Shown here one piece after another: positions 1-64,000 of a stretch of 64,000 nucleotides of DNA. The stretch comes from Lysobacter sp. Lineage in GTDB: Bacteria; Pseudomonadota; Gammaproteobacteria; Xanthomonadales; Xanthomonadaceae. Numbering within the stretch: the first letter of the stretch is position 1; each line of letters starts with the position of its first letter. Made by a program: the position numbers and the translations under genes. A model generated the notes under the pieces. It was not told the origin of the DNA. It worked only from the letters and a program-made list of their open reading frames with translations, and did not search any database. The stretch lies in NCBI GenBank assembly GCA_013141175.1, contig JABFRN010000001.1, forward strand, positions 2,996,001 through 3,060,000, given 5' to 3'.

Positions 1-146
1 AGTTCGGTCGGTGCGTCGATATGCGTATCGACGATGACCGCGTCCTGTGCGAGTTTCCGCGCGGCCGGCGCGGCATCCGCTGCGGTCGCGTTGGCGAAGG
101 GCGTCGCGCAGAGCGCGAGCGCGGCGGCGAGCGTGAGGGGGCGCAT
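1..146 (-). CDS. Membrane dipeptidase (peptidase M19), N-terminal fragment
   Basis: Only the first 48 codons are inside the window; the gene runs off the left edge. The start at 146 opens a signal peptide (MRPLTLAAALALCATPFANA) and the mature part reaches the motif VIVDTHIDAP near residues 38-47. The DTH..AP pattern is the first metal-binding strand of renal-dipeptidase-like zinc peptidases (family M19), which cleave dipeptides in the periplasm. It begins 19 bp after the hutI stop on the same strand, so it is probably the third gene of the CoA-transferase/hutI unit. The family call rests on one motif plus the signal peptide. Confidence 0.75.
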   Translation of the reverse strand, partial: MRPLTLAAALALCATPFANATAADAAPAARKLAQDAVIVDTHIDAPTE

Positions 147-165
147 GCGGAATTCCTGTCGTGGT

Positions 166-1401
166 TCAGAACGTGGAGGGAGTGGGGCGACCGCCTGCGA
201 ATACGGTACCCGCAAGCGCACCGCCGAGCCAGTAGCACAGGTCGGCGGGGCGGCGGATCTTCCAGTGCGCGAAATCCGCGCGCATGCCCACCGCCAGGAC
301 GCCGCGATCGGACAGGCCGAGCGCGCGCGCCGCATGCACGGTCGCGCCGCGCAGGGCTTCCTCCGGCGTGAGCCGGAAATGGGTGCAGGCCAGCGACATG
401 GCGTGGCGCAGCGAGAGCAGCGGTGAAGTACCGGGGTTGCAGTCGGTAGCGACGGCCATCGCCACGCCCTGCGCGCGGAAGGCGTCGATCGGCGGCAGTT
501 TCGTTTCGCGCAGGCAGTGGAATGCGCCGGGCAGCAGCACGGCGACAGTGTTGTTCGCGGCCATTGCGCGCACGCTGTCGTCGCTGGCGAATTCGACATG
601 ATCCGCCGAGAGTCCGCCGAACTCCGCGACCAGTCCGGCGCCGCCGAGATCGCTGAGCTGGTCGGCGTGCAGTTTCACCGGCAGCCCCAGCGCTGCGGCA
701 GCCGCGAATACGCGACGCGTCTGCGCAGGCGTGAAGCCGATGCCTTCGCAGAAGGCGTCGACCGCATCGACCAGTCCTTCTGCGTGCAGCACGGACAACC
801 AGTCGACGACGCCATCGATGTAGCCGTCGGCATCGTTCGCGAATTCCGGCGGCAGCGCGTGCGCGCCGAGGAAGGTCGTGTGCACGCCGATGCCGAGCGC
901 GTCGCCGATGCGGCGCGCGACCCGCAGCATCTTGCGTTCGTTGTCGAGATCCAGGCCGTAGCCGGATTTGATTTCCAGCGTGGTCGCGCCATCGCGCAGC
1001 AGCGCCTGCGCGCGCGGCAGCGATTGCGCGAACAGCGCATCTTCGCTGGCCTCGCGCACCGCACGTACGGTCGAGAGGATGCCGCCGCCTGCGCGCGCGA
1101 TCTCCTCGTAGCTCGCGCCCTGCAGCCGCAGTTCGAATTCGTGCGCGCGGTCGCCGGCGAACACGAGATGCGTATGGCAGTCGATCAGCCCGGGCGTGAC
1201 CCAGCCGCCGTCGACTTCGAAAACCGCCTTCGCCACCCTCGCCGCCGCTTCCGGCAGCGCGCTGCGCGGGCCGACGAAGCGCAGCACGCCGTCCTTCCAG
1301 GCGAGCGCGCCGTCCTCGATTTCGCCGTAGCCGTGGGTCGCGTCGAGCGTCGCCAGCGAGGCGCCGACGAGCAGGCCGTCATAAAGGATTGCGGACGTCA
1401 T
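166..1401 (-). CDS. hutI: Imidazolonepropionase
   Basis: This enzyme hydrolyses 4-imidazolone-5-propionate to N-formimino-L-glutamate, the third step of histidine degradation, in the cytoplasm. The 411-residue product has normal family length. The amidohydrolase metal motif [12 protein letters not shown] is at about residues 74-85 (His76 and His78), with [11 protein letters not shown] and ADHVEF further on for the remaining metal and substrate residues. The start [11 protein letters not shown] overlaps the stop of the upstream CoA-transferase gene by 4 bp (ATGA), so the two are probably translationally coupled. The next pathway gene, hutF, is divergent to this unit, and hutU is about 10 kb away. 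Confidence 0.95.
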
Positions 1402-2558
1402 CCGATCGCTCCTGCGGCGCGCAATGCCTCCGCATCGAAGCCGTGCACGGCGCAGACCGCATCGGCATGCTCGCCGAGGTGCGGCGGGCGTTTGGGTTCG
1501 GCCATCGGCGAGGCCGACATCCGCAGCGGGCTGGCGATCATCGGAATGCCGTCGTCCTCGATGCGCAGGCCGCGCGCGGTCGCCAATCCGCTCATCACCG
1601 CATCGCGCACGCCGTTGACCGGTGAGGCGGGAATACCGGCGGTTTCGAAGCGCGCCAGCCACGTCGCCACCGTGTCGCCGGCGAAACACTCCGCCAGCGC
1701 CGGGATCAGCCAGTCGCGATGCAGTACTCGCGCGCTGTTCGTCGCGCAGCGCGGGTCGTCGACCCACTGCGGGCGGTCGATCAGCACGCACAGGCGATGC
1801 CAGAGATGGTCGCTGGCGCAGGCGAGCGCGAACGTGCCGTCGGCGGCATCGAAGGTCTGATACGGCACGATCGTCGGGTGTGAATTGCCGAAGCGCTTCG
1901 CTTCGTCGCCGGTGAACAGCACGCTGCTGGCGATGTTGGCCAGCGCCTGCACCTGAACCTCGAACAGGCTCAGTTCGATGTACTGGCCTTCGCCGGTGCG
2001 CGCGCGCTGATGCAGCGCGGCGAGGATCGCGATGGTCGCGTTGAGTCCGGTGGCCAGGTCGACCGAGGCCACGCCGACCTTGCTGGGCGGGCCGTCGGTC
2101 GGTCCGGTGATCGACATCAGCCCGGACTCGGCCTGCACCACGAAATCGTAGCCCGGCCGCTGCGCGTCGGGGCCGCTGCGGCCGTAGCCGGAGATCGCGC
2201 ACCAGATCAGTCGCGGGTTGAAGCTGCGGGCATGCTCGTAGCCGATGCCGAGCGACTCGGCGGCGCCGGTACGGAAGTTTTCGATGACGATATCGGCCTC
2301 GCGGATCAGGGCTTCCAGCAGCGGTTTCGCTTCGGGATGACGCAGATCGATGGCGATCGAGCGCTTGCCGCGGTTGCAGCTGGCGAAATAAGCGGAGATG
2401 TCGCCGCGGAACGGCGGACCGTAGCCGCGGGTGTCGTCGCCTTCCATCGGTTCGAGCTTGATCACGTCGGCGCCGAGATCGGCGAGCGTCATCCCGCACC
2501 ACGGCCCGGCCAGCACCCGCGAAAGCTCCAGCACCTTGATTCCTGCCAACGCCGACAT
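1398..2558 (-). CDS. Family III CoA-transferase (CaiB/BaiF)
   Basis: The 386-residue protein begins [19 protein letters not shown], the usual N-terminus of class III CoA-transferases such as formyl-CoA transferase and CaiB. Asp167 in VASVDLATG fits the catalytic aspartate that forms the acyl-anhydride intermediate. The family moves CoA between carboxylic acids; the substrate cannot be read from the sequence. It is the first gene of a minus-strand unit with hutI (4-bp overlap) and the dipeptidase. Pairing with hutI is unusual, because no step of the standard histidine pathway uses CoA, so the link may be regulatory, or the substrate may be a carboxylate made elsewhere. Confidence 0.9.
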
Positions 2559-2885
2559 CGATCCGCCCGTGGTTTGAGGTCAGCGCACAGTCTAGCCCGG
2601 TCTATCCGTGATATCCGTGACCCGCCGTCGCCCCTGCGAAATCGAATTCGCAGTACCTGCGGGCCACAACAAACGGCGACGCGCCCTTCTCCTCCCCTTG
2701 CGCATCGCTCCGGGGGAGGTCGGTGGGGGTTGGGCCGCACGCATGGAATTGCGCGCAGGCAAAACACCCCTCCCCAACCCTCCCCTCCGCTGCGCGAAAG
2801 GGAGGGAGAACTGCGCCGCGACTCCGACGGATGCAGGGTGCCAGTACAGAGGTGCGGCGCAGCGGGAATCGGCGACAATGCGCCA
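2559..2885. other. Divergent intergenic region between the hutI unit and hutF
   Basis: This 327-bp gap separates two divergent transcription units and must hold both promoters. I see no clear hexamer pair. Its centre is taken up by an inverted pair of GC-rich repeats (separate entry). The plus-strand hutF frame is open across the whole gap, but its translation there is repeat-derived and does not resemble a HutF N-terminus. Confidence 0.6.
2689..2811. repeat. Inverted pair of REP-like palindromic repeats
   Basis: Two copies of a short purine/pyrimidine-skewed element face each other. Copy A (about 2690-2734) has a CTCCCC / GGGGGAG stem followed by a G-rich tail ending GGTGGGGGTTGG. Copy B (about 2767-2811) is the reverse, CCCCTCCCCAACCC followed by a CTCCCC / GGGAGGG stem. 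The arrangement is that of extragenic palindromic repeats arranged head to head. Together they could fold into a large cruciform or hairpin upstream of hutF. Confidence 0.65.
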
Positions 2886-4130
2886 ATGAACCCATCCATC
2901 GCATCCGAAGGCGACCACTGGCGTCTTCCCGGCATCGCCAACCTGCATTCGCATGCGTTCCAGCGCGCGATGGCCGGACTGGCCGAGCGCATGACCCATC
3001 CGTCCGATTCGTTCTGGACCTGGCGCGACACCATGTACCGGATGGCGGCGCGGTTCGACCCGGATACCCTGCACGCGGTCGCCGCGCAGCTGTACGCCGA
3101 AATGCTGGAAGCCGGCTACACCACGGTCTGCGAATTCCACTACCTGCACCACGCGCCCGACGGGCATCCCTACGATGAGGCCGCGACGATGTCGCGCGCC
3201 CTGATCGCCGCCGCGCGCGAAACCGGCATCCGCATGACCCTGCTGCCGGTGCTGTACATGACCGGCGGCTTCGACGGGCGTCCGCTCAACGAACGCCAGC
3301 GTCGCTTCGGTCACGATGTCGACGGCTATCTGCGTCTGTTCGAGACGCTGCATCGCGAACAGGACGACACCCTGCGCGTCGGCTGCGCACTGCACAGCCT
3401 GCGCGCAGTGCCGCCCGATGCGATGTCGGCGGTGCTCGCGGCGCTGCCGCCGGAGACGCGCGTGCACATCCATATCGCGGAGCAGATCGGCGAAGTGCAG
3501 GACTGCCTCGCGCTCCGTGGCGACCGTCCGGTGCGCTGGTTGCTGGATCACGCCGACGTCGATGCGCGTTGGACCCTGGTCCACGCTACGCATCTCGAGG
3601 TCGACGAAATCGTCGGTATCGCCGATGCCGGCGCCACCGTTGCGATCTGCCCGACCACCGAGGCCAATCTCGGCGACGGCCTGTTCCCGCTGCGCGATTA
3701 CCTCGATGCCAACGGCGCCTGGGGCATCGGTTCGGATTCGCACAGTTCGGTGTCGCCGGTGGAGGAACTGCGCTGGTTGGAATACGGCCAGCGCCTGATC
3801 ACCCGGCATCGCAATATCGCTGCGACCGCCGCGTCGCCCAGCGTCGGCGAGGTGTTGCTCTCCGGCGTGCAGATGAGTGCGTCGCAGTCGACCGGGTTCG
3901 CGCCCGAAGCGCTGGCGCGCGATACGGTCGCGCTCGACGGCCATGCGCCGCAGCTGATCGGCGCGACCGCCATCGACGCGGCCGACCGCTGGATCTTTGC
4001 CGGCAACCGCAATGCGGTGGATGCGGTGGTGGTGAACGGCCGCGAGAGGGTGAACGCCGGTCGGCATGTCGACCGCGATGCGATCGCGACGCGGTTCGCG
4101 GTCGCGATGCGCGGGCTGCTGGCGGTCTGA
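2886..4130 (+). CDS. hutF: Formimidoylglutamate deiminase, short N-terminus
   Basis: HutF hydrolyses N-formimino-L-glutamate to N-formyl-L-glutamate and ammonia, and marks the pathway variant that ends with formylglutamate hydrolysis. The 414-residue protein has the expected amidohydrolase motifs: NLHSHAFQRAMAGL (His21, His23), HIHIAEQ (His194, His196, Glu199), LVHATHL (His233) and IGSDSHSSVS (Asp284, His286). Only 14 residues precede the PGIANLHSH strand, whereas family members of about 450 residues carry close to 50, which form part of the small beta domain. Repeats lie immediately upstream instead. The metal site is intact, so activity is plausible, but the N-terminal domain looks shortened. 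The start at 2886 is the last reasonable ATG before the conserved region. Confidence 0.88.
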   Translation: MNPSIASEGDHWRLPGIANLHSHAFQRAMAGLAERMTHPSDSFWTWRDTMYRMAARFDPDTLHAVAAQLYAEMLEAGYTTVCEFHYLHHAPDGHPYDEAATMSRALIAAARETGIRMTLLPVLYMTGGFDGRPLNERQRRFGHDVDGYLRLFETLHREQDDTLRVGCALHSLRAVPPDAMSAVLAALPPETRVHIHIAEQIGEVQDCLALRGDRPVRWLLDHADVDARWTLVHATHLEVDEIVGIADAGATVAICPTTEANLGDGLFPLRDYLDANGAWGIGSDSHSSVSPVEELRWLEYGQRLITRHRNIAATAASPSVGEVLLSGVQMSASQSTGFAPEALARDTVALDGHAPQLIGATAIDAADRWIFAGNRNAVDAVVVNGRERVNAGRHVDRDAIATRFAVAMRGLLAV

Positions 4131-4242
4131 TCCGCACCGGGCGGGGTTCGTCGCCCGATCGCGGGGGTTCGTCGCAAGCCTCTGCACGCCACGATAGCCC
4201 GAGGCAGGCTGGTCGCATCCCCGATCCTGTTTGGAGTTCGCC

Positions 4243-5619
4243 ATGCGTTTCCGTCCCGCCGTTCTCTTCGCCGCGCTGTCGTCGTGCTTCGCCTGTACCG
4301 CCGCCCATGCAACGACCGATGCCGGACTGCAGGCCATCGTCGGCAAACGCCTGCACGGCGACACGTCCGGCGCCTGTTTCGCCGTCGCCGTCATCGACAA
4401 GACCGTCAGTCGCGCCTACGTCTGCGCCGACGGCAAGGACGCGTCGGATCGCATCGATGCGAAGACCGCGTTCGAGATCGGTTCGGTCAGCAAGCCGATG
4501 ATGGCGGCGCTGCTCGCCGGCCTGATCCGCGACGGCAAGGCGTCCCTGGACGATCCGCTGTCGGCGTATCTGCCGAAGGGCAGCAGCGTGCCGACCTTCG
4601 ACGGCAAGCCCATTCTGTTGCGGCACATCGTCACCCATACCTCCGGGCTGCCGGCGATTCCCGCGGGCGTGGATCACGACCCGCTCAATCCGTATGCGAA
4701 GGCGGACGGGGCGACCTTGCTGAAGGTGCTCTCGACCACCTCACTGGCGCAGGCGCCGGGTGCGAAGTTCGAATACTCCAATTTCGCGGCGATGCTGTTG
4801 TCGTACGCGATCGCGCGCCGCGCCGGCAGCGATTTCGAGACCCTGCTGGACACCCGGGTGTTCGCGCCGCTGGGCATGGACCGCAGCTACATCAACCGCA
4901 AGCCGGAAGGCGTGACCGCCGCGATCGGCCACACCCCGGATGCGAAGGCCACGCCCGCGTGGACTTTCCCGAGCGACTTCGCCGGTGTCGGCGGTGTGCG
5001 CTCGACGCTCGACGACATGGTCCGTTACGTGCAGGGCCAATTCGGCGGCGCACCGAAGCCGCTCGATGCGGATTTCCGGATGACGCATGTGCCTGTCGCC
5101 AACGATGCGAAAGCGCCGATCGCGATGCACTGGATGCTGGCGCAGCTCAACGGCCGCACGTTTCTCGCGCACGAGGGCGGTACCGGCGGATTTTCGTCGT
5201 TCGTGGCCTTCGATCCGGAGCGCAAATTCGGCGTGGTGATCCTGTCCGATACCGCGCTGCACGAGCGCGGCGGGCTCGGCAGCCTCGGTCTGCACCTGCT
5301 CGATCCGAAAGTGCCGCTGGGCAAGCCCCGCACCGGCGGATCGACGCCGCCGCTGGTGTTGTCGGCCGAGGAGCTGAACGCCTATGCCGGTGAATATCCG
5401 TTGATGCCGAACTTCGTGCTGACCGTGCGCGTCGATGGCGGCACGCTGACCGCGCAGGCGACCGGGCAGGGCGCATTCCCGATCGCGCCGACCGCGAAGG
5501 ATGTGTTCGAGGCGCCGGACTTCGGTATCGTGATCCGCTTCCAGCGCGACGCGGCCGGCAAGGTCGTTGCGCTCAAGCTCGATCAGGGCGGCCACACCCT
5601 CGATGGACAGCGCAAATGA
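4243..5619 (+). CDS. Secreted beta-lactamase-fold serine hydrolase
   Basis: This 458-residue exported protein belongs to the class C beta-lactamase/DD-peptidase-like serine hydrolases. A signal peptide fills residues 1-23 (cleavage near AHA-TT). The catalytic triad motifs are SVSK (Ser81, Lys84), YSN (Tyr178, Asn180) and HEGG (310-313). A C-terminal segment after about residue 360 resembles the lipocalin-like tail often fused to this family. GGAG at 4233-4236 with 6 nt spacing supports the ATG at 4243 over a TTG at 4231. Its stop overlaps the downstream kinase start by 4 bp, so it shares an operon with a sensor kinase and regulator. The substrate is unknown: peptidoglycan peptides, D-amino acid peptides or esters are all possible. 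Confidence 0.88.
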   Translation: MRFRPAVLFAALSSCFACTAAHATTDAGLQAIVGKRLHGDTSGACFAVAVIDKTVSRAYVCADGKDASDRIDAKTAFEIGSVSKPMMAALLAGLIRDGKASLDDPLSAYLPKGSSVPTFDGKPILLRHIVTHTSGLPAIPAGVDHDPLNPYAKADGATLLKVLSTTSLAQAPGAKFEYSNFAAMLLSYAIARRAGSDFETLLDTRVFAPLGMDRSYINRKPEGVTAAIGHTPDAKATPAWTFPSDFAGVGGVRSTLDDMVRYVQGQFGGAPKPLDADFRMTHVPVANDAKAPIAMHWMLAQLNGRTFLAHEGGTGGFSSFVAFDPERKFGVVILSDTALHERGGLGSLGLHLLDPKVPLGKPRTGGSTPPLVLSAEELNAYAGEYPLMPNFVLTVRVDGGTLTAQATGQGAFPIAPTAKDVFEAPDFGIVIRFQRDAAGKVVALKLDQGGHTLDGQRK

Positions 5620-6884
5620 CTTCGCCGCAAACTCTGTCGGAGCCCGCGCAGGACCGCACGCCCTATCCGCTGGATCGGCCGCTGCCGACCGAAGTCGTTG
5701 CTGGTGGCGGCGTGCTCCGGATCAACTACCGGCGCTATCCGGTATTCGGTTGGCCGTGGCTGCGCGGACGCTGCCTGCTGTTCGCGATCGTGATCGCACT
5801 CTGGGCGCTGCTGACGGGCGTGGGCCTGGGCATGACCACGTCCGACGCGAGGATCGGAACCCTCTCCGGTCTGCATTTCTTCAGCGCTTTCATGCTGATG
5901 ACCTGCGCCGGCCCGCTGCTCGCGACCCTCGTGCGCCATCGCGGCCTGCCGCTGCGCAGCCAGCGCATCGGCGTGGTGGTGGCCGTGTCCATGGGCATCG
6001 TCATCGCGTATTTCGCGGATACCTGGGCATCGGGTTACCTCGCACAGGTGATGCCGAAAACACAGGGCATCGATCTGACCGTGAAGCCGCCGACCTTTTC
6101 GGCCTTCACCAAGGCGGTGCTGGCCACGATCAATGTCGTGGTCGGAATGCTGGTCTACGGCGCGCTTGGCGGCGGGCTGGCGTTGCGCGCGTATTCCGGT
6201 GAATTGCGGCGTTGGCAGGACAACCGCCAGGCCGATGCGCTGGCCGCGCTGGAAGTGCGCAAACAGCAGTCCGAGCTGCGCCTCGGCGTGCTGCAGGCCC
6301 AGGTCGAGCCGCATTTCCTGTTCAACACGCTGGCTTCCGTGCGCGCGCTGGTGCGCCAGGAGCCGGCGCAGGCCGAGGCCACGCTCGACGCGCTGGTCGA
6401 TTACCTGCGCGCGACCATCCCGAAATTGCGCGACGAAGACAATGCGCTGCATTCCACGTTCGGCCAGCAGCTCGACCTGTGCGCGAGTTATCTCGAACTG
6501 ATGCGCCTGCGTACGACCGGGCGGTTGAACTACAGGATCGAAGTCGACGACGCGCTGCGGGCACTGCCGTTTCCGCCGATGCTGTTGATCAGCCTGGTCG
6601 AGAACGCCGTCAAGCACGGCATCGAACCGAAACCCGGTCCCGGAACGGTGACCATCGCGGCGGAGCGCCGCGATGGCGACCTGCATGTCAGCGTGATCGA
6701 CGATGGTCTCGGTCTGCAACTGGGCGTCGGTGGGGGGCTCGGTCTGGCCAACGTCCGCGCGCAGCTGGACACGCGCTATGGTGCGCGCGCAGGTTTCCGC
6801 TTGACCGGGGAACCCGCGCGCGGCGCGCGGGCGGAGCTGTGGCTTCCACTGGACGATGATCCGTTGGCGCGTGAGGCACCATGA
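5616..6884 (+). CDS. LytS/AlgZ-type sensor histidine kinase
   Basis: The 422-residue membrane kinase has about four hydrophobic segments (residues 52-75, 86-106, 117-135, 165-192) and then a His_kinase domain with QVEPHFLFNTLASV; His233 is the predicted phosphorylation site. The ATP-binding part has LVENAVKHG (Asn330) and a glycine-rich GLGLANVRAQL near 370-382. This is the LytS/YehU/AlgZ class that pairs with LytTR regulators. The start overlaps the serine hydrolase stop and the stop overlaps the regulator start, each by 4 bp. The stimulus is unknown; coupling to a secreted hydrolase suggests envelope sensing. Confidence 0.92.
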   Translation: MTSPQTLSEPAQDRTPYPLDRPLPTEVVAGGGVLRINYRRYPVFGWPWLRGRCLLFAIVIALWALLTGVGLGMTTSDARIGTLSGLHFFSAFMLMTCAGPLLATLVRHRGLPLRSQRIGVVVAVSMGIVIAYFADTWASGYLAQVMPKTQGIDLTVKPPTFSAFTKAVLATINVVVGMLVYGALGGGLALRAYSGELRRWQDNRQADALAALEVRKQQSELRLGVLQAQVEPHFLFNTLASVRALVRQEPAQAEATLDALVDYLRATIPKLRDEDNALHSTFGQQLDLCASYLELMRLRTTGRLNYRIEVDDALRALPFPPMLLISLVENAVKHGIEPKPGPGTVTIAAERRDGDLHVSVIDDGLGLQLGVGGGLGLANVRAQLDTRYGARAGFRLTGEPARGARAELWLPLDDDPLAREAP

Positions 6885-7648
6885 TCGACATCACTGCCAT
6901 CCTTGCCGAGGACGAAGCCCCACTGCGCAACGCGCTGCGCGCGATGCTGCAGGATGCGTGGCCGGAGCTGCGCATCGTCGCCGAATGCGAGGACGGCATC
7001 GCGGCGATGGAAGCGATCGCCGCGCATCGGCCGACGCTGGCGTTCCTCGACATCCGCATGCCGGGCGTCAGCGGCCTCGATGTGGCGCGCGCTGCGGTCG
7101 CGGCGAAATCGCTGGTGGTGTTCACCACCGCGTACGACGAATACGCGGTGCGCGCGTTCGAGGCCGGCGCCGTCGACTATCTGCTCAAGCCGCTGCAGCC
7201 CGAGCGCCTGCAGCGCGCGCTGGAGCGCATCCGCGAGCGCTTGCGCACGCCCGCCGCATCGCCCGGGGATGCGCTGGAGCAGCTCGACGCTCTCGAAACC
7301 GGACTGCGTCCGTCCGGCGCCCGCCTGATCCGCTGGATCAGCGCCGCCGTCGGCGACAGCGTGCGCATGATCGGCATCGAGGAGGTCCTGTATTTCCAGG
7401 CGCAGGACAAATACGTGCGGGTGGTGACGGCAGGCGCGGAAGCGATCATCCGCACGCCGATCAAGGATCTGCTGGCCGGGCTCGATCCCGATGAATTCTG
7501 GCAGGTGCATCGCGGCGTGGTCGTGCGCGTGTCCGCGATCGACCGCGTGCGCAAGGACGAATTCGGAAAAGCGGCGCTGCAACTGCGCGGTCGCGACGAT
7601 GCGCTGCCGGTCAGCGCGGCGTTCCTGCATCGTTTCCGCGGGATGTGA
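6881..7648 (+). CDS. LytTR-family response regulator
   Basis: The 255-residue regulator has an N-terminal receiver domain with Asp57 in AFLDIRMPGVSGLD as the phosphoacceptor and a downstream KPL motif, a linker around 120-145, and a C-terminal LytTR DNA-binding domain (about 146-252) recognisable by EEVLYFQAQDKYVRVV and the FWQVHRGVVVRVSAIDRV segment. It overlaps the LytS-like kinase by 4 bp and is surely its partner. Targets cannot be deduced; the serine hydrolase and autoregulation of the operon are the obvious candidates. Confidence 0.93.
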   Translation: MIDITAILAEDEAPLRNALRAMLQDAWPELRIVAECEDGIAAMEAIAAHRPTLAFLDIRMPGVSGLDVARAAVAAKSLVVFTTAYDEYAVRAFEAGAVDYLLKPLQPERLQRALERIRERLRTPAASPGDALEQLDALETGLRPSGARLIRWISAAVGDSVRMIGIEEVLYFQAQDKYVRVVTAGAEAIIRTPIKDLLAGLDPDEFWQVHRGVVVRVSAIDRVRKDEFGKAALQLRGRDDALPVSAAFLHRFRGM

Positions 7649-7651
7649 TCG

Positions 7652-8935
7652 TTACGGTTCCAGCGCCGCTTGCAGGGGGGTCAGTTCACCGTCGTTCGCG
7701 GCAGGCTCGATCTTGAGCAGATGCGCGAGCAGCGGGTAGACGTCGATGTTGTCGAATGGCGGGAGTACGACGCCGTGGCGGAACGAAGGCCCGCGCGCGG
7801 CGAACACTGCGCGCATCGTCGGGTCTTCCGGCGCGAAGCCGTGCTCGCCCTTCACCGCCTGCGGCCAGCGATTGTTGTTGCGACCCTGCACGCGCCAACC
7901 GGTATCGCTCTGGCAGACGATCGGAGGGATGCGTGGATGGCTTCCGTAGTGCCACTCCGGCGGCAGTTCCGATTTGCGCCAGCAGCGATAGTGGTCCTGG
8001 CGTCCGAGAAACGCGCGTTCCACGGTCCCGGTCTGGCCGGGCTTCGGCGTAATGCCGACCAACATTCCCCACCAGGTGATGTCGTAGGCCGCCGGGTCCA
8101 GCCGGTCTTCGAAAATGCTCACGTTGTCGCGCGGCACATCGGCCATGCCGTGGTCGGACAGCACGATGAGATCTGTCCGGCGATGCAGTCCGCGCGCATG
8201 CAGTCCGGCTTCGAGCATCGCCAGCGCCGCGTCGATCTCGCGCAAGGCAGCCAGCGCAGTGGGCGCATGGGATCCGCTTTCGTGCGCAGTGATATCGTAT
8301 TTGTCGAAATACGCCAGGATCAGCTGCGGACGCTGCGAGGGCGGCAGGTCGGTCCACGACAGCACCTGTTCCATGCGCACTGCAGGGCTGAGCGTCTTGT
8401 CGAATGCGCGGAACATGCGCGGCCGATGCCCCGCAATTTCCGCTTCCGATCCCGGCCAGAACATGATGGCGGCAATGCCCGCCTGTTTTTGCAGGGTCGC
8501 CCAGATCGGTTCCCCGCCCCACCAGCGCCCGTCCTTCGCGCTTTCGCTTTTCGAGCGGAAAATGCCCAGTGCCGGGTCCAGCATGTCGTTGTGGACGATG
8601 CCGTGATGATCCGGCCGCAGCCCGGTGACCAGGGTGTAGTGATTCGGAAAGGTCATGGTCGGAAACGACGGCTTCATCCAACGTGCGTGAACGCCCTCTG
8701 CGGCCAGTCGGTCCAACGTGGGCATGGTGCCGTTCCCCAGCATCGATGCCGGCAGGCCGTCGATCGACACCAGGATCACGAGCCGGGATGTCGGAGCCGA
8801 CGTCGCGACCTGGCGACCCGCGCAACCGGCGAGCAGCACCGAGGCGAAGATCGCGAACATCCAGACAAGGACAGTGGGCAGTGCGGGGCGAACGGTGCGC
8901 GGCGGCATCCGGGGACTTGGTTTCATGCGCGCCAT
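7652..8935 (-). CDS. Nucleotide pyrophosphatase/phosphodiesterase-type lipoprotein
   Basis: The protein is an alkaline phosphatase superfamily enzyme of the NPP type that cleaves phosphodiester or pyrophosphate bonds of nucleotides outside the cytoplasm. A lipobox LLAGC with Cys38 predicts a lipoprotein. Metal and catalytic residues are visible: Asp59 in SIDGLP, the nucleophile Thr95 in FPTMTFPNHY, and later LSDHGMADV and KGEHGF histidine motifs. The length of 427 residues fits bacterial NPPs. Two close ATGs (8935 and 8926) are possible and neither has a strong ribosome site. It is convergent with the LytTR regulator, with only 3 bp between the stops. Confidence 0.88.
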   Translation of the reverse strand: MARMKPSPRMPPRTVRPALPTVLVWMFAIFASVLLAGCAGRQVATSAPTSRLVILVSIDGLPASMLGNGTMPTLDRLAAEGVHARWMKPSFPTMTFPNHYTLVTGLRPDHHGIVHNDMLDPALGIFRSKSESAKDGRWWGGEPIWATLQKQAGIAAIMFWPGSEAEIAGHRPRMFRAFDKTLSPAVRMEQVLSWTDLPPSQRPQLILAYFDKYDITAHESGSHAPTALAALREIDAALAMLEAGLHARGLHRRTDLIVLSDHGMADVPRDNVSIFEDRLDPAAYDITWWGMLVGITPKPGQTGTVERAFLGRQDHYRCWRKSELPPEWHYGSHPRIPPIVCQSDTGWRVQGRNNNRWPQAVKGEHGFAPEDPTMRAVFAARGPSFRHGVVLPPFDNIDVYPLLAHLLKIEPAANDGELTPLQAALEP

Positions 8936-9028
8936 GATAAACGCCACCGATGTCCGCAGGATTTCGACGATGGTCCACTTCCCGTCCACTGTCGCCCGAC
9001 GGGACCGTCGCACCCGGACTGACGACCT

Positions 9029-9059
9029 CCTGAACACGGCTTGCCTTGTTCAGGCAAGC
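9029..9059. promoter_or_regulatory. Two overlapping palindromes upstream of the small exported protein gene
   Basis: CCTGAACA (9029-9036) pairs with TGTTCAGG (9047-9054), and GCTTGCC (9039-9045) pairs with GGCAAGC (9053-9059). The two palindromes interlock, so only one can form at a time as RNA or cruciform. They lie about 60 bp upstream of the plus-strand gene at 9120, in the divergent gap with the NPP gene, which is the expected place for an operator. The regulator is unknown. Confidence 0.4.
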
Positions 9060-9119
9060 GGCAACGGCTCGGCGTAAGGTTCGGACATCGCATCCTCATG
9101 CAGCATTGGAGCCACCGCC

Positions 9120-9443
9120 ATGACCCGCTTCCTGCTCGCCACCATGCTGACCGTTTTCGCCGGTACCGCCGTCGCCCAGACCGTCACCGTGACCACGGAA
9201 ACCGGTGAGGTCGAAACCGTCCAGACCACCGAAGCCACCGCGCCGCGCGAACCCGTCCGCACCTGCGTGCGCAACACCGGCTCACGCGTCATCGCAGCGC
9301 AGAATGCCCGCGCCGCGAAAGACGGCAAACCGCAGCGCTGCGCACCCGTCAGCGGACGCGTCTACACCAGCGAAGACATCGCGCGCACCGGCCAGGTCGA
9401 GATCTACGACGCGCTGCGCATGCTGGATCCGTCGATCCGCTGA
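9120..9443 (+). CDS. Small exported protein, unknown function
   Basis: The product has 107 residues, with a clear signal peptide (MTRFLLATMLTVFAGTAVAQ) followed by a Thr/Val/Glu-rich stretch and two cysteines (RTCVRNTG and PQRCAPVSG) that could form a disulfide in the periplasm. The C-terminus has YTSEDIARTGQVEIYDALR, which resembles the plug-domain start of TonB receptors (VTSEEI..tG...i.DALR); that likeness is my inference only. GGAG lies 8 nt before the ATG. A strong terminator follows, so it is probably monocistronic. Confidence 0.75.
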   Translation: MTRFLLATMLTVFAGTAVAQTVTVTTETGEVETVQTTEATAPREPVRTCVRNTGSRVIAAQNARAAKDGKPQRCAPVSGRVYTSEDIARTGQVEIYDALRMLDPSIR

Positions 9444-9466
9444 TCTCCACATCCATTCATGAGCAG

Positions 9467-9496
9467 ACGCCCGGCCCAGTGCCGGGCGTTTTGTTT
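9467..9496 (+). terminator. Rho-independent terminator
   Basis: ACGCCCGGC (9467-9475) and GCCGGGCGT (9481-9489) form a perfect 9-bp stem with a 5-nt loop, followed by the T-rich run TTTTGTTT. It ends transcription of the small exported protein gene just before the convergent ogt gene. Confidence 0.88.
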
Positions 9497-9531
9497 CCGC
9501 GATGCGCGGATGCCGCTGGGAGAAGCGAAGC

Positions 9532-10056
9532 TCAGCCGAACAGATCGCCGCCGCTGCGCTGTGTCGGCAGCGCACCTTCCAGCCGCAGCAGCGCTTCCTT
9601 GATCGGCAGCCCGCCGCCGAAACCGGTCATGCTGCCGTCGGCGCCGATCACGCGATGGCACGGCAGCACGATCGGCAGCGGATTGCGCCCGTTCGCCGCG
9701 CCGACCGCACGCATGGCATCGGGTTTGCCGATGGCGCGCGCCAGATCGCGATAGCTCCACGTGTCGCCGAACGGAATCGTTCCCAGCATCCGCCATACCT
9801 GCATCTGGAACGCGGTGCCCTGCGGCGCCAGCGGCAGATCGAAATCGCGGCGCACGCCAGCGAAGTACTCCAGCAATTGTTCGCGCGTCGCGTGCAGCAC
9901 CTCCGCAGTGTCGCCACGCGCGCCCTGCGCCCAGTCGAAGCGATCCACCGGGTGGCGATTGCTCGGGAATTCGATGTGGCGCAGACCGCCCGCATCCGCA
10001 GCGATGGTCAAGATGCCGATGGGCGTGTCGAAGCGCTCGAAAAAAAGCGTGCTCAT
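9532..10056 (-). CDS. ogt: Methylated-DNA-protein-cysteine S-methyltransferase
   Basis: The 174-residue protein is a suicide alkyl-acceptor that repairs O6-alkylguanine and O4-alkylthymine. The active site is LPCHRVIG with acceptor Cys133. The helix-turn-helix residues [19 protein letters not shown] precede it, as in Ogt and the C-terminal half of Ada. Its start overlaps the stop of the Ada-AlkA fusion gene by 4 bp, so base-excision and direct-reversal enzymes for alkylation damage are made from one message. Confidence 0.94.
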
Positions 10057-11573
10057 GCGGCGGCGGTCTCCATGCTGCCGTTCTTGGCGATGTCGGCGGG
10101 CAGATGCCACAGATGCAGCACCGCATACGCGCGCCATGGCCGCCATGCTTGCGATCTCGCTTCGGTCGCGCGTTCGCTCAGGCGCGCGATCCCGGTCGAC
10201 GCCAGCCGCTGCTGCAGCACCAGATCGCCGGCCGGGAAAGCATCCGGCAATGCCAGCGCGCGCATCGCGATGTACTGCGCCGTCCATGCGCCGATGCCGG
10301 GCAGGGCGGTCGCGCGTTCGACGAAATCCTGCAGCGGTTGGCCCGCATCGAACGACAGACGCCCATCCGCCACCGCTGCCGACAGCGTGCGCAGGGTTGC
10401 GGCGCGCGTGCGCGGCAGGCCGATGGTTTCCAGCGGCGCATCGCGCAGACGTTCCGGAGCAGGGAACGCGCGATCCAGTCCGATCTGCGTCGCCACGGCA
10501 TCGGTGCGCGGCTCGCCCCAGTGCTCGACCAGGCGTCGCGCCAGCGTGGTCGCACCGGCCACGCTGATCTGTTGGCCCAGCACCGCACGCACCGCCAGCT
10601 CGAAACCGTCCCAACCGCAGGGCACGCGCATTCCGGGATGCAGCTCGATCGCCTGTTTCAGCAGCGGGTCCGTGGCGAACACCGCATGCACGGCGCGCAG
10701 ATCCGCATCCAGATCGAACATGCGCCGCACCCGGCGCACGATGCCCGGGATCGCGCGCGGATCGGCGTTGCCGATTTCCAGCAACAGTTCCGGACGTTCG
10801 GTGGCGGCACGCACGCGGATCCAGCTCGATGCCTGGGCGGGGCCGATCACGCGCTCGTAGCTGTCTTCGTTCACGCGTTCGATGCCGGGAATCGCACGTT
10901 TGGCCAGGAAGCGCAGCAGCATCGGAAAGTCCAGCGGCGGACGATAGCCCAGGCGCAGGGTCAGTGTGCCGCTGGGTGCCGCCGCCGCCGATTTCAGCCG
11001 ACGGATCGCACTCGGCGGCATGCCGCAGCCGCTCTTGAACGCGGCATTGAAGCGCCGCAGGCTGTTGTAGCCCGCCGCCAGCGCGACATCGGTCACCGGC
11101 AATGCGGTTTCGGTCAGCAATTGTTTCGCCAGCAGCAGCCGGCGGGTCGCATGCACCGTGTGCGGCGTCGCGCCCACGTGCGTGAGGAACACCCGCTGCA
11201 ACTGTCGCGCGCTCAGCCCGACCCGCGCCGCCAATGCATCGGCGCTGCCATCCTGCAACGCGCCATCGGCGATCAAGCCCAGCGCGCGGCGCACCGCGTC
11301 CTCGCGCACCTGCGCATGCGTCTCGGGCGACAGCTCCGGCCGGCAGCGCAGGCAGGGCCGGTAGCCTGCCGCAGTGGCTGCGGCGGCGTTCGCGTAGAAA
11401 GTGATGTTCTCCCGCTTCGGCGCCGCCGCCGGGCATACCGGCCGGCAATAGATGCCGGTGCTGCGCACGGCGATGAAGAACAGGCCGTCGAAGCGATGGT
11501 CCTTCGCGGCCATCGCACGGAAACAGATCTCACGCGAAGGCAGCGTGTCGATTGCGGCGGAGGTGTCGGTCAT
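10053..11573 (-). CDS. Ada regulatory domain fused to AlkA-type 3-methyladenine DNA glycosylase
   Basis: The 506-residue protein joins three modules. Residues about 14-80 are the Ada zinc domain with four cysteines (Cys43, Cys47, Cys74, Cys77) in [10 protein letters not shown] and [10 protein letters not shown]; the first is the methylphosphotriester acceptor in Ada. Residues about 88-195 are an AraC-type DNA-binding domain. From about 205 on it is an AlkA glycosylase with the helix-hairpin-helix [18 protein letters not shown] and catalytic Asp450 in FPAGDLVLQ. It should both sense methylated phosphate and excise alkylated bases. With Ogt downstream, the classical Ada functions are divided differently here: the sensor is on AlkA and the methyltransferase is separate. 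Confidence 0.93.
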
Positions 11574-11680
11574 GGCGCGATCATAGGCCGTCGCGACGGT
11601 GGCGACTCGCCGTTTTCGGACACGGACATGCCGGGTGAACGGCAGGGGGCGGTTCCTCCTTGATCCTGTAGGAGCGATTC

Positions 11681-11757
11681 CTGTGGGAGCGGCGGAAGCC
11701 GCGATGGAGCACTGGAAGATTTTCCGCAGTCCATCGCGGCTTCCGCCGCTCCCACAG
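11681..11757. repeat. Long perfect palindromic repeat in the alkA-hutU gap
   Basis: Two 28-bp perfect arms (11681-11708 and 11730-11757) are separated by 21 nt. The left arm begins CTGTGGGAGCGGCGGAAGCC. The same core GTGGGAGCGGCGGAAGCCGC occurs at 55923, and a related GGCTTCAGCC version occurs at 57423, so this is a dispersed family. A partial copy (CTGTAGGAGCG) lies just before it. It sits in the divergent gap between the alkylation-repair operon and hutU. Confidence 0.8.
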
Positions 11758-11829
11758 AGAGGAGGGGCTCGCGCTCGAGCGGTGGTCCAAGGGGCGTAAA
11801 ATCCCCCGATCGACATCAGGAGCGTCGCC

Positions 11830-13515
<1,686 letters not shown>

Positions 13516-13520
13516 TATGC

Positions 13521-13680
13521 GTATGGATGCAGATCGAGCTGGTATTTAAGGATTTGAAGAGTCACCGCTTCGGCATGGGTTCGAAGTCAGTTTGATCCGT
13601 GTGCCGAAGCGGTTGGCGGTATTCATGAGATGGCGCCTTTGCATCATGGCTGCTGGCGTCGGAATTGAGGACGGTGGGTC
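13521..13680 (+). pseudogene. Decayed IS4-family transposase fragment
   Basis: Starting a few bases after the hutU stop, one frame reads MQIELVFKDLKSHRFGMG (13527-13580), the IS4-type pattern Q-I-E-x2-F-x-D-L-K-S around the third catalytic acidic residue. A frame change then gives FEVSLIRVPKRLAVF (13580-13624), which continues the family pattern, and a further shift gives FASWLL and GVGIE. No frame is open through the region. I infer the remnant of the C-terminal third of a transposase with several frameshifts and no recognisable ends. Translated comparison with IS4-group transposases would settle it. Confidence 0.55.
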
Positions 13681-13908
13681 TCACATGGCCACGCAAGGGA
13701 GTCATCACCACCAATACAGCGATCAACGTCAAGATCTGGAATGGTTGCGGTGCTGATCGTTTGTGTAACAGAAACGTTGCGTTAGCGAGAGTATTAGGAA
13801 AAGGTTGGGGGCATTAGGTTTATGACCTAGCGGCTACGGTACTGCAAAAATACTATGCGCTATCCTTACTCATACTTGTGCACCAAGCTACTTGCTGCAG
13901 CGCATCAC
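13681..13908. other. Non-coding part of the low-GC island
   Basis: Base composition falls well below that of the neighbours. I find no open frame with a ribosome site and no repeat. It probably contains degraded mobile-element DNA continuing from the transposase fragment, and the 3' flank of the orphan gene that ends at 13909. Confidence 0.4.
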
Positions 13909-14325
13909 TTAGTGGGGAGGTTCGCCAGAAAAAAAATCAAAGAATTTTCTTATCAAATTGGCTATGCTCAACATGATGCCTGCTTTCTTGAATTTCTCGT
14001 AAGTGGTTACCTTCTTGGCGGGGCCGCCATCGAATTTATTGGCGGAATCTTGAGGTGTAAGAAAAAAATATGCACCTGCAATGAGCAGTTGGTTCCTGCG
14101 GGCTTTCTTTACTACTGCCAGTCTCAACGTGGCATTGCCGTCAAGGAGCGAAACATCATGATACGTTGGCGTTTCAGAGGGTAGAAACTCATACAAATAC
14201 TCTGTGAGGATTCTTCGTTTGTTCGTATCGAGTATTTGGTCATTATTGAAAACAGACATCGCAGCTTTTGTTCCGGAAACCAGAATTTTTTTCTGATTCT
14301 TGATGGGTCTTAGTGTCTTTAGCAT
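13909..14325 (-). CDS. Orphan low-GC gene, unknown function
   Basis: The predicted product has 138 residues beginning MLKTLRPIKNQKKILVSG and is lysine-rich and basic. The ATG at 14325 has a good ribosome site (AAGGGGAG about 7 nt upstream), which is the main evidence that it is real. The middle (LRLAVVKKARRNQLLIAGAYFF) and the C-terminus (GIMLSIANLIRKFFDFFSG) are partly amphipathic and could touch membranes. I recognise no domain. Codon use is AT-ending and unlike every neighbour, pointing to horizontal acquisition together with the transposase remnant. It may be a cargo gene of a lost element. Confidence 0.5.
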   Translation of the reverse strand: MLKTLRPIKNQKKILVSGTKAAMSVFNNDQILDTNKRRILTEYLYEFLPSETPTYHDVSLLDGNATLRLAVVKKARRNQLLIAGAYFFLTPQDSANKFDGGPAKKVTTYEKFKKAGIMLSIANLIRKFFDFFSGEPPH

Positions 14326-14769
14326 GCTGTGCTCCCCTTGCAAGGCACTGCATTTCAACTCATGGATCCTCGGGTTAGAACTCCTTCCAATAGGTTTAAT
14401 CTATCGGGAATTTTCTCGACGGAAAATCTGTTTCCTGCTGCTTTGATAGTCCGTTTTTTTGGCATTGTCAATGGTGCATGCGGTCTTCGTAGTATCGCTG
14501 GTGGTAAATATTCTTTTGAGGATTTTTTCTTGGCGCTCGAGAATTTCGCACGCCTCAAAATCTTCTTTTACATTCAAATTGTATGAAAAACAGTTGATTC
14601 AAAAGGTGTTTTTTGAGCTGTCAGACAACGCTAGTGTCATGACTGCTCGCAGTCAAGTTAGTGTTGACTTCATCCAATGCGCCACGGACTTATCGGTACC
14701 TTCCAGATGAAGCAGTGACGTCGCCAAGAATTTCTTCAATGAAATCGTATTCTTGATCCACGCAGCGAT
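14326..14769. other. AT-rich region without convincing genes
   Basis: About 440 bp of low-GC sequence upstream of the orphan gene. Several short frames exist on both strands (up to 85 codons) but none combines a ribosome site with a plausible protein. Runs such as 14454-14461 (T-rich) and 14520-14530 would fit a promoter for the minus-strand orphan gene, but no hexamer pair stands out. Confidence 0.4.
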
Positions 14770-15002
14770 TAGCCCGGGTAAGGCCACAGGCCGCACCCGG
14801 GGCTTTTGATCTTGAATGGTCACGTGCGTACTTTCGCCTGCGTTTGTCCCGGGTGCGCGCTGCGCGCTTACCCCGGCTACGAATGTTCTGTTCGAGAAGG
14901 ATTATGCCAGACGTAGCCCGGTTCTCGCTGCAAGCGAGAGCCGGGGCCTTCGGAAAGTCCTGCGGCACCTCATCCCGGGTGTCCACTTCGCGGACACCCG
15001 GG
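14770..15002. repeat. Cluster of four GC-rich palindromes (REP/BIME-like)
   Basis: Four imperfect palindromes sharing a TAGCCCGGGT / ACCCGGGG core follow each other: 14770-14804, 14848-14880 (inverted orientation), 14913-14946 and 14973-15002. The last is a perfect hairpin, CCCGGGTGTCC and GGACACCCGGG around ACTTCGC. The core matches the common proteobacterial intergenic motif built on TAGCCCGGGTAAG. The cluster marks the right edge of the low-GC island and sits about 60 bp upstream of the GNAT gene. Confidence 0.7.
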
Positions 15003-15064
15003 CGACTTGTCATTCGATGATTGCCTGATGCAAAGTCAACCGACGCGACCCATCGGTGTCATCC

Positions 15065-15556
15065 ATGCCCATCATCATTCGTCTGGCTGATGTCCGCGAT
15101 GCGCAAAGCATCGCAGCGCTTTCACGGAAAGCGATCGAGCGCGGCATGCCGTGGCATTGGACGCCGCCCGTGGTGACTTCCGCGATTCGCGACGCATGTA
15201 CGAATGTGCTCGTGGCCGAGTTCTCGCGCGCAGTCATCGGCTTCGGCATCATGGAATACGGGAGTGATGAAGCCCACCTCGTGCTGCTTGCGGTGGACGA
15301 GCCGGATCGGCGGAAAGGTTTGGGCGGCCAACTGCTGTATTGGCTGGAAGAAGTGGCGGTCGCCGCTGGCATCGCCCGGATCAGGCTCGAAGCCCGCGTG
15401 GAGAATGCCGCAGCGCTCGCCTTCTATCGGAAGCACGGCTACGCCGAGGATCAGGAGGTTCTAGGGATGTACCACGGAGCCTTTGACGGCGTGCGTCTCG
15501 CGAAGGTCCTGGGTAACCCTGCGCCCTGCATCCGTGGCGGCCCTTCTGCCGTATAA
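15065..15556 (+). CDS. GNAT-family N-acetyltransferase
   Basis: The 163-residue protein has the GNAT layout: an N-terminal IIIRLADVRDAQSIAAL, a central AHLVLLAVDEPDRRKGLGGQLL in which RRKGLG is the acetyl-CoA pyrophosphate loop (motif A), and the RLEARVENAAALAFYRKHGYAE C-terminal motif B. The acceptor cannot be predicted. A GTG at 15056 is an alternative start; neither has a strong ribosome site. It stands alone between the palindrome cluster and a DUF2177 gene. Confidence 0.9.
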   Translation: MPIIIRLADVRDAQSIAALSRKAIERGMPWHWTPPVVTSAIRDACTNVLVAEFSRAVIGFGIMEYGSDEAHLVLLAVDEPDRRKGLGGQLLYWLEEVAVAAGIARIRLEARVENAAALAFYRKHGYAEDQEVLGMYHGAFDGVRLAKVLGNPAPCIRGGPSAV

Positions 15557-15616
15557 GGTTGTTCCGTACCTGCGCACGGCGCCGCCGTTCCGTACAGGCA
15601 ACTCATGGGAGGCTCT

Positions 15617-16015
15617 ATGTGGTTCAAGCTGTTCGCCATCACCTTGCCGGTGTTCTTCGCCATCGACATGCTGTGGTTGGGCGTGGTTGCGAAGAATTTC
15701 TATCGTGCGCAGATCGGCAGCCTGCTGAAGACCGATGTGAACTGGTCGGCGGCGATCCTGTTCTATCTGGTATTCATTGCCGGCATCGTGTTTTTCGTGC
15801 TGGCGCCTGCGTTGGAGAAAACCTCCTGGCGTCACGCACTGTTCGCGGGGGCGGCGTTCGGATTCATCACCTACGCCACCTACGATCTGACCAACCTCGC
15901 GACGATGAAGGATTGGCCGGTGCTGGTGACCGTGGTCGATCTGGTCTGGGGGACGGTGCTGTCGGCGTCGGTGTCGGTGATCAGTTTCGCCATCGCCAGA
16001 AAGCTGGGGATGTGA
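15617..16015 (+). CDS. DUF2177 family inner-membrane protein
   Basis: The 132-residue protein has four predicted transmembrane helices (about 3-22, 43-64, 73-92, 104-128) and the features LPVFFAIDMLWLGVVAKNFY and FGFITYATYDLTNLATMKDWP, typical of DUF2177. Function is unknown. GGGAGG at 15607-15612 supports ATG 15617 over an in-frame ATG at 15605 that would place the Shine-Dalgarno inside the gene. It is 4 bp from the next gene, also a membrane protein, so the two are surely cotranscribed. Confidence 0.85.
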   Translation: MWFKLFAITLPVFFAIDMLWLGVVAKNFYRAQIGSLLKTDVNWSAAILFYLVFIAGIVFFVLAPALEKTSWRHALFAGAAFGFITYATYDLTNLATMKDWPVLVTVVDLVWGTVLSASVSVISFAIARKLGM

Positions 16016-16019
16016 CGCG

Positions 16020-16799
16020 ATGAATGTCGCTGGCTTCGACCGTGCGTGGTGGCCGCTCTCCGCGATGCTGTCGTTGGCGCTGGTCGCATGGCTTGTCAGT
16101 CTGAAGCTGCGCGATGTGAGCATCGTCGACAGTCTCTGGTCGATCTTCTTCATCGTCTTCACGCTGCTGTTCGCATGGCGGATGCGCAGCGATACGACGG
16201 CGGCATTCGTGTTGATCGCCTTGATCCTGCTGTGGGGGTTTCGCCTGTCGGCTTACATCACCATTCGCAACCACGGCAAGGGCGAGGACCGGCGCTATCA
16301 GGCCATCCGTGCGCGCAATCAGCCATATTTCGGGTTCAAGAGCCTGTATCTGATCTTCATGCTGCAGGCGGTACTGGCATCGATCATCGTGCTGCCCGTC
16401 GTGCCGATCTTGAACGGCGCGCGGGACGCCAACCTGCTGACGTATGCGGGCTTCGCCATCGCTGCGTTCGGTGCGGTTTTCGAGACCGTGGCCGATGCGC
16501 AGATGGCGCGCTACAAGGCGACCCGCACCGCGCAGGATACGGTGATGAATCGCGGCCTGTGGCGCTGCAGCCGGCATCCGAATTACTTCGGCGAGGCCAC
16601 GTTCTGGTGGGGTCTCTGGATCGCATCGGCCAGCATGGGCGGCGCGTGGACGCTGTTCTCGCCGCTGCTGATGACCTGGCTGCTGACGCGCGTCTCCGGC
16701 GTGCCGCTGCTGGAAGCGGATCTGCAGCAGCGCAGCCCGGCGTATCGCGAGTATCTGACGACGACGCCGAGATTCGTGCCGGGGCGACCCAAACGCTAG
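16020..16799 (+). CDS. DUF1295 membrane protein (steroid 5-alpha-reductase-like fold)
   Basis: The 259-residue polytopic protein has an N-terminal set of helices, the motif DVSIVDSLWSIFFIVF and the C-terminal GLWRCSRHPNYFGEATFWWGLWI, the signature shared by DUF1295 and the steroid reductase/isoprenylcysteine methyltransferase superfamily, where RHPNYFGE contacts the cofactor. A role in lipid reduction or methylation is plausible but unproven. DUF1295 genes are often near cyclopropane-fatty-acid or DUF2177 genes, which fits the DUF2177 neighbour 4 bp upstream. Confidence 0.88.
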   Translation: MNVAGFDRAWWPLSAMLSLALVAWLVSLKLRDVSIVDSLWSIFFIVFTLLFAWRMRSDTTAAFVLIALILLWGFRLSAYITIRNHGKGEDRRYQAIRARNQPYFGFKSLYLIFMLQAVLASIIVLPVVPILNGARDANLLTYAGFAIAAFGAVFETVADAQMARYKATRTAQDTVMNRGLWRCSRHPNYFGEATFWWGLWIASASMGGAWTLFSPLLMTWLLTRVSGVPLLEADLQQRSPAYREYLTTTPRFVPGRPKR

Positions 16800-16896
16800 A
16801 TCACGGGGTCCGGGCATCCTTTGCGTTCCCGGGATGCGGCGCTACGATGCATTCCACGCCCCGGCCGGACTTTCCGCTAGCGAATGGGAGTGCATC

Positions 16897-17226
16897 ATGC
16901 AAAGCGATATCGAAGCCTTGGTCCAGCGCAACGAAGCGATCACCGTTGCCGAGAATAGCGGCGATCTTTCAGGACTCGCCAACTACATCGCGCCGCAATT
17001 GGCATTCCTGCGCCGCGACGGGTCGTTCGTGGATCGAAACGCGTTCCTGCGCGCATCCAAACCGGGTCGCCGTGAACTGCGAATCGAGTCGGTTCAGGTG
17101 TTCGGTGCCCGCGCGGTGGTCGCCTGCAAGGTGACGGATGCTGGTGTTGTCACGCACAATCTCCGCTTGTTCGTCAAAGAACAAGGCGAGTGGAAATTGC
17201 TCGGTTGGGCGAATGAGCGCACATGA
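16897..17226 (+). CDS. SnoaL/NTF2-like protein (DUF4440 type), cytoplasmic
   Basis: The 109-residue protein lacks a signal peptide. The cone-shaped NTF2-like fold is suggested by an N-terminal helix (ALVQRNEAITVAENSGDLSGLANYIAPQLAFL), DGSFVDRNAFLRA and the closing strands VTHNLRLFVKEQGEWKLLGWANE. Such proteins bind small ligands or act as isomerases or hydrolases; no catalytic pattern is certain. GGGAG at 16886-16890 supports the start. It faces another DUF4440-type gene end to end; their sequences are only distantly similar. Confidence 0.78.
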   Translation: MQSDIEALVQRNEAITVAENSGDLSGLANYIAPQLAFLRRDGSFVDRNAFLRASKPGRRELRIESVQVFGARAVVACKVTDAGVVTHNLRLFVKEQGEWKLLGWANERT

Positions 17227-17284
17227 GCCGTCCTGGGCGCGTGCTTGTGGCGTGCTCGTGCGCCGTGGGTCAGGACGGATCGGA

Positions 17285-17743
17285 TTATTGAGGCAGCGCC
17301 AGCGACGCCTGACCGAACGCGTAACGCCACCCCTGCGGCGTGCGCACATAGGTGTCACTGAACCACAGGCGGCGGTCGATCGCTTTTCCGTCCTGCGTTC
17401 CCTTCAGCCACAGGCGTGCGGTCACCACGCCCGCGTCGCCCCAGACGCGTACCGTTTGCGTGCCCGGATCTTCGACCTGATGCTCGTAGACGACATGTTG
17501 CTCGCGTGCGCTCGCGAGCAGGTCGGCGCGCGTGTAGGTGCGGCCGTCGCCGAGAACGAGGATGAAGTCTTCGTGCAGGATGCGGGCCATGGTGTCGGCG
17601 TCGTTGCGCTCCACCGCGGCCTGGTATTCGGTATCCAGCGCTGCGATCGCGCGCTTGTCTTCTTCGGTCGTATCTCCGCTGGCGGCAAGCGTGGAAGCGA
17701 AGATGGCGGCGGCCGTCATGGCGCCGGTCAAGGTGGTATGCAT
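17285..17743 (-). CDS. Exported SnoaL/DUF4440-type protein
   Basis: The product has 152 residues with a signal peptide (MHTTLTGAMTAAAIFASTLAA) followed by an NTF2-like domain: ALDTEYQAAVERNDADTMAR, ILHEDFILVLGDGRTYTRADLL and the closing RRLWFSDTYVRTPQGWRYAFG. The pattern of helix, EDFxLVLGDG and W-R-Y is typical of DUF4440. GGGAGA 8 nt upstream supports ATG 17743 over an upstream in-frame ATG at 17773. Probably periplasmic; ligand unknown. Confidence 0.82.
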   Translation of the reverse strand: MHTTLTGAMTAAAIFASTLAASGDTTEEDKRAIAALDTEYQAAVERNDADTMARILHEDFILVLGDGRTYTRADLLASAREQHVVYEHQVEDPGTQTVRVWGDAGVVTARLWLKGTQDGKAIDRRLWFSDTYVRTPQGWRYAFGQASLALPQ

Positions 17744-17851
17744 TGCGACGATCTCCCATGGACGTACGCGCAACGATAACGACGAGGTTCGGGGAAGGCT
17801 TGCGCTTTCTTGCGTATTTTCCGCGCCGCTGACGTCGTCGACGGCAGCGGC

Positions 17852-18667
17852 TCAGGACGACCGGGCGGGGTAAAGCGACGGACTTGCGCCATATCGATGG
17901 GCGAAGATCCGGCTGAAATGGCTGAGATTGTTGAAGCCGCAGGCGAAGCAGGTATCGGTGACGCTGCGTCCGTCGCGCAACATGACGGATGCCGCGCGCA
18001 AACGGACGTCCAGCAGATAGCGATGCGGCGGCATGCCGACGAGTTCGGCGAACAGGCGCGCGAAGTGGAAGGTGCTCATGCCGACCGAATGCGCGAGCTC
18101 GCCCAGCCGCAGGTCCTGTCCGTATCGACGATCGATGGCGTCGCGCGCGGCATGGATGCGCTGCGCGTAGCCATCGAGCGTACGCGCTTTGTAGCTGCGC
18201 GCGGATTCGACGCGCGTCAGCGGAATTTCCCGGAACAGCTCGCTCGCGCAGGTTTCAGCCAACAGCGCTGCGTTGGTGTCGAGCGCTCGGCGCATGCCCC
18301 AATGCAGATAACGCAGGCGGTGGTTCGCGCGGAGCACGGGCATGCGCGCGCGCGCCCAGGTGCGTTCGCGATCGAAGCCATCGATTTCGGCGGCCACGTA
18401 ACCCACGGTCAGGCAGACATCGTTCAGGCCCTCTTCCCCGTGGACGACGCGAAAACGCATTCCCGGGTGCACCAGCAGCAGATCGCCCGGCCCGAGCCGC
18501 CAATCCCGCCCGTCGATCACAAGGTCGAAACCGCCCTTCTCGACGAAGCTCGCACTGAACTGCTGCCCGACCTCGTCCACGGGGCCGTGATCCACTTCGC
18601 ACGGCGCGTGATCGAAGCGATGGACGTGGATGTCGTCGGTGCGCCAGAGGGCGGTACGTCGTGCCAT
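17852..18667 (-). CDS. AraC-family transcriptional regulator
   Basis: The 271-residue protein has an N-terminal cupin-like sensing domain (about 10-95; WRLGPGDLLLVHPGMRFRVVHG) and a C-terminal pair of helix-turn-helix motifs (about 165-265), including LRLGELAHSVGMSTFHFARLF and the signature SVTDTCFACGFNNLSHFSRIFAHRYGASP. Ligand and targets are unknown. Upstream lies the divergent zinc-ribbon SDR gene, with 117 bp between them, the most likely regulated neighbour. Confidence 0.92.
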   Translation of the reverse strand: MARRTALWRTDDIHVHRFDHAPCEVDHGPVDEVGQQFSASFVEKGGFDLVIDGRDWRLGPGDLLLVHPGMRFRVVHGEEGLNDVCLTVGYVAAEIDGFDRERTWARARMPVLRANHRLRYLHWGMRRALDTNAALLAETCASELFREIPLTRVESARSYKARTLDGYAQRIHAARDAIDRRYGQDLRLGELAHSVGMSTFHFARLFAELVGMPPHRYLLDVRLRAASVMLRDGRSVTDTCFACGFNNLSHFSRIFAHRYGASPSLYPARSS

Positions 18668-18784
18668 CGGTTCAGACTAGCAGCCGAACCGATGTCCCGG
18701 CAGTGGCGAAAGGCATGCAAGGCAGGCGCATCCGCGCGACAATAGGCGGTCTGCGGCGGTTCGCCGCATCGATCCGGGACCGCA

Positions 18785-20407
18785 ATGCCTGCTTCTTCGC
18801 CGCCTTCCCACGATGCGATGCATCGTGATGCTTTCACTGACGTATCCGCCGACGCGCTTGCCGCCGACGCCCGCGCCTGCATCGCGTTCCTCGATGCCGT
18901 TGCAGCCGATCGGGAGTTGTTGGATCGCCTTCCCGCTGAAGACCGCGGACGACTGCATCAGGCGGTGGCGAGCGTCTACCATCCCGATCCGGTGCTGCGT
19001 CGGCAGAAGATGAAGGCCGCAGAGCGCGCGCGCAACGCCGCGCAGGTGGCGCGCGAGGAAGCGGTGCTGCACGAGACCGGCATCCGCGAGCTGCGCCGTC
19101 GACCGGTGTTCACCACCCCGAATTATTTCCCGCCGCCGGATTTCACGGCCGAGGACGTCAATGCGGAAGCGGCGGAGCCGCGCGAATCGATCGAGCCGCA
19201 GCATTGCTATGTCTGCAAGCAGAAGTATTCGCGGATCCATCATTTCTACGATCAGCTGTGCCCGAGCTGCGCCGAGTTCAATTTCGACAAGCGCACCGAG
19301 ACCGCCGATCTGCGTGGGCGGGTTGCGCTGTTGACCGGCGGGCGGGTGAAGATCGGTTACCAGGCCGGACTCAAGCTGCTGCGCGCGGGTGCGAGCCTGA
19401 TCGTGACCACGCGCTTCCCGCGCGATTCGGCCGCGCGCTATGCGGAGGAACCGGACTTCGGCGACTGGGCCGATCGTCTGGAAATCTTCGGCCTCGATTT
19501 GCGCCACACGCCCAGCGTCGAAGCGTTCTGTCGCGAGCTGGTGGAGACCCGCGACCGTCTCGATTTCATCGTCAACAACGCCTGCCAGACCGTGCGCCGT
19601 CCGCCTGAGTTCTATTCGCACATGATGGAAGGCGAAACCGCTGCCGCGCACGATGTGCCCGAACATCTGCGCAAGCTGCTGGGCGGCTACGAAGGCCTGC
19701 GCCAGTACGCGATGCTGCCCGAGGGCGCGGACGGTTCGTCGCTGTCGGTACATGGGCGCGGAAGCGACCGCGATACGCTTGCCGGCATCACCCGCGCCGC
19801 CGAGCTGTCGCAGATTCCGCTGCTCGCCGAGGAGATGGTCGGGCAGCAGCATCTGTTTCCGCAGGGACGGCTGGATCAGGATCTGCAGCAGATCGATCTG
19901 CGTACGCGCAATTCGTGGCGACTGCTCATGGCCGAAGTGCCTGCCGTCGAACTGCTGGAAGTACAACTGGTCAACGCGATCGCGCCTTTCATCATCAACG
20001 CGCGTCTGAAGCCGCTGATGCTGCGCACCCGCGAGGGCGAGGCGCCGGGCCGCGACAAGCACATCGTCAATGTGTCGGCGGTCGAAGGCCAGTTCTATCG
20101 CAAGTTCAAGACCACGCGTCATCCGCACACCAATATGGCGAAGGCGGCGCTGAACATGATGACGCGCACCGCCGCGGCCGATTACCACAACGACGGCATC
20201 CACATGAATGCCGTCGACACCGGCTGGGTCACCGATGAGGATCCGGCGGAGCTCGCCGCGCGGAAGGTGATCGAGGAACGCTTCCATCCGCCGCTGGACA
20301 TCGTCGACGGCGCCGCGCGCATCGTCGATCCGATCATCGACGGCATCAACACCGGGCAGCATGTCTGGGGACAGTTCCTGAAGGATTACCGGCCGACGGA
20401 CTGGTAA
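18785..20407 (+). CDS. SDR-family oxidoreductase with zinc-ribbon extension and altered active site
   Basis: The 540-residue protein is about twice a normal SDR. Residues 1-130 are an acidic/helical extension. Four cysteines in CYVC (141, 144) and CPSC (159, 162) form a probable zinc ribbon. A Rossmann domain starts near 178 with TGGRVKIG (184-191) and VNNAC (264-268). Where SDRs have Tyr-x3-Lys before SKAAL, this protein has TNMAKAALNMM: Lys453 is kept but Thr449 is in the tyrosine position. Ser431 is in place, and Tyr438 in FYRKFK lies near. Either Tyr438 substitutes through a shifted loop, or the enzyme is not a classical dehydrogenase. An insertion of about 100 residues separates the NNA motif from the active site. 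Substrate unknown. Confidence 0.85.
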   Translation: MPASSPPSHDAMHRDAFTDVSADALAADARACIAFLDAVAADRELLDRLPAEDRGRLHQAVASVYHPDPVLRRQKMKAAERARNAAQVAREEAVLHETGIRELRRRPVFTTPNYFPPPDFTAEDVNAEAAEPRESIEPQHCYVCKQKYSRIHHFYDQLCPSCAEFNFDKRTETADLRGRVALLTGGRVKIGYQAGLKLLRAGASLIVTTRFPRDSAARYAEEPDFGDWADRLEIFGLDLRHTPSVEAFCRELVETRDRLDFIVNNACQTVRRPPEFYSHMMEGETAAAHDVPEHLRKLLGGYEGLRQYAMLPEGADGSSLSVHGRGSDRDTLAGITRAAELSQIPLLAEEMVGQQHLFPQGRLDQDLQQIDLRTRNSWRLLMAEVPAVELLEVQLVNAIAPFIINARLKPLMLRTREGEAPGRDKHIVNVSAVEGQFYRKFKTTRHPHTNMAKAALNMMTRTAAADYHNDGIHMNAVDTGWVTDEDPAELAARKVIEERFHPPLDIVDGAARIVDPIIDGINTGQHVWGQFLKDYRPTDW

Positions 20408-20592
20408 CGGGACAGCCCCGACCCGGTGGAGGCGCTGCGGACGGATCGGCGTTTCTGGCATAAGATGGCCCGTGCCCCGGCCAAGGCATCGCGACAAGGA
20501 TGGGCCGGGCGGGTGGGGGACGCCCTGTGGACATCGAACGGACACACCGTGCCGGGATACTTCCGCTCGTCCATCCACTCCCGGGAGATGTC

Positions 20593-21450
20593 ATGAAACG
20601 CAGTCTCGTTGCGATTTTCGGTCTATGCATGTTGTTCTTCGGCGCGCAGGCGTCCGCCCAGTCGTATCTTCGCGTGGTGTCCTGGAACATGCTGCATGCC
20701 GGTTGGAGCGGGCAGCAGAATTGGAACGGCTACGCGGGGCAGATCTGGAACAACTACGGCAGCGCAGCGGGCGCTGCGAACGGCGTGGATCTGGTGTTCG
20801 GCCAGGAAGTGATGTATCCCGCGTCGGCGGCCAGCGTCGCCGCAGCGCTGACCGCCACCAGCGGTTTCACCTGGGACTATCGCGTGACCGCTGCCATCGG
20901 GCGCAGCAGTTACAAAGAGAGCTACGCGGTGTTTTTCCGCACCGACCGCGTGCAGCTCATCTCCGCCACCGTGTGGGCCGATACCGGCGACAAGTTCGAG
21001 CGCGAGCCGCAGATCGTGAAGGTTCGTCATATCCAGACCGGCGCGGATTACACCTTCATCAACTGGCATACCGTGTTCGGTACCACCGCCGAACGACAGG
21101 CCGAAGTGCAACTGATCGGCACGGTCTTCAATTCGATCCAGAGCGGCAGCAGCAGCGATCAGGATGTGATCCTGGTGGGCGACCATAATCGCGAGGCGAC
21201 TTCGCCGTGGTGGGCCAATCTCAAGGCGCTTGCGCCGGCAGTGAGCCATCGCGTCAACGAGCTGACTTCGATCAATGCCAGCTGCGGCTTCGCCAGCGCG
21301 TACGATCATTTCTGGATGCAGAACAGCTACGTCACCGAGTATTCGACCTCCGGTCGCGACTACATCGCCGACATGTGCGTGTTCCGCAATGGCCTGTCGG
21401 ATCACGCCCCGGTTTATCTCTCGCTCTATTCGACCGCAGACACGGACTGA
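20593..21450 (+). CDS. Secreted DNase I-like endonuclease/exonuclease/phosphatase protein
   Basis: The 285-residue protein has a signal peptide (cleavage near SAQ-S, residue 23) and the complete metal-dependent phosphodiesterase site: WNML (Asn32), GQEV (Glu72), INWHT (His159), GDHN (Asp197, Asn199) and SDHAPV (Asp270, His271). The order and spacing match the DNase I/CdtB branch, so an extracellular or periplasmic nuclease is likely; a sphingomyelinase-like role is less likely. GGGAG 7 nt upstream supports the start. The next gene begins 12 bp downstream, so both are on one message. Confidence 0.88.
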   Translation: MKRSLVAIFGLCMLFFGAQASAQSYLRVVSWNMLHAGWSGQQNWNGYAGQIWNNYGSAAGAANGVDLVFGQEVMYPASAASVAAALTATSGFTWDYRVTAAIGRSSYKESYAVFFRTDRVQLISATVWADTGDKFEREPQIVKVRHIQTGADYTFINWHTVFGTTAERQAEVQLIGTVFNSIQSGSSSDQDVILVGDHNREATSPWWANLKALAPAVSHRVNELTSINASCGFASAYDHFWMQNSYVTEYSTSGRDYIADMCVFRNGLSDHAPVYLSLYSTADTD

Positions 21451-21462
21451 TCCGGCCGGACG

Positions 21463-23133
21463 ATGGCGAGCCGGCGTCGTAACGCATGGATCCTCGGCGC
21501 CTGCCTCGCGGTGGGCGCCGTTGTTTTCGGCGTGTACCGGTGGTCCTCGTACGGAAGCGCGAACAGCGCGTCATCGCGCGACGTGGTCGAGCAGACCGCT
21601 TCTGCGGACGCTGCGGACGAACGAGCGTTTGCGTTGCGCATCCGCCTGCTGCCCGATGCTGGCGTGTCGGCATCTCCGGGCTCGGTGCGGATCGGTCTGG
21701 CCCATGTCTCGCCGGATGAATTGGCCGCCTATCAGGCCTGGTTGCGGGGCGGTGGCGAAGGCGCCGGGCCGCGCGATTTCGAGGATCTGGCTACGGTGAC
21801 GCGCTGGTTGAACGTGCCCGCGACATTGAACGCCGAGGGTGTCGTCATCGCGACGCCGGTGCGGTTGCCGGCGGCGGATCGCTATGTGCTGCAGGCGCGC
21901 GCGGACGATGGGCTGCGCTTCTACGAGGCATCGTTCACCCGCGACAACGTGCCCGTGGAGATCGGCCCGCGCGTTGCGGCGGGCCTGCGCCTGCGGGCGC
22001 CCGCGCAGGCAGCAGGCGGTGCGCGCGTGCTGTTCCGTCGCGTCGATGGCGCGCAGGATGCCGCATGGCAAGCGTTGATACGCCGCGAAGCGCCCGAGGT
22101 GCTCGACGCCTACGACGAGCGCGCGCTGCCGGTGGGGGCAGACACCATCGTCGCGCCGCTGCCGCCGGGGCCGTTGGATCTGATCGCCGTGGTCGACGGC
22201 GTGGAAACCGGGCGTCGTAGAGTGGCGCTGTCGGCCGGACGCATCACGACGTTCGATCTCGATGCCGAAGTGTCGGAGCTGGCCGCTGCGCTGTCGACGA
22301 CGGTGGCGCTGCGTCTCGTCGTAAAAGGCGGCGCTACGCCGGTGAAGGATGCGGCGGTCGTGTGGTCGTCGCCGCGCGGCGAGCGCAGCCTGCGTTCGGA
22401 TGCTTCCGGCGCGTTGCGCATCGAAGGCGTCGATCCACTGCAGCCGCTGACGATCGAGATCCGCTTCGCACCGCCGAAGACGCCGTCGTTTCTCGTCGAC
22501 GCCTTGCCGATCTGGCCCGAGCGGCTGCCGATGACGCTCGATCTGGCGGATGCGCCCGTGAACGCGGGAGTGATCGCCAAGACAATCGAACTCGAGCCAT
22601 TGCGCTGGTTGATGGTCGAAACGCCGGGGATCGGGATTCCGCGCCGACCGCGCGTGGAAGAGCCTTTCCCGGTGTTCGTGCTGCAGCGGCGGGAAGGCGC
22701 GGTGTGGCGAGATTCGTCCGCCGACTATTTCCGGCCGGTGACGGATGGATTGGCGGTGTCGCTGGACCGGCCGGGCAACGTACGCGTCGTGGCGGTGCTG
22801 GCACCGTGGACCGTGCGCTACAGCGATGCGGTGGAGGTCGGCGATGGTTCCCCGGAGATCCGCTACCGCACCCGCGTTTCCGGCGTGGGCGGGCGCCGCG
22901 TGGGACTGCGCATCGCTGCGGACCATCGACCGCTGGCGTCTGCGCCCGTGCACCTGCTGTCGCCGCTGCGCGGTGTGCCGCCGAAGACATTGACGGCGGA
23001 CCGGGCGGGGCAGTTGGTGCTCGATCACGTCACCGAGGCGGACGTGCTGGTGGAGGTGCCCGGCTTCGAGCAGGTCCGCGTGCGGTTGGATGCCGCTGAG
23101 GTGACCGTCAACCTGCGTCGCGAGGATGGATAA
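21463..23133 (+). CDS. Membrane-anchored multi-beta-domain protein, unknown function
   Basis: The product has 556 residues with one N-terminal transmembrane segment (about 8-25, ILGACLAVGAVVFGVYRW) and then an extracytoplasmic region rich in beta strands. Repeated patterns such as GATPVKDAAVVWSSPRGERSLRSDASG and RPLASAPVHLLSPL..KTLTADRAGQL resemble carboxypeptidase-regulatory-like (transthyretin-fold) domains, at least two and perhaps four. No catalytic motif is visible. It follows the secreted nuclease gene by 12 bp. It may be an anchored binding or scaffold protein; I do not recognise the family. Confidence 0.65.
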   Translation: MASRRRNAWILGACLAVGAVVFGVYRWSSYGSANSASSRDVVEQTASADAADERAFALRIRLLPDAGVSASPGSVRIGLAHVSPDELAAYQAWLRGGGEGAGPRDFEDLATVTRWLNVPATLNAEGVVIATPVRLPAADRYVLQARADDGLRFYEASFTRDNVPVEIGPRVAAGLRLRAPAQAAGGARVLFRRVDGAQDAAWQALIRREAPEVLDAYDERALPVGADTIVAPLPPGPLDLIAVVDGVETGRRRVALSAGRITTFDLDAEVSELAAALSTTVALRLVVKGGATPVKDAAVVWSSPRGERSLRSDASGALRIEGVDPLQPLTIEIRFAPPKTPSFLVDALPIWPERLPMTLDLADAPVNAGVIAKTIELEPLRWLMVETPGIGIPRRPRVEEPFPVFVLQRREGAVWRDSSADYFRPVTDGLAVSLDRPGNVRVVAVLAPWTVRYSDAVEVGDGSPEIRYRTRVSGVGGRRVGLRIAADHRPLASAPVHLLSPLRGVPPKTLTADRAGQLVLDHVTEADVLVEVPGFEQVRVRLDAAEVTVNLRREDG

Positions 23134-23245
23134 GATAGCGATACTGATGAGCAGGACCCGAACGGCCAACCCCGCCCCGATGGCTCGGACGTTCCCATTC
23201 CCGACAACCGCGCGCCCGTGCGGCCAGAACCCGAGGGACACTGTC

Positions 23246-24181
23246 ATGACCCGACGCTCCGATCAAACGCCGATGCTGCCGGTCCTGCGAATCGCGGCAG
23301 CCATGGGCGTCGCCATTGTCTCGATCGTTGCGGTTCCGATGACGGTCGGTCTGAGCCTCGCGCAGGAGATGGCGCTGGAAACAGGCGACGGAGAACTTCG
23401 CGAAACCGAGATCGAACAGCGGCGCACACGGATCCAGCAGGAGATCGCGACACTGAGACGGCATCCGTGGGCCGGCGACTACTACGAAGGCGATGGTCTG
23501 GGCGCGAATATCAGCATCTCGTTGGCGCCGGATACCGGCATCGCTGCGACCTGGCACGGCTGCATGGGTTTGTACGGTGCGAATCGCGGCAAGGTGGTGG
23601 AGCGCGATGGCGCGCTGCTGTTCGAGTACGAACAGCCGAACAAACCGGGTTTTGGCGGCTTTCCCGATAGCCTGCGCCCGGTCCGTTGGGGTGAGCGGCG
23701 CTACATGATCCAGCAAGACAAAATGATGGGTTTCGTCAACGCGATCAATCACGGCTTGGAGCCGCGCGAACGGGTCCACGGCATGTTCCTGCTTGCGCAG
23801 GAAGACGAGAACAAAGCGGCCGAAGGCCTGCCCGATCTGCCGCCCGCGTATCTCGCCCTCATCAGGCGCACGCCGATGCGGGTGCGTGTGGTATCGATCG
23901 ACGGCGTGGATAAACGGAAGAACGACCAAGACTGCAGTTACACGTACCGGATGACCCTCGACCGGGGTGCGGCGGACCGGTTTGCGCCGGGCGTCGAACT
24001 GAAGCAGGTTGCGCAGCCGCGTATGTGGGAGAGCGCCACGATCGAGACCGTCGCCAGGGAGACTTCGACCGCGAAGATGGCGGTCTGGTACGACGATTGC
24101 ACGCATCCGAAGACGGTGCCGACGACAGGATGGGTCTTCACCACCGGCGCATACGATGGCAAGAGCGGCGTTGCCCGCTGA
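23246..24181 (+). CDS. Membrane-anchored or exported protein, unknown function
   Basis: The product has 311 residues from the ATG at 23246 (weak GAGGGA upstream). A hydrophobic segment at about 12-38 acts as anchor or signal. A charged helix follows (ELRETEIEQRRTRIQQEIATLRRHPWAGDYYEGDG) and then a mainly beta region with HGCMGLYGANRGKVVERDGALLFEY. The phrase WAGDYYEGDGLGANISISLAPDTGIA recalls small secreted lipocalin-like proteins, but I cannot assign a family. It is the third of four consecutive genes for extracytoplasmic proteins. An in-frame upstream start at 23126 overlaps the previous gene and is less likely. Confidence 0.6.
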   Translation: MTRRSDQTPMLPVLRIAAAMGVAIVSIVAVPMTVGLSLAQEMALETGDGELRETEIEQRRTRIQQEIATLRRHPWAGDYYEGDGLGANISISLAPDTGIAATWHGCMGLYGANRGKVVERDGALLFEYEQPNKPGFGGFPDSLRPVRWGERRYMIQQDKMMGFVNAINHGLEPRERVHGMFLLAQEDENKAAEGLPDLPPAYLALIRRTPMRVRVVSIDGVDKRKNDQDCSYTYRMTLDRGAADRFAPGVELKQVAQPRMWESATIETVARETSTAKMAVWYDDCTHPKTVPTTGWVFTTGAYDGKSGVAR

Positions 24182-24246
24182 CTGCGGGCTTGCGCAGTGC
24201 AGCGAGGGCAGCCGACAATCGCTGCGGACACCCAAGGATCATGCCC

Positions 24247-24753
24247 ATGCGTCTGAACACGCTGCGTTTCGCGATGCTGTCGTTGGCGCTCACGGCTGCG
24301 AACCATCCTGTGAAGGCCGCAACTCCCGTGTTCGCGAGCGGATACACCGATCTCTCCAGGGATTGCCGCCCTGCATTCGCGGATGCCGAGCTTGAGGAAG
24401 GTCAGGACAACGCGCTGCGCTGCAAGGGCAGCGGCGAGTATGGCCTGTTCATTTATTTCTCCGCCATGGACGCGATGCTGACGGTCGAGAACGCGCGCGG
24501 GGACACCGTCTTCGATATGCCGCTGACCCTGGACGACTACGAACGCGGCAAAGTGGAGTGGCGCCTTGCCGATGGTCATGCGTTCGCGATCATCGTGCGC
24601 ATGAAGCCGAAAGGCGCACCGGAAACGCTCGAGATCCGAGGCATCGACAGTCGTCGCACGATTCACCGCAGCGTTCCGGTCGCGGGGCGCAAGAACGCGA
24701 ACGCACAGGCGCGCACCGAGGCGGACAAGGCCTACGTCGCGGGCGTACGCTGA
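24247..24753 (+). CDS. Small exported protein, unknown function
   Basis: The product has 168 residues with a signal peptide of about 24 residues (cleavage near VKA-AT). The mature part has two cysteines (SRDCRPAF and LRCKGSGEY), then GLFIYFSAMDAMLTVENA and a lysine-rich tail. AAGGA lies 8 nt from ATG 24247 but only 2 nt from ATG 24241, favouring 24247. No family recognised. Codon use is native. Confidence 0.65.
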   Translation: MRLNTLRFAMLSLALTAANHPVKAATPVFASGYTDLSRDCRPAFADAELEEGQDNALRCKGSGEYGLFIYFSAMDAMLTVENARGDTVFDMPLTLDDYERGKVEWRLADGHAFAIIVRMKPKGAPETLEIRGIDSRRTIHRSVPVAGRKNANAQARTEADKAYVAGVR

Positions 24754-24775
24754 GCGCGCGACGGACTGCGGCACC

Positions 24776-25453
24776 ATGCACGACCACGATCTCGACAACC
24801 CGTTCTGGACCGCGTTGCGCAGCCGTCACGCGGCGATCGCCCGCGCCGCCGTCGGTGTCGCACGCTATCCGGCTGAATTCGCCCCGTTCCTTGGTGTGGC
24901 GGACGGCAATGCGCAAGTGGACGAAGCCCTCGCCGCGCTGGTCGCGCCCGGCGAAAGCGTCTATCTGCTTGGTATCGCGCCGCCGATACCGGATGGCTGG
25001 CGCTTGCAGGCGTTCCGCCCCCTGGCGCAGATGGTCTGCACCGCGCCGGTCGATGCGAACGACGGGCCCGAGATCGTCCTGTTGGGCGAAGCGCAGCGCG
25101 CGGATGTGCTGGCGCTGACTGCGCTGGTCTATCCGCATTATTTCCGCGAGCGCACGATGGACCTCGGGCGCTACTTCGGCATGTACGTCGACGGCCGGCT
25201 CGCGGCGATGGTCGGCGAACGGCTCGCGACCGACACCTGGCAGGAAGTCAGTGCGATCTGCACGCATCCCGATGTCCTCGGTCGCGGCTATGCCCATCGC
25301 CTGACTGCAATGCTCGGCAACGACATTCTGTCGGCCGGTCGCGTGCCGTATCTGCACGTCAGCCACGAGAACCCGCGCGCCATGTCGCTGTACCTGCGGA
25401 TGGGCTATCGCTTGCGTCGCGATATTCCGTTCTGGTCGTTGACGCGCGCTTGA
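24776..25453 (+). CDS. GNAT-family acetyltransferase (FR47-like)
   Basis: The 225-residue protein has an N-terminal half without clear similarity (ligand or dimer domain) and a C-terminal GNAT domain: FGMYVDGRLAAMVGERL, then EVSAICTHPDVLGRGYAHRL with the acetyl-CoA loop LGRGYAHRL, and HVSHENPRAMSLYLRMGYRLR. The tail matches FR47-like acetyltransferases (N-x-AxxLYxxxGF). The substrate is unknown. It starts 22 bp after the preceding gene. Confidence 0.86.
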   Translation: MHDHDLDNPFWTALRSRHAAIARAAVGVARYPAEFAPFLGVADGNAQVDEALAALVAPGESVYLLGIAPPIPDGWRLQAFRPLAQMVCTAPVDANDGPEIVLLGEAQRADVLALTALVYPHYFRERTMDLGRYFGMYVDGRLAAMVGERLATDTWQEVSAICTHPDVLGRGYAHRLTAMLGNDILSAGRVPYLHVSHENPRAMSLYLRMGYRLRRDIPFWSLTRA

Positions 25454-25513
25454 GCGGCGAGGCTTCACGCACGGGGCGGAACGGGCGGCTGGCCCGCTCT
25501 CGCCCCGGATGCC

Positions 25514-26074
25514 CTAGCCACCGACGAAATCGGCCGGGTCGAGTTCTTCCGCCAGCAGCAGCCGGATGTCGTCCGTCGACAGCAGCATCTTCAACTGCGC
25601 CGCGAGCGGCTTCAGCTGTTCGTGCTGCGTGCACAGCGCCCAGATCCTGTCGATCATCGTCTCGAAATCGACGGAAGGGTCGTACGCGATCGCACCGCTC
25701 CCGGCGACGATCTGCAGCAACTGACGCGCCATGTCGCGTGCCTGTTCCACCTTGAGCGCACGCGGTTGCAGCGCGTGCTGCAGCGAGAGCTGCAGTTCGT
25801 GCACCAGGCCGATCGCGATCGTCTGCTGACGCCGACGCAGCGTGCCGCGCTTGTCGTCGTCGAACACGGGCGCGAGGATCCGCGCCTTCAAGCCCGAGAT
25901 TTCCGCAGCTTCGACCAGGCGGTGGGTGGAGAGCAGATCCTCGGCGCGACGGATCCAGTCCATGAGCGTCGTCATGACCTGCGGCGATTTGCGTTCGAAC
26001 TGGCGCACGATGCCCGGCATTTCGAGCAGCGCGTCGGAGAGCTGCCGCGTGAGTTGGAATGTCGATCTGAGCAT
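25514..26074 (-). CDS. Third gene of the DUF2589 operon, helical protein of unknown function
   Basis: The product has 186 residues, predicted mostly alpha-helical, with no signal peptide. Segments such as FQLTRQLSDALLEMPGIV, LMDWIRRAEDLLSTH and LGLVHELQLSLQHALQ look like amphipathic helices suited to oligomerisation. It begins 6 bp after the stop of the 235-residue gene, so the genes are clearly cotranscribed. I recognise no family. A cytoplasmic partner or assembly factor for the two DUF2589-like proteins is the simplest reading, by position only. Confidence 0.7.
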   Translation of the reverse strand: MLRSTFQLTRQLSDALLEMPGIVRQFERKSPQVMTTLMDWIRRAEDLLSTHRLVEAAEISGLKARILAPVFDDDKRGTLRRRQQTIAIGLVHELQLSLQHALQPRALKVEQARDMARQLLQIVAGSGAIAYDPSVDFETMIDRIWALCTQHEQLKPLAAQLKMLLSTDDIRLLLAEELDPADFVGG

Positions 26075-26080
26075 GGTCGC

Positions 26081-26788
26081 TTACTCCGGCAACAGCTTGC
26101 GTTCGATGCTGCCATCGCTCTTCTCGATGGTCTGCCATTCCATCCCGTCTTCGCTGACGGTCATCCGGATGCGGATCACGTCTTCCGGGCGCTGTTCGCG
26201 CAGGCGATGGGACTCGGCGATGACCGAAAGCTGGTCGAGCACGGGTTTGTCGACGACGCCGGTCACCAGGCCGATGCCGAGTTCGTAAGTGCGCTTGGTG
26301 ATCTCGTCCTGGCGGTATCCATCCGGAAATTTGCCTTCATGCAGCTTGGCTTCGGTGCCGATCTCGAACAGATCGGCGACGATCCTGTCGGCGTAGATCA
26401 TGGTCGGCTTCTGGATATCGCCCTCGGCCTTGATCTGTTCCACCAGCGCGGTGATGCGGCTGTCCAGTGCTGCCAGCAGCTTCTGAGCGGCGATCGGCGG
26501 AAGTTCGGTGTAGCCGACGAATCGCGACAGTTCGCGCGCGTTGACGCGCTTGAACTCGGCGTTGCCGATCGGATCGAGCTGATAGCCGACGCGTTCTGTC
26601 AGACCTTCGATCGCGACCGGAATGATCAGTTCGATATCGCTGATGCGCATACGCGGGACCGAGAAATGTTTGAGCAGGTCGTGTTTGGCGTATTGCTCGG
26701 CGACCTGCACGGTCTGTACGTCCGCCATCACGCGCGCATCGGTGATGCCGCTGAAGAGGCCGCCGAGGTATTCGTTGAGAGTTGCCAT
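26081..26788 (-). CDS. Second gene of the DUF2589 operon, DUF2589-like core
   Basis: The 235-residue cytoplasmic protein begins MATLNEYLGGLFSGITDARVMAD. Residues about 38-62 (LLKHFSVPRMRISDIELIIP) parallel the LTIPALRIETLTIDF segment of the first gene, suggesting a shared beta core and common ancestry. The middle is helical (NARELSRFVGY, AALDSRITALVEQIKAEG) and the C-terminus is charged. An AGGA site supports ATG 26788. A strong hairpin lies between this gene and the first gene and may lower its expression. Function unknown. Confidence 0.72.
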   Translation of the reverse strand: MATLNEYLGGLFSGITDARVMADVQTVQVAEQYAKHDLLKHFSVPRMRISDIELIIPVAIEGLTERVGYQLDPIGNAEFKRVNARELSRFVGYTELPPIAAQKLLAALDSRITALVEQIKAEGDIQKPTMIYADRIVADLFEIGTEAKLHEGKFPDGYRQDEITKRTYELGIGLVTGVVDKPVLDQLSVIAESHRLREQRPEDVIRIRMTVSEDGMEWQTIEKSDGSIERKLLPE

Positions 26789-26815
26789 GGTCGTGTCCTG
26801 GGAAATGTATGAAGT

Positions 26816-26838
26816 GGGGCCGGCATGAAGCCGGCCCC
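26816..26838 (-). promoter_or_regulatory. Strong intercistronic hairpin inside the DUF2589 operon
   Basis: GGGGCCGGC (26816-26824) and GCCGGCCCC (26830-26838) form a perfect 9-bp GC stem with a 5-nt loop, in the 59-bp gap after the first gene. There is no T-run, so it looks more like an mRNA-stabilising or attenuating element than a full terminator. It would make the first protein more abundant than the next two. Confidence 0.6.
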
Positions 26839-26847
26839 GGTGTTGCA

Positions 26848-27435
26848 TCAGGCGCTGACGATGCTGTCTTCCAACATGGTCAGGATGCGATCCAGACCGG
26901 CCGGAATTTCGTCGTTCACCGCGTGCACGCGCACGCCGAGGTTGTAGGTCTTCTCGACGCTGGTGCCGCTGCTGGCCGTCCGCTTGTACGACGCGGAAGC
27001 CTTGAAGTTGACGATCTTGTAGTTGATGCCGAGTTCGGCGCTTGCCGCGAATTCGCTGGAGACGTTGGAAGTCTCCGTCGAGGTCAGCTTGGCGTTGAAG
27101 TCGATCGTCAGCGTTTCGATCCGCAGTGCGGGGATCGTCAGCATGGTCAGGAAGGGCACCGAGATGTTCACTTCGGCGTCGATGAACGGCTCGTTGGTCG
27201 GGCCGGCCGGCAGACTCGAATCGAACGCCGGATTCGGGGCTTTCTTCTTGTAGTTGAAGTCGACATAGCGCAGGTCGGTGATGTTGCCGCTGGCATCTTT
27301 TTCGAAACCGACTTCCTTGATGAAATTGACCTGCGACATCGACGCGGCATGCTGCGCCTGCACCGCCGCCTGCAGCGGACCACCGATGTAGACGCTGAAG
27401 TCGAGACTGTTGAGTTCCTGGACGAGATTGGGCAT
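26848..27435 (-). CDS. DUF2589 domain protein, first gene of a three-gene operon
   Basis: The 195-residue protein starts MPNLVQELNSLDFSVYIGGP and continues LQAAVQAQHAASMSQVNFIKEVGF, the typical DUF2589 opening, followed by NISVPFLTMLTIPALRIETL and IDFNAKLTSTETSN. There is no signal peptide. The family has no established biochemical function that I know of. AAAGGAG about 8 nt upstream makes this a strong translation start. It leads an operon with a DUF2589-like paralogue and a helical protein, preceded by about 730 bp without genes. Confidence 0.85.
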   Translation of the reverse strand: MPNLVQELNSLDFSVYIGGPLQAAVQAQHAASMSQVNFIKEVGFEKDASGNITDLRYVDFNYKKKAPNPAFDSSLPAGPTNEPFIDAEVNISVPFLTMLTIPALRIETLTIDFNAKLTSTETSNVSSEFAASAELGINYKIVNFKASASYKRTASSGTSVEKTYNLGVRVHAVNDEIPAGLDRILTMLEDSIVSA

Positions 27436-28167
27436 GGGTATTGCTCCTTTGATTGATGGCCTACTCTGTTGCGGCTTTTCGGCTTCCGCCGCCTGCGTGC
27501 TGTACCGTCCGCCGCGACGACGCGCACCATCCGTGGCGTGCGTCGTCGAAGGCTGAGCGTCCTTGCGGAAGGCGACTCCCTGTCGCTTTCCCGGTGATCT
27601 ACGAGAGGTCCGCCCGGCACGCAATCGGGCGGTCGCGGATACGGTGATGTCTTTGCGTGCTGTCCATTATCCGGAGCGTGGTCGCACAGGCTGCGACCTC
27701 GAAAAAGCTTGTAAATCAGGAAAAAATGTGAATTTCCAGCTTGCCTGGAAAGGATGCCTGCCAAGCCTGTTTCGAGCCACGCAGGGTGGGCTCAAGCCTG
27801 TGGTATCCCGATTTCCTTGCCCCAGGAAATCTAGCGCAACGATTGATCGGCAGTCACAGTTCTTTCACCCGTCGTTCCCTCGAACGCGGGAACCCGGTGC
27901 CTTTGCGCTGGGCAGAAGCTGGAAGTTTCTGGATCCCCGCGTTCGCGGGGACGACGACGCTTTTTGAAACGCACGGAAAAGCGGGGATACCTCAGGCTCA
28001 AGCCCGCCATGGATGCCCGCTATCGAAATACGCCAGCGACGCTGCGGCATGATCGCAGTCGATCGTCGAAGACGGATCGGTACTTCGATGCGGTGTTCGT
28101 ACGCTGTTTCGGCGGGCTTGGGCCCGCCCTGCGACCGCTGGTGTGGTTTGCGGTCGTGAAGCTCCGC
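27436..28167. other. Large gene-free region upstream of the DUF2589 operon
   Basis: About 730 bp without a convincing gene between two minus-strand genes. It should contain the promoter of the DUF2589 operon. An AT-rich stretch at about 27700-27735 is the best place for it, though I cannot fix hexamers. The left half (27460-27660) is GC-rich and structured; the right half holds nested inverted repeats (separate entry). A small RNA or long leader cannot be excluded. Confidence 0.5.
27868..27957. repeat. 90-bp inverted-repeat element with outer palindromic flanks
   Basis: The left end CCCGTCGTTCCCTCGAACGC and the right end GCGTTCGCGGGGACGACG are imperfect inverted repeats about 90 bp apart, the layout of the widespread CGTCATTCCCGCG...CGCGGGAATGACG elements. 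Each end also carries its own small palindrome (CGCGTTCGCGGGG). Outside it, CTCAAGCCTGTGGTATCCCG (27791-27810) and CGGGGATACCTCAGGCTCAAG (about 27980-28000) are a second inverted pair, giving a nested structure. It probably derives from a small non-autonomous element. Confidence 0.6.
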
Positions 28168-29550
28168 CTACAGGCGATTGATACGGAACTTGCGGCCTTT
28201 GATCTTGCCGCTGCGCAGACGCGACAGAGCGGTTTCGGCCTGTGCGCGCGCGATCGCGACATACGAACGCGTGGCGTAGACGTCGATCTTGCCGATGGCA
28301 TCGACTTTGAGCCCCGCGTCTCCGGTGAGCGCGCCGACGATATCGCCGGGCCGCAGTTTGTCGGTGCGACCGGCATCGATGCGCAGGGTGACCATCGCGG
28401 CGGGCGGCACGTTCTGCGGCCTGCCGGTCAGCGGCTGCATGCGCTCCCAGCGCAGCGGTTTGCCCAGGCGCTCGCTGATCGCGGTCTTGCGCGGCAGCTC
28501 GTGCGGCATGCACAGGCTGAGCGCGAGACCGTCGCGTCCGGCGCGTCCGGTGCGGCCGATGCGATGCAGATACGTGTCGGCGTCGGTGGGCAGGTCGTAG
28601 TTCACGACCGCGCCGAGATCCTCCACATCGAGTCCGCGCGCGGCGACATCGCTGGCCACCAGCACGCTGCAGCTGCGATTGGCGAAACGCACCAGCACTT
28701 CGTCGCGGTCGCGCTGTTCCATGTCGCCATGCAGCGCCAGCGCCGAGAACCCGTAGTGCGACAGCGAGCCGACCACTTCTTCGGTGTCCTTGCGCATGTT
28801 GCAGAACACCACGCACGACACCGGCCGATAGTTCAACAGCAGGGCGGCGAGCAGCGGCGCTTTGCGATCCTGCTCCACTTCGAAGAACAGTTGCTCGATC
28901 GTGGCCGGTTCCGCGCCGCCATCGATGCTCACTTCGACGGCGTTGCGCAGCATGGCGTTGCCCAGCGCGCGGATGGCATCGGGAAACGTTGCCGAGAACA
29001 GCAGGCTCTGCCGCTCTTTCGGCGTGCGCTTGACGATGTCGCGGATCGCGTCCTCGAAACCCATGTCGAGCATGCGGTCGGCTTCGTCCAGCACCAGCGT
29101 GCGCAGCCCGCCCAGTTGCAGCGCCTTCTTCTGCATGAGTTCCTGGATGCGGCCGGGCGTGCCGACGACGACATGCGGCTCGTGGGTGAGCGAGGCCAGC
29201 TGTGGCCCCAGCGGAATGCCGCCGCAGAGGATCGAAATCTTGAGATTGGGAATGCCGGTGGCGAGTTTGCGCAATTGCTTGCCGACCTGATCGGCGAGTT
29301 CGCGGGTCGGGCACAGCACCAGCGCCTGCGTGCGGGTCGTGCCAGGATCGAGCCGGTGCAGCAGCCCGAGTCCGAACGCGGCGGTCTTGCCGCTGCCGGT
29401 GGGCGCCTGTGCGATCACGTCGCGGCCTTCGAGAATCGCCGGCAGTGCCTGCGCCTGGACCGGGGTCATCGCCGTGTAGCCGAGGGCATCGATGCCCTGC
29501 AGCAGGGTGGGGGACAGCGACAGCGCGGCGAAATCGGTGGGTTCGGTCAT
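28168..29550 (-). CDS. dbpA: ATP-dependent RNA helicase DbpA
   Basis: The 460-residue DEAD-box helicase acts in large ribosomal subunit assembly by binding hairpin 92 of 23S rRNA. Motifs are in order: Q motif with MTPVQAQALP, APTGSGKT, PTRELADQV, GTPGRIQEL, VLDEADRML, SATFP, the RGLDVEDL segment and HRIGRTGRAG. The C-terminal DbpA RNA-binding domain (from about 385, VTLRIDAGRTDKLRPGDIVGALTG) ends in KIKGRKFRI, as in the family. It is a single gene flanked by a repeat-rich gap and a hydrolase gene on the same strand. Confidence 0.95.
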   Translation of the reverse strand: MTEPTDFAALSLSPTLLQGIDALGYTAMTPVQAQALPAILEGRDVIAQAPTGSGKTAAFGLGLLHRLDPGTTRTQALVLCPTRELADQVGKQLRKLATGIPNLKISILCGGIPLGPQLASLTHEPHVVVGTPGRIQELMQKKALQLGGLRTLVLDEADRMLDMGFEDAIRDIVKRTPKERQSLLFSATFPDAIRALGNAMLRNAVEVSIDGGAEPATIEQLFFEVEQDRKAPLLAALLLNYRPVSCVVFCNMRKDTEEVVGSLSHYGFSALALHGDMEQRDRDEVLVRFANRSCSVLVASDVAARGLDVEDLGAVVNYDLPTDADTYLHRIGRTGRAGRDGLALSLCMPHELPRKTAISERLGKPLRWERMQPLTGRPQNVPPAAMVTLRIDAGRTDKLRPGDIVGALTGDAGLKVDAIGKIDVYATRSYVAIARAQAETALSRLRSGKIKGRKFRINRL

Positions 29551-29589
29551 CCCGCCATGATCTCAGACCCACGCGCCAAAAGGCAGCGA

Positions 29590-30780
29590 TCAGTTCTTTC
29601 GCGTCGGTTTCGGCTTCAGCCAGCGCAGCAGGCGATCGGCGACATCGGGGTGGCTGAGCAGGTCCAGATGATGCATGCCGTAGCCGATCCATTGCCGGTT
29701 CTTCGCGAATCCGGTGACGCGATCCGGGTCCGGATGATGTCCGAGCGCGCTGGCAACGGGCACCAGGCCATCGCCGATCCAACGGTCCTTGAGATCGCCA
29801 CGACGACTCCCGGTGGTCGCCGCGATCGCATAGCAGCGTACGCCCTTGGGCAGCGATACCGCACGATGGCGGCTGCGCATCGACAGCGCGTTGCCGTGGC
29901 GCAGATCGGTGATGCCGGCGCTTCTGAGTTTGCCGACGCGCGCGAGCGGCGCTGCGAAAGGGGTCGCTGCGAGAACGAGATCGATCCAACGGCCGCCGCG
30001 TTCCAGCGGCGCGCCCTGGTGCGGCGAACCCATGCAAATGAGATTGCGCAGCGATCCGAGCCAGGCATGATCGTGCACGGCGGCATGATGGCAAGCGCTG
30101 CGCGCGAGCAGGCCGCCCATGCTGTGTCCGATGATCGTGATCTCGTCCACGGGCATCGGCCATTGCGCGCGCAGCGTTTCCAGCAGCTCCGCGAAGGCGT
30201 GGCCATTCTGTGCGATGGATCGTCCGGTGTTGTAGTGCAGGTACAGCGGCGTGTAACCGAGCGCTTCCGCGAGCATCGCGCCGTGGTCGTGATCATCGCG
30301 CGTCCACTGCAGATCGTTCATGCACAGGCCGTGCACCAGGACGAGCAGTTTGCGGCCGGCATCGGGAATCGCGTCGGACAACAGTTCGGTGCGCAGCGTC
30401 AGCGGTTGGCCCGCGTGATGCAGCCGCATCGGGATCGCGAGCGGGTTGGCGGTGACCGCGAGGTGATCGCCCACCACGCCATTGAGCGCCGCGACGATCG
30501 CTTCGCGCTGCGTCGAGGTGCGTTGGTAGGCGGTGCCTTGTCGACCGAGTACCGCGTCCAATCCGGCGCCGGTCAATCCGGTCACGCCACGAATGCCGCG
30601 ATAGACCAGGCCGGCGATGCCGCGGGTGCGTTCCGGTGCCGCGTGGCGCAGGCCCAGGTCGGGGCGGGCGATCGCGGCGTGCATCGCTTCGACCAGATCG
30701 GCGACGCCGGTGGTCGCGTCCACACCGAGGCGTGCGACGCCATGGAGATCGGACAGACGCGGGGCGTATTTGTCGAGCAT
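29590..30780 (-). CDS. Alpha/beta hydrolase, PGAP1/lipase-like
   Basis: The 396-residue protein has an N-terminal region of about 150 residues without clear similarity, then a hydrolase domain: LLVLVHGLCMNDLQW (oxyanion region), the nucleophile elbow IIGHSMGGLLARSAC, MGSPHQGAPLERGG and a late histidine in YGMHHLDLLSHPDV. The GSPHQG motif is typical of triacylglycerol lipase/PGAP1-like esterases. No signal peptide is seen. MLDKYAPRLSD at 30780 is chosen as start because the upstream in-frame extension has no protein-like character. Substrate unknown; an ester or lipid is likely. Confidence 0.82.
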   Translation of the reverse strand: MLDKYAPRLSDLHGVARLGVDATTGVADLVEAMHAAIARPDLGLRHAAPERTRGIAGLVYRGIRGVTGLTGAGLDAVLGRQGTAYQRTSTQREAIVAALNGVVGDHLAVTANPLAIPMRLHHAGQPLTLRTELLSDAIPDAGRKLLVLVHGLCMNDLQWTRDDHDHGAMLAEALGYTPLYLHYNTGRSIAQNGHAFAELLETLRAQWPMPVDEITIIGHSMGGLLARSACHHAAVHDHAWLGSLRNLICMGSPHQGAPLERGGRWIDLVLAATPFAAPLARVGKLRSAGITDLRHGNALSMRSRHRAVSLPKGVRCYAIAATTGSRRGDLKDRWIGDGLVPVASALGHHPDPDRVTGFAKNRQWIGYGMHHLDLLSHPDVADRLLRWLKPKPTRKN

Positions 30781-30882
30781 CGGATGCGTCGTTTGCGTTG
30801 CGTGGCAGCGTGCAGTATGCACGGATCGCGATGACCGCACGCCGATCATTTGGTTGCGACCGCGATGCATCGTCTCCAAACG

Positions 30883-30914
30883 CACAGAACCCGGGTCGAA
30901 GCCCGGGTTCTGTG
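30883..30914 (-). terminator. Probable terminator of the carboxypeptidase gene
   Basis: CACAGAACCCGGG (30883-30895) and CCCGGGTTCTGTG (30902-30914) form a perfect 13-bp stem with a 6-nt loop, about 24 bp after the carboxypeptidase stop on the minus strand. On that strand the stem is followed by CGTTTGG, so the T-run is weak, but position and stability support a terminator. Confidence 0.7.
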
Positions 30915-30937
30915 GTGGTTCGCTTGCGGGCGAAGGC

Positions 30938-33268
30938 TCAGAAGGTGATGCTCCAGCTGTCGATACGACCGATGTCGCCAGCGGCGTTGTCGTTCACGCG
31001 CAGGTTCCATGTGCCGTTCAGCGCTTCGGTCGACAGATTCACGCTGAAGGTCTGGTTGATGTTGTCGGCGCTGCCGCCGGTGCGGTTGTGCAGCACGTAC
31101 ACGCTACCGTCCGGCGCGACCAGATCGACCTTCAGATCGCCCTTGTAGGTGTGGACGATATTGACCAGCACCGGCGTGCTGGCCAGCGCGTTGCCGGTGC
31201 GGCCGGAAACGACGATCGGGCTGTTGACGGTGGCGTTGTCGGCGATCGGGACATCGGTGCCGTTGGTGTAGGTCTGCGTGCCGCTGGTGGCGACGGTGAC
31301 CGACTGCGTTTTCGTATTGGTCAGTCCGCCGTTGTCGGTGACGGTCAGGCTGACGCTGTAGGTACCTGCGGCGGAGTATGTCCTGCTTGGATTGGTCGCG
31401 GTGGAGAGCGTGCCGTCGCCGAAGTTCCAACTGCGCGAGGCGATGCTGCCATCGCTGTCGGTGGAGGTGTCGGTGAAGCTCGCGGTCAGGCCCGAGGAGC
31501 TGGCGCTGAAATTGGCCACCGGTGCGACGTTGCCGCCACCGCCGGTGGTGATGTTCAGCAGCACCGCATTCGGCGTGCCGAGCGCGCCGGAGGCGTCGGT
31601 GCCCTGCACGTAGACGATGTGGCGGCCGACGCCCAGGCCTGTGGTGGAGAGGCTTGCGGTGGCCGTTTCGCTGGTGGCGTTGAAGCTGCCGTCGCTGGCG
31701 GTCATCGCGATGCCCACGGCGCCGGCTTCCCACGGCGGAATATCGACGTAAAGCCTGGCCGATGCGATGGCCTGGGTGGCTTCGGTGCCGTTGGTCTGGT
31801 TGAACTGGCTGTCGTTGAGGGCCGCGGTGATCGTCACCGGCGTGCCGGCGTTCACCGTGGCGCTGGAGGTGGTCACGCTGACCGTGTTCGGGCCCGAGGG
31901 ATAGCGGTAGGGCGCGGTGAGATTGCGCGCGGCGTATTTCAGCATCGCCAGATTCTTCGGCAGCGTCGACGAGGTGAATGTCGTGCACGACTCGAAGAAC
32001 GACACGCCCAACTCGATGGTGTAGCTGGGCACGCCGAGCAGGCCGTACATGTTGTCGTCGGTGGCGCCGTCGGTGCCGTACAGCTCGGCCGACTGTTGCG
32101 GACGGTAGCTGTTGAACCACGCCATGCGCCGGCCGAAGGTGCGCAGCGCGGCGGTGTTCGGCGCTGCGGCGGAGGTATCGCCCCAAGGCCACAGCACCAG
32201 CTGCGAATAGCTGTGGATATCGAGGAACAGGCCCTGATAGTCGTCCGGCGCCGCGCTGCTGACGGCGTCGCCGCGACGGTCCGGGAAGATGCCGCCGGTA
32301 TAGACCCCGCCCGCACCGGGCGTGCCGGCCACGAAGCGCACGAGGTTCTGCGTTTCCGGTTCCGACTGCGCCACCGGGCCGTGATAGGTCTCGGCGCAGG
32401 CGTTGGGACTGGAACCGCCGGAGACGGTGTTCCAGTGGAAGGGGAAATTCCGGTTGAGATCGGTGCCGACCGTGGTCGCGGTGCAGGTGCCGTTGGTGTT
32501 GTTGACGTTCTTGCGCCAGGAAAGGCCGGTTTCCGCTTTTTTGCGGCCGTCGGGATTGGCCTGCAGGATCAGGTAGAAGGTGTAGTTGTCCATCAGCCAG
32601 GTGGCTTCGGGATCGGTGCCGTAGCCGTTGACCAGCCATTCGGCGTAGCGGGTGACGAGTTCGGCAGGCGTGTATTCGCGCGCATGGATCGAACCGAACA
32701 CCACCATCGGCGGTTTGTTCGGGCGCAGCGCATTGGTGGCCGAATTGGTCAGCCGCAGCACCTTCATGTCGTAGCCGCCGGTGTTGCGCGACTTCAACCA
32801 GCTGGGGCCGATGACCGACATGCTGGCCAGCGCCGGCTTGGCGGCGACGAGCTGGTCGATGGTGGTGTAGGTCTCCTCGACCGTGCGGTAGCAGGCGTAG
32901 CCGCTGATGCTGCGGGTACCGAACTGCTGTTGCGCCATCGCCGATTCGGCGCCGCGGATGCGATCGGTGGCAGCCTGGTCGACGAGCACCGACAGGCCCA
33001 TGCCCTGGAGGTCGAGGATCTCCTGCGCCGTGGCTTCGGTGCGCACGGTCTTGGCGCTACGGTCGACGATCATGTGCTGGAAGCGCGAAGCCAACGCCTG
33101 CAATTGCGCGCGGTTGCGGTACTGGATGCTGACGAACGAGAGGCTGTCGTCGCCGGTCGCGGTGGGCGTCGGGATGGATCCGGTCGGCGGCGTGACGGGC
33201 GGCGCTGCGCTGGACTGGCCGGCGATGCAGACCAGAAGGGCTGCGGGCAACAACAAACGAAGGTTCAT
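30938..33268 (-). CDS. Secreted M14 zinc carboxypeptidase with PKD and P domains
   Basis: The 776-residue exoenzyme has a signal peptide (residues 1-21), a propeptide-like region to about 120, and an M14 domain with zinc ligands His195 and Glu198 in SIHAREYTPAE and His352 in LDIHSYSQL, and catalytic Glu419 in YTIELG. TDLNRNFPFHW provides substrate-binding Asn-Arg. A beta linker (about 450-560) is followed by a PKD domain (about 565-650; ASRSWNFGDGT) and a C-terminal proprotein-convertase P-type domain (about 660-776; DLKVDLVAPDGSVYVLHNRTG), which in such secreted proteases is often removed on maturation. It is probably a type II secretion substrate. GGAGA supports ATG 33268. Confidence 0.93.
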   Translation of the reverse strand: MNLRLLLPAALLVCIAGQSSAAPPVTPPTGSIPTPTATGDDSLSFVSIQYRNRAQLQALASRFQHMIVDRSAKTVRTEATAQEILDLQGMGLSVLVDQAATDRIRGAESAMAQQQFGTRSISGYACYRTVEETYTTIDQLVAAKPALASMSVIGPSWLKSRNTGGYDMKVLRLTNSATNALRPNKPPMVVFGSIHAREYTPAELVTRYAEWLVNGYGTDPEATWLMDNYTFYLILQANPDGRKKAETGLSWRKNVNNTNGTCTATTVGTDLNRNFPFHWNTVSGGSSPNACAETYHGPVAQSEPETQNLVRFVAGTPGAGGVYTGGIFPDRRGDAVSSAAPDDYQGLFLDIHSYSQLVLWPWGDTSAAAPNTAALRTFGRRMAWFNSYRPQQSAELYGTDGATDDNMYGLLGVPSYTIELGVSFFESCTTFTSSTLPKNLAMLKYAARNLTAPYRYPSGPNTVSVTTSSATVNAGTPVTITAALNDSQFNQTNGTEATQAIASARLYVDIPPWEAGAVGIAMTASDGSFNATSETATASLSTTGLGVGRHIVYVQGTDASGALGTPNAVLLNITTGGGGNVAPVANFSASSSGLTASFTDTSTDSDGSIASRSWNFGDGTLSTATNPSRTYSAAGTYSVSLTVTDNGGLTNTKTQSVTVATSGTQTYTNGTDVPIADNATVNSPIVVSGRTGNALASTPVLVNIVHTYKGDLKVDLVAPDGSVYVLHNRTGGSADNINQTFSVNLSTEALNGTWNLRVNDNAAGDIGRIDSWSITF

Positions 33269-33757
33269 GGAGTCTCCATTTCGGGGGGATCCGGTCGCAT
33301 CGTATCGACCGGGGGGCGCGGGCATCGAGGATGTCGCGGGATCGACGTGTTTGCCGTGAATCGCGCGGATTTGCAAATCGGCCCGATGCGGCATCGCCAG
33401 GCGACAGCGATCGATGGCGTCGATCGCGAAGCGGCCGGGTCGATCGATTGGACGGAATCCGGCGCATTCGGCAGGAAAGTGTCCCGATTCGGCGATCCCG
33501 TCCCGCAGCGCGAGGCTGACAACCCGCAGGCGGGCCACGATGCGGGTTTGCTGCTCTGCAGCAGCTGCTTGCGACAAATGAGAATCGAATCGACCCGCAT
33601 CGCGCGGCGACGCTTGAGACGCCAGTCTCGTTTCCGATGCTGTCGCGGCGCATGGCTCGCGGCCATGGGGCACTGCCGGTATCGTATGCGGATGCCGCCG
33701 AAGAGGTGGGAGACGTACCACGCCCGCATCGTCCGATGCGGGACGACAGGGGGAAGC
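33269..33757. other. Divergent regulatory region between carboxypeptidase and hybrid kinase genes
   Basis: About 490 bp with no credible gene. Plus-strand frames through it are open only because of the GC-rich composition. It must carry the carboxypeptidase promoter on one side and the kinase promoter on the other. The only clear element is a palindrome near the kinase start (next entry). Confidence 0.5.
33723..33742. promoter_or_regulatory. Palindrome just upstream of the hybrid kinase gene
   Basis: CCCGCATCG and CGATGCGGG flank a 2-bp centre, 16 bp before the kinase ATG and 6 bp before its AGGGGGA ribosome site. In RNA it would fold close to the ribosome site; in DNA it is a plausible operator. 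No second copy was noticed. Confidence 0.35.
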
Positions 33758-35593
33758 ATGGCCACCGCAGAGTCCGTCGAGACTCCGCTGATCATCGCGC
33801 GCGAGTGCCGCCAACTGGTCCTGGGCCAAGGCGTGGCGGGCGCGTTGGCCACCATCGGTGTGGCGGCGCTGTTCCTGCTTGCGCTGCGCGATGTGCACCC
33901 CCGCGATGTCTTGCTTGGTTGGGCGGTGGCGGTGGCGGCGATTTCGGCCTTGCGCGTGCTGTTGGCGGTATGGGCGAAGCGATCCGCGCTCGACACCGGC
34001 CGCGCGCTGCCGAACACGCCGGAAGTGTGCATCGCGGTCGGCCTGCTGTCGGGTGGCGTCTGGGGCGCTGCGGCGACGCTGCTGTTTCCGCTGGGACACA
34101 GCGAACTGTATTTCGTGACCGCATTCCTGCTGATCGGAATGCCCGCAGGGGCGATCAGCAGTTTCGGCGCATGGTGGCCCGCTTACGCTGCGTACGTGCT
34201 GGCCAGCGTCGGGCCGTTCGCGATCTATTTCCTGGCGGGCGGGCAACGCGAATTCATGATCGCCGGGCTCGCCGCGTGCCTGTTCGGCGTGTTCCTGCTG
34301 CGCGAGGGTTTCGTGATCGGTCGGACGATCCAGCGCAATATCGCCCAACGCATCGCGCTACTGGCGATGACCCGATCGCTGGGCGATGCGCTGGATCGCG
34401 CCGATGCCGCCAATCGCGCCAAATCCACGTTTCTCGCCAATATGAGCCACGAACTGCGCACGCCGCTGAATGTGATCATCGGGATGAGCCAACTGCTCGC
34501 CGAAGCCCCCGAGGAACCGAAGCACCGGCATTTGCCGAACAGCATCCGTCGCGCCGGACAGGCATTGCTCGCGCTGATCAGCGATGTGCTGGATCTCTCG
34601 CAGATCGAAGCGGGCAAGATCACGCTGCAGATCGCACCCTTCGCGCCCCGGCAACTGGTCGAGGATGTCCTGGACATGTTCCAGCCGGAGGCGGCCTCGA
34701 AATCGCTGCGGCTCGATGCGACGTATGCGATTTCCGTGCCGGAACGATTCGTCGGCGATCAGGCGCGGTTGCGCCAGATCCTGGTGAATCTGGTCGGCAA
34801 TGCGCTGAAGTTCACTGCGGTCGGCAGCGTGCGCATCGCGCTGGATGTCGAAGCCGATGCGGGAGCGGGGCGCGTGCTTTCGATCGAGGTCGCGGACACC
34901 GGCCCCGGCATCGATGAAAACGATCATCTGCGGATCTTCTCGGCGTTCCAGCAGGGCGACGATTCATCGACCCGCGCGTATCCGGGCACCGGGCTCGGTT
35001 TGAATATTTCCCGCGATCTCGTCGCATTGATGGGCGGACGGATCGAGCTGCGCAGCGCGCCGGGCGAGGGCAGCCGCTTCCGTGTCCGCGTCCCCGAATC
35101 GCCGGATGCGGCCTCGTCCACGGGACCGTTGCGCGACGATGTTGCGCAGCCGCTCATGGTCGCCGATATCCCGCCTGCGTCGATTTCCGGCCTGCGGATC
35201 CTGGTCGTGGAGGACAATCTCCTGAACGCATCGCTGATCAAATTGATGCTGGAGCGCGACGGTTGCCTGATCGAATGCGCAGGCAACGGCAACCATGCGC
35301 TGGAGATGATGCATGCCGGAGCCTGGCATGCGGTGTTGATGGATTGCCAGATGCCGGAGATGGACGGTTATGCGACCACCCGCCGCTGGCGTCATATCGA
35401 AGCCACCGAGCGGCGCGCGCGGCTGCCGATTCTCGCCCTGACCGCGCACGCGATGGCCGATGACCGCAAGAAGTGTCTCGATGCAGGCATGGACGATTAC
35501 CTGACCAAACCCGTGAAGCTGGAATCCCTGCGCGAGGTCCTCTCGCGGTATGTTGTCGCCAGCGCCGTCGAGCCGGAGTCCGCCGCACCATGA
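33758..35593 (+). CDS. Hybrid histidine kinase with C-terminal receiver
   Basis: The 611-residue protein has about six N-terminal transmembrane helices (about 22-188), a HisKA domain with ANMSHELRTPLN (His231), an HATPase domain (NLVGNALKF, DTGPGI, YPGTGLGLNIS) and a receiver domain from about 478 with Asp529 in LMDCQMPEMDG and TKPVK. There is no HPt domain, so phosphoryl transfer to a separate protein is expected. AGGGGGA 3-4 nt before ATG 33758 sets the start. Its stop overlaps the start of an exported phosphodiesterase-fold gene by 4 bp, an uncommon pairing. No partner regulator is adjacent. Confidence 0.92.
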   Translation: MATAESVETPLIIARECRQLVLGQGVAGALATIGVAALFLLALRDVHPRDVLLGWAVAVAAISALRVLLAVWAKRSALDTGRALPNTPEVCIAVGLLSGGVWGAAATLLFPLGHSELYFVTAFLLIGMPAGAISSFGAWWPAYAAYVLASVGPFAIYFLAGGQREFMIAGLAACLFGVFLLREGFVIGRTIQRNIAQRIALLAMTRSLGDALDRADAANRAKSTFLANMSHELRTPLNVIIGMSQLLAEAPEEPKHRHLPNSIRRAGQALLALISDVLDLSQIEAGKITLQIAPFAPRQLVEDVLDMFQPEAASKSLRLDATYAISVPERFVGDQARLRQILVNLVGNALKFTAVGSVRIALDVEADAGAGRVLSIEVADTGPGIDENDHLRIFSAFQQGDDSSTRAYPGTGLGLNISRDLVALMGGRIELRSAPGEGSRFRVRVPESPDAASSTGPLRDDVAQPLMVADIPPASISGLRILVVEDNLLNASLIKLMLERDGCLIECAGNGNHALEMMHAGAWHAVLMDCQMPEMDGYATTRRWRHIEATERRARLPILALTAHAMADDRKKCLDAGMDDYLTKPVKLESLREVLSRYVVASAVEPESAAP

Positions 35594-36465
35594 GCCATTC
35601 AGTGCGTTCCAGTCTGCATCGCATCCTGCTGGCGCTGGTCCTGTTCGGGATCGCCGCTCCTGCGTCGGCGCAATCCTTGCGCGTGATGACGTTCAACGTC
35701 CGCCTGCCGGTGGCGGCGGATGGCGAGAACCGCTGGGAAGCGCGTCGCGAGCTGATGGCCGATACGATCCGCCGCTACCGTCCGGATCTCATCGGCACCC
35801 AGGAACTGCACAAGCCGCAGGGCGATTTCCTGATCGAACGCCTGGATGGATATGCGTGGTTCGGACGCGACCGGCGCGGTGGCACGAACGACGAGCACGT
35901 GGGTGTGTTCTATCGCACCAAGGTGTTGAAGGTCGTCGAATCCGGCGATTTCTGGCTGTCGGATACCCCCGAGGTGCCCGGCAGCATCACCTGGGGCAAT
36001 CTCTACCCGCGCTTGACGACCTGGGCGCTGTTCGAGCACAGGTCGAGCCATCGGCGCTTCTACGTCTACAACACCCATCTGCCGTATCGCGATGAAGACG
36101 AAGCGGCCCGCATCCGCTGCGCCGAACTGATCCTGGCCCATCTGGCGCGACAGCCGCAGGACGTGCCGGCGGTCGTGATGGGCGACTTCAATACCTCGCC
36201 CGACAGCCGCGTCCATGCCCTGCTGTCGGCGCAATTGCACGATGCCCGGCTCCAAGCTCCCGAGCACCGGGGGCCTGCCGCCACGTTCCACGCCTTCACC
36301 GGCCGCGCCGAGCGCCGGATCGACTGGATCTTCGCGCGGGGGCTGCTTGCGCGGCGCGCGGTGACCGTGATCGATGCGCGCAACGGTCGTTATCCCTCCG
36401 ACCATTTCCCTGTATTCGTGGACTATCGCTGGCCCCGGAAACGCGTTTTGGAGCGACAACCCTAG
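35590..36465 (+). CDS. Exported endonuclease/exonuclease/phosphatase-fold hydrolase
   Basis: The 291-residue protein has a signal peptide (cleavage near ASA-QS, residue 27) and the EEP-family motifs LRVMTFNVRLP, IGTQELHK, YNTHLPY, VVMGDFNTSPDS and PSDHFPVFVDY. It is closest to the exported family with a GTQE and DEHVGVFYR pattern that acts on phospho-esters such as sugar or lipid phosphates; a nuclease role is also possible. It is translationally coupled to the hybrid kinase (ATGA overlap). It differs from the DNase I-like protein at 20.6 kb. Confidence 0.87.
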   Translation: MSHSVRSSLHRILLALVLFGIAAPASAQSLRVMTFNVRLPVAADGENRWEARRELMADTIRRYRPDLIGTQELHKPQGDFLIERLDGYAWFGRDRRGGTNDEHVGVFYRTKVLKVVESGDFWLSDTPEVPGSITWGNLYPRLTTWALFEHRSSHRRFYVYNTHLPYRDEDEAARIRCAELILAHLARQPQDVPAVVMGDFNTSPDSRVHALLSAQLHDARLQAPEHRGPAATFHAFTGRAERRIDWIFARGLLARRAVTVIDARNGRYPSDHFPVFVDYRWPRKRVLERQP

Positions 36466-36511
36466 CGCCAGGGCGCACAATAGCCGACCACCTGTTGTCC
36501 GGAAGTGCTGC

Positions 36512-38518
36512 ATGTCCACCGAAACCCCCGCCTTGCGTTTCGCCGATCTCGGTCTGGCCGAGGGCGTGATGGCCGCAGTGAAAGAGGTCGGGTACGAGAC
36601 CCCGTCGCCGATCCAGGCCGCGACCATTCCGGCGCTGATGGCCGGTCGCGACGTGCTCGGACAGGCCCAGACCGGCACCGGCAAGACCGCCGCGTTCGCC
36701 CTGCCGCTGCTGTCGCGGCTGGACCTGAGCAAGACCAAACCGCAGGTGCTGGTGCTGGCGCCCACGCGCGAGCTCGCGATCCAGGTCGCCGAAGCCTTCC
36801 AGCGCTACGCCAACAAGCTTCCGGGCTTCCACGTGCTGCCGATCTACGGCGGCCAGAGCTATTACCCGCAGTTGCAGGCGCTGAAGCGCGGCGTGCATGT
36901 CGTCGTCGGCACGCCGGGCCGGGTCATCGATCATCTCGATCGCGGCACGCTCGATCTGTCCGAACTCAAGGCGCTGGTGCTGGACGAAGCCGACGAAATG
37001 CTGCGCATGGGCTTCATCGACGATGTCGAAACCGTGCTGAAGAAAGTGCCGGAAGCGCGCCAGGTCGCGCTGTTCTCGGCGACCATGCCCAGCCAGATCC
37101 GCCGTATCGCCCAGACCTACCTGCGCGACCCGGCGGAAGTCACCATCGCCGCCAAGACCACCACCGCGACGAATATCCGCCAGCGTTTCTGGTTCGTCAG
37201 CGGTCTGCACAAACTCGATGCGCTGACCCGCATCCTCGAAGCCGAACCCTACGATGCGATGCTGGTGTTCGCGCGCACCAAGCTGGGCACCGATGAGCTC
37301 GCCGAAAAGCTGCAGGCGCGCGGTCTCGCCGCCGCCGCGATCAACGGCGATGTGCAACAGGCGCAGCGCGAGAAGACCATCCAGAATCTCAAGGACGGCA
37401 AGATCGACATCCTCGTCGCCACCGATGTGGCGGCGCGCGGCCTCGACGTCGAACGCATCACGCATGTCCTGAATTACGACATCCCCTACGACACCGAGAG
37501 CTACGTCCACCGTATCGGCCGCACCGGCCGCGCCGGCCGCAGCGGCGAAGCGATCCTGTTCGTCAGCCCGCGCGAGAAGGGCATGCTGCGCGCGATCGAA
37601 CGCGCCACCCGCCAGCCGATCGAGGAAATGCAGCTGCCGACGGTCGAGAGCGTCAATGACGCCCGCGTCACCCGGTTCCTTGCGCGCATCACCGAAACGC
37701 TTGCGCTGGACGAGAACAGCGGCGGCGATATCGGCCTGTATCGCGAACTGGTCGAACGCTACGAGCGCGAGCAGAACGTGCCGGCGATCGAAGTCGCCGC
37801 AGCGCTGGCCAAACTGCTGCAGGGCGATACGCCGCTGCTGCTCGCTCCGGACCGCAAACAGCCGCCGTTCGCGCAGCAGCGCGAATACGCAGAGCGCGCG
37901 CAGCGTGCCGACCGTGGCGGCGACCGCAGCGGCGACCGCAGCGGCGACCGGGGAGAGCGCCCGCAGCGCGAACCTCGCGATGCGCAGGGCTTTTCCGAGC
38001 GCGCGCCCCGCGAACGTCCCGCCAGGGAATTCGCGCCGAAGAAAGACTTCGCGCCGCGTTCCGCGCCGGAGCCGGGCATGGAGACATACCGCATCGAGGT
38101 CGGTCACATGCACGGCGTGAAGCCGGGCAATATCGTCGGCGCGATCGCCAACGAGGCCGAGCTCGACAGCAAATACATCGGCCGCATCGACATCCACGAC
38201 GATCACTCGATCCTGGACTTGCCCGAAGGCATGCCGAAACCGCTGCTGATGCATCTGAAGAAAGTCCGCGTGTCCGGGCAACCGCTGCGCCTGCAGCGGC
38301 TGGATGAAGTGGGCAGCGCGGGGCAGGGCGCTGCGGGGCATGAAGGCGGCGATTACCCGCCCAGGCCGCGCAGCTTCAAGCCGCACGGAGACAAGCCGCA
38401 TGGCGACAAACCGCGCGCGCCCAGGCCGCACTTCGCCAAGCCGCATGCCGGCAAGCCCGCGCCGAAAACGCATCGCAAAGGCCCGCCGACCAGCGACCGG
38501 CCGAAGCCGAAGACGTGA
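36512..38518 (+). CDS. deaD: DEAD-box RNA helicase, DeaD/CsdA-like
   Basis: The 668-residue helicase has full DEAD motifs (QTGTGKTAAF, PTRELAIQV, GTPGRVIDHL, VLDEADEML, SATMP, ARGLDVERI, HRIGRTGRAG), the CsdA-type dimerisation/RNA-binding region and a DbpA-like RNA-binding domain at about 525-600 (TYRIEVGHMHGVKPGNIVGAI). A low-complexity linker contains tandem GDRSGDRSGDR repeats near residue 470-480, and the basic tail has two KPHGDKPHGD units. These disordered basic segments aid RNA binding and cold-adaptation roles in the family. It is likely the cold-shock and ribosome-assembly helicase. Confidence 0.93.
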   Translation: MSTETPALRFADLGLAEGVMAAVKEVGYETPSPIQAATIPALMAGRDVLGQAQTGTGKTAAFALPLLSRLDLSKTKPQVLVLAPTRELAIQVAEAFQRYANKLPGFHVLPIYGGQSYYPQLQALKRGVHVVVGTPGRVIDHLDRGTLDLSELKALVLDEADEMLRMGFIDDVETVLKKVPEARQVALFSATMPSQIRRIAQTYLRDPAEVTIAAKTTTATNIRQRFWFVSGLHKLDALTRILEAEPYDAMLVFARTKLGTDELAEKLQARGLAAAAINGDVQQAQREKTIQNLKDGKIDILVATDVAARGLDVERITHVLNYDIPYDTESYVHRIGRTGRAGRSGEAILFVSPREKGMLRAIERATRQPIEEMQLPTVESVNDARVTRFLARITETLALDENSGGDIGLYRELVERYEREQNVPAIEVAAALAKLLQGDTPLLLAPDRKQPPFAQQREYAERAQRADRGGDRSGDRSGDRGERPQREPRDAQGFSERAPRERPAREFAPKKDFAPRSAPEPGMETYRIEVGHMHGVKPGNIVGAIANEAELDSKYIGRIDIHDDHSILDLPEGMPKPLLMHLKKVRVSGQPLRLQRLDEVGSAGQGAAGHEGGDYPPRPRSFKPHGDKPHGDKPRAPRPHFAKPHAGKPAPKTHRKGPPTSDRPKPKT

Positions 38519-38622
38519 ACGTGCGCTGCCGTACGTGACGCAATTCGCACCATACGCCTACGCACGCATTGCGATGTTGCCCCGGGGCCCACACAATGGG
38601 TCATCACTTGGGAGCCAACCGC

Positions 38623-39660
38623 GTGAACGACACTGCGACTGCAACAGCAACCGATTCCCTCAAACACCATGCGTCGCAACTGCGCCAGCGTTGCGCGCAG
38701 TTCGCTGAACCCATCGCCAGCCGGGCTGTCTGGCAGCTGATCAATACGCTCGTGCCATTCGCCGCGCTCTGGGGCCTGATGGCGTGGAGCGTGATCGACG
38801 AGTGGAACTATCTCTGGACACTGCTGTTGTCCTTGCCGACCGCAGGCCTGTATGTGCGGACGTTCATCATCCAGCACGACTGCGGGCATGGTTCCTTCTT
38901 CGCCAGTCAGCGCACCAACGACATGGTCGGCCGCTGTCTCGGCGTGATCACGCTGTTCCCGTACGGATACTGGAAGAAGACCCACGCCATCCACCACGGC
39001 ACGTCCGGCAATCTCGATCGGCGCGAAGTCGGCGATATCGAAACCCTGACCGTCGCCGAATACCGTCAGCGTTCCTGGTTCGGTCGCTTCGCGTATCGTT
39101 TCTACCGCAGTACGCCCGTGCTGCTGGGCATCGGCCCGATGTACCAGTTCGTGATCAAGCATCGCTTCCCGTTCGACATGCCGTTCACATGGAAGCGCGA
39201 ATGGATGAGCGTGCTGCTCAACAATCTCGCGCTCGCGATCGTCTTCGTCGCGATGTGGTGGACGGTCGGCTGGCACATCGCGCTGCTCGTGCATCTCCCG
39301 GTGGTGCTGATCGCCGGTGCTGCGGGCGTGTGGCTGTTCTATGTGCAGCACACCTTCGAGGGCGCCTACTGGGCGCGCGGCGAGAAATGGAATTCGCTCG
39401 ATGCGGCGGTGTCCGGCAGCTCGTTCTACGATCTGCCGCGGGTCGTGCACTGGTTCACCGGCAACATCGCCTACCACCACATCCACCACCTCGCCAGCCG
39501 CATTCCCAACTATCGTCTGCGCGAAGCCTTCGAATCCAGCCCGGTCCTGCAAACGGCGCCACGGTTGACCTTCTGGTCCAGCCTGCGCTGCGCACGGCTG
39601 AAACTGTGGGACGAGGATCTGCAGCAGCTGGTGGGCTTTCCGCGACGCGCCCGCGCCTGA
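38623..39660 (+). CDS. Membrane fatty acid desaturase
   Basis: The protein has 345 residues from a GTG at 38623 (GGAG with 8 nt spacing); ATG 38596 is an alternative adding nine residues. The three histidine boxes of membrane di-iron desaturases are HDCGH (85-89), HAIHH (121-125) and HHIHH (285-289), separated by paired hydrophobic segments. This is the acyl-lipid type that introduces double bonds into membrane fatty acids. It follows the deaD-like helicase by about 100 bp on the same strand; a shared role in cold response is plausible but inferred. Confidence 0.91.
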   Translation: MNDTATATATDSLKHHASQLRQRCAQFAEPIASRAVWQLINTLVPFAALWGLMAWSVIDEWNYLWTLLLSLPTAGLYVRTFIIQHDCGHGSFFASQRTNDMVGRCLGVITLFPYGYWKKTHAIHHGTSGNLDRREVGDIETLTVAEYRQRSWFGRFAYRFYRSTPVLLGIGPMYQFVIKHRFPFDMPFTWKREWMSVLLNNLALAIVFVAMWWTVGWHIALLVHLPVVLIAGAAGVWLFYVQHTFEGAYWARGEKWNSLDAAVSGSSFYDLPRVVHWFTGNIAYHHIHHLASRIPNYRLREAFESSPVLQTAPRLTFWSSLRCARLKLWDEDLQQLVGFPRRARA

Positions 39661-39797
39661 GCCTGAGCGCCCGTACAACCCGGGCGCCCAAAGCGGGGTG
39701 CTGGGTGCAGCGCCGACGGTTTTGACCGGGTTCTCTTGCCATTGCATCGTGGCTGGTGTTCGATAGCCGCAGGTCAAGGGGAATGCGGAGTCAGGGC

Positions 39798-41711
39798 ATG
39801 GGGAATCACGGATCGATGCGCGGCGCCATCGTCGTGTTGACGGTGTGGGCGGCGGGTCTTTCGGCGCATGCCGCGCCGCCAGCGCCGACGCTGGAAGACA
39901 TCCTCAAGCCGAGCCAGCACGACATCGTGAAGATTTCGCCGAACGGCAAATACGTCGCGGCGACCGTGCGCAAACCCGAGAACAACCAGAACCGGATGCT
40001 GCTCGCGATCATCGACCGCGAGACCAACAAGCCGGTGCGGGTGCTGGATCCCGAGGAAAAGGCCGAAATCAGCCGTGTCTGGTGGGTCAACGACCAGCGG
40101 CTGTACGTGATGTCCACGTGGGGCGGCGACAATGTCCAGCAGTATTACCTCGATCCGCGGATCGTCGCGATCAACGTCGACGGCAGCCGGATCCGGTCGT
40201 TCTACGCGACGATCGTCGATACGCTGGTCGACGATGACGAACACCTGCTGATCGAACGTTGCGCGAAGGACACCCACAAGGGTTGCCTCACCTATGTGCA
40301 GAAAGTCGACGAAGACCACTGGAAGGGCCCGCGCATCGCCGATGCGCCCGCAGTCGACACTTCGTTCTTCACCGACAACGCGGGGCATGTGCTGTTCGCG
40401 TCGGCGTGGAGCGACGACCGCATCCAGAAGGTGTGGATCCGCAAGGGCGAGGGCTGGGAGGTCTTCAACGACGAAGCGCTGAGCGGCGTCGAGATCGGGC
40501 TCATCGGCACCTCGCGCGACGACCGTCAGGTATTCATTCTCACCGAACGCAAGACCGGCCCCGACGTGATCGAGCGCTTGACCTTCGCCACCGGCGAACG
40601 CACCGAGGTCATGAGCGACCCTGTTCTGGATCCGGCATTCGTGGTGTGGTCGGCCGATGGCCGTCAGCCGATTGGCGCAGCCTATGGGCTCGGAGTGCCG
40701 CGCGCGCGTTTCTGGGACGCTGCGGACCCCGATGCCAAACTGCTGCGCGGCATGGAAAAGGCGTTTCCCGAAGATGCGGTGGCGTTCGCCAATGGTTCGC
40801 GCGACGGGCAACACATCGTCGTCAATGTCTGGAGCGATCGCGACCCCGGTAGTTTCTATCTGCTCGACCGCGCGACCAGACGCATGGATCTGGTCGCGCG
40901 GGTCAAGCCGTGGCTCAGTCCGGATACGCTGGCGCACAGCGAACCGATCGCCTTCACCACCCGCGATGGAATCGAACTGCATGGATATCTGACGATGCCC
41001 AACACGACGACGACCCCGCCTCCGCTGGTGGTGATGCCGCATGGCGGCCCCTTCGATGTGAAGGACGAATGGAGCTACGACGAGGAGTCGCAGATTCTCG
41101 CCGCCAACGGTTACGCGGTATTGCGCGTCAATTACCGCGGCTCCGATGGGCTGGGTCAGGCGTTCGAGCGCTCCGGCTACCGGCAATGGGGCCTGAAGAT
41201 CATGGACGACATTGTCGACGGCACACGCTGGGCGATGGCCGGCGGACGCATCGACTCGAAGCGGGTCTGCATCTGGGGCACCAGTTTCGGGGGCTACGCG
41301 GCGCTGATGGGCATCGTGCGCGAGCCCGAGCTGTACCGTTGCGCGATCTCCACCGCTGGCCCGACCAATCTCATCATCACCCGCAAGTGGGGAGACACCC
41401 ATCAGAGCGAATGGGGCCGCAACTATCTGGACGAAGCCGTCGGCGACAACGAAGTGGCGCTGTACGAACAGTCGCCGGTGAAGCATGTGGCGAAGATCAA
41501 GGTGCCCGTGCTGTTGATACATGGCAATCACGATCCACGGGTGTCGTTCGAGCACGCCCGGGCGATGGTCGCGGCGATGGAGAAGGCGGGCAAGCCGATG
41601 GAGACTTTCTTTTTCGACGACGAGACGCATGGTATCTATGGCGATGAGAACCGTCGCGAGTACTACGGTCGGGTGCTGAAATTCCTGCGCACGAACATCG
41701 GGGCGCAATGA
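39798..41711 (+). CDS. Exported prolyl oligopeptidase family (S9) peptidase
   Basis: The 637-residue protein has a signal peptide (cleavage near AHA-AP), a beta-propeller-like region (about 45-370) and a C-terminal alpha/beta hydrolase domain with Ser496 in GTSFGGYAAL, Asp579 in HGNHDPRV and His611 in ETHGIYG. This is the S9C-type acylaminoacyl/dipeptidyl peptidase group common in Xanthomonadaceae. Among three in-frame ATGs (39783, 39798, 39816), the second has GGAG at 7 nt. Likely periplasmic peptide degradation. Confidence 0.9.
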   Translation: MGNHGSMRGAIVVLTVWAAGLSAHAAPPAPTLEDILKPSQHDIVKISPNGKYVAATVRKPENNQNRMLLAIIDRETNKPVRVLDPEEKAEISRVWWVNDQRLYVMSTWGGDNVQQYYLDPRIVAINVDGSRIRSFYATIVDTLVDDDEHLLIERCAKDTHKGCLTYVQKVDEDHWKGPRIADAPAVDTSFFTDNAGHVLFASAWSDDRIQKVWIRKGEGWEVFNDEALSGVEIGLIGTSRDDRQVFILTERKTGPDVIERLTFATGERTEVMSDPVLDPAFVVWSADGRQPIGAAYGLGVPRARFWDAADPDAKLLRGMEKAFPEDAVAFANGSRDGQHIVVNVWSDRDPGSFYLLDRATRRMDLVARVKPWLSPDTLAHSEPIAFTTRDGIELHGYLTMPNTTTTPPPLVVMPHGGPFDVKDEWSYDEESQILAANGYAVLRVNYRGSDGLGQAFERSGYRQWGLKIMDDIVDGTRWAMAGGRIDSKRVCIWGTSFGGYAALMGIVREPELYRCAISTAGPTNLIITRKWGDTHQSEWGRNYLDEAVGDNEVALYEQSPVKHVAKIKVPVLLIHGNHDPRVSFEHARAMVAAMEKAGKPMETFFFDDETHGIYGDENRREYYGRVLKFLRTNIGAQ

Positions 41712-41745
41712 TGCCGTCCACTTCACCTTGGCCGAGGAGCGCGCG

Positions 41746-42732
41746 ATGATCATCCCCGAATACTGGGCCGAGGCCCGCCTGCAGCATCGCGAGCGCAAGC
41801 GCCAGATCACGGTGCGCCGGTTCGGCTGGTCGGATGTCGGCGAAGCCGAAGCGCAGGCGCACGCGGACGTTCGCGTGCGCGAGGCGTTGGAACGCGTACT
41901 GGCGGGCGAGAAATTGCCGCGCCGCGAGCGTCGGGTCGCCTACAACGGCGCGGATGGCATGCCGATCCGCGAAGAGATCGTCGACCGTGCCGGCGATACC
42001 GTCATCACCCGCAACGGTTACGGTGCGCTGTGCCTGAACACGCCGAACGTGCTGTTCGCCGATATCGATTTCGCAGTTCACGCCCGTCCGCGCCAGGTGC
42101 TGGCATCGATGATCTTCGTGTTCGCGACGATCGTCGTCGTGATGATCGCAGGCCTGCATTTTTCAGCAGCCCCGTCGCTGATCGTCGGGTTCTTCGCATC
42201 GCTGTTGCTTGGCGTGCCGCTGCCCGGCGCGTTGCGCAAGTCGTTCGCGGCATTGCAGGGCGGCCACGAGCAGGTCGCGATCCGGCGCGTGCGCCGTTTC
42301 CTGGCGGCGCATCCGAGCTGGAGCATGCGCGTCTATCGCACGCCTGCGGGATTGCGTCTGCTGGCCATGCACCGGCTGTTCGATCCGCGCGAAGTCGAGG
42401 TCAAGGCGTGCTTCGACGCGCTCGGCGTCGATCCCATGTATGCACGGATGTGCTTCAACCAGAACTGTTTCCGCGCGCGGATCAGCCCGAAGCCGTGGCG
42501 CATGGGTCTGCAGCGGATGCGGCCACCGTACTCGGCGGCCTGGCGGCCCGAACACGCCGGCTTGCCGGCACGCCGCCAGTGGATCGAGACCTATGAGCGC
42601 GAAGCGCAGGCGTACGCCGCGTGTCGTTTTGTCGAGATGCTCGGGAGCGGGGCGTCCGATCCGCATGCCGATGCCGTGCGGGAGTTGCACGACGCGTTCT
42701 GCCGGGCGGACCAGGATCTGAAGATCGCCTGA
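41746..42732 (+). CDS. Membrane protein of unknown function
   Basis: The product has 328 residues with two close transmembrane segments (about 124-146 and 148-165: LASMIFVFATIVVVMIAGL and LIVGFFASLLLGVPLPG) between two soluble parts. The N-terminal part is charged (EARLQHRERKRQITVRRFGWS); the C-terminal part has a conserved-looking block around residues 190-290 (VYRTPAGLRLLAMHRLFDP, ARMCFNQNCFRARISPKPW). GAGGAG 6 nt upstream fixes the start. I do not recognise the family; a transferase acting on the cytoplasmic face is only a guess. Confidence 0.7.
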   Translation: MIIPEYWAEARLQHRERKRQITVRRFGWSDVGEAEAQAHADVRVREALERVLAGEKLPRRERRVAYNGADGMPIREEIVDRAGDTVITRNGYGALCLNTPNVLFADIDFAVHARPRQVLASMIFVFATIVVVMIAGLHFSAAPSLIVGFFASLLLGVPLPGALRKSFAALQGGHEQVAIRRVRRFLAAHPSWSMRVYRTPAGLRLLAMHRLFDPREVEVKACFDALGVDPMYARMCFNQNCFRARISPKPWRMGLQRMRPPYSAAWRPEHAGLPARRQWIETYEREAQAYAACRFVEMLGSGASDPHADAVRELHDAFCRADQDLKIA

Positions 42733-42768
42733 GACCATGACCGTTCGTCGGGAAGGCGATGGCCGGCA

Positions 42769-42807
42769 TTGCACTGTTTCTATATTTCCATGATTATGGA
42801 AATATAG
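42769..42807 (+). promoter_or_regulatory. Promoter of the ars operon overlapped by a perfect palindromic operator
   Basis: TTGCAC (42769-42774) and GATTAT (42792-42797) are spaced by 17 bp, a good sigma-70 promoter. CTATATTTCCAT (42780-42791) and ATGGAAATATAG (42796-42807) are perfect 12-bp arms around GATT, so the operator covers the -10 region. Bound repressor would block polymerase, as for ArsR-family sites. The operator is AT-rich in a GC-rich neighbourhood and stands 54 bp upstream of arsI. Confidence 0.85.
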
Positions 42808-42861
42808 ATGGTGACCCCGCCATTCGCGCACCGCCAGCCGTCCGTAACCTGGAGACCACCG

Positions 42862-43497
42862 ATGAAACGCTTCCATGTGCATGTGTCCGTTCGCGATATC
42901 GAAGAAAGCGTGCGCTTCTATTCGAGCCTGTTCGCCGCCGTGCCGAGCGTGCATGAGCGCGACTACGCGAAATGGATGCTCGACGACCCTCGGGTGAACT
43001 TTGCGATCTCCACCCGCAGCGGTACGCCCGGCATCGATCATCTCGGCATCCAGGCCGAAAACGCCGACGAGCTGGTCGAACTCGGTGCGCGTCTCGATGC
43101 CGCCGGCCAGGCGGTGGTGCCTGAAGCGGGGGCCGAATGCTGCCACGCCCGGTCGGACAAATTCTGGAGTGAGGATCCGCAGGGCACACGTTGGGAGGCG
43201 TTCCACACCGTCGGACGCATCGCCAGCTACCACGGTGCGAAGCAAGGTTGCGATCTGAGTTCGGCGCGCGCTGCGGATCTGAAAGCCATGAGCGGGGCAT
43301 CGTTGACCGATACCGATGCGACCATCGCAAGAGAGCCCTGCTGCGACGACACCACGCCGCAGGGTGTGTGCTGCGCCCCGAAGCCGGATCGCCCGGCCGA
43401 CGCTCCATGCTGCGGCCCTGTGAAACAGGCAGCGAAGAAAATCGGGTGCGCGGTAGCCGGTTGCGGTGATGCGCGCAACTCGGGGGCGCATCCATGA
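42862..43497 (+). CDS. arsI: ArsI-type C-As lyase (VOC family)
   Basis: The 211-residue protein is a glyoxalase/VOC fold enzyme. The vicinal cysteines Cys93-Cys94 in GAECCHARSDKFW match the trivalent methylarsenite-binding pair of ArsI, and metal ligands are offered by N-terminal HVHVSV, His60 in IDHLGIQ and Glu112 in WEAFHT. ArsI uses iron and oxygen to demethylate methylarsenite to arsenite. After about residue 150 a cysteine-rich tail (EPCCDDT, VCCAPK, PCCGPV, GCAVAGCG) carries three further CC pairs, which could bind arsenic or other thiophilic metals. It is first in an operon with arsC and acr3. Confidence 0.92.
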   Translation: MKRFHVHVSVRDIEESVRFYSSLFAAVPSVHERDYAKWMLDDPRVNFAISTRSGTPGIDHLGIQAENADELVELGARLDAAGQAVVPEAGAECCHARSDKFWSEDPQGTRWEAFHTVGRIASYHGAKQGCDLSSARAADLKAMSGASLTDTDATIAREPCCDDTTPQGVCCAPKPDRPADAPCCGPVKQAAKKIGCAVAGCGDARNSGAHP

Positions 43498-43994
43498 GCC
43501 ATCGCGTCTACAACATCCTGGTCCTGTGCACCGGCAATTCCGCGCGCAGCGTGATGGCCGAAGCCCTGCTGAATGTCCTGGGCAAAGGCCGTTTCCGCGC
43601 GTACAGCGCGGGCAGCAAACCGAGTGGGCACGTGCAGCCGATGGCGGTGGAGCTGGCGGCGAATCTCGGCTACGACATCGCGCAACTGCGCAGCAAATCC
43701 TGGGGCGAGTTCGCCGCGCCAGGAGCGCCGGAGATGGATCTCGTCATCACGGTCTGCGACAACGCTGCAGGCGAAGCTTGTCCGGTGTGGTTCGGCACGC
43801 CGATGACCGCACATTGGGGCGTAGACGATCCGGCTGCCGTCGAAGGCGATGACGACATGCGACGACACGCGTACATGAAAGCGTTCGCTGAATTGCGCCG
43901 GCGTACGGACCTGCTGGTCGCGCTGCCGATCGAGAAACTCGACCGCCTTGTCGCCGAACAGAAGATCCGCGATATCGGGAAGATTGGCGAATGA
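43494..43994 (+). CDS. arsC: Arsenate reductase, low-molecular-weight phosphatase type
   Basis: The 166-residue enzyme has the P-loop LCTGNSARSVMAE with nucleophile Cys12 and Arg18 (CX5R). Cys88 in TVCDNAAGEACPVW and a further Cys95 are placed like the redox cysteines of this class. It reduces arsenate to arsenite, which the following Acr3 can export. Length is above the roughly 130-140 residues of thioredoxin-linked ArsC but normal for the branch found with Acr3 in Xanthomonadaceae. Overlaps arsI and acr3 by 4 bp each. Confidence 0.93.
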   Translation: MSHRVYNILVLCTGNSARSVMAEALLNVLGKGRFRAYSAGSKPSGHVQPMAVELAANLGYDIAQLRSKSWGEFAAPGAPEMDLVITVCDNAAGEACPVWFGTPMTAHWGVDDPAAVEGDDDMRRHAYMKAFAELRRRTDLLVALPIEKLDRLVAEQKIRDIGKIGE

Positions 43995-45076
43995 AATCCG
44001 GGATCAAAGCCGAAATTCCGGAACGTGCGCCGAAGAAACAGAAAATCGGCAATTTTGAGCGCTATCTGACGCTGTGGGTTGCGCTATGCATCGCGGTTGG
44101 AACCGTGCTGGGGCACCTGATGCCCGGCAATTTCGAGAAGATCGCAGCGCTCGAAATGGCCAACGTCAATTTCCCGATTGCCGGTCTGATCTGGGTGATG
44201 ATCATCCCGATGCTCATGAAGATAGACTATGGCGCCATGCGGAAAATCGGCGCGCATTGGAAAGGCATCGGTGTGACCTTGTCGATCAACTGGCTGGTCA
44301 AGCCGTTGTCGATGGCGCTGCTGGGCGGTTTTTTCCTGCGCCACGTATTCGTTGCGTATCTTCCTCCAGATCAGATCGATTCCTACATCGCGGGGCTCGT
44401 GCTGTTGGCTGCCGCGCCTTGCACAGCGATGGTGTTCGTCTGGAGCAATCTATGCGACGGAGAGCCGAACTTCACGCTCAGTCAGGTGGCGATCAACGAT
44501 GTGATCATGGTCTTCGCATTCGCGCCGATAGTGGCACTGCTGTTGGGCGTTTCGTCGATTGCCGTGCCGTGGGACACGCTCGCGCTCTCCGTCGGTCTGT
44601 ACATCGTCGTGCCGATCCTGATCGCGGCGGTATTGCGCCATGGCTTGCTGCGTCGCGGTGCATCCAGCCTGAAGGCCACACTCGCGGTCATGCAGCCTGC
44701 GTCCCTGGCGGCATTGCTCTTGACGCTGGTGCTCCTGTTCGGCTTCCAGGGCGAGCAGATCGTCCGTAAGCCGCTGATCATCGCGATGCTGGCAGTGCCG
44801 ATCCTGATCCAGGTCTATTTCAATTCCGCGCTCGCCTACTGGTTGAACCGGAAGCTGGGTGTCGAGCACTGCGTCGCGGGACCGTCTTCGCTGATCGCGG
44901 CGAGCAACTTCTTCGAGCTTGCGGTCGCTGCGGCAATCAGTCTGTTCGGAGTGCAGTCGGGCGCGGCATTGGCGACCGTCGTGGGTGTTTTGATCGAAGT
45001 GCCGGTCATGCTGTCGGTCGTGAAGATCGTCAACAGCAGCCGCAGTTGGTACGAGCAGGGATTGCGCGCGCGCTAA
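43991..45076 (+). CDS. acr3: Acr3-family arsenite efflux transporter
   Basis: The 361-residue, ten-helix inner-membrane transporter has the Acr3 signatures AAPCTAMVFVWSNLCDGEPNFTL (essential-type Cys144) and the later SLIAASNFFELAVAAAISLFG with the conserved Glu. It exports arsenite driven by the proton gradient. It follows arsC with a 4-bp overlap and ends 7 bp before a convergent gene. Codon use is slightly less GC-biased than the flanks, fitting an operon that has moved between strains. Confidence 0.94.
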   Translation: MKSGIKAEIPERAPKKQKIGNFERYLTLWVALCIAVGTVLGHLMPGNFEKIAALEMANVNFPIAGLIWVMIIPMLMKIDYGAMRKIGAHWKGIGVTLSINWLVKPLSMALLGGFFLRHVFVAYLPPDQIDSYIAGLVLLAAAPCTAMVFVWSNLCDGEPNFTLSQVAINDVIMVFAFAPIVALLLGVSSIAVPWDTLALSVGLYIVVPILIAAVLRHGLLRRGASSLKATLAVMQPASLAALLLTLVLLFGFQGEQIVRKPLIIAMLAVPILIQVYFNSALAYWLNRKLGVEHCVAGPSSLIAASNFFELAVAAAISLFGVQSGAALATVVGVLIEVPVMLSVVKIVNSSRSWYEQGLRAR

Positions 45077-45082
45077 TGCGCT

Positions 45083-45304
45083 TCAGCGGAGACCTTCGAC
45101 GTGGATATCGACATCCGCGATGCTGACGGTCTGGCCATCGCGGATCTTGCAGGTCTTGCGCAATTCCACCGCGCCATCCACGCGCACCGCGCCAGTGGCG
45201 ACCAGATGTTTGCCGGCTCCGCCGCTGTCGCAGATGCCGGTGAGCTTCAGCAACTGGTTCAATTCGACGTATTCGCGATCGAGTTCGAAATGGAGCGTGG
45301 GCAT
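45083..45304 (-). CDS. S4-domain RNA-binding protein (YbcJ-like)
   Basis: The 73-residue protein consists of an S4 fold: YVELNQLLKLTGICDSGGAGKHLVATGAVRVDG followed by IRDGQTVSIADVDIHV. This is the YbcJ family of small RNA-binding proteins with presumed roles in ribosome or tRNA biology. It is convergent with acr3. Confidence 0.88.
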   Translation of the reverse strand: MPTLHFELDREYVELNQLLKLTGICDSGGAGKHLVATGAVRVDGAVELRKTCKIRDGQTVSIADVDIHVEGLR

Positions 45305-45379
45305 TCGGCATTCCCGTGGCGATGAGCCGGTTCCGCAACCGGCGAAGTCGCGCGTAGGATACCGCTTGTCGCGAACATT

Positions 45380-45398
45380 GCTGACAGCATTTGTCAGC
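45380..45398. promoter_or_regulatory. Inverted-repeat operator upstream of the first VOC gene
   Basis: GCTGACA (45380-45386) and TGTCAGC (45392-45398) flank a 5-bp spacer, 44 bp before the start of the VOC gene at 45443. A near-identical site precedes the second VOC gene at the same distance. The YafY-type regulator encoded after them is the likely binder. Confidence 0.75.
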
Positions 45399-45442
45399 AG
45401 GGTTCGTGGATCCTAAGCCACTCCATCCCACAGGACATCCAC

Positions 45443-45817
45443 ATGCTCGCCTATACCACGCTCGGTACGAACGACCTGGCCCGCGCCGCCGCCTTCTACG
45501 ATGTCCTGCTCGCCGAAATCGGCGCCAAGCGGGTCATGGAAGAACCCGACTATTTCATCGCATGGGGCAACTCGCAGGAAGGCGCGGGTCTCGGCATCAC
45601 CTATCCCTTCGACAAGAATACGGCGACCGTCGGCAATGGCGTGATGGTGGCGCTGAATGCGATCAACCGCGAACAGGTCGATCGTGTGCATGCCAAGGCG
45701 CTCGAACTCGGCGGCACGGATGAAGGCGCGCCGGGCCAGCGTTCCCCGGGTTTCTATGCCGCTTATTTCCGCGATCTCGACGGCAACAAGCTCAACTGCT
45801 GCTACATGGGCGAATGA
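45443..45817 (+). CDS. VOC (glyoxalase/bleomycin resistance-like) protein 1
   Basis: The 124-residue single-domain protein begins MLAYTTLGTNDLARAAAFYDVLL and ends FYAAYFRDLDGNKLNCCYMG, the usual start and end of a VOC beta-alpha-beta-beta-beta module. A metal ligand His at the N-terminus is missing (Tyr/Thr instead), so it may bind a ligand without classic glyoxalase chemistry. AGGA 7 nt upstream supports the start. It is probably controlled by the inverted repeat at 45380. Confidence 0.88.
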   Translation: MLAYTTLGTNDLARAAAFYDVLLAEIGAKRVMEEPDYFIAWGNSQEGAGLGITYPFDKNTATVGNGVMVALNAINREQVDRVHAKALELGGTDEGAPGQRSPGFYAAYFRDLDGNKLNCCYMGE

Positions 45818-45830
45818 TCCCGGCGCGAGG

Positions 45831-45854
45831 CTGCTGACACAGCGTTGTCAGCAG
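45831..45854. promoter_or_regulatory. Inverted-repeat operator upstream of the second VOC gene
   Basis: CTGCTGACA (45831-45839) and TGTCAGCAG (45846-45854) are 9-bp perfect arms around a 6-bp spacer, 47 bp before the second VOC gene. It shares GCTGACA / TGTCAGC with the site at 45380. Confidence 0.78.
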
Positions 45855-45901
45855 CCTGCGCGCAGCATGCGGACTTCCGTTCCGCAGCCCGAGGAGGCCG
45901 C

Positions 45902-46288
45902 ATGCAACACGCCCGACACAACGCCGTCAATTGGTTCGAGATCCCGGTTCGCGATCTGGATCGCGCGCAGCGTTTCTACGAAGCAGTGTTCGATTCGCCG
46001 CTGCGCCGCGAACAGGCCGGACCCATGACGACCCTCGCGGTGTTCCCGTACGAAAAATACGGGGTGGGCGGCTGCCTGTTCGCCAATGCCGACGGCCCGC
46101 AGCCATCGCAGGACGGCGCTGTCGTCTACCTCAATGCCGAGCCCTCGCTCGATGCGACGCTGGCGCGCGTGGAAGCCGCAGGCGGACGGGTGACGCTGCC
46201 GCGTACCGAGCTGCCGGAAGGGATGGGCTGCTTCGCCCACATCGCCGACAGCGAAGGCAATCGCGTCGGTCTGCACGCATTGGCCTGA
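45902..46288 (+). CDS. VOC (glyoxalase-like) protein 2
   Basis: The 128-residue protein begins NWFEIPVRDLDRAQRFYEAVF and has the closing GCFAHIADSEGNRVGLHAL of the VOC superfamily. It belongs to the bacterial group annotated as lactoylglutathione-lyase-like or PhnB-like without known substrate. It is followed by the YafY regulator after 48 bp. Together with VOC 1 it forms a small regulon under matching operators. Confidence 0.88.
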   Translation: MQHARHNAVNWFEIPVRDLDRAQRFYEAVFDSPLRREQAGPMTTLAVFPYEKYGVGGCLFANADGPQPSQDGAVVYLNAEPSLDATLARVEAAGGRVTLPRTELPEGMGCFAHIADSEGNRVGLHALA

Positions 46289-46336
46289 GCATGTCAGGAT
46301 GCGCCGTCTCCGACGACCGCTCCCAAGCCTGACGCC

Positions 46337-47026
46337 ATGCGCCGCGCCGACCGTCTGTTCCAGATCGTGCAACTCATTCGCGGCCGTCGACTGACGACGG
46401 CCGCGTTCCTCGCCGATCGCCTTGAAGTCTCGCAGCGTTCGGTCTATCGCGACGTCGCTGCGCTGCAGGCGCAGGGCGTGCCGATCGAGGGCGAGGCCGG
46501 CGTCGGCTACCGCATGCGTCGCGGCTTCGATCTGCCGCCGCTGATGTTCACGACCCAGGAAGCGCAGGCGCTGGTGGCTTGCGTGCGGGTCGCGCAGCCG
46601 CGGATCGACACCGGGCTTGCGCGCCATGCGGACGATGCGTTGGCGAAAATCCTCGCAGTGCTGCCGATGGCCGAGCGCGTCGCCGCCGAAAGCCTGTCGG
46701 TCTACGCGCCGCAGGTGGGCCCCGATCACGCCACCCGCGAACGCCTGGAACAACTGCGCCATGCCACCGACCGCAAGACCAAATTGCGCATCGATTATCT
46801 CGATCTCAAGGACGATGCCAGCGCGCGCGTGGTGCGACCGCTGGGTTGTTTCTTCTGGGGCGATGTCTGGACGCTGGCGGCATGGTGCGAATCGCGCGAC
46901 GCCTTCCGCAATTTCCGCGTCGATCGCATCCAGCGGATCGAGCTGCTGGCGGAACAGTTCCGCGACGAATCCGGCAAGACCTTGCCGGATCTGATCCGCA
47001 GCTACGACTGCGAGGATCTTGGCTGA
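46337..47026 (+). CDS. YafY-family HTH/WYL transcriptional regulator
   Basis: The 229-residue regulator has an N-terminal winged helix (ADRLFQIVQLIRGRRLTTAAFLADRLEVSQRSVYRDVAAL, DeoR/HTH_11 type) and a C-terminal WYL-like sensing domain (about 135-225; KLRIDYLDLKDDASARVVRPLG, FWGDVWTLAAWCESR, FRNFRVDRIQ). The WYL core is present as VWTLAAWC. The two GCTGACA-type operators upstream of the VOC genes are its likely sites. Confidence 0.92.
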   Translation: MRRADRLFQIVQLIRGRRLTTAAFLADRLEVSQRSVYRDVAALQAQGVPIEGEAGVGYRMRRGFDLPPLMFTTQEAQALVACVRVAQPRIDTGLARHADDALAKILAVLPMAERVAAESLSVYAPQVGPDHATRERLEQLRHATDRKTKLRIDYLDLKDDASARVVRPLGCFFWGDVWTLAAWCESRDAFRNFRVDRIQRIELLAEQFRDESGKTLPDLIRSYDCEDLG

Positions 47027-47129
47027 CGATCATCCGGCTTTGCATGCGGGGCATTCGACGGGTATCGTCGAGGACACATCGAGACGTGGCGATCGAGCCT
47101 GTCGGGTACTGTCGCTGGAGCGAATGGGT

Positions 47130-47726
47130 ATGAGTATCGAGTCCGGAAGATCACGGCTGCACGCGGTCATCGCGCTGTCCGTTGCGCTGTTGTTGTGCCC
47201 GCATCCGCTACGGGCCAACGATGCCTGCCCGGTGGACATGGTCCAGGCCGGCAGCAGTTGCAACGGTGGCGTCTGCGTGCCGATCTGCGTTTATCCGCAG
47301 GCGCCGCCGTCGTTCCCGGTCGATACCGGTCCGGCGGGTCCGGTGTCCGTCCTCTCGGGGCATTGGACCCTGATCCGCTGGGAGGATGCGAAAGGCAAGC
47401 CCGGATACAGTCTGGGCGCGGATCTGATGTCCGCAGCCGGAGCGGATGCGCTGGCCATGCGCAAATGCGCGAGTGCAGGCCGCAGGCATTGCAGGATCCA
47501 TGGCCGATACGATGCCGGAATCCTGGCGGTGGCGCGCGCTGCCGATGGCGGCCTGTTCTTCCACGTCTACGACTACCCGCAGACGTACATGCGCGTGAAA
47601 GAACTCAAGAAGGCCGCGAAAAGCGCCAAGAAAAAAATCGTCGAAGAATGCGCTGCGGCGTCGAAGAGCCGCTGCAAGTTCGTGCAAATGGTGCCCAGCG
47701 ACCAGTGGGCCGAATACAATTTTTGA
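47130..47726 (+). CDS. Exported cysteine-rich protein, possibly DUF4189-like
   Basis: The product has 198 residues with a signal peptide (LHAVIALSVALLLCPHPLRA, cleavage near residue 29) and about ten cysteines, including NGGVCVPICV and EECAAASKSRCKFVQ. The middle (DLMSAAGADALAMRKCASAGRRHC) resembles DUF4189 repeats, in which alanine-rich helices and paired cysteines alternate. TGGAG is 9 nt from ATG 47130 and only 3 nt from ATG 47124, favouring 47130. Likely a disulfide-stabilised periplasmic or secreted protein. Confidence 0.65.
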   Translation: MSIESGRSRLHAVIALSVALLLCPHPLRANDACPVDMVQAGSSCNGGVCVPICVYPQAPPSFPVDTGPAGPVSVLSGHWTLIRWEDAKGKPGYSLGADLMSAAGADALAMRKCASAGRRHCRIHGRYDAGILAVARAADGGLFFHVYDYPQTYMRVKELKKAAKSAKKKIVEECAAASKSRCKFVQMVPSDQWAEYNF

Positions 47727-47752
47727 GCAGCCGCCTGCGATGGCGGTGGTCG

Positions 47753-48454
47753 TCAGCGCAGTTCGATCTTCAACCGGCTTCCACGCCAGACCAGCACCGC
47801 ACCGTCGCGGGTGATCCGTTCGATCACGATCTCGCCGAGCACGTCGCCTTCCTTCAGTCGTTGCCCGTCGACAATCACGAAACGCTGCGACGGCGCTTCA
47901 TTCCATAGATGCATGCTGAGTTTCAGCGCCGGCAATTGCTTGCGCGCTTCCGGATCGAGATCGGCGAGCGAAACGATCTGATCGCCTGTCGCGGGCGTTG
48001 CCGGCTGAACCTGCGGCACGGGTGGTGCGATGTCGGGTTCGGGCGGTGGCGCGGGCAGTTCGCGTGCGACCGTGGTCGCGACCGGCGCGGGCGAGGCCTT
48101 CATCGGTGCGGCGGGTGCTTCCGTTGCGATGGCCTGTTGCGGAGGTTCGGATGTCGTCGGTATCGGCGCAGGTGCCTGCGTTTCGGTCGCGGTGGGTGCC
48201 GATGGGGGCGCATTCGCGTCAATGACCGCATCGGATACGGGAAGCGCTGCAGGCGGCGAAGGGCTGCGCTGTGCGAACAACCACAGCGCCGCGATCAGCG
48301 ACAGCACGCCGACGCCACCGATCGCCAGCAGCGGCCATTGCTTGCGCGCAGGCGCGGGTGCGGCCGTGCCCGGCATCGTCGTGAACAGATCTGGCGCTTC
48401 GCTGCGGCGGCGTGCGGTTTCGGATTTGCGCAGGGCATCGAGGATGAAGGACAT
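47753..48454 (-). CDS. gspB: Type II secretion accessory protein GspB/XpsB-like
   Basis: The 233-residue protein starts MSFILDALRKSETARRR, the characteristic GspB N-terminus, has one transmembrane helix (about 40-62), a long Pro/Ala-rich periplasmic linker and a C-terminal GspB domain (about 165-233; LPALKLSMHLWNEAPSQRFVIVDGQRLKEGD). With GspA it helps place the secretin of the type II system across peptidoglycan. It starts 3 bp after the gspA stop. Confidence 0.93.
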   Translation of the reverse strand: MSFILDALRKSETARRRSEAPDLFTTMPGTAAPAPARKQWPLLAIGGVGVLSLIAALWLFAQRSPSPPAALPVSDAVIDANAPPSAPTATETQAPAPIPTTSEPPQQAIATEAPAAPMKASPAPVATTVARELPAPPPEPDIAPPVPQVQPATPATGDQIVSLADLDPEARKQLPALKLSMHLWNEAPSQRFVIVDGQRLKEGDVLGEIVIERITRDGAVLVWRGSRLKIELR

Positions 48455-48457
48455 CGA

Positions 48458-50134
48458 TCACTCTCCCGCTGCGGAAAGATGCGGGCCTGTTGCGTCCGAG
48501 GACAGCACGAACAGGGTTTCCGGGCCGAGAATGGCGTCGCTGCGCAGACCGTGCCGCGCCTGGAATGCGCGCAGCGCGATCGATGGATCGGTACGGTCGA
48601 CAGCGGATGCGTCGGTGCCGGGTGTGTCGAGGTTGGCGGTGCGCAGTCGTTGTCGCACCCATTCCAATGCTGCGGCATCGCCGGCCGCGAATCCGATTTC
48701 GAGCGCGTCCGGCGCATTCCAGAGTGCGAGGTATTCGCCGTTCCACACGGCGGCCAGTGCGACCCGGTCGATCTCGAGCTTCGTGCCGTCGAGGGAGATG
48801 CGTGCGCTTGCCGCATCGGCGCCAAGCAACGATGCCCAGACCGCTTTCGGTTCTGCGCGCAGGCGCAGCAGCACCGGACGGTCGAAGCGCAGCAGCTGAT
48901 CGAGACTCGCGCGGCTGCGCAGACAGCGCCAACCCGGAGCGGGCAGCGGCGGACAGGCATCGGGCGCGATGGCGCGCACGGCGGCCGGCGCTTTCCATGC
49001 CGCCACCAGAGCCTGCCACTCGTGCGGCGATGTCGGCGACGATGCGCGGACCCGCTGCAGCAGCGCGTCGCCGTCGAGTGTGGGTGGCTGTGCTGCGGGC
49101 GTTTCGACCTGAGCAGGCGATGCGATTGCAGCATCCGACACCGACGTGTCGGTTGGTGCGGTGCCCGACAGCGCAAATGCGATCGCCGCGACGCCGACAA
49201 TCAGCGCAGCGGCGATGAGCAGCGGTTTGCGGTCGCGCTCCGTCTCTGCGTGCGCCGACGGCGCCAGCGCTTCGTTCGCGGCGCGGTCGACGGTCTTCGC
49301 ATCGATGGTCAGCAGGTCGTGCGCGTAACCGCCGAGCAACGCGCGTTCGGCGATCACGTTGATCAGGCGCGGCACGCCGCCGCTGCGCTGGTACACGCGG
49401 CGCACGGCATCGGCCGAAAAGGGAAAGCGGTCCGCGCCGGCGGTGTTCAGCCGATGGCGCAGATAGGCCGCAGTGCCGGCTTCGTCGAGCGGACGCAGGT
49501 GATAGCGCGCGGTGATGCGTTGCGCGAGCTGGCGCAGTTCCGGACGGGCGAGGGTTTCGCGCAGCTCGGGCTGGCCGATCAGGATGATCTGCAGCAGCTT
49601 CTGGGTTTCGGTTTCGAGATTGGTCAGCAGCCGCACCTGTTCCAGCGCTTCGGTCGACAGGTTCTGCGCCTCGTCGATGATCAGCACGACCTTGTCGCCT
49701 TTCGCGTACGCCTCCAGCAGATAGGCGCTGAGCGCGTCGAACATCGCCTTGCCGCCGGGGGGCTTCGATGCAACGGCCCGGGGTTTGCGTTTGGCGGTGC
49801 CCGGCGCAACTGCGGGCGCACTGGCCTTGCCTCCGACGGGCAGCCGCAGTTCCTCGCAGATGGTCTGCAACAGTTCCGCCGGTTCCAGCCGCGGGTTCAG
49901 CACCAGCGCGGCGTGGGTGTTCTCCGGCAACTGGTTCAGCAGCAGCCGGCTGAGCGTGGTCTTGCCGGTGCCGACTTCGCCGGTGAGCTGCACGAAACCG
50001 CCGCCGCCACCCTGGCGGATGCCATAGAGCAGATGCGCCAACGCGTCGCGGTGGTGTTCGCTGAGGAACACGTAATGCGGGTCGGGCGTGATCGAGAACG
50101 GCGCCTGTTCGAGGCCGTAATACTCCAGATACAT
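48458..50134 (-). CDS. gspA: GspA/ExeA-family AAA ATPase with peptidoglycan-binding region
   Basis: The 558-residue protein has an AAA domain with Walker A TGEVGTGKTT (51-60), Walker B VLIIDEAQN (150-157) and the IGQPELRETL / RITARYHLRPLD elements of the ExeA group, a transmembrane helix near 305-325 and a periplasmic C-terminus whose end (IALRAFQARHGLRSDAILGPETLFVLS) is a peptidoglycan-binding type 1 motif. It drives secretin insertion through the wall together with GspB. MYLEYYGLEQAPFSITPDP is the standard family N-terminus and fixes the start. The 12 core gsp genes are not in this window. Confidence 0.94.
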   Translation of the reverse strand: MYLEYYGLEQAPFSITPDPHYVFLSEHHRDALAHLLYGIRQGGGGGFVQLTGEVGTGKTTLSRLLLNQLPENTHAALVLNPRLEPAELLQTICEELRLPVGGKASAPAVAPGTAKRKPRAVASKPPGGKAMFDALSAYLLEAYAKGDKVVLIIDEAQNLSTEALEQVRLLTNLETETQKLLQIILIGQPELRETLARPELRQLAQRITARYHLRPLDEAGTAAYLRHRLNTAGADRFPFSADAVRRVYQRSGGVPRLINVIAERALLGGYAHDLLTIDAKTVDRAANEALAPSAHAETERDRKPLLIAAALIVGVAAIAFALSGTAPTDTSVSDAAIASPAQVETPAAQPPTLDGDALLQRVRASSPTSPHEWQALVAAWKAPAAVRAIAPDACPPLPAPGWRCLRSRASLDQLLRFDRPVLLRLRAEPKAVWASLLGADAASARISLDGTKLEIDRVALAAVWNGEYLALWNAPDALEIGFAAGDAAALEWVRQRLRTANLDTPGTDASAVDRTDPSIALRAFQARHGLRSDAILGPETLFVLSSDATGPHLSAAGE

Positions 50135-50199
50135 GCGGGGCTGCTGTCGGCCGGCGGGAGCGGGGTGCCTAGACTGCCACAGCGGCAACGTTCCCGTCG

Positions 50200-51150
50200 T
50201 TATTCGCCGATGACCCTGGACTCGCCGGTGGCCAGGATCTCAGGGTGTTCGATCCTCTGCGGCCGTACCAGCAGCGGATAGACCAGCACCACGCCGAGGA
50301 TGATCGCCACGCCGAGGTAGAACTGCGGGGTGAGCTCGCGCTGTTCGCCCAGCAGCAGGATCGCCAGCGCGATCGCGTAGACCGGTTCCAGGTTGATCGC
50401 CAGCTGCGACCCGAACGCGGTGAGATGGCGCAGCGCCATCAGCGACAGCGCGAACGGCACCAGCGTGCAGGCGACCGCCAATGCGAGCAGATAGGCGCCA
50501 TCGCGCAGGTCCGGCAACACGAACGGGTCGCCGCCGAACGCGGGCGACAGCAGCCCGGTGAGCGGCGCGATCACGGTCATCGCCGCCACGCCGGCCGCCA
50601 TCTCCACCGCCGTGACCGACAGGGCGTCGCTGTGCTCGACCAGTCGCTTGTTGAGCGAGCTGAAGCAGGCGACGAAAAGGGCCGAGATCGTGCCCACCAC
50701 CACCCCCATCAGCATGTCGCCGGGCACGCCGCCCGCGACCAGCGCCACCCCCGGCAATACCGCGATGCCCAGCCCGACTTCGCGCTTCGACAGCCGTTTG
50801 CCGGTCAGCATGGGTTCGATCAGCGCGGTGAACACCGTGGACAGGGCCATGCAGGTGGCGCCGACCGAGGCGTTGGAGAGTTTGATCGAGGCATAGAAGG
50901 TCAGCCAATGCAGCGCGACCAGCACGCCCACGCCCGCATAACTCCAGCGCAGCCGCGCGGACATCGCACGCAGCCCGCGCCAGACGCGCGGCAACAGCAT
51001 CAGCAGCGCGACGACCAGCAGCATCCGCCACCACACCAGCGGAAGCGCCGGCAGGCTGATCAGCTTGCCGATGATCGCGGTGAAGCCCCACAGCACCACG
51101 CAGAGATGGATCTGCAGCCAGGCGGTGCGGGTAGCGGTGGATGAGGTCAT
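50200..51150 (-). CDS. EamA-family transporter (DMT superfamily) 1
   Basis: The 316-residue protein has ten predicted transmembrane helices in two EamA repeats, starting WLQIHLCVVLWGFTAIIGKLI, with the late signature LTAFGSQLAINLEPVYAIALAILLLGE. This is the group of drug/metabolite exporters that includes RhaT-like and threonine/homoserine exporters; substrate unknown. It is 26 bp downstream of the LysR gene on the same strand and may be cotranscribed with it. Confidence 0.9.
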   Translation of the reverse strand: MTSSTATRTAWLQIHLCVVLWGFTAIIGKLISLPALPLVWWRMLLVVALLMLLPRVWRGLRAMSARLRWSYAGVGVLVALHWLTFYASIKLSNASVGATCMALSTVFTALIEPMLTGKRLSKREVGLGIAVLPGVALVAGGVPGDMLMGVVVGTISALFVACFSSLNKRLVEHSDALSVTAVEMAAGVAAMTVIAPLTGLLSPAFGGDPFVLPDLRDGAYLLALAVACTLVPFALSLMALRHLTAFGSQLAINLEPVYAIALAILLLGEQRELTPQFYLGVAIILGVVLVYPLLVRPQRIEHPEILATGESRVIGE

Positions 51151-51176
51151 CGGCGATCGGTCCGGAAGGTCGCGCA

Positions 51177-52070
51177 TTATCGCCGCGCGCGTTCTTCCGC
51201 GCTCACCGCCAGCAGCCAGTCGACGAACGCCTGTGCGGCCGGACGAAGGCGTCGATGCGAGGGATAGACGATGTGATAACTCCAGCGCGCGGGCAGGATC
51301 GGCCCCGGCAGCCGCTGCAGGCGGCCATCGTCGAGCCAAGGCGTCGCGATCTTCTCCCGCGCCAGGGTCGCGCCGAGGCCGCGCGCGGCGGCTTCCATGG
51401 CGTCGGTGCTGTCGCTGAAGGTATGGCGCACGTCGAGCTGCACGCCGTGCACGTCGGCGGCGCGGAACCAGTCGGGCCAGCCCTGCCGGGCCAGATCGGC
51501 CACCAGCGGCAGCGTCGCGATGTCGGACGGGGTCGAAACGCGCTTCGCGATGTCCGCATTCGCGACCGGAAACAGCGCGTCGTCCATCACGTGGTGCGAG
51601 GTCAGGCCGGCCCAATGCCCGGGGCCGTGGCGGATGCCCAGATCGGGGCCGCCGTCGTCGAAGCGGGTGAGCGCGATCTCGGTATCGATGGCGATGCTGA
51701 TCCGTGGATGCAGCGCCGTGAACGACGGCAGTCGCGGCAACAGCCACGCCTGGGTCAGCGAGTGCAGGGTGGAGATGCGCACGCGATCGTGGTCCTCGCG
51801 CGCGCCGCGCAGGCCGCGCAGCACGCCCTCCAGATCGGTCAAGGCGCTGCCGGCGGCGTCGGCCAGGCGGCGGCCTTCGGCAGTGAGGGTCACGCCACGG
51901 GCATGGCGCTGGAACAGGGCGACGCCGAGCCGGGTTTCGAGCTTGCGCACGTGATGGCTCACCGCGCTGGCGGTCAGGTGCAACTCCTCTGCGGCGTGGG
52001 CGAAGTTCTGGTGGCGGGCTGCGGCCTCGAACGCCGACAGGGCCGGCAGCCAATCCGGTCGCAAGCTCAT
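51177..52070 (-). CDS. LysR-family regulator, GcvA-like
   Basis: The 297-residue protein has an N-terminal winged helix (WLPALSAFEAAARHQNFAHAAEELHLTASAVSHHVRKLE) and a type 2 periplasmic-binding-like effector domain. The SAVSHHVRKLETRLGVALF motif and RPDWLPALSAFEAAAR opening match the GcvA-like subgroup. It lies between two EamA transporter genes, divergent from the second (152-bp gap), and so is a likely controller of one or both. Confidence 0.93.
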   Translation of the reverse strand: MSLRPDWLPALSAFEAAARHQNFAHAAEELHLTASAVSHHVRKLETRLGVALFQRHARGVTLTAEGRRLADAAGSALTDLEGVLRGLRGAREDHDRVRISTLHSLTQAWLLPRLPSFTALHPRISIAIDTEIALTRFDDGGPDLGIRHGPGHWAGLTSHHVMDDALFPVANADIAKRVSTPSDIATLPLVADLARQGWPDWFRAADVHGVQLDVRHTFSDSTDAMEAAARGLGATLAREKIATPWLDDGRLQRLPGPILPARWSYHIVYPSHRRLRPAAQAFVDWLLAVSAEERARR

Positions 52071-52079
52071 GGCAAGCCT

Positions 52080-52092
52080 CAAATCTGATTTG
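52080..52092. promoter_or_regulatory. Possible LysR binding palindrome
   Basis: CAAAT and ATTTG around CTG form a short AT-rich palindrome 10 bp upstream of the lysR start, in the divergent gap to the second EamA gene. It fits the T-N11-A type of LysR site loosely. Short, so may be chance. Confidence 0.3.
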
Positions 52093-52222
52093 TGTCTATG
52101 CGCCGGATTATGCGCTTGTCGCTTGATTCCCGCCCTCGATAATGAGCGCACGCCCTGTCCTCCGACCATCGCCAGATCACCGGCCGATACGTCGAACCCC
52201 GCAACTTCTCTACGGAACCATC

Positions 52223-53119
52223 ATGACTGCAGCCACCGTCTCCCCGGCGCTCGAAGCGCGTACCGCTCCGGCGTGGGTCACGCCGCTCGAACTCGGCCTG
52301 CTCGGCGCGATCTGGGGCGCCTCCTTCATGTTCATGCGCGTGGCCGCGCCGGAGTTCGGGGCGATGCCGCTGGTCGCGATCCGGCTGGGGCTGGGCGCGA
52401 TCATCCTGCTGCCGTTCCTGTGGCGCGAACGGCGTGCGTTCGATCGCCGGCTGTGGCCGCGTTTGGCGCTGATCGGTGCGATCAATTCGGCGATTCCGTT
52501 CACGCTCTTCGCGTGGGCCGCGCAGCGCGCGCCTGCGGGCGTCGGCGCGATCACCAATTCGATGGCGGTGCTGTTCGCGGCGCTGGTTGCGTTCCTGTTC
52601 TACGGCGAAAAGATCGGTGCACGCCGGGCGGTGGCGCTGATTGCGGGCTTCGCGGGCGTGATCGTGCTCGCCAGCGGCAAGGTCGGCGGCGCCAGCATCG
52701 GCCTGCCGGTGGCGGCCGGCACCTTCGCGGCGTTCCTGTACGGCGTCGGCGGCAATCTGGTGAAGCGCCATCTCGCCGGTCTGCCGGCCACCGCGGTGGC
52801 GGCGGCGACATTGAGCTGCGCGGCGCTGATGACCGCGCCGTTCGCGATCGCGCAATGGCCGCAGCATGCGGTATCGGCGAAATCATGGGGCGCGGTGGCC
52901 ACCCTCGGCGTGCTCTGCACCGGGATCGCTTTCGTGATGTATTACCGGCTGATCGCGCGGATCGGCGCCAGCCGCGCCGCCACCGCGACCTATCTGGTGC
53001 CGCTGTTCGGCGTGGGCTGGGCGTGGCTGCTGTTGGACGAGCCGTTGACGATGACGATGGTCATCGCCGGGGCCTTGATTCTCGGCAGCGTCGTGCTCAG
53101 CCAGCGGCCGGTGAAGTAG
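52223..53119 (+). CDS. EamA-family transporter (DMT superfamily) 2
   Basis: The 298-residue protein has ten predicted helices, the opening LGLLGAIWGASFMFMRVAAPEFG and the ending GASRAATATYLVPLFGVGWAWLLLDEPLT, the common EamA signature. It is only distantly related to transporter 1. Export of amino acids or small metabolites is likely. It is divergent from the LysR gene, the classical target arrangement. Confidence 0.91.
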   Translation: MTAATVSPALEARTAPAWVTPLELGLLGAIWGASFMFMRVAAPEFGAMPLVAIRLGLGAIILLPFLWRERRAFDRRLWPRLALIGAINSAIPFTLFAWAAQRAPAGVGAITNSMAVLFAALVAFLFYGEKIGARRAVALIAGFAGVIVLASGKVGGASIGLPVAAGTFAAFLYGVGGNLVKRHLAGLPATAVAAATLSCAALMTAPFAIAQWPQHAVSAKSWGAVATLGVLCTGIAFVMYYRLIARIGASRAATATYLVPLFGVGWAWLLLDEPLTMTMVIAGALILGSVVLSQRPVK

Positions 53120-53134
53120 CCGGCCGGCGCGCGG

Positions 53135-53815
53135 TCACTCCGCCGGCACCGTCATCGCGACGCCGACCATCGGTGCCCGTCGCGGCACGCCTTCCTCATC
53201 GAGCAGACGGTCGATGCGCGCGAAGACCTCCGGACGCGAAAAGGGTTTTTTCATGAAATCGTCGGCGCCGATGCGCTGCACGTAGAACTGCTCGGTCGCC
53301 TGCACGTTGCCGCTGATCATGATGATCGGCACCAGCTTGGTCGACGGCTGGCGGCGCAGGGCGCGCAGGGCGGCAAAGCCGTCCATGCCCGGCAGCACGA
53401 TATCCAGGAAGATCAGATCGGGAGTCAGATCACGCGTCAGTTCCAGCGCGTCTTCGGCGGTGTACGCCTCGAGCGTCTGGAACCCGTTCTGCTGCAGCAT
53501 CTTGCGCAGCACGGCCACGATCGTCGTCGAGTCGTCCACGATCAGCACCCGGGTACCGGGACGGACGTTGCCGCGAGGCTTCTCCCTGCGTTCCGGGCCC
53601 TCGTAAAGTTCGCTCCCGATCGGCATGGCCAGCGCTGCCTCGACCAGCACCTCGGGCGTGGCGGCATCGGCCAGCGCGTCCAGCTCCTCGGGGGTGGGCG
53701 TCGGCGGGCGTTGCGGCGGCAGCGGCGCCGGGACGGGCATCGGCGCAGGGGCAATGGAGGTGTCGCGACCGCGGATCGTGTCCCGCCATCGCTTGACCGA
53801 ATCGAAAATACTCAC
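53135..53815 (-). CDS. Single-domain response regulator with proline-rich N-terminus
   Basis: The 226-residue protein has a GTG start at 53815 preceded by GAGGGAG (8 nt). An N-terminal 85 residues contain the proline-rich APMPVPAPLPPQRPPTPTP linker, and a receiver domain (about 88-210) has DD at 94-95, phosphoacceptor Asp138 in FLDIVLPGMDGF and KKPFSRPE. There is no output domain. This resembles PilG/PilH-like or chemosensory receivers; the extra N-terminus and linker suggest docking to a partner. It is convergent with EamA transporter 2. Confidence 0.87.
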   Translation of the reverse strand: MSIFDSVKRWRDTIRGRDTSIAPAPMPVPAPLPPQRPPTPTPEELDALADAATPEVLVEAALAMPIGSELYEGPERREKPRGNVRPGTRVLIVDDSTTIVAVLRKMLQQNGFQTLEAYTAEDALELTRDLTPDLIFLDIVLPGMDGFAALRALRRQPSTKLVPIIMISGNVQATEQFYVQRIGADDFMKKPFSRPEVFARIDRLLDEEGVPRRAPMVGVAMTVPAE

Positions 53816-54004
53816 ACGGTTTACTCCCTCGGACAGATTCCGGCAGATGGAGCCCGGATCGGATGCCTCCCCGTCGGGCATCCCCTCAAACAGCGGCAAT
53901 CCAAGCCTTGGGCGGACCTGCAGAGCATAGCGGCCCGGCAAGGAAGGGCCAAGCTGCCGGATCGGGCAGCTGGACATCCCCGGCCGGGGCACCGGCACCG
54001 GGGC

Positions 54005-55822
54005 TCAGCGGATGCTTTCGTCCAGCATCATCGCCCGTACGAACCGCACCGGCGGCGCGCCATAGGACAGGACCTGGTCGTGGTAGGCCTTGAGCTTGAA
54101 GTCCTTGCCGAGCTTCTGCTCCATCGCCTTGCGCAGGTCGAAGTGTTCCTGCACGCCGACGAAATAGGTCGGCAACTGCGCACTGCCCAACTGGGCACGG
54201 ACCCATTTGCCTTCGGCCTCGCGCTCCTGCTGGAAGGTGCGCCCGACCATCAACGCCATCGCCTGTTCCTTGCTCCAGCCGTCGACATGCACGCCCTGGT
54301 CCAGGATCGCGTTGGCCACCGCGCGCAGATAGAACTTGTAGCGCATCAGATGGAACAGCGGATCGTTGTCGAGATAGCCGGACTCCATCATCAGCGTTTC
54401 GGTGTAGACCGCCCAGCCTTCGGCGAACATGCCCGAGCGCAACACGCCGCGCAGCGTCGACGGATGCCGCGCCGAATGCGCGCCTTCCAGGTAATGCCCG
54501 GGCATCGCTTCGTGGATCGACAGCAGATGCAGCATGCGCGTGTTGTATTCGCGCAGGAACGAATCGGTCTGCTTGTCGGTCCACTCATCGGGGATCGGCG
54601 AGATCGCGTAGTAGGTCTTCAGCCCCTTGTCGAGCGGGCCCGGCGAATCGCAATAGGCCACCGCCACGCCGCGCTGGAATTCCGGCATCAGGATGACTTC
54701 GACCGGATCGTCCGGCACCGTCACCAGATCCTTGGCGCGGGTGAACTCGGTGGCCTGCGCCAGCGTCTGTTTCGCGGTGTCGACCACCGCATCGCGCTTG
54801 GGCTTGTCGGCGTAGGCCAGCTCCAGCGCGGTCTCGATCGCCTTCTGCTGCTGCGCGTCGTCCGGGCTGTCGGGCAGTGCCGGCGCGTTCGGTGTGTCCT
54901 TGAGGACCTGCTGCGAAATCCTGTACATCTCGGCGCGCACGCGGGCCAGTTCGGCCTCCGCACGCTGCTTGATCTCGTCGCGCGACAGCGACGACATCAG
55001 CGCGAATTTGAGCTTTTCGTCGTAGAGTCTTTGGCCGATGCGGAAATCGCCCTTCGCGTTCGGGACCAGGGTCTTGTCGAGCCACAGCTGATGTTCGGCG
55101 ATCGCCTTGCGCAGACCTTCGACGGACGCATCGAGGCGCTTGCGGTCCTCGCCCTGCAGTTGCCCGGCATTGGGCACGATGAACTGTTCGACCAGCGAAA
55201 TCACGCCGCCGTTCTGCTTCGCGACGGTCTCGGCGTGGATCTTCGGCACCCGCGCCGGATCGATGTTCTCGCGCATCTGCGCGAACAGCGCCGGCAGTTT
55301 CTCCATGCGCGCAGTCGCGGATTTCAGGCGTTCCGGCAGCGGCGCGAATTCGCGCGCCATCAGGTTGTAGATCGCGCCGCCGGCCAGTCCGCCGTAGACC
55401 TGCGGATCCCAGGCCCAGGCCTGCAGCGTGTCCATGCCCCAGATATCGGCCTGGATCTGGTTGCGCAGGATCGCGGCGTCGAGCTGGTTCTCGCGCGACA
55501 GCTTGGCGGCGTCGATCGCATCCAGTTCGGCCAGCATTTTTTTGGAAAAGTCGACGTACTGCGTGCGGCCAGCAGCGCTGAGATCATCGATCTCGGCGTC
55601 GAAGCGATGGTCGCCCTGCTGGGTCGCGTTGATCGGGTTGAGCTTCAGCCAGCCGTCGAGCCAGCGCTTGCTGAGATCGGCGAATCGGGCGTCGACCGCA
55701 GCGTCGGTGGTCGTCATGGCGGCTTCCTTCGCGGCGGGTTCGGCGGGGGCATTGGTGTTCGTGCCGCTGCAGGCGGCGAGGGTCGCGGTCAGCAATGCGA
55801 TGGCGAGTGGCGTAAGGCGCAT
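54005..55822 (-). CDS. DUF885 family lipoprotein, probable metallopeptidase
   Basis: The 605-residue protein begins with a lipobox LAAC (Cys18). DUF885 proteins are large helical proteins with the motif HEAMPGHYLEGAHS (His437, Glu438, His443) that resembles the HExxH zinc site of carboxypeptidase-like helical metallopeptidases (M32/M2-like), and downstream EGWAVYTETL supplies a third ligand. A periplasmic or outer-membrane peptidase is likely. It is common in Xanthomonadaceae in several copies. Confidence 0.9.
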   Translation of the reverse strand: MRLTPLAIALLTATLAACSGTNTNAPAEPAAKEAAMTTTDAAVDARFADLSKRWLDGWLKLNPINATQQGDHRFDAEIDDLSAAGRTQYVDFSKKMLAELDAIDAAKLSRENQLDAAILRNQIQADIWGMDTLQAWAWDPQVYGGLAGGAIYNLMAREFAPLPERLKSATARMEKLPALFAQMRENIDPARVPKIHAETVAKQNGGVISLVEQFIVPNAGQLQGEDRKRLDASVEGLRKAIAEHQLWLDKTLVPNAKGDFRIGQRLYDEKLKFALMSSLSRDEIKQRAEAELARVRAEMYRISQQVLKDTPNAPALPDSPDDAQQQKAIETALELAYADKPKRDAVVDTAKQTLAQATEFTRAKDLVTVPDDPVEVILMPEFQRGVAVAYCDSPGPLDKGLKTYYAISPIPDEWTDKQTDSFLREYNTRMLHLLSIHEAMPGHYLEGAHSARHPSTLRGVLRSGMFAEGWAVYTETLMMESGYLDNDPLFHLMRYKFYLRAVANAILDQGVHVDGWSKEQAMALMVGRTFQQEREAEGKWVRAQLGSAQLPTYFVGVQEHFDLRKAMEQKLGKDFKLKAYHDQVLSYGAPPVRFVRAMMLDESIR

Positions 55823-55918
55823 GTCGGGTGTCCGGCTGAACGAAGGCGACAAGGATAGGCCGGAACCCTGTCCTGTGCATCTGCCGAATGTTGGCGATCG
55901 GGCTTCGGTTGCCTGATT

Positions 55919-55980
55919 CTTGTGGGAGCGGCGGAAGCCGCGATCCGCTCCCGCATCGCGGCTCCCGCCGCTCCCACAAG
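55919..55980. repeat. Palindromic repeat, second copy of the GTGGGAGCGG family
   Basis: Arms of 26 bp (55919-55944 and 55955-55980) match except at one position and flank a 10-nt loop. The core GTGGGAGCGGCGGAAGCCGC is identical to that at 11683. It lies between the fdhD stop and the DUF885 gene, where it would act as a strong transcript-end hairpin for the formate unit. Confidence 0.8.
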
Positions 55981-55993
55981 CGCCGCTCAGCGC

Positions 55994-56818
55994 TCACCGC
56001 AGCCGCTCGCATCCGCTGTACACATTCATCCGCGCGTCGCGGGCGAATGCGATCAAGGTGATACCGGCGGCCTCGGCCTGGCGGATGGCCAGATCGGTCG
56101 GCGCCGACATCGCGGCGATCACGGCGATGCCCGCGTTCGCGGCCTTGTGCACGATTTCGTACGACGCGCGCGAGGTGATGGCCAGAAAACCGGCGCCCGG
56201 ATCGGAGCGAATCGTCGCATGCAGCATCGCACCGACCAGTTTGTCGAGCGCGTTGTGACGGCCGACATCCTCGCGGACGAGCATGCCGGCGTTGAGCAAG
56301 CGGTTTCCTTGCGGGCCGTCCTCTGGAATGAAGCCTGCCGCATGCACGCCGCCGCTGCGCGCGTTCAAAGGCTGCTGCTGCGACAGGCGATCGAGTCCCG
56401 CATGGACCTGTGTCGCGGACAGGCGCGGACCTGCGCCGACTCTGCGCACGGGCTGGACTGCGGATTGCAGGCTCGATGTGCCGCACAGGCCGCAGCCGCT
56501 GCGGCCTTCCAGCGTGCGCTGGCGGTGTTCGATCGCATCGAAGCGCGACTGCGGGATCGCCGCGTGCAGTGCGATCCCGTGTTCGCCGTGCACGACATCG
56601 ACCAGCGAGAATTCGTCCGCGCTCGCGACGATGCCCTCGCAGACCGCGAAACCGAGCGCGAAATCCTCCAGATCCGCAGGCGTGGTCATCATCACTGCGA
56701 ACGACAGGCCGTTGTAGAGCAGGGCGACCGGGATTTCCTCGATCACCCATTCTTCGCGCACCGTGCCCGCGCCATCGGCGACATGCAGGGCTTCGCGCGC
56801 GCGCAGACCGGTGCTCAC
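55994..56818 (-). CDS. fdhD: Formate dehydrogenase accessory sulfurtransferase
   Basis: The 274-residue protein transfers sulfur from IscS to the molybdenum cofactor of formate dehydrogenase before insertion. The CxxC is Cys109 and Cys112 in GRSGCGLCGTSSL, and LVREDVGRHNALDKLVG is the FdhD nucleotide-binding signature. The GTG start overlaps the small upstream gene's stop by 4 bp (GTGA), supporting that start. It is the last gene of a three-gene formate operon. Confidence 0.94.
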   Translation of the reverse strand: MSTGLRAREALHVADGAGTVREEWVIEEIPVALLYNGLSFAVMMTTPADLEDFALGFAVCEGIVASADEFSLVDVVHGEHGIALHAAIPQSRFDAIEHRQRTLEGRSGCGLCGTSSLQSAVQPVRRVGAGPRLSATQVHAGLDRLSQQQPLNARSGGVHAAGFIPEDGPQGNRLLNAGMLVREDVGRHNALDKLVGAMLHATIRSDPGAGFLAITSRASYEIVHKAANAGIAVIAAMSAPTDLAIRQAEAAGITLIAFARDARMNVYSGCERLR

Positions 56819-57050
56819 GCCGCGCGTCCGCACAGCGCACGGCCGCGTTCGGTCAGGCGCAGCAGCACGCGCTCGCCTTCGCGATCCTGGCGCACCAGAT
56901 CGAGTCCGTCGAAGCGCGGATCGTCGCCCAGCGCGACCAGCAGCCGCTGCAGTTCGCTGGCGCTCAGCGACAGACGCTTCGCCGCGCGCGGCAGCGACAC
57001 ATCGTCGTTTTGCGCAAGCAATTGCAACAGTGCGAGCGCAGCGTCCTCGC

Positions 57051-57054
<4 letters not shown>
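56815..57054 (-). CDS. Small winged-helix-like protein between fdhD and the oxidoreductase
   Basis: The 79-residue protein reads MSEDAALALLQLLAQNDDVS at the start and has LPRAAKRLSLSASELQRLLVALG, a helix-turn-helix pattern, then DLVRQDREGERVLLRLTERGRAL, a wing-like strand pair. It overlaps both neighbours by 4 bp, so it is translated with them and must serve the same function. It may be a DNA-binding regulator of the operon or a small accessory factor. I know of no assigned function. Confidence 0.72.
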
Positions 57055-59417
<2,363 letters not shown>

Positions 59418-59568
59418 TCCGGCATCCTAACGCAGTGGATATCGATGCGCGGCGGGCCGCTGGACGTCGCGAACGCTGCCAGCGTAGATTGTCGGTCGAG
59501 CCGCGTCGTGAACGGACGGGCCGACGTTTCCGCTCCCTCCGTCCCTGAATGCCAGAAGCAGACTCCTT

Positions 59569-61584
59569 TTGTCCGAAGCCACCGCCAGTCTCGATACCGC
59601 CCTGAATCACGCCTCGCAGCTGCTCGGCAGCGATCCCGAACTCGCGGGTCAACAAGCCACCGAGATCCTGCGCGTGGTCGCTGACCATCCGGTCGCACTG
59701 ATGATCCTCGGCATCTCGCACCGGCTCTGCGGTCGCCAGGAGCGGGCGATCGAACTGCTCGCCCCGCTGTCCCGCACTCAGGCGGGGATGCCACGGGTGC
59801 ATTACGAATACGCGATGGCTCTGGCGCGGACCGGTCGTGTCGAGGAGGCGATCGCGACGTTGCAGCGTGCGCTGTCGCTCAATCCGGCCCTGCCGCAGGT
59901 CTGGCTGTCCTTGGCCGATCTGCAGCGTGCGGTCGGCAGGCAGAAAGACGCCGATGAGGCCTATGCCGGCTATATCCGCTACTCCGTGCGCGACCCCAAC
60001 CTGCTGCAGGCCGCCGAGGCCTTGAACGCCAATCGCCTGCCTGAAGCTGAGGGCATGCTGCGGGCCTGGCTCAAGCAACATCCCACCGACGTGGTCGCGA
60101 TCCGCATGCTGGGCGAACTGGCGGTGCGCGTCGGCCGCAACCCCGAGGCGCTGCGCCTGTTCGAGCGCTGTCTGCAATTGGCGCCCGGGTTCCGCGAAGC
60201 GCGCCAGCATTTCGCGGTGGTGCTGCATCGGGAACAGCAGTCGTCGAAGGCGCTGGAGCAACTGGAACTGTTGCTGCGCGAGGATCCAGCCAATGCCGGC
60301 GCGCGTACCCTGAAAGCGGCGGTGCTGTGCCGGTTGGGCGAATATGCCCGCGGCATCGAGCTGTACGAGGGTCTGCTGCGCGAATACCCGCACAACGCGC
60401 GGGTCTGGCTGAGTTACGGCCACGCGCTCAAGACCGAAGGCCGGCAGGCCGATGCCATCGCCGCCTATCGGCACTGCGTGGAGGAAGAGCCCGAGTTCGG
60501 CGAGGCCTGGTGGAGTCTGGCCAACCTCAAGACCATCCGTTTCGACGATGCGGATATCGCGACGATGCGCGCGCAACTGCAGCGCGACGATCTGGAGACC
60601 GAACATCGCCTGCATTTCGAGTTCAGCCTCGGCAAAGCGCTGGAAGATCGCGCCGACTACGCGGAATCCTTCGCGCATTACGCCGAGGGCAACCGTCTGC
60701 GCCTGGAGATCGTGCCCTATCGCGCCGGCGACACCACCGCCCGCGTCGTGCATGCGAAGCGCGTCTACACCCGCGAATTCTTCGCCGAACGCGAAGGCTG
60801 CGGCGATCCCGCGCCGGATCCGATCTTCATCGTCGGCCTGCCGCGCTCGGGTTCGACCCTGATCGAACAGATCCTGTCGAGTCATTCCGCAGTCGAAGGC
60901 ACGATGGAGCTGCCGGAGATCATCGCGATGACCCGCGCGCTGCGCCGCGGCAGCGAGGGCGCAGCCAGCTACCACGATGTCCTGGCCGGGTTGCCCGTGG
61001 AGCAGTTCGCGGAACTCGGCCGCCAGTTCATCGACCGCACCCGCGTGCAGCGCAAGACCGGCGCGCCGCTGTTCATCGACAAGATGCCGAACAATTTCCT
61101 GCATCTGGGGCTGATCCAGCTGATGCTGCCGAACGCGAAGATCATCGACGCGCGGCGCCACCCGTTGGCCTGCTGTTTTTCCGGATTCAAGCAGCATTTC
61201 GCGCGCGGCCAGAGTTTCAGCTACAGCCTCGACGATCTCGGCCGTTATTACCGCGATTACGTGGACCTGATGGCGCATTTCGATGCGGTGCTGCCGGGCC
61301 GCGTGCATCGGGTGATCTACGAGCGCATGGTCGAGGACACCGAAGCCGAGGTGCGCCGGCTGCTGGATTACTGCGGCCTGCCGTTCGAGGAGCGCTGCCT
61401 GCGGTTCTTCGAGAACGACCGGCCGGTCCGCACCGCCAGTTCCGAGCAGGTGCGTCGCCCGATCAACCGCGATGGCATCGACCAGTGGCGGCATTATTCT
61501 ACTTGGCTCGATCCGCTCAGGACGGCCTTGGGGCCGGTGCTCGATGCCTATCCGGACGTTCCAGAATTCTTGGGCGAAGCATGA
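59569..61584 (+). CDS. TPR-repeat sulfotransferase
   Basis: The 671-residue protein has an N-terminal half of tetratricopeptide-like repeats (about 10-340; for example RVHYEYAMALARTGRVEEAI and ARVWLSYGHALKTEGRQADA) and a C-terminal sulfotransferase domain (about 415-665) with the PAPS 5'-phosphosulfate loop GLPRSGSTLIEQ (423-434) and RRHPLACCFSGF for the 3'-phosphate region. It may sulfate a peptide or a small molecule brought in by the TPR part. The start is a TTG at 59569 with a weak ribosome site, but no better start fits; the TonB receptor follows by 68 bp. Adjacent TBDR and TPR-sulfotransferase genes recur in this group. Confidence 0.88.
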   Translation: MSEATASLDTALNHASQLLGSDPELAGQQATEILRVVADHPVALMILGISHRLCGRQERAIELLAPLSRTQAGMPRVHYEYAMALARTGRVEEAIATLQRALSLNPALPQVWLSLADLQRAVGRQKDADEAYAGYIRYSVRDPNLLQAAEALNANRLPEAEGMLRAWLKQHPTDVVAIRMLGELAVRVGRNPEALRLFERCLQLAPGFREARQHFAVVLHREQQSSKALEQLELLLREDPANAGARTLKAAVLCRLGEYARGIELYEGLLREYPHNARVWLSYGHALKTEGRQADAIAAYRHCVEEEPEFGEAWWSLANLKTIRFDDADIATMRAQLQRDDLETEHRLHFEFSLGKALEDRADYAESFAHYAEGNRLRLEIVPYRAGDTTARVVHAKRVYTREFFAEREGCGDPAPDPIFIVGLPRSGSTLIEQILSSHSAVEGTMELPEIIAMTRALRRGSEGAASYHDVLAGLPVEQFAELGRQFIDRTRVQRKTGAPLFIDKMPNNFLHLGLIQLMLPNAKIIDARRHPLACCFSGFKQHFARGQSFSYSLDDLGRYYRDYVDLMAHFDAVLPGRVHRVIYERMVEDTEAEVRRLLDYCGLPFEERCLRFFENDRPVRTASSEQVRRPINRDGIDQWRHYSTWLDPLRTALGPVLDAYPDVPEFLGEA

Positions 61585-61652
61585 GTCCCGTGTTGCGCTC
61601 CGCCGCGCGTCCATCGATCGTTACTGCTGTTCCACAACCCGGGGAGAGTGAA

Positions 61653-64000
61653 ATGCGTCAAAAAGACCAGTCGAATCACCGAAGTTCCGCCAATCGCCGA
61701 CCAGCCACGCTGGCGAGGATGCCGCTGACCGCCGCGATCTATGTCGCGTTCGGCAGCATGGCGTTCGCCGGTGCGGCGATCGCCCAGGATCCGCAGAGCG
61801 GAGACAGCGCGCCGTCGCTGGAGACGATCACCGTCACCGCACAGAAGCGCACGGAGAACCTCCAGGACGTGCCGATCAGCATGAATGTGATCGGCGCGCA
61901 GCAGCTCGATGAAATGCAGGTCAACGATTTCGAGGATTACGCGAAACTGCTGCCCAGCGTCTCCATTTCGCCCAACGGCCCGGGCTTCGGCCAGGTCTAT
62001 ATGCGCGGCGTGGCCAGCGGCGGCGACGGCAACCACTCCGGCCCGTTGCCCAGCGTCGGCATCTATCTCGACGAGCAGCCGATCACCACCATCCAGGGCG
62101 CGCTGGACCTGCACGTCTACGACATCGAACGCGTCGAAGCGCTGTCCGGCCCGCAGGGCACGCTGTACGGCGCCAGCTCCGAATCCGGCACCCTGCGCAT
62201 GATCACGCGCAAACCCGACACTGCGGGTTTCTCCGCCGGCTACGGCCTCGAGGTCAACGCCATCGATGGCGGCGGCTTCGGCCATGTCGCCGAAGGCTTC
62301 GTCAACGTGCCGGTCTCGGCGAACACCGCGATCCGTCTCGTCGGCTGGCAGAAGAAGGACGCCGGTTGGATCGACAATGTGTTCGGCGAACGCACGTATC
62401 CCACATCGGGCATCACCCAGAACAATGCCGACCGGGTCGAAGACAATTACAACGATGTCGATACGGTCGGTGCGCGTCTCGCGTTGAAGATCGATCTCAA
62501 CGACAACTGGACGATCACCCCCACCATCATGGGCCAGCGCCAGAAGGTCAACGGCAACTTCGCCTACGACGACACCGTCGGCAAGCGCGAAATCAGCCAC
62601 GCCTACGCCGAGTCCGGCGACGACCGCTGGGCGCAGGCCGCGCTGACCGTGCAGGGCAAGATCGGCAATTTCGACCTGACCTACGCCTTCGCCCACCTCA
62701 AGCGCGATGTCGATACCGAAACCGACTACAGCGACTATGGTTTCTGGTACGACACGCTGTTCGGTTACGGCGCGTATTTCTACGACGACAACGGCGATCT
62801 GGTGAATCCGGCGCAGTACATCCAGGGTGTCGACGGCTACAAGAAGACCAGTCACGAACTGCGTATCGCTTCGCCGCAGGATCAGCGCCTGCGCTTCGTC
62901 GCCGGTCTGTTCTGGATGGACCAGTCGCACGATATCGAACAGCGTTACCGCATCGACAACCTGGCCTCCTCGCTGTCCGTGCGCGGCTGGGAAGACACCA
63001 TCTGGTTGACGCAGCAGGAGCGCAAGGATCACGACGAGGCGATCTTCGGCGAGCTCGCGTTCGATTTCACCGACAAGCTCACCGGTACCGTCGGGCTCCG
63101 CCATTTCCGCGCCGACAATGCGCTGAAGGGCTTCTTCGGTTTCGCCAACGGGTATTCCTCTCAGGGTAGCCAGCCACCGCAGAACCGCTACGGCGAGGCC
63201 GCGTGCATCGTGCAGTACGGCGCCGATCCGGCGAACTGGCCGTCCTTCAACGGCGCGCCCTGCGAAGTGTTCGACAAGGACGTGCAGGAGAAGAGCACGC
63301 TCGGCAAAGCGAATCTGTCGTACAAATTCGCACCGAACCGGATGATGTACTTCACCTGGTCCGAAGGTTACCGACCGGGCGGCATCAACCGCCGCGGTAC
63401 GCTTCCGCCGTACATCACCGAATTCCTGACCAATTACGAAGTCGGCTGGAAGACCTCCTGGCTCGACAATCGCTTGACCTTCAACGGTGCGGCGTTCCGT
63501 CAGATCTGGGACGACTTCCAGTTCTCGGTACTGGGCCAGAACGGTCTGACCGAGATCCGCAACGCCAACCAGGCGCGCATCCAGGGGCTCGAACTGGACG
63601 TGAACTGGGCCGCGACCTACAACCTGCGGCTCACGGCGGGCCTCGGCATCTACGATGCGGAGCTCACCGAGAACTACTGCGGCGAAGTCGATGCCGATGG
63701 CAACCCGATCACCGATTGCACCGACCCGCAGGCGCCGAAAGGCACGCGTTTGCCGGTCACGGCGGATTACAAGGGCAACCTGACCGCGCGCTACACCTTC
63801 GATATCGCCGATTACGAAGCCTATTGGCAGAGTTCGGTCGTGCACGAGGGGCGCCGGACTTCGGATCTGCGCATTCTCGAACGCGGCATCCTCGGCGACC
63901 TGCCGTCCTACAGCCTCGTCGATTTCGCCATCGGCGTGCGCAAGAACGACTGGTCGGTGGATTTCTACATCAAGAATCTGCTCGATGAGAATGCGCAGTA
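61653..64000 (+). CDS. TonB-dependent receptor, 3' end beyond the window
   Basis: At least 782 codons are present and the gene is still open at the right edge. A long signal peptide (residues 1-45, cleavage near AIAQ-DP), a TonB-box-like ETITVTAQKR (57-66), a plug domain (LQDVPISMNVIGAQQL to RRNEG-like ALSGPQGTLYGASSESGTLRMIT) and a beta-barrel with repeated aromatic strands (YFTWSEGYRPGGINRRG) are visible. GGGGAGAG at 61641-61648 supports ATG 61653. It imports a large substrate across the outer membrane. The IxxVTAQKR type with GINRRG is common in sphingomonad/xanthomonad receptors for hydrophobic or sugar substrates; substrate not predictable. Confidence 0.93.
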   Translation, partial: MRQKDQSNHRSSANRRPATLARMPLTAAIYVAFGSMAFAGAAIAQDPQSGDSAPSLETITVTAQKRTENLQDVPISMNVIGAQQLDEMQVNDFEDYAKLLPSVSISPNGPGFGQVYMRGVASGGDGNHSGPLPSVGIYLDEQPITTIQGALDLHVYDIERVEALSGPQGTLYGASSESGTLRMITRKPDTAGFSAGYGLEVNAIDGGGFGHVAEGFVNVPVSANTAIRLVGWQKKDAGWIDNVFGERTYPTSGITQNNADRVEDNYNDVDTVGARLALKIDLNDNWTITPTIMGQRQKVNGNFAYDDTVGKREISHAYAESGDDRWAQAALTVQGKIGNFDLTYAFAHLKRDVDTETDYSDYGFWYDTLFGYGAYFYDDNGDLVNPAQYIQGVDGYKKTSHELRIASPQDQRLRFVAGLFWMDQSHDIEQRYRIDNLASSLSVRGWEDTIWLTQQERKDHDEAIFGELAFDFTDKLTGTVGLRHFRADNALKGFFGFANGYSSQGSQPPQNRYGEAACIVQYGADPANWPSFNGAPCEVFDKDVQEKSTLGKANLSYKFAPNRMMYFTWSEGYRPGGINRRGTLPPYITEFLTNYEVGWKTSWLDNRLTFNGAAFRQIWDDFQFSVLGQNGLTEIRNANQARIQGLELDVNWAATYNLRLTAGLGIYDAELTENYCGEVDADGNPITDCTDPQAPKGTRLPVTADYKGNLTARYTFDIADYEAYWQSSVVHEGRRTSDLRILERGILGDLPSYSLVDFAIGVRKNDWSVDFYIKNLLDENAQ

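Follow-up and report, generated by a model that had tools for sequence, protein, structure and literature searches.

Three adjacent genes on the minus strand of a 64,000-nucleotide stretch of Lysobacter sp. DNA, the whole of which is called the window here, form one conserved operon that starts with a member of the DUF2589 family (PF11655). Because the unit is conserved, and because related pairs of DUF2589 genes, including those of phages, often stand beside enzymes that digest the cell envelope, this cassette probably represents cellular machinery that has not been described before, and not a fortuitous grouping of genes. What would such a machine do? Our proposal, made tentatively and with low confidence, is that the three proteins would be the subunits of a DUF2589-family assembly in the cytoplasm, which would hold, guard or help to export leaderless envelope hydrolases in the manner of type 10 secretion. 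The preliminary description of the operon proposed no mechanism; the connection with envelope hydrolases that lack a leader is added by us.

To our knowledge, no function has been described for the DUF2589 family. A literature search found a passing mention of the lactate-induced genes AF0414-AF0417 of Archaeoglobus fulgidus (PMC3949148) and nothing further. Neither function nor fold is known for any part of the system, which, if its function is found, may turn out to belong to a type already described. An operon that persists across phyla and encodes a likely major subunit together with two partners lacking any known fold would thus seem to be a system not described before.

A three-gene operon kept across phyla

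Gene 1 (26848..27435, minus strand) encodes a DUF2589 protein of 195 amino acids, likely the major subunit, which matches PF11655 over residues 17-190, nearly the entire profile (E 7.3e-29, 101.5 bits against a Pfam gathering cut-off of 23). Gene 2 (26081..26788, minus strand; 235 amino acids) encodes a putative diverged DUF2589-like partner with a helical insert, and gene 3 (25514..26074, minus strand; 186 amino acids) an accessory protein outside known families. Neither gene 2 nor gene 3 has a match above the cut-off in Pfam, NCBIfam, PHROG or PADLOC; gene 2 lies below the Pfam gathering cut-off for DUF2589 and matches no Pfam family at E <= 5. Genes 1 and 2 are separated by 59 bp and genes 2 and 3 by 6 bp, the latter exactly as in the preliminary description, and hydropathy agrees with its statement that none of the three proteins has a signal peptide; no transmembrane stretch is seen in them either. 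The observation of a three-gene DUF2589 operon with a hairpin after gene 1 is thereby confirmed. There is a single DUF2589 gene in the window's genome.

Conservation was followed by searching with gene 2 in genomes of the window's order, of its phylum, of Bacteroidota and of Chryseobacterium. When duplicates are merged, 40 distinct gene-2 loci are obtained, and DUF2589 lies immediately upstream on the same strand in all of them (40/40). Gene 3 follows immediately downstream in 38/40, usually at a distance of 6 bp or less or with a 1-base overlap, and the two remaining loci are rearranged and contain a further DUF2589 gene. Order and strand of the unit are kept in Lysobacteraceae, other Pseudomonadota and Bacteroidota. 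The three genes are thus one conserved operon, in support of the operon proposed from the single locus. Its prevalence is low yet wide: the gene-2 profile is present in 3/398 Pseudomonadota, 12/296 Bacteroidota and 22/60 Chryseobacterium genomes, and DUF2589 itself in 9/398 Pseudomonadota and 19/292 Bacteroidota genomes. Gene 2 has no match in the plasmids or viral contigs searched, and phages accordingly yielded no example of the three-gene cassette. Several cassettes are flanked by housekeeping genes.

The expectation that proteins 2 and 3 recur beside DUF2589 holds in one direction: in the 40 loci gene 2 is always accompanied by DUF2589, but most DUF2589 genes elsewhere, in the loci read, stand in groups of two or three paralogues that lack genes 2 and 3 as partners. 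Neighbourhoods of the kind that the preliminary description would have counted against its proposal are therefore found in the family at large and not where gene 2 is present.

A second type of cassette was seen in Chryseobacterium (L169:7193-10843, also L162, L163 and L179-L181). Its gene 1 is extended considerably at the N-terminus, and downstream of it come genes for a leaderless S8 protease and a protein of 67 residues. A family recognized by eye from a conserved WSAGCQ motif, which has no Pfam match above the cut-off, was encountered in phages that carry DUF2589 pairs and next to a single cassette (L171:5919-6515, L081:9947-10522, L122:9129-9374).

The hairpin after gene 1 and the kinship of gene 2

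The gap directly after gene 1 contains a hairpin (26816..26838, minus strand), whose arms at 26816-26824 and 26830-26838 form nine perfect G+C pairs out of nine around a 5-nt loop. Its minimum free energy of -23.6 kcal/mol corresponds to a z of -4.1 against dinucleotide shuffles, which bears out the earlier remark that a strong hairpin is present. It does not qualify as a textbook terminator, since no T run lies 3' of it on the minus strand. In equivalent gaps of 40-100 nt after the gene-1 stop codon, z is -2 or lower in 20/22 and -3 or lower in 15/22, values reached by 24% and 16%, respectively, of the control gaps, of which there were 134 (Mann-Whitney p 1e-7, a value that overstates the independent events because many of the 22 are related). 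Hairpins of unrelated sequence recur in Chryseobacterium, where T runs follow them, in Flavobacterium, in Lysobacteraceae and in another Xanthomonadales genome, and in some cassettes the gap is shorter than 20 nt and has no room for one. The hairpin is thus conserved after gene 1. An inverted repeat is also found upstream of gene 1 (window 27515-27548); its 15-bp arms pair imperfectly around a loop of 4 nt.

A recurrent hairpin at this position is what would be expected if gene 1 were made in excess. The mean identity of relatives to the window proteins is 57% for gene 1, 39% for gene 2 and 32% for gene 3, and gene 1 is more conserved than gene 2, and likewise than gene 3, in 34/36 relatives each. 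The hairpin and the top conservation of gene 1 fit a major subunit with two minor partners. Of the unequal stoichiometry suggested in the preliminary description, the hairpin has been reinforced by its recurrence in distant lineages, and the excess of gene 1 is what we infer from it.

How is gene 2 related to gene 1? First hhalign comparisons with few sequences gave no clear link, but a larger set evaluated with shuffles did: a DUF2589 profile of 136 sequences aligns to a gene-2 profile of 47 sequences with a score of 25.9, compared with a mean of 13.2 (SD 2.2, maximum 18.7) for 60 column-shuffled gene-2 profiles and 11.5 for the reversed profile. In this alignment the N-terminal helices (FSVYIGGPLQAAV and LNEYLGGLFSGIT) are matched and then, in the same order, the core motifs IPALRI and VPRMRI. 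The clear link is confined to the DUF2589a profile; with the b type, 4/60 shuffles reach the real score. Judged from these profiles, the VPxMRI / IPxLRI core noticed earlier is common to DUF2589 and gene 2 beyond chance, and gene 2 is probably a remote, diverged DUF2589 paralogue.

In the predicted model of gene 2 (pLDDT 81) a beta core is accompanied by an N-terminal helix and, at 76-174, by a helical insert; the model of gene 1 is poor (pLDDT 56) and not comparable with it. With the sequence comparison as its ground, a fold shared by the two proteins is likely. The gene-2 model has no match among PDB or viral structures at E <= 0.001, and a PDB sequence search with a single sequence and three profiles gave nothing credible, hence no solved homologue. 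Weak VIA-align rows for gene 1 (Z 3.3 at best) were set aside in view of the pLDDT of 56.

Enzymes at DUF2589 loci

About 33 loci were read, selected by DUF2589 and not by hydrolase, and a hydrolase was counted as linked if it lay within about 2-2.5 kb of DUF2589. Ten or eleven of them, about a third and mostly DUF2589 pairs, carry a Pfam-supported peptidoglycan hydrolase. The enzymes at DUF2589 loci belong to nine Pfam families (GH108, GH46, M15, PF11860 muramidase, CHAP, GH24, Amidase_3, GH19 and pesticin-type lysozyme), and the N-terminus of the partner hydrolases is not signal-peptide-like. Three-gene cassettes with a peptidoglycan hydrolase are found in three lineages (GH46, M15 and CHAP), DUF922 being a possible fourth. 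In 12 Xanthomonadales genomes, GH108 lies within 0.7 kb of 14/16 DUF2589 pairs; conversely, 14/17 GH108 genes in these genomes are at a DUF2589 pair and 3/17 elsewhere. The gene order there is GH108 endolysin, DUF2589b, DUF2589a and a conserved protein of 86 residues, to which several genomes add a small membrane protein; one of these small proteins matches the phage holin family phrog_2359 (E 3.7e-10), and look-alike small genes are present in other clusters. The DUF2589 proteins of these clusters are homologous to gene 1 of the window, whereas genes 2 and 3 are missing from them and the window cassette has no adjoining GH108 or 86-residue protein gene. We regard the hydrolase link as strong for DUF2589 pairs and as suggestive for the three-gene cassette.

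DUF2589 is also encoded on 52 IMG/VR contigs. In some phage contigs, as judged by eye, the DUF2589 genes stand beside ribonucleotide reductase-like genes or before terminase-like genes (L079, L100 and L115 near 6.5-9.1 kb; L075-L077), and one phage contig has a DUF2589 pair with GH24 and a SleB-type hydrolase (L085:7496-9742). In a rival reading, gene 1 would form a cytoplasmic structural polymer or scaffold (a filament, shell or tube) to which genes 2 and 3 contribute minor subunits, and the hydrolases would be passengers with no functional link to it. Marine phage pairs beside ribonucleotide reductase or terminase genes, the location of many cassettes between housekeeping genes, and a gene 1 far more conserved than its partners and followed by a hairpin would all suit a polymer, but nine hydrolase families in unrelated lineages and 14/16 GH108 adjacencies are hard to see as passengers, and we consider this reading possible but rather doubtful.

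Other leaderless partners have been encountered as well. A patatin or a Tle1-like phospholipase is added at some loci, and a subtilase, a trypsin-like protease or a TcB-like gene is present instead at others; the last, of SpvB/TcdB type, starts about 230 bp downstream of gene 3 of one cassette (L167:2622-6818). DUF2589 might accordingly be imagined as the carrier of a killing device, released or displayed with antibacterial effector enzymes that act on other cells. The partners do resemble such effectors (Tle1-like phospholipase with amidase, patatin with M15, pesticin-type lysozyme), and the TcB-like gene would fit, but a T6SS sheath gene is present in just 6/32 DUF2589 genomes and DUF2589 pairs are carried by phages as well; the idea is unlikely in our estimation. 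With the same count for the sheath family (PF05943), a T6SS accessory was rejected as the rule.

Patatin, subtilase and trypsin-like enzymes are common killing parts of known defence systems, and the partner varies between DUF2589 loci, as might be expected if they were abortive-infection defence modules whose killing enzyme can be exchanged. In a search of PADLOC models of anti-phage defence, however, genes 1-3 have no match at E <= 5, the loci read lie among housekeeping genes, often syntenic within a genus, and not in defence islands, and phages themselves carry DUF2589 pairs. A defence module is therefore improbable.

Regulators and small proteins also accompany DUF2589. A blind Pfam tally compared 133 neighbours near DUF2589 with as many control neighbours and covered the best 25 families of each set; GerE was the most frequent family among the near neighbours (5/133), and LuxR/NarL-type regulators repeatedly adjoin DUF2589 pairs (L063:3826-4536, L066:9495-10148, L069:6119-6817, L042:8771-9112). 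A protein of 86-94 residues with the motif GEHQ...YH.GF.RKP, two members of which were tested and belong to no Pfam family, occurs with DUF2589 pairs (L067:6766-7026, L042:10927-11211, L226:9317-9583, L227:7997-8263, L228:8434-8712).

A possible role in hydrolase release and the window's neighbours

In type 10 secretion, a holin lets an endolysin reach the cell wall and leaderless toxins escape (PMC10847048). DUF2589 pairs resemble this holin/endolysin/spanin arrangement in that their neighbours include leaderless endolysin-type enzymes and, in some cases, a holin-like gene. Leaderless partners at DUF2589 loci likewise need another exit from the cell, whereas the window cassette differs in having no adjacent endolysin. 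We know of no type 10 system that contains DUF2589 proteins.

An outline of the proposed process is as follows: gene 1 would provide the major subunit of the assembly and genes 2 and 3 minor partners in smaller amount; the assembly would hold or guard leaderless envelope-attacking enzymes, or help them across the inner membrane; and the enzymes would thereby be released under control, as holin/endolysin systems release leaderless enzymes and toxins. That the three genes serve a common function is argued from the conservation of the operon (40/40 and 38/40) across Pseudomonadota and Bacteroidota. That this function may concern hydrolases is suggested by the nine peptidoglycan hydrolase families, the 14/16 GH108 adjacencies, the holin-like gene, the leaderless partners and the phage pairs. 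The proposal is weakened by the lack of an adjacent hydrolase at the window copy, by the presence of one in only about a third of the lineages read, by the several cassettes between housekeeping genes, by the Pfam tally of near and control neighbours, which over the best 25 families of each set gave no decisive enrichment, and by structure searches with the gene-1 and gene-2 models, in which no fold match supports a pore or carrier.

A more general form of the proposal, which we think fairly unlikely, would make DUF2589 a new machine of phages and bacteria that stores leaderless envelope hydrolases or passes them through the inner membrane, the cassette being its chromosomal bacterial version. 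If the hydrolase link is causal, bacteria and phages would have a new route for getting leaderless envelope enzymes out of the cytoplasm, and the DUF2589 loci yield a short list of enzyme partners with which the link could be tested.

The cassette of the window is neighboured by a DEAD-box helicase, a leaderless alpha/beta hydrolase, a secreted M14 peptidase and a GNAT gene, and no leaderless peptidoglycan hydrolase or endolysin lies beside it. The nearest candidate enzymes are the alpha/beta hydrolase, beyond the DEAD-box helicase gene, and the M14 peptidase. Both are upstream on the minus strand: a leaderless PGAP1-like alpha/beta hydrolase at 29593-30780 and, at 30941-33268, a secreted M14 carboxypeptidase that contains PKD and P domains. 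An M14-like gene is the upstream neighbour of the cassette also in L035, L036 and L037.
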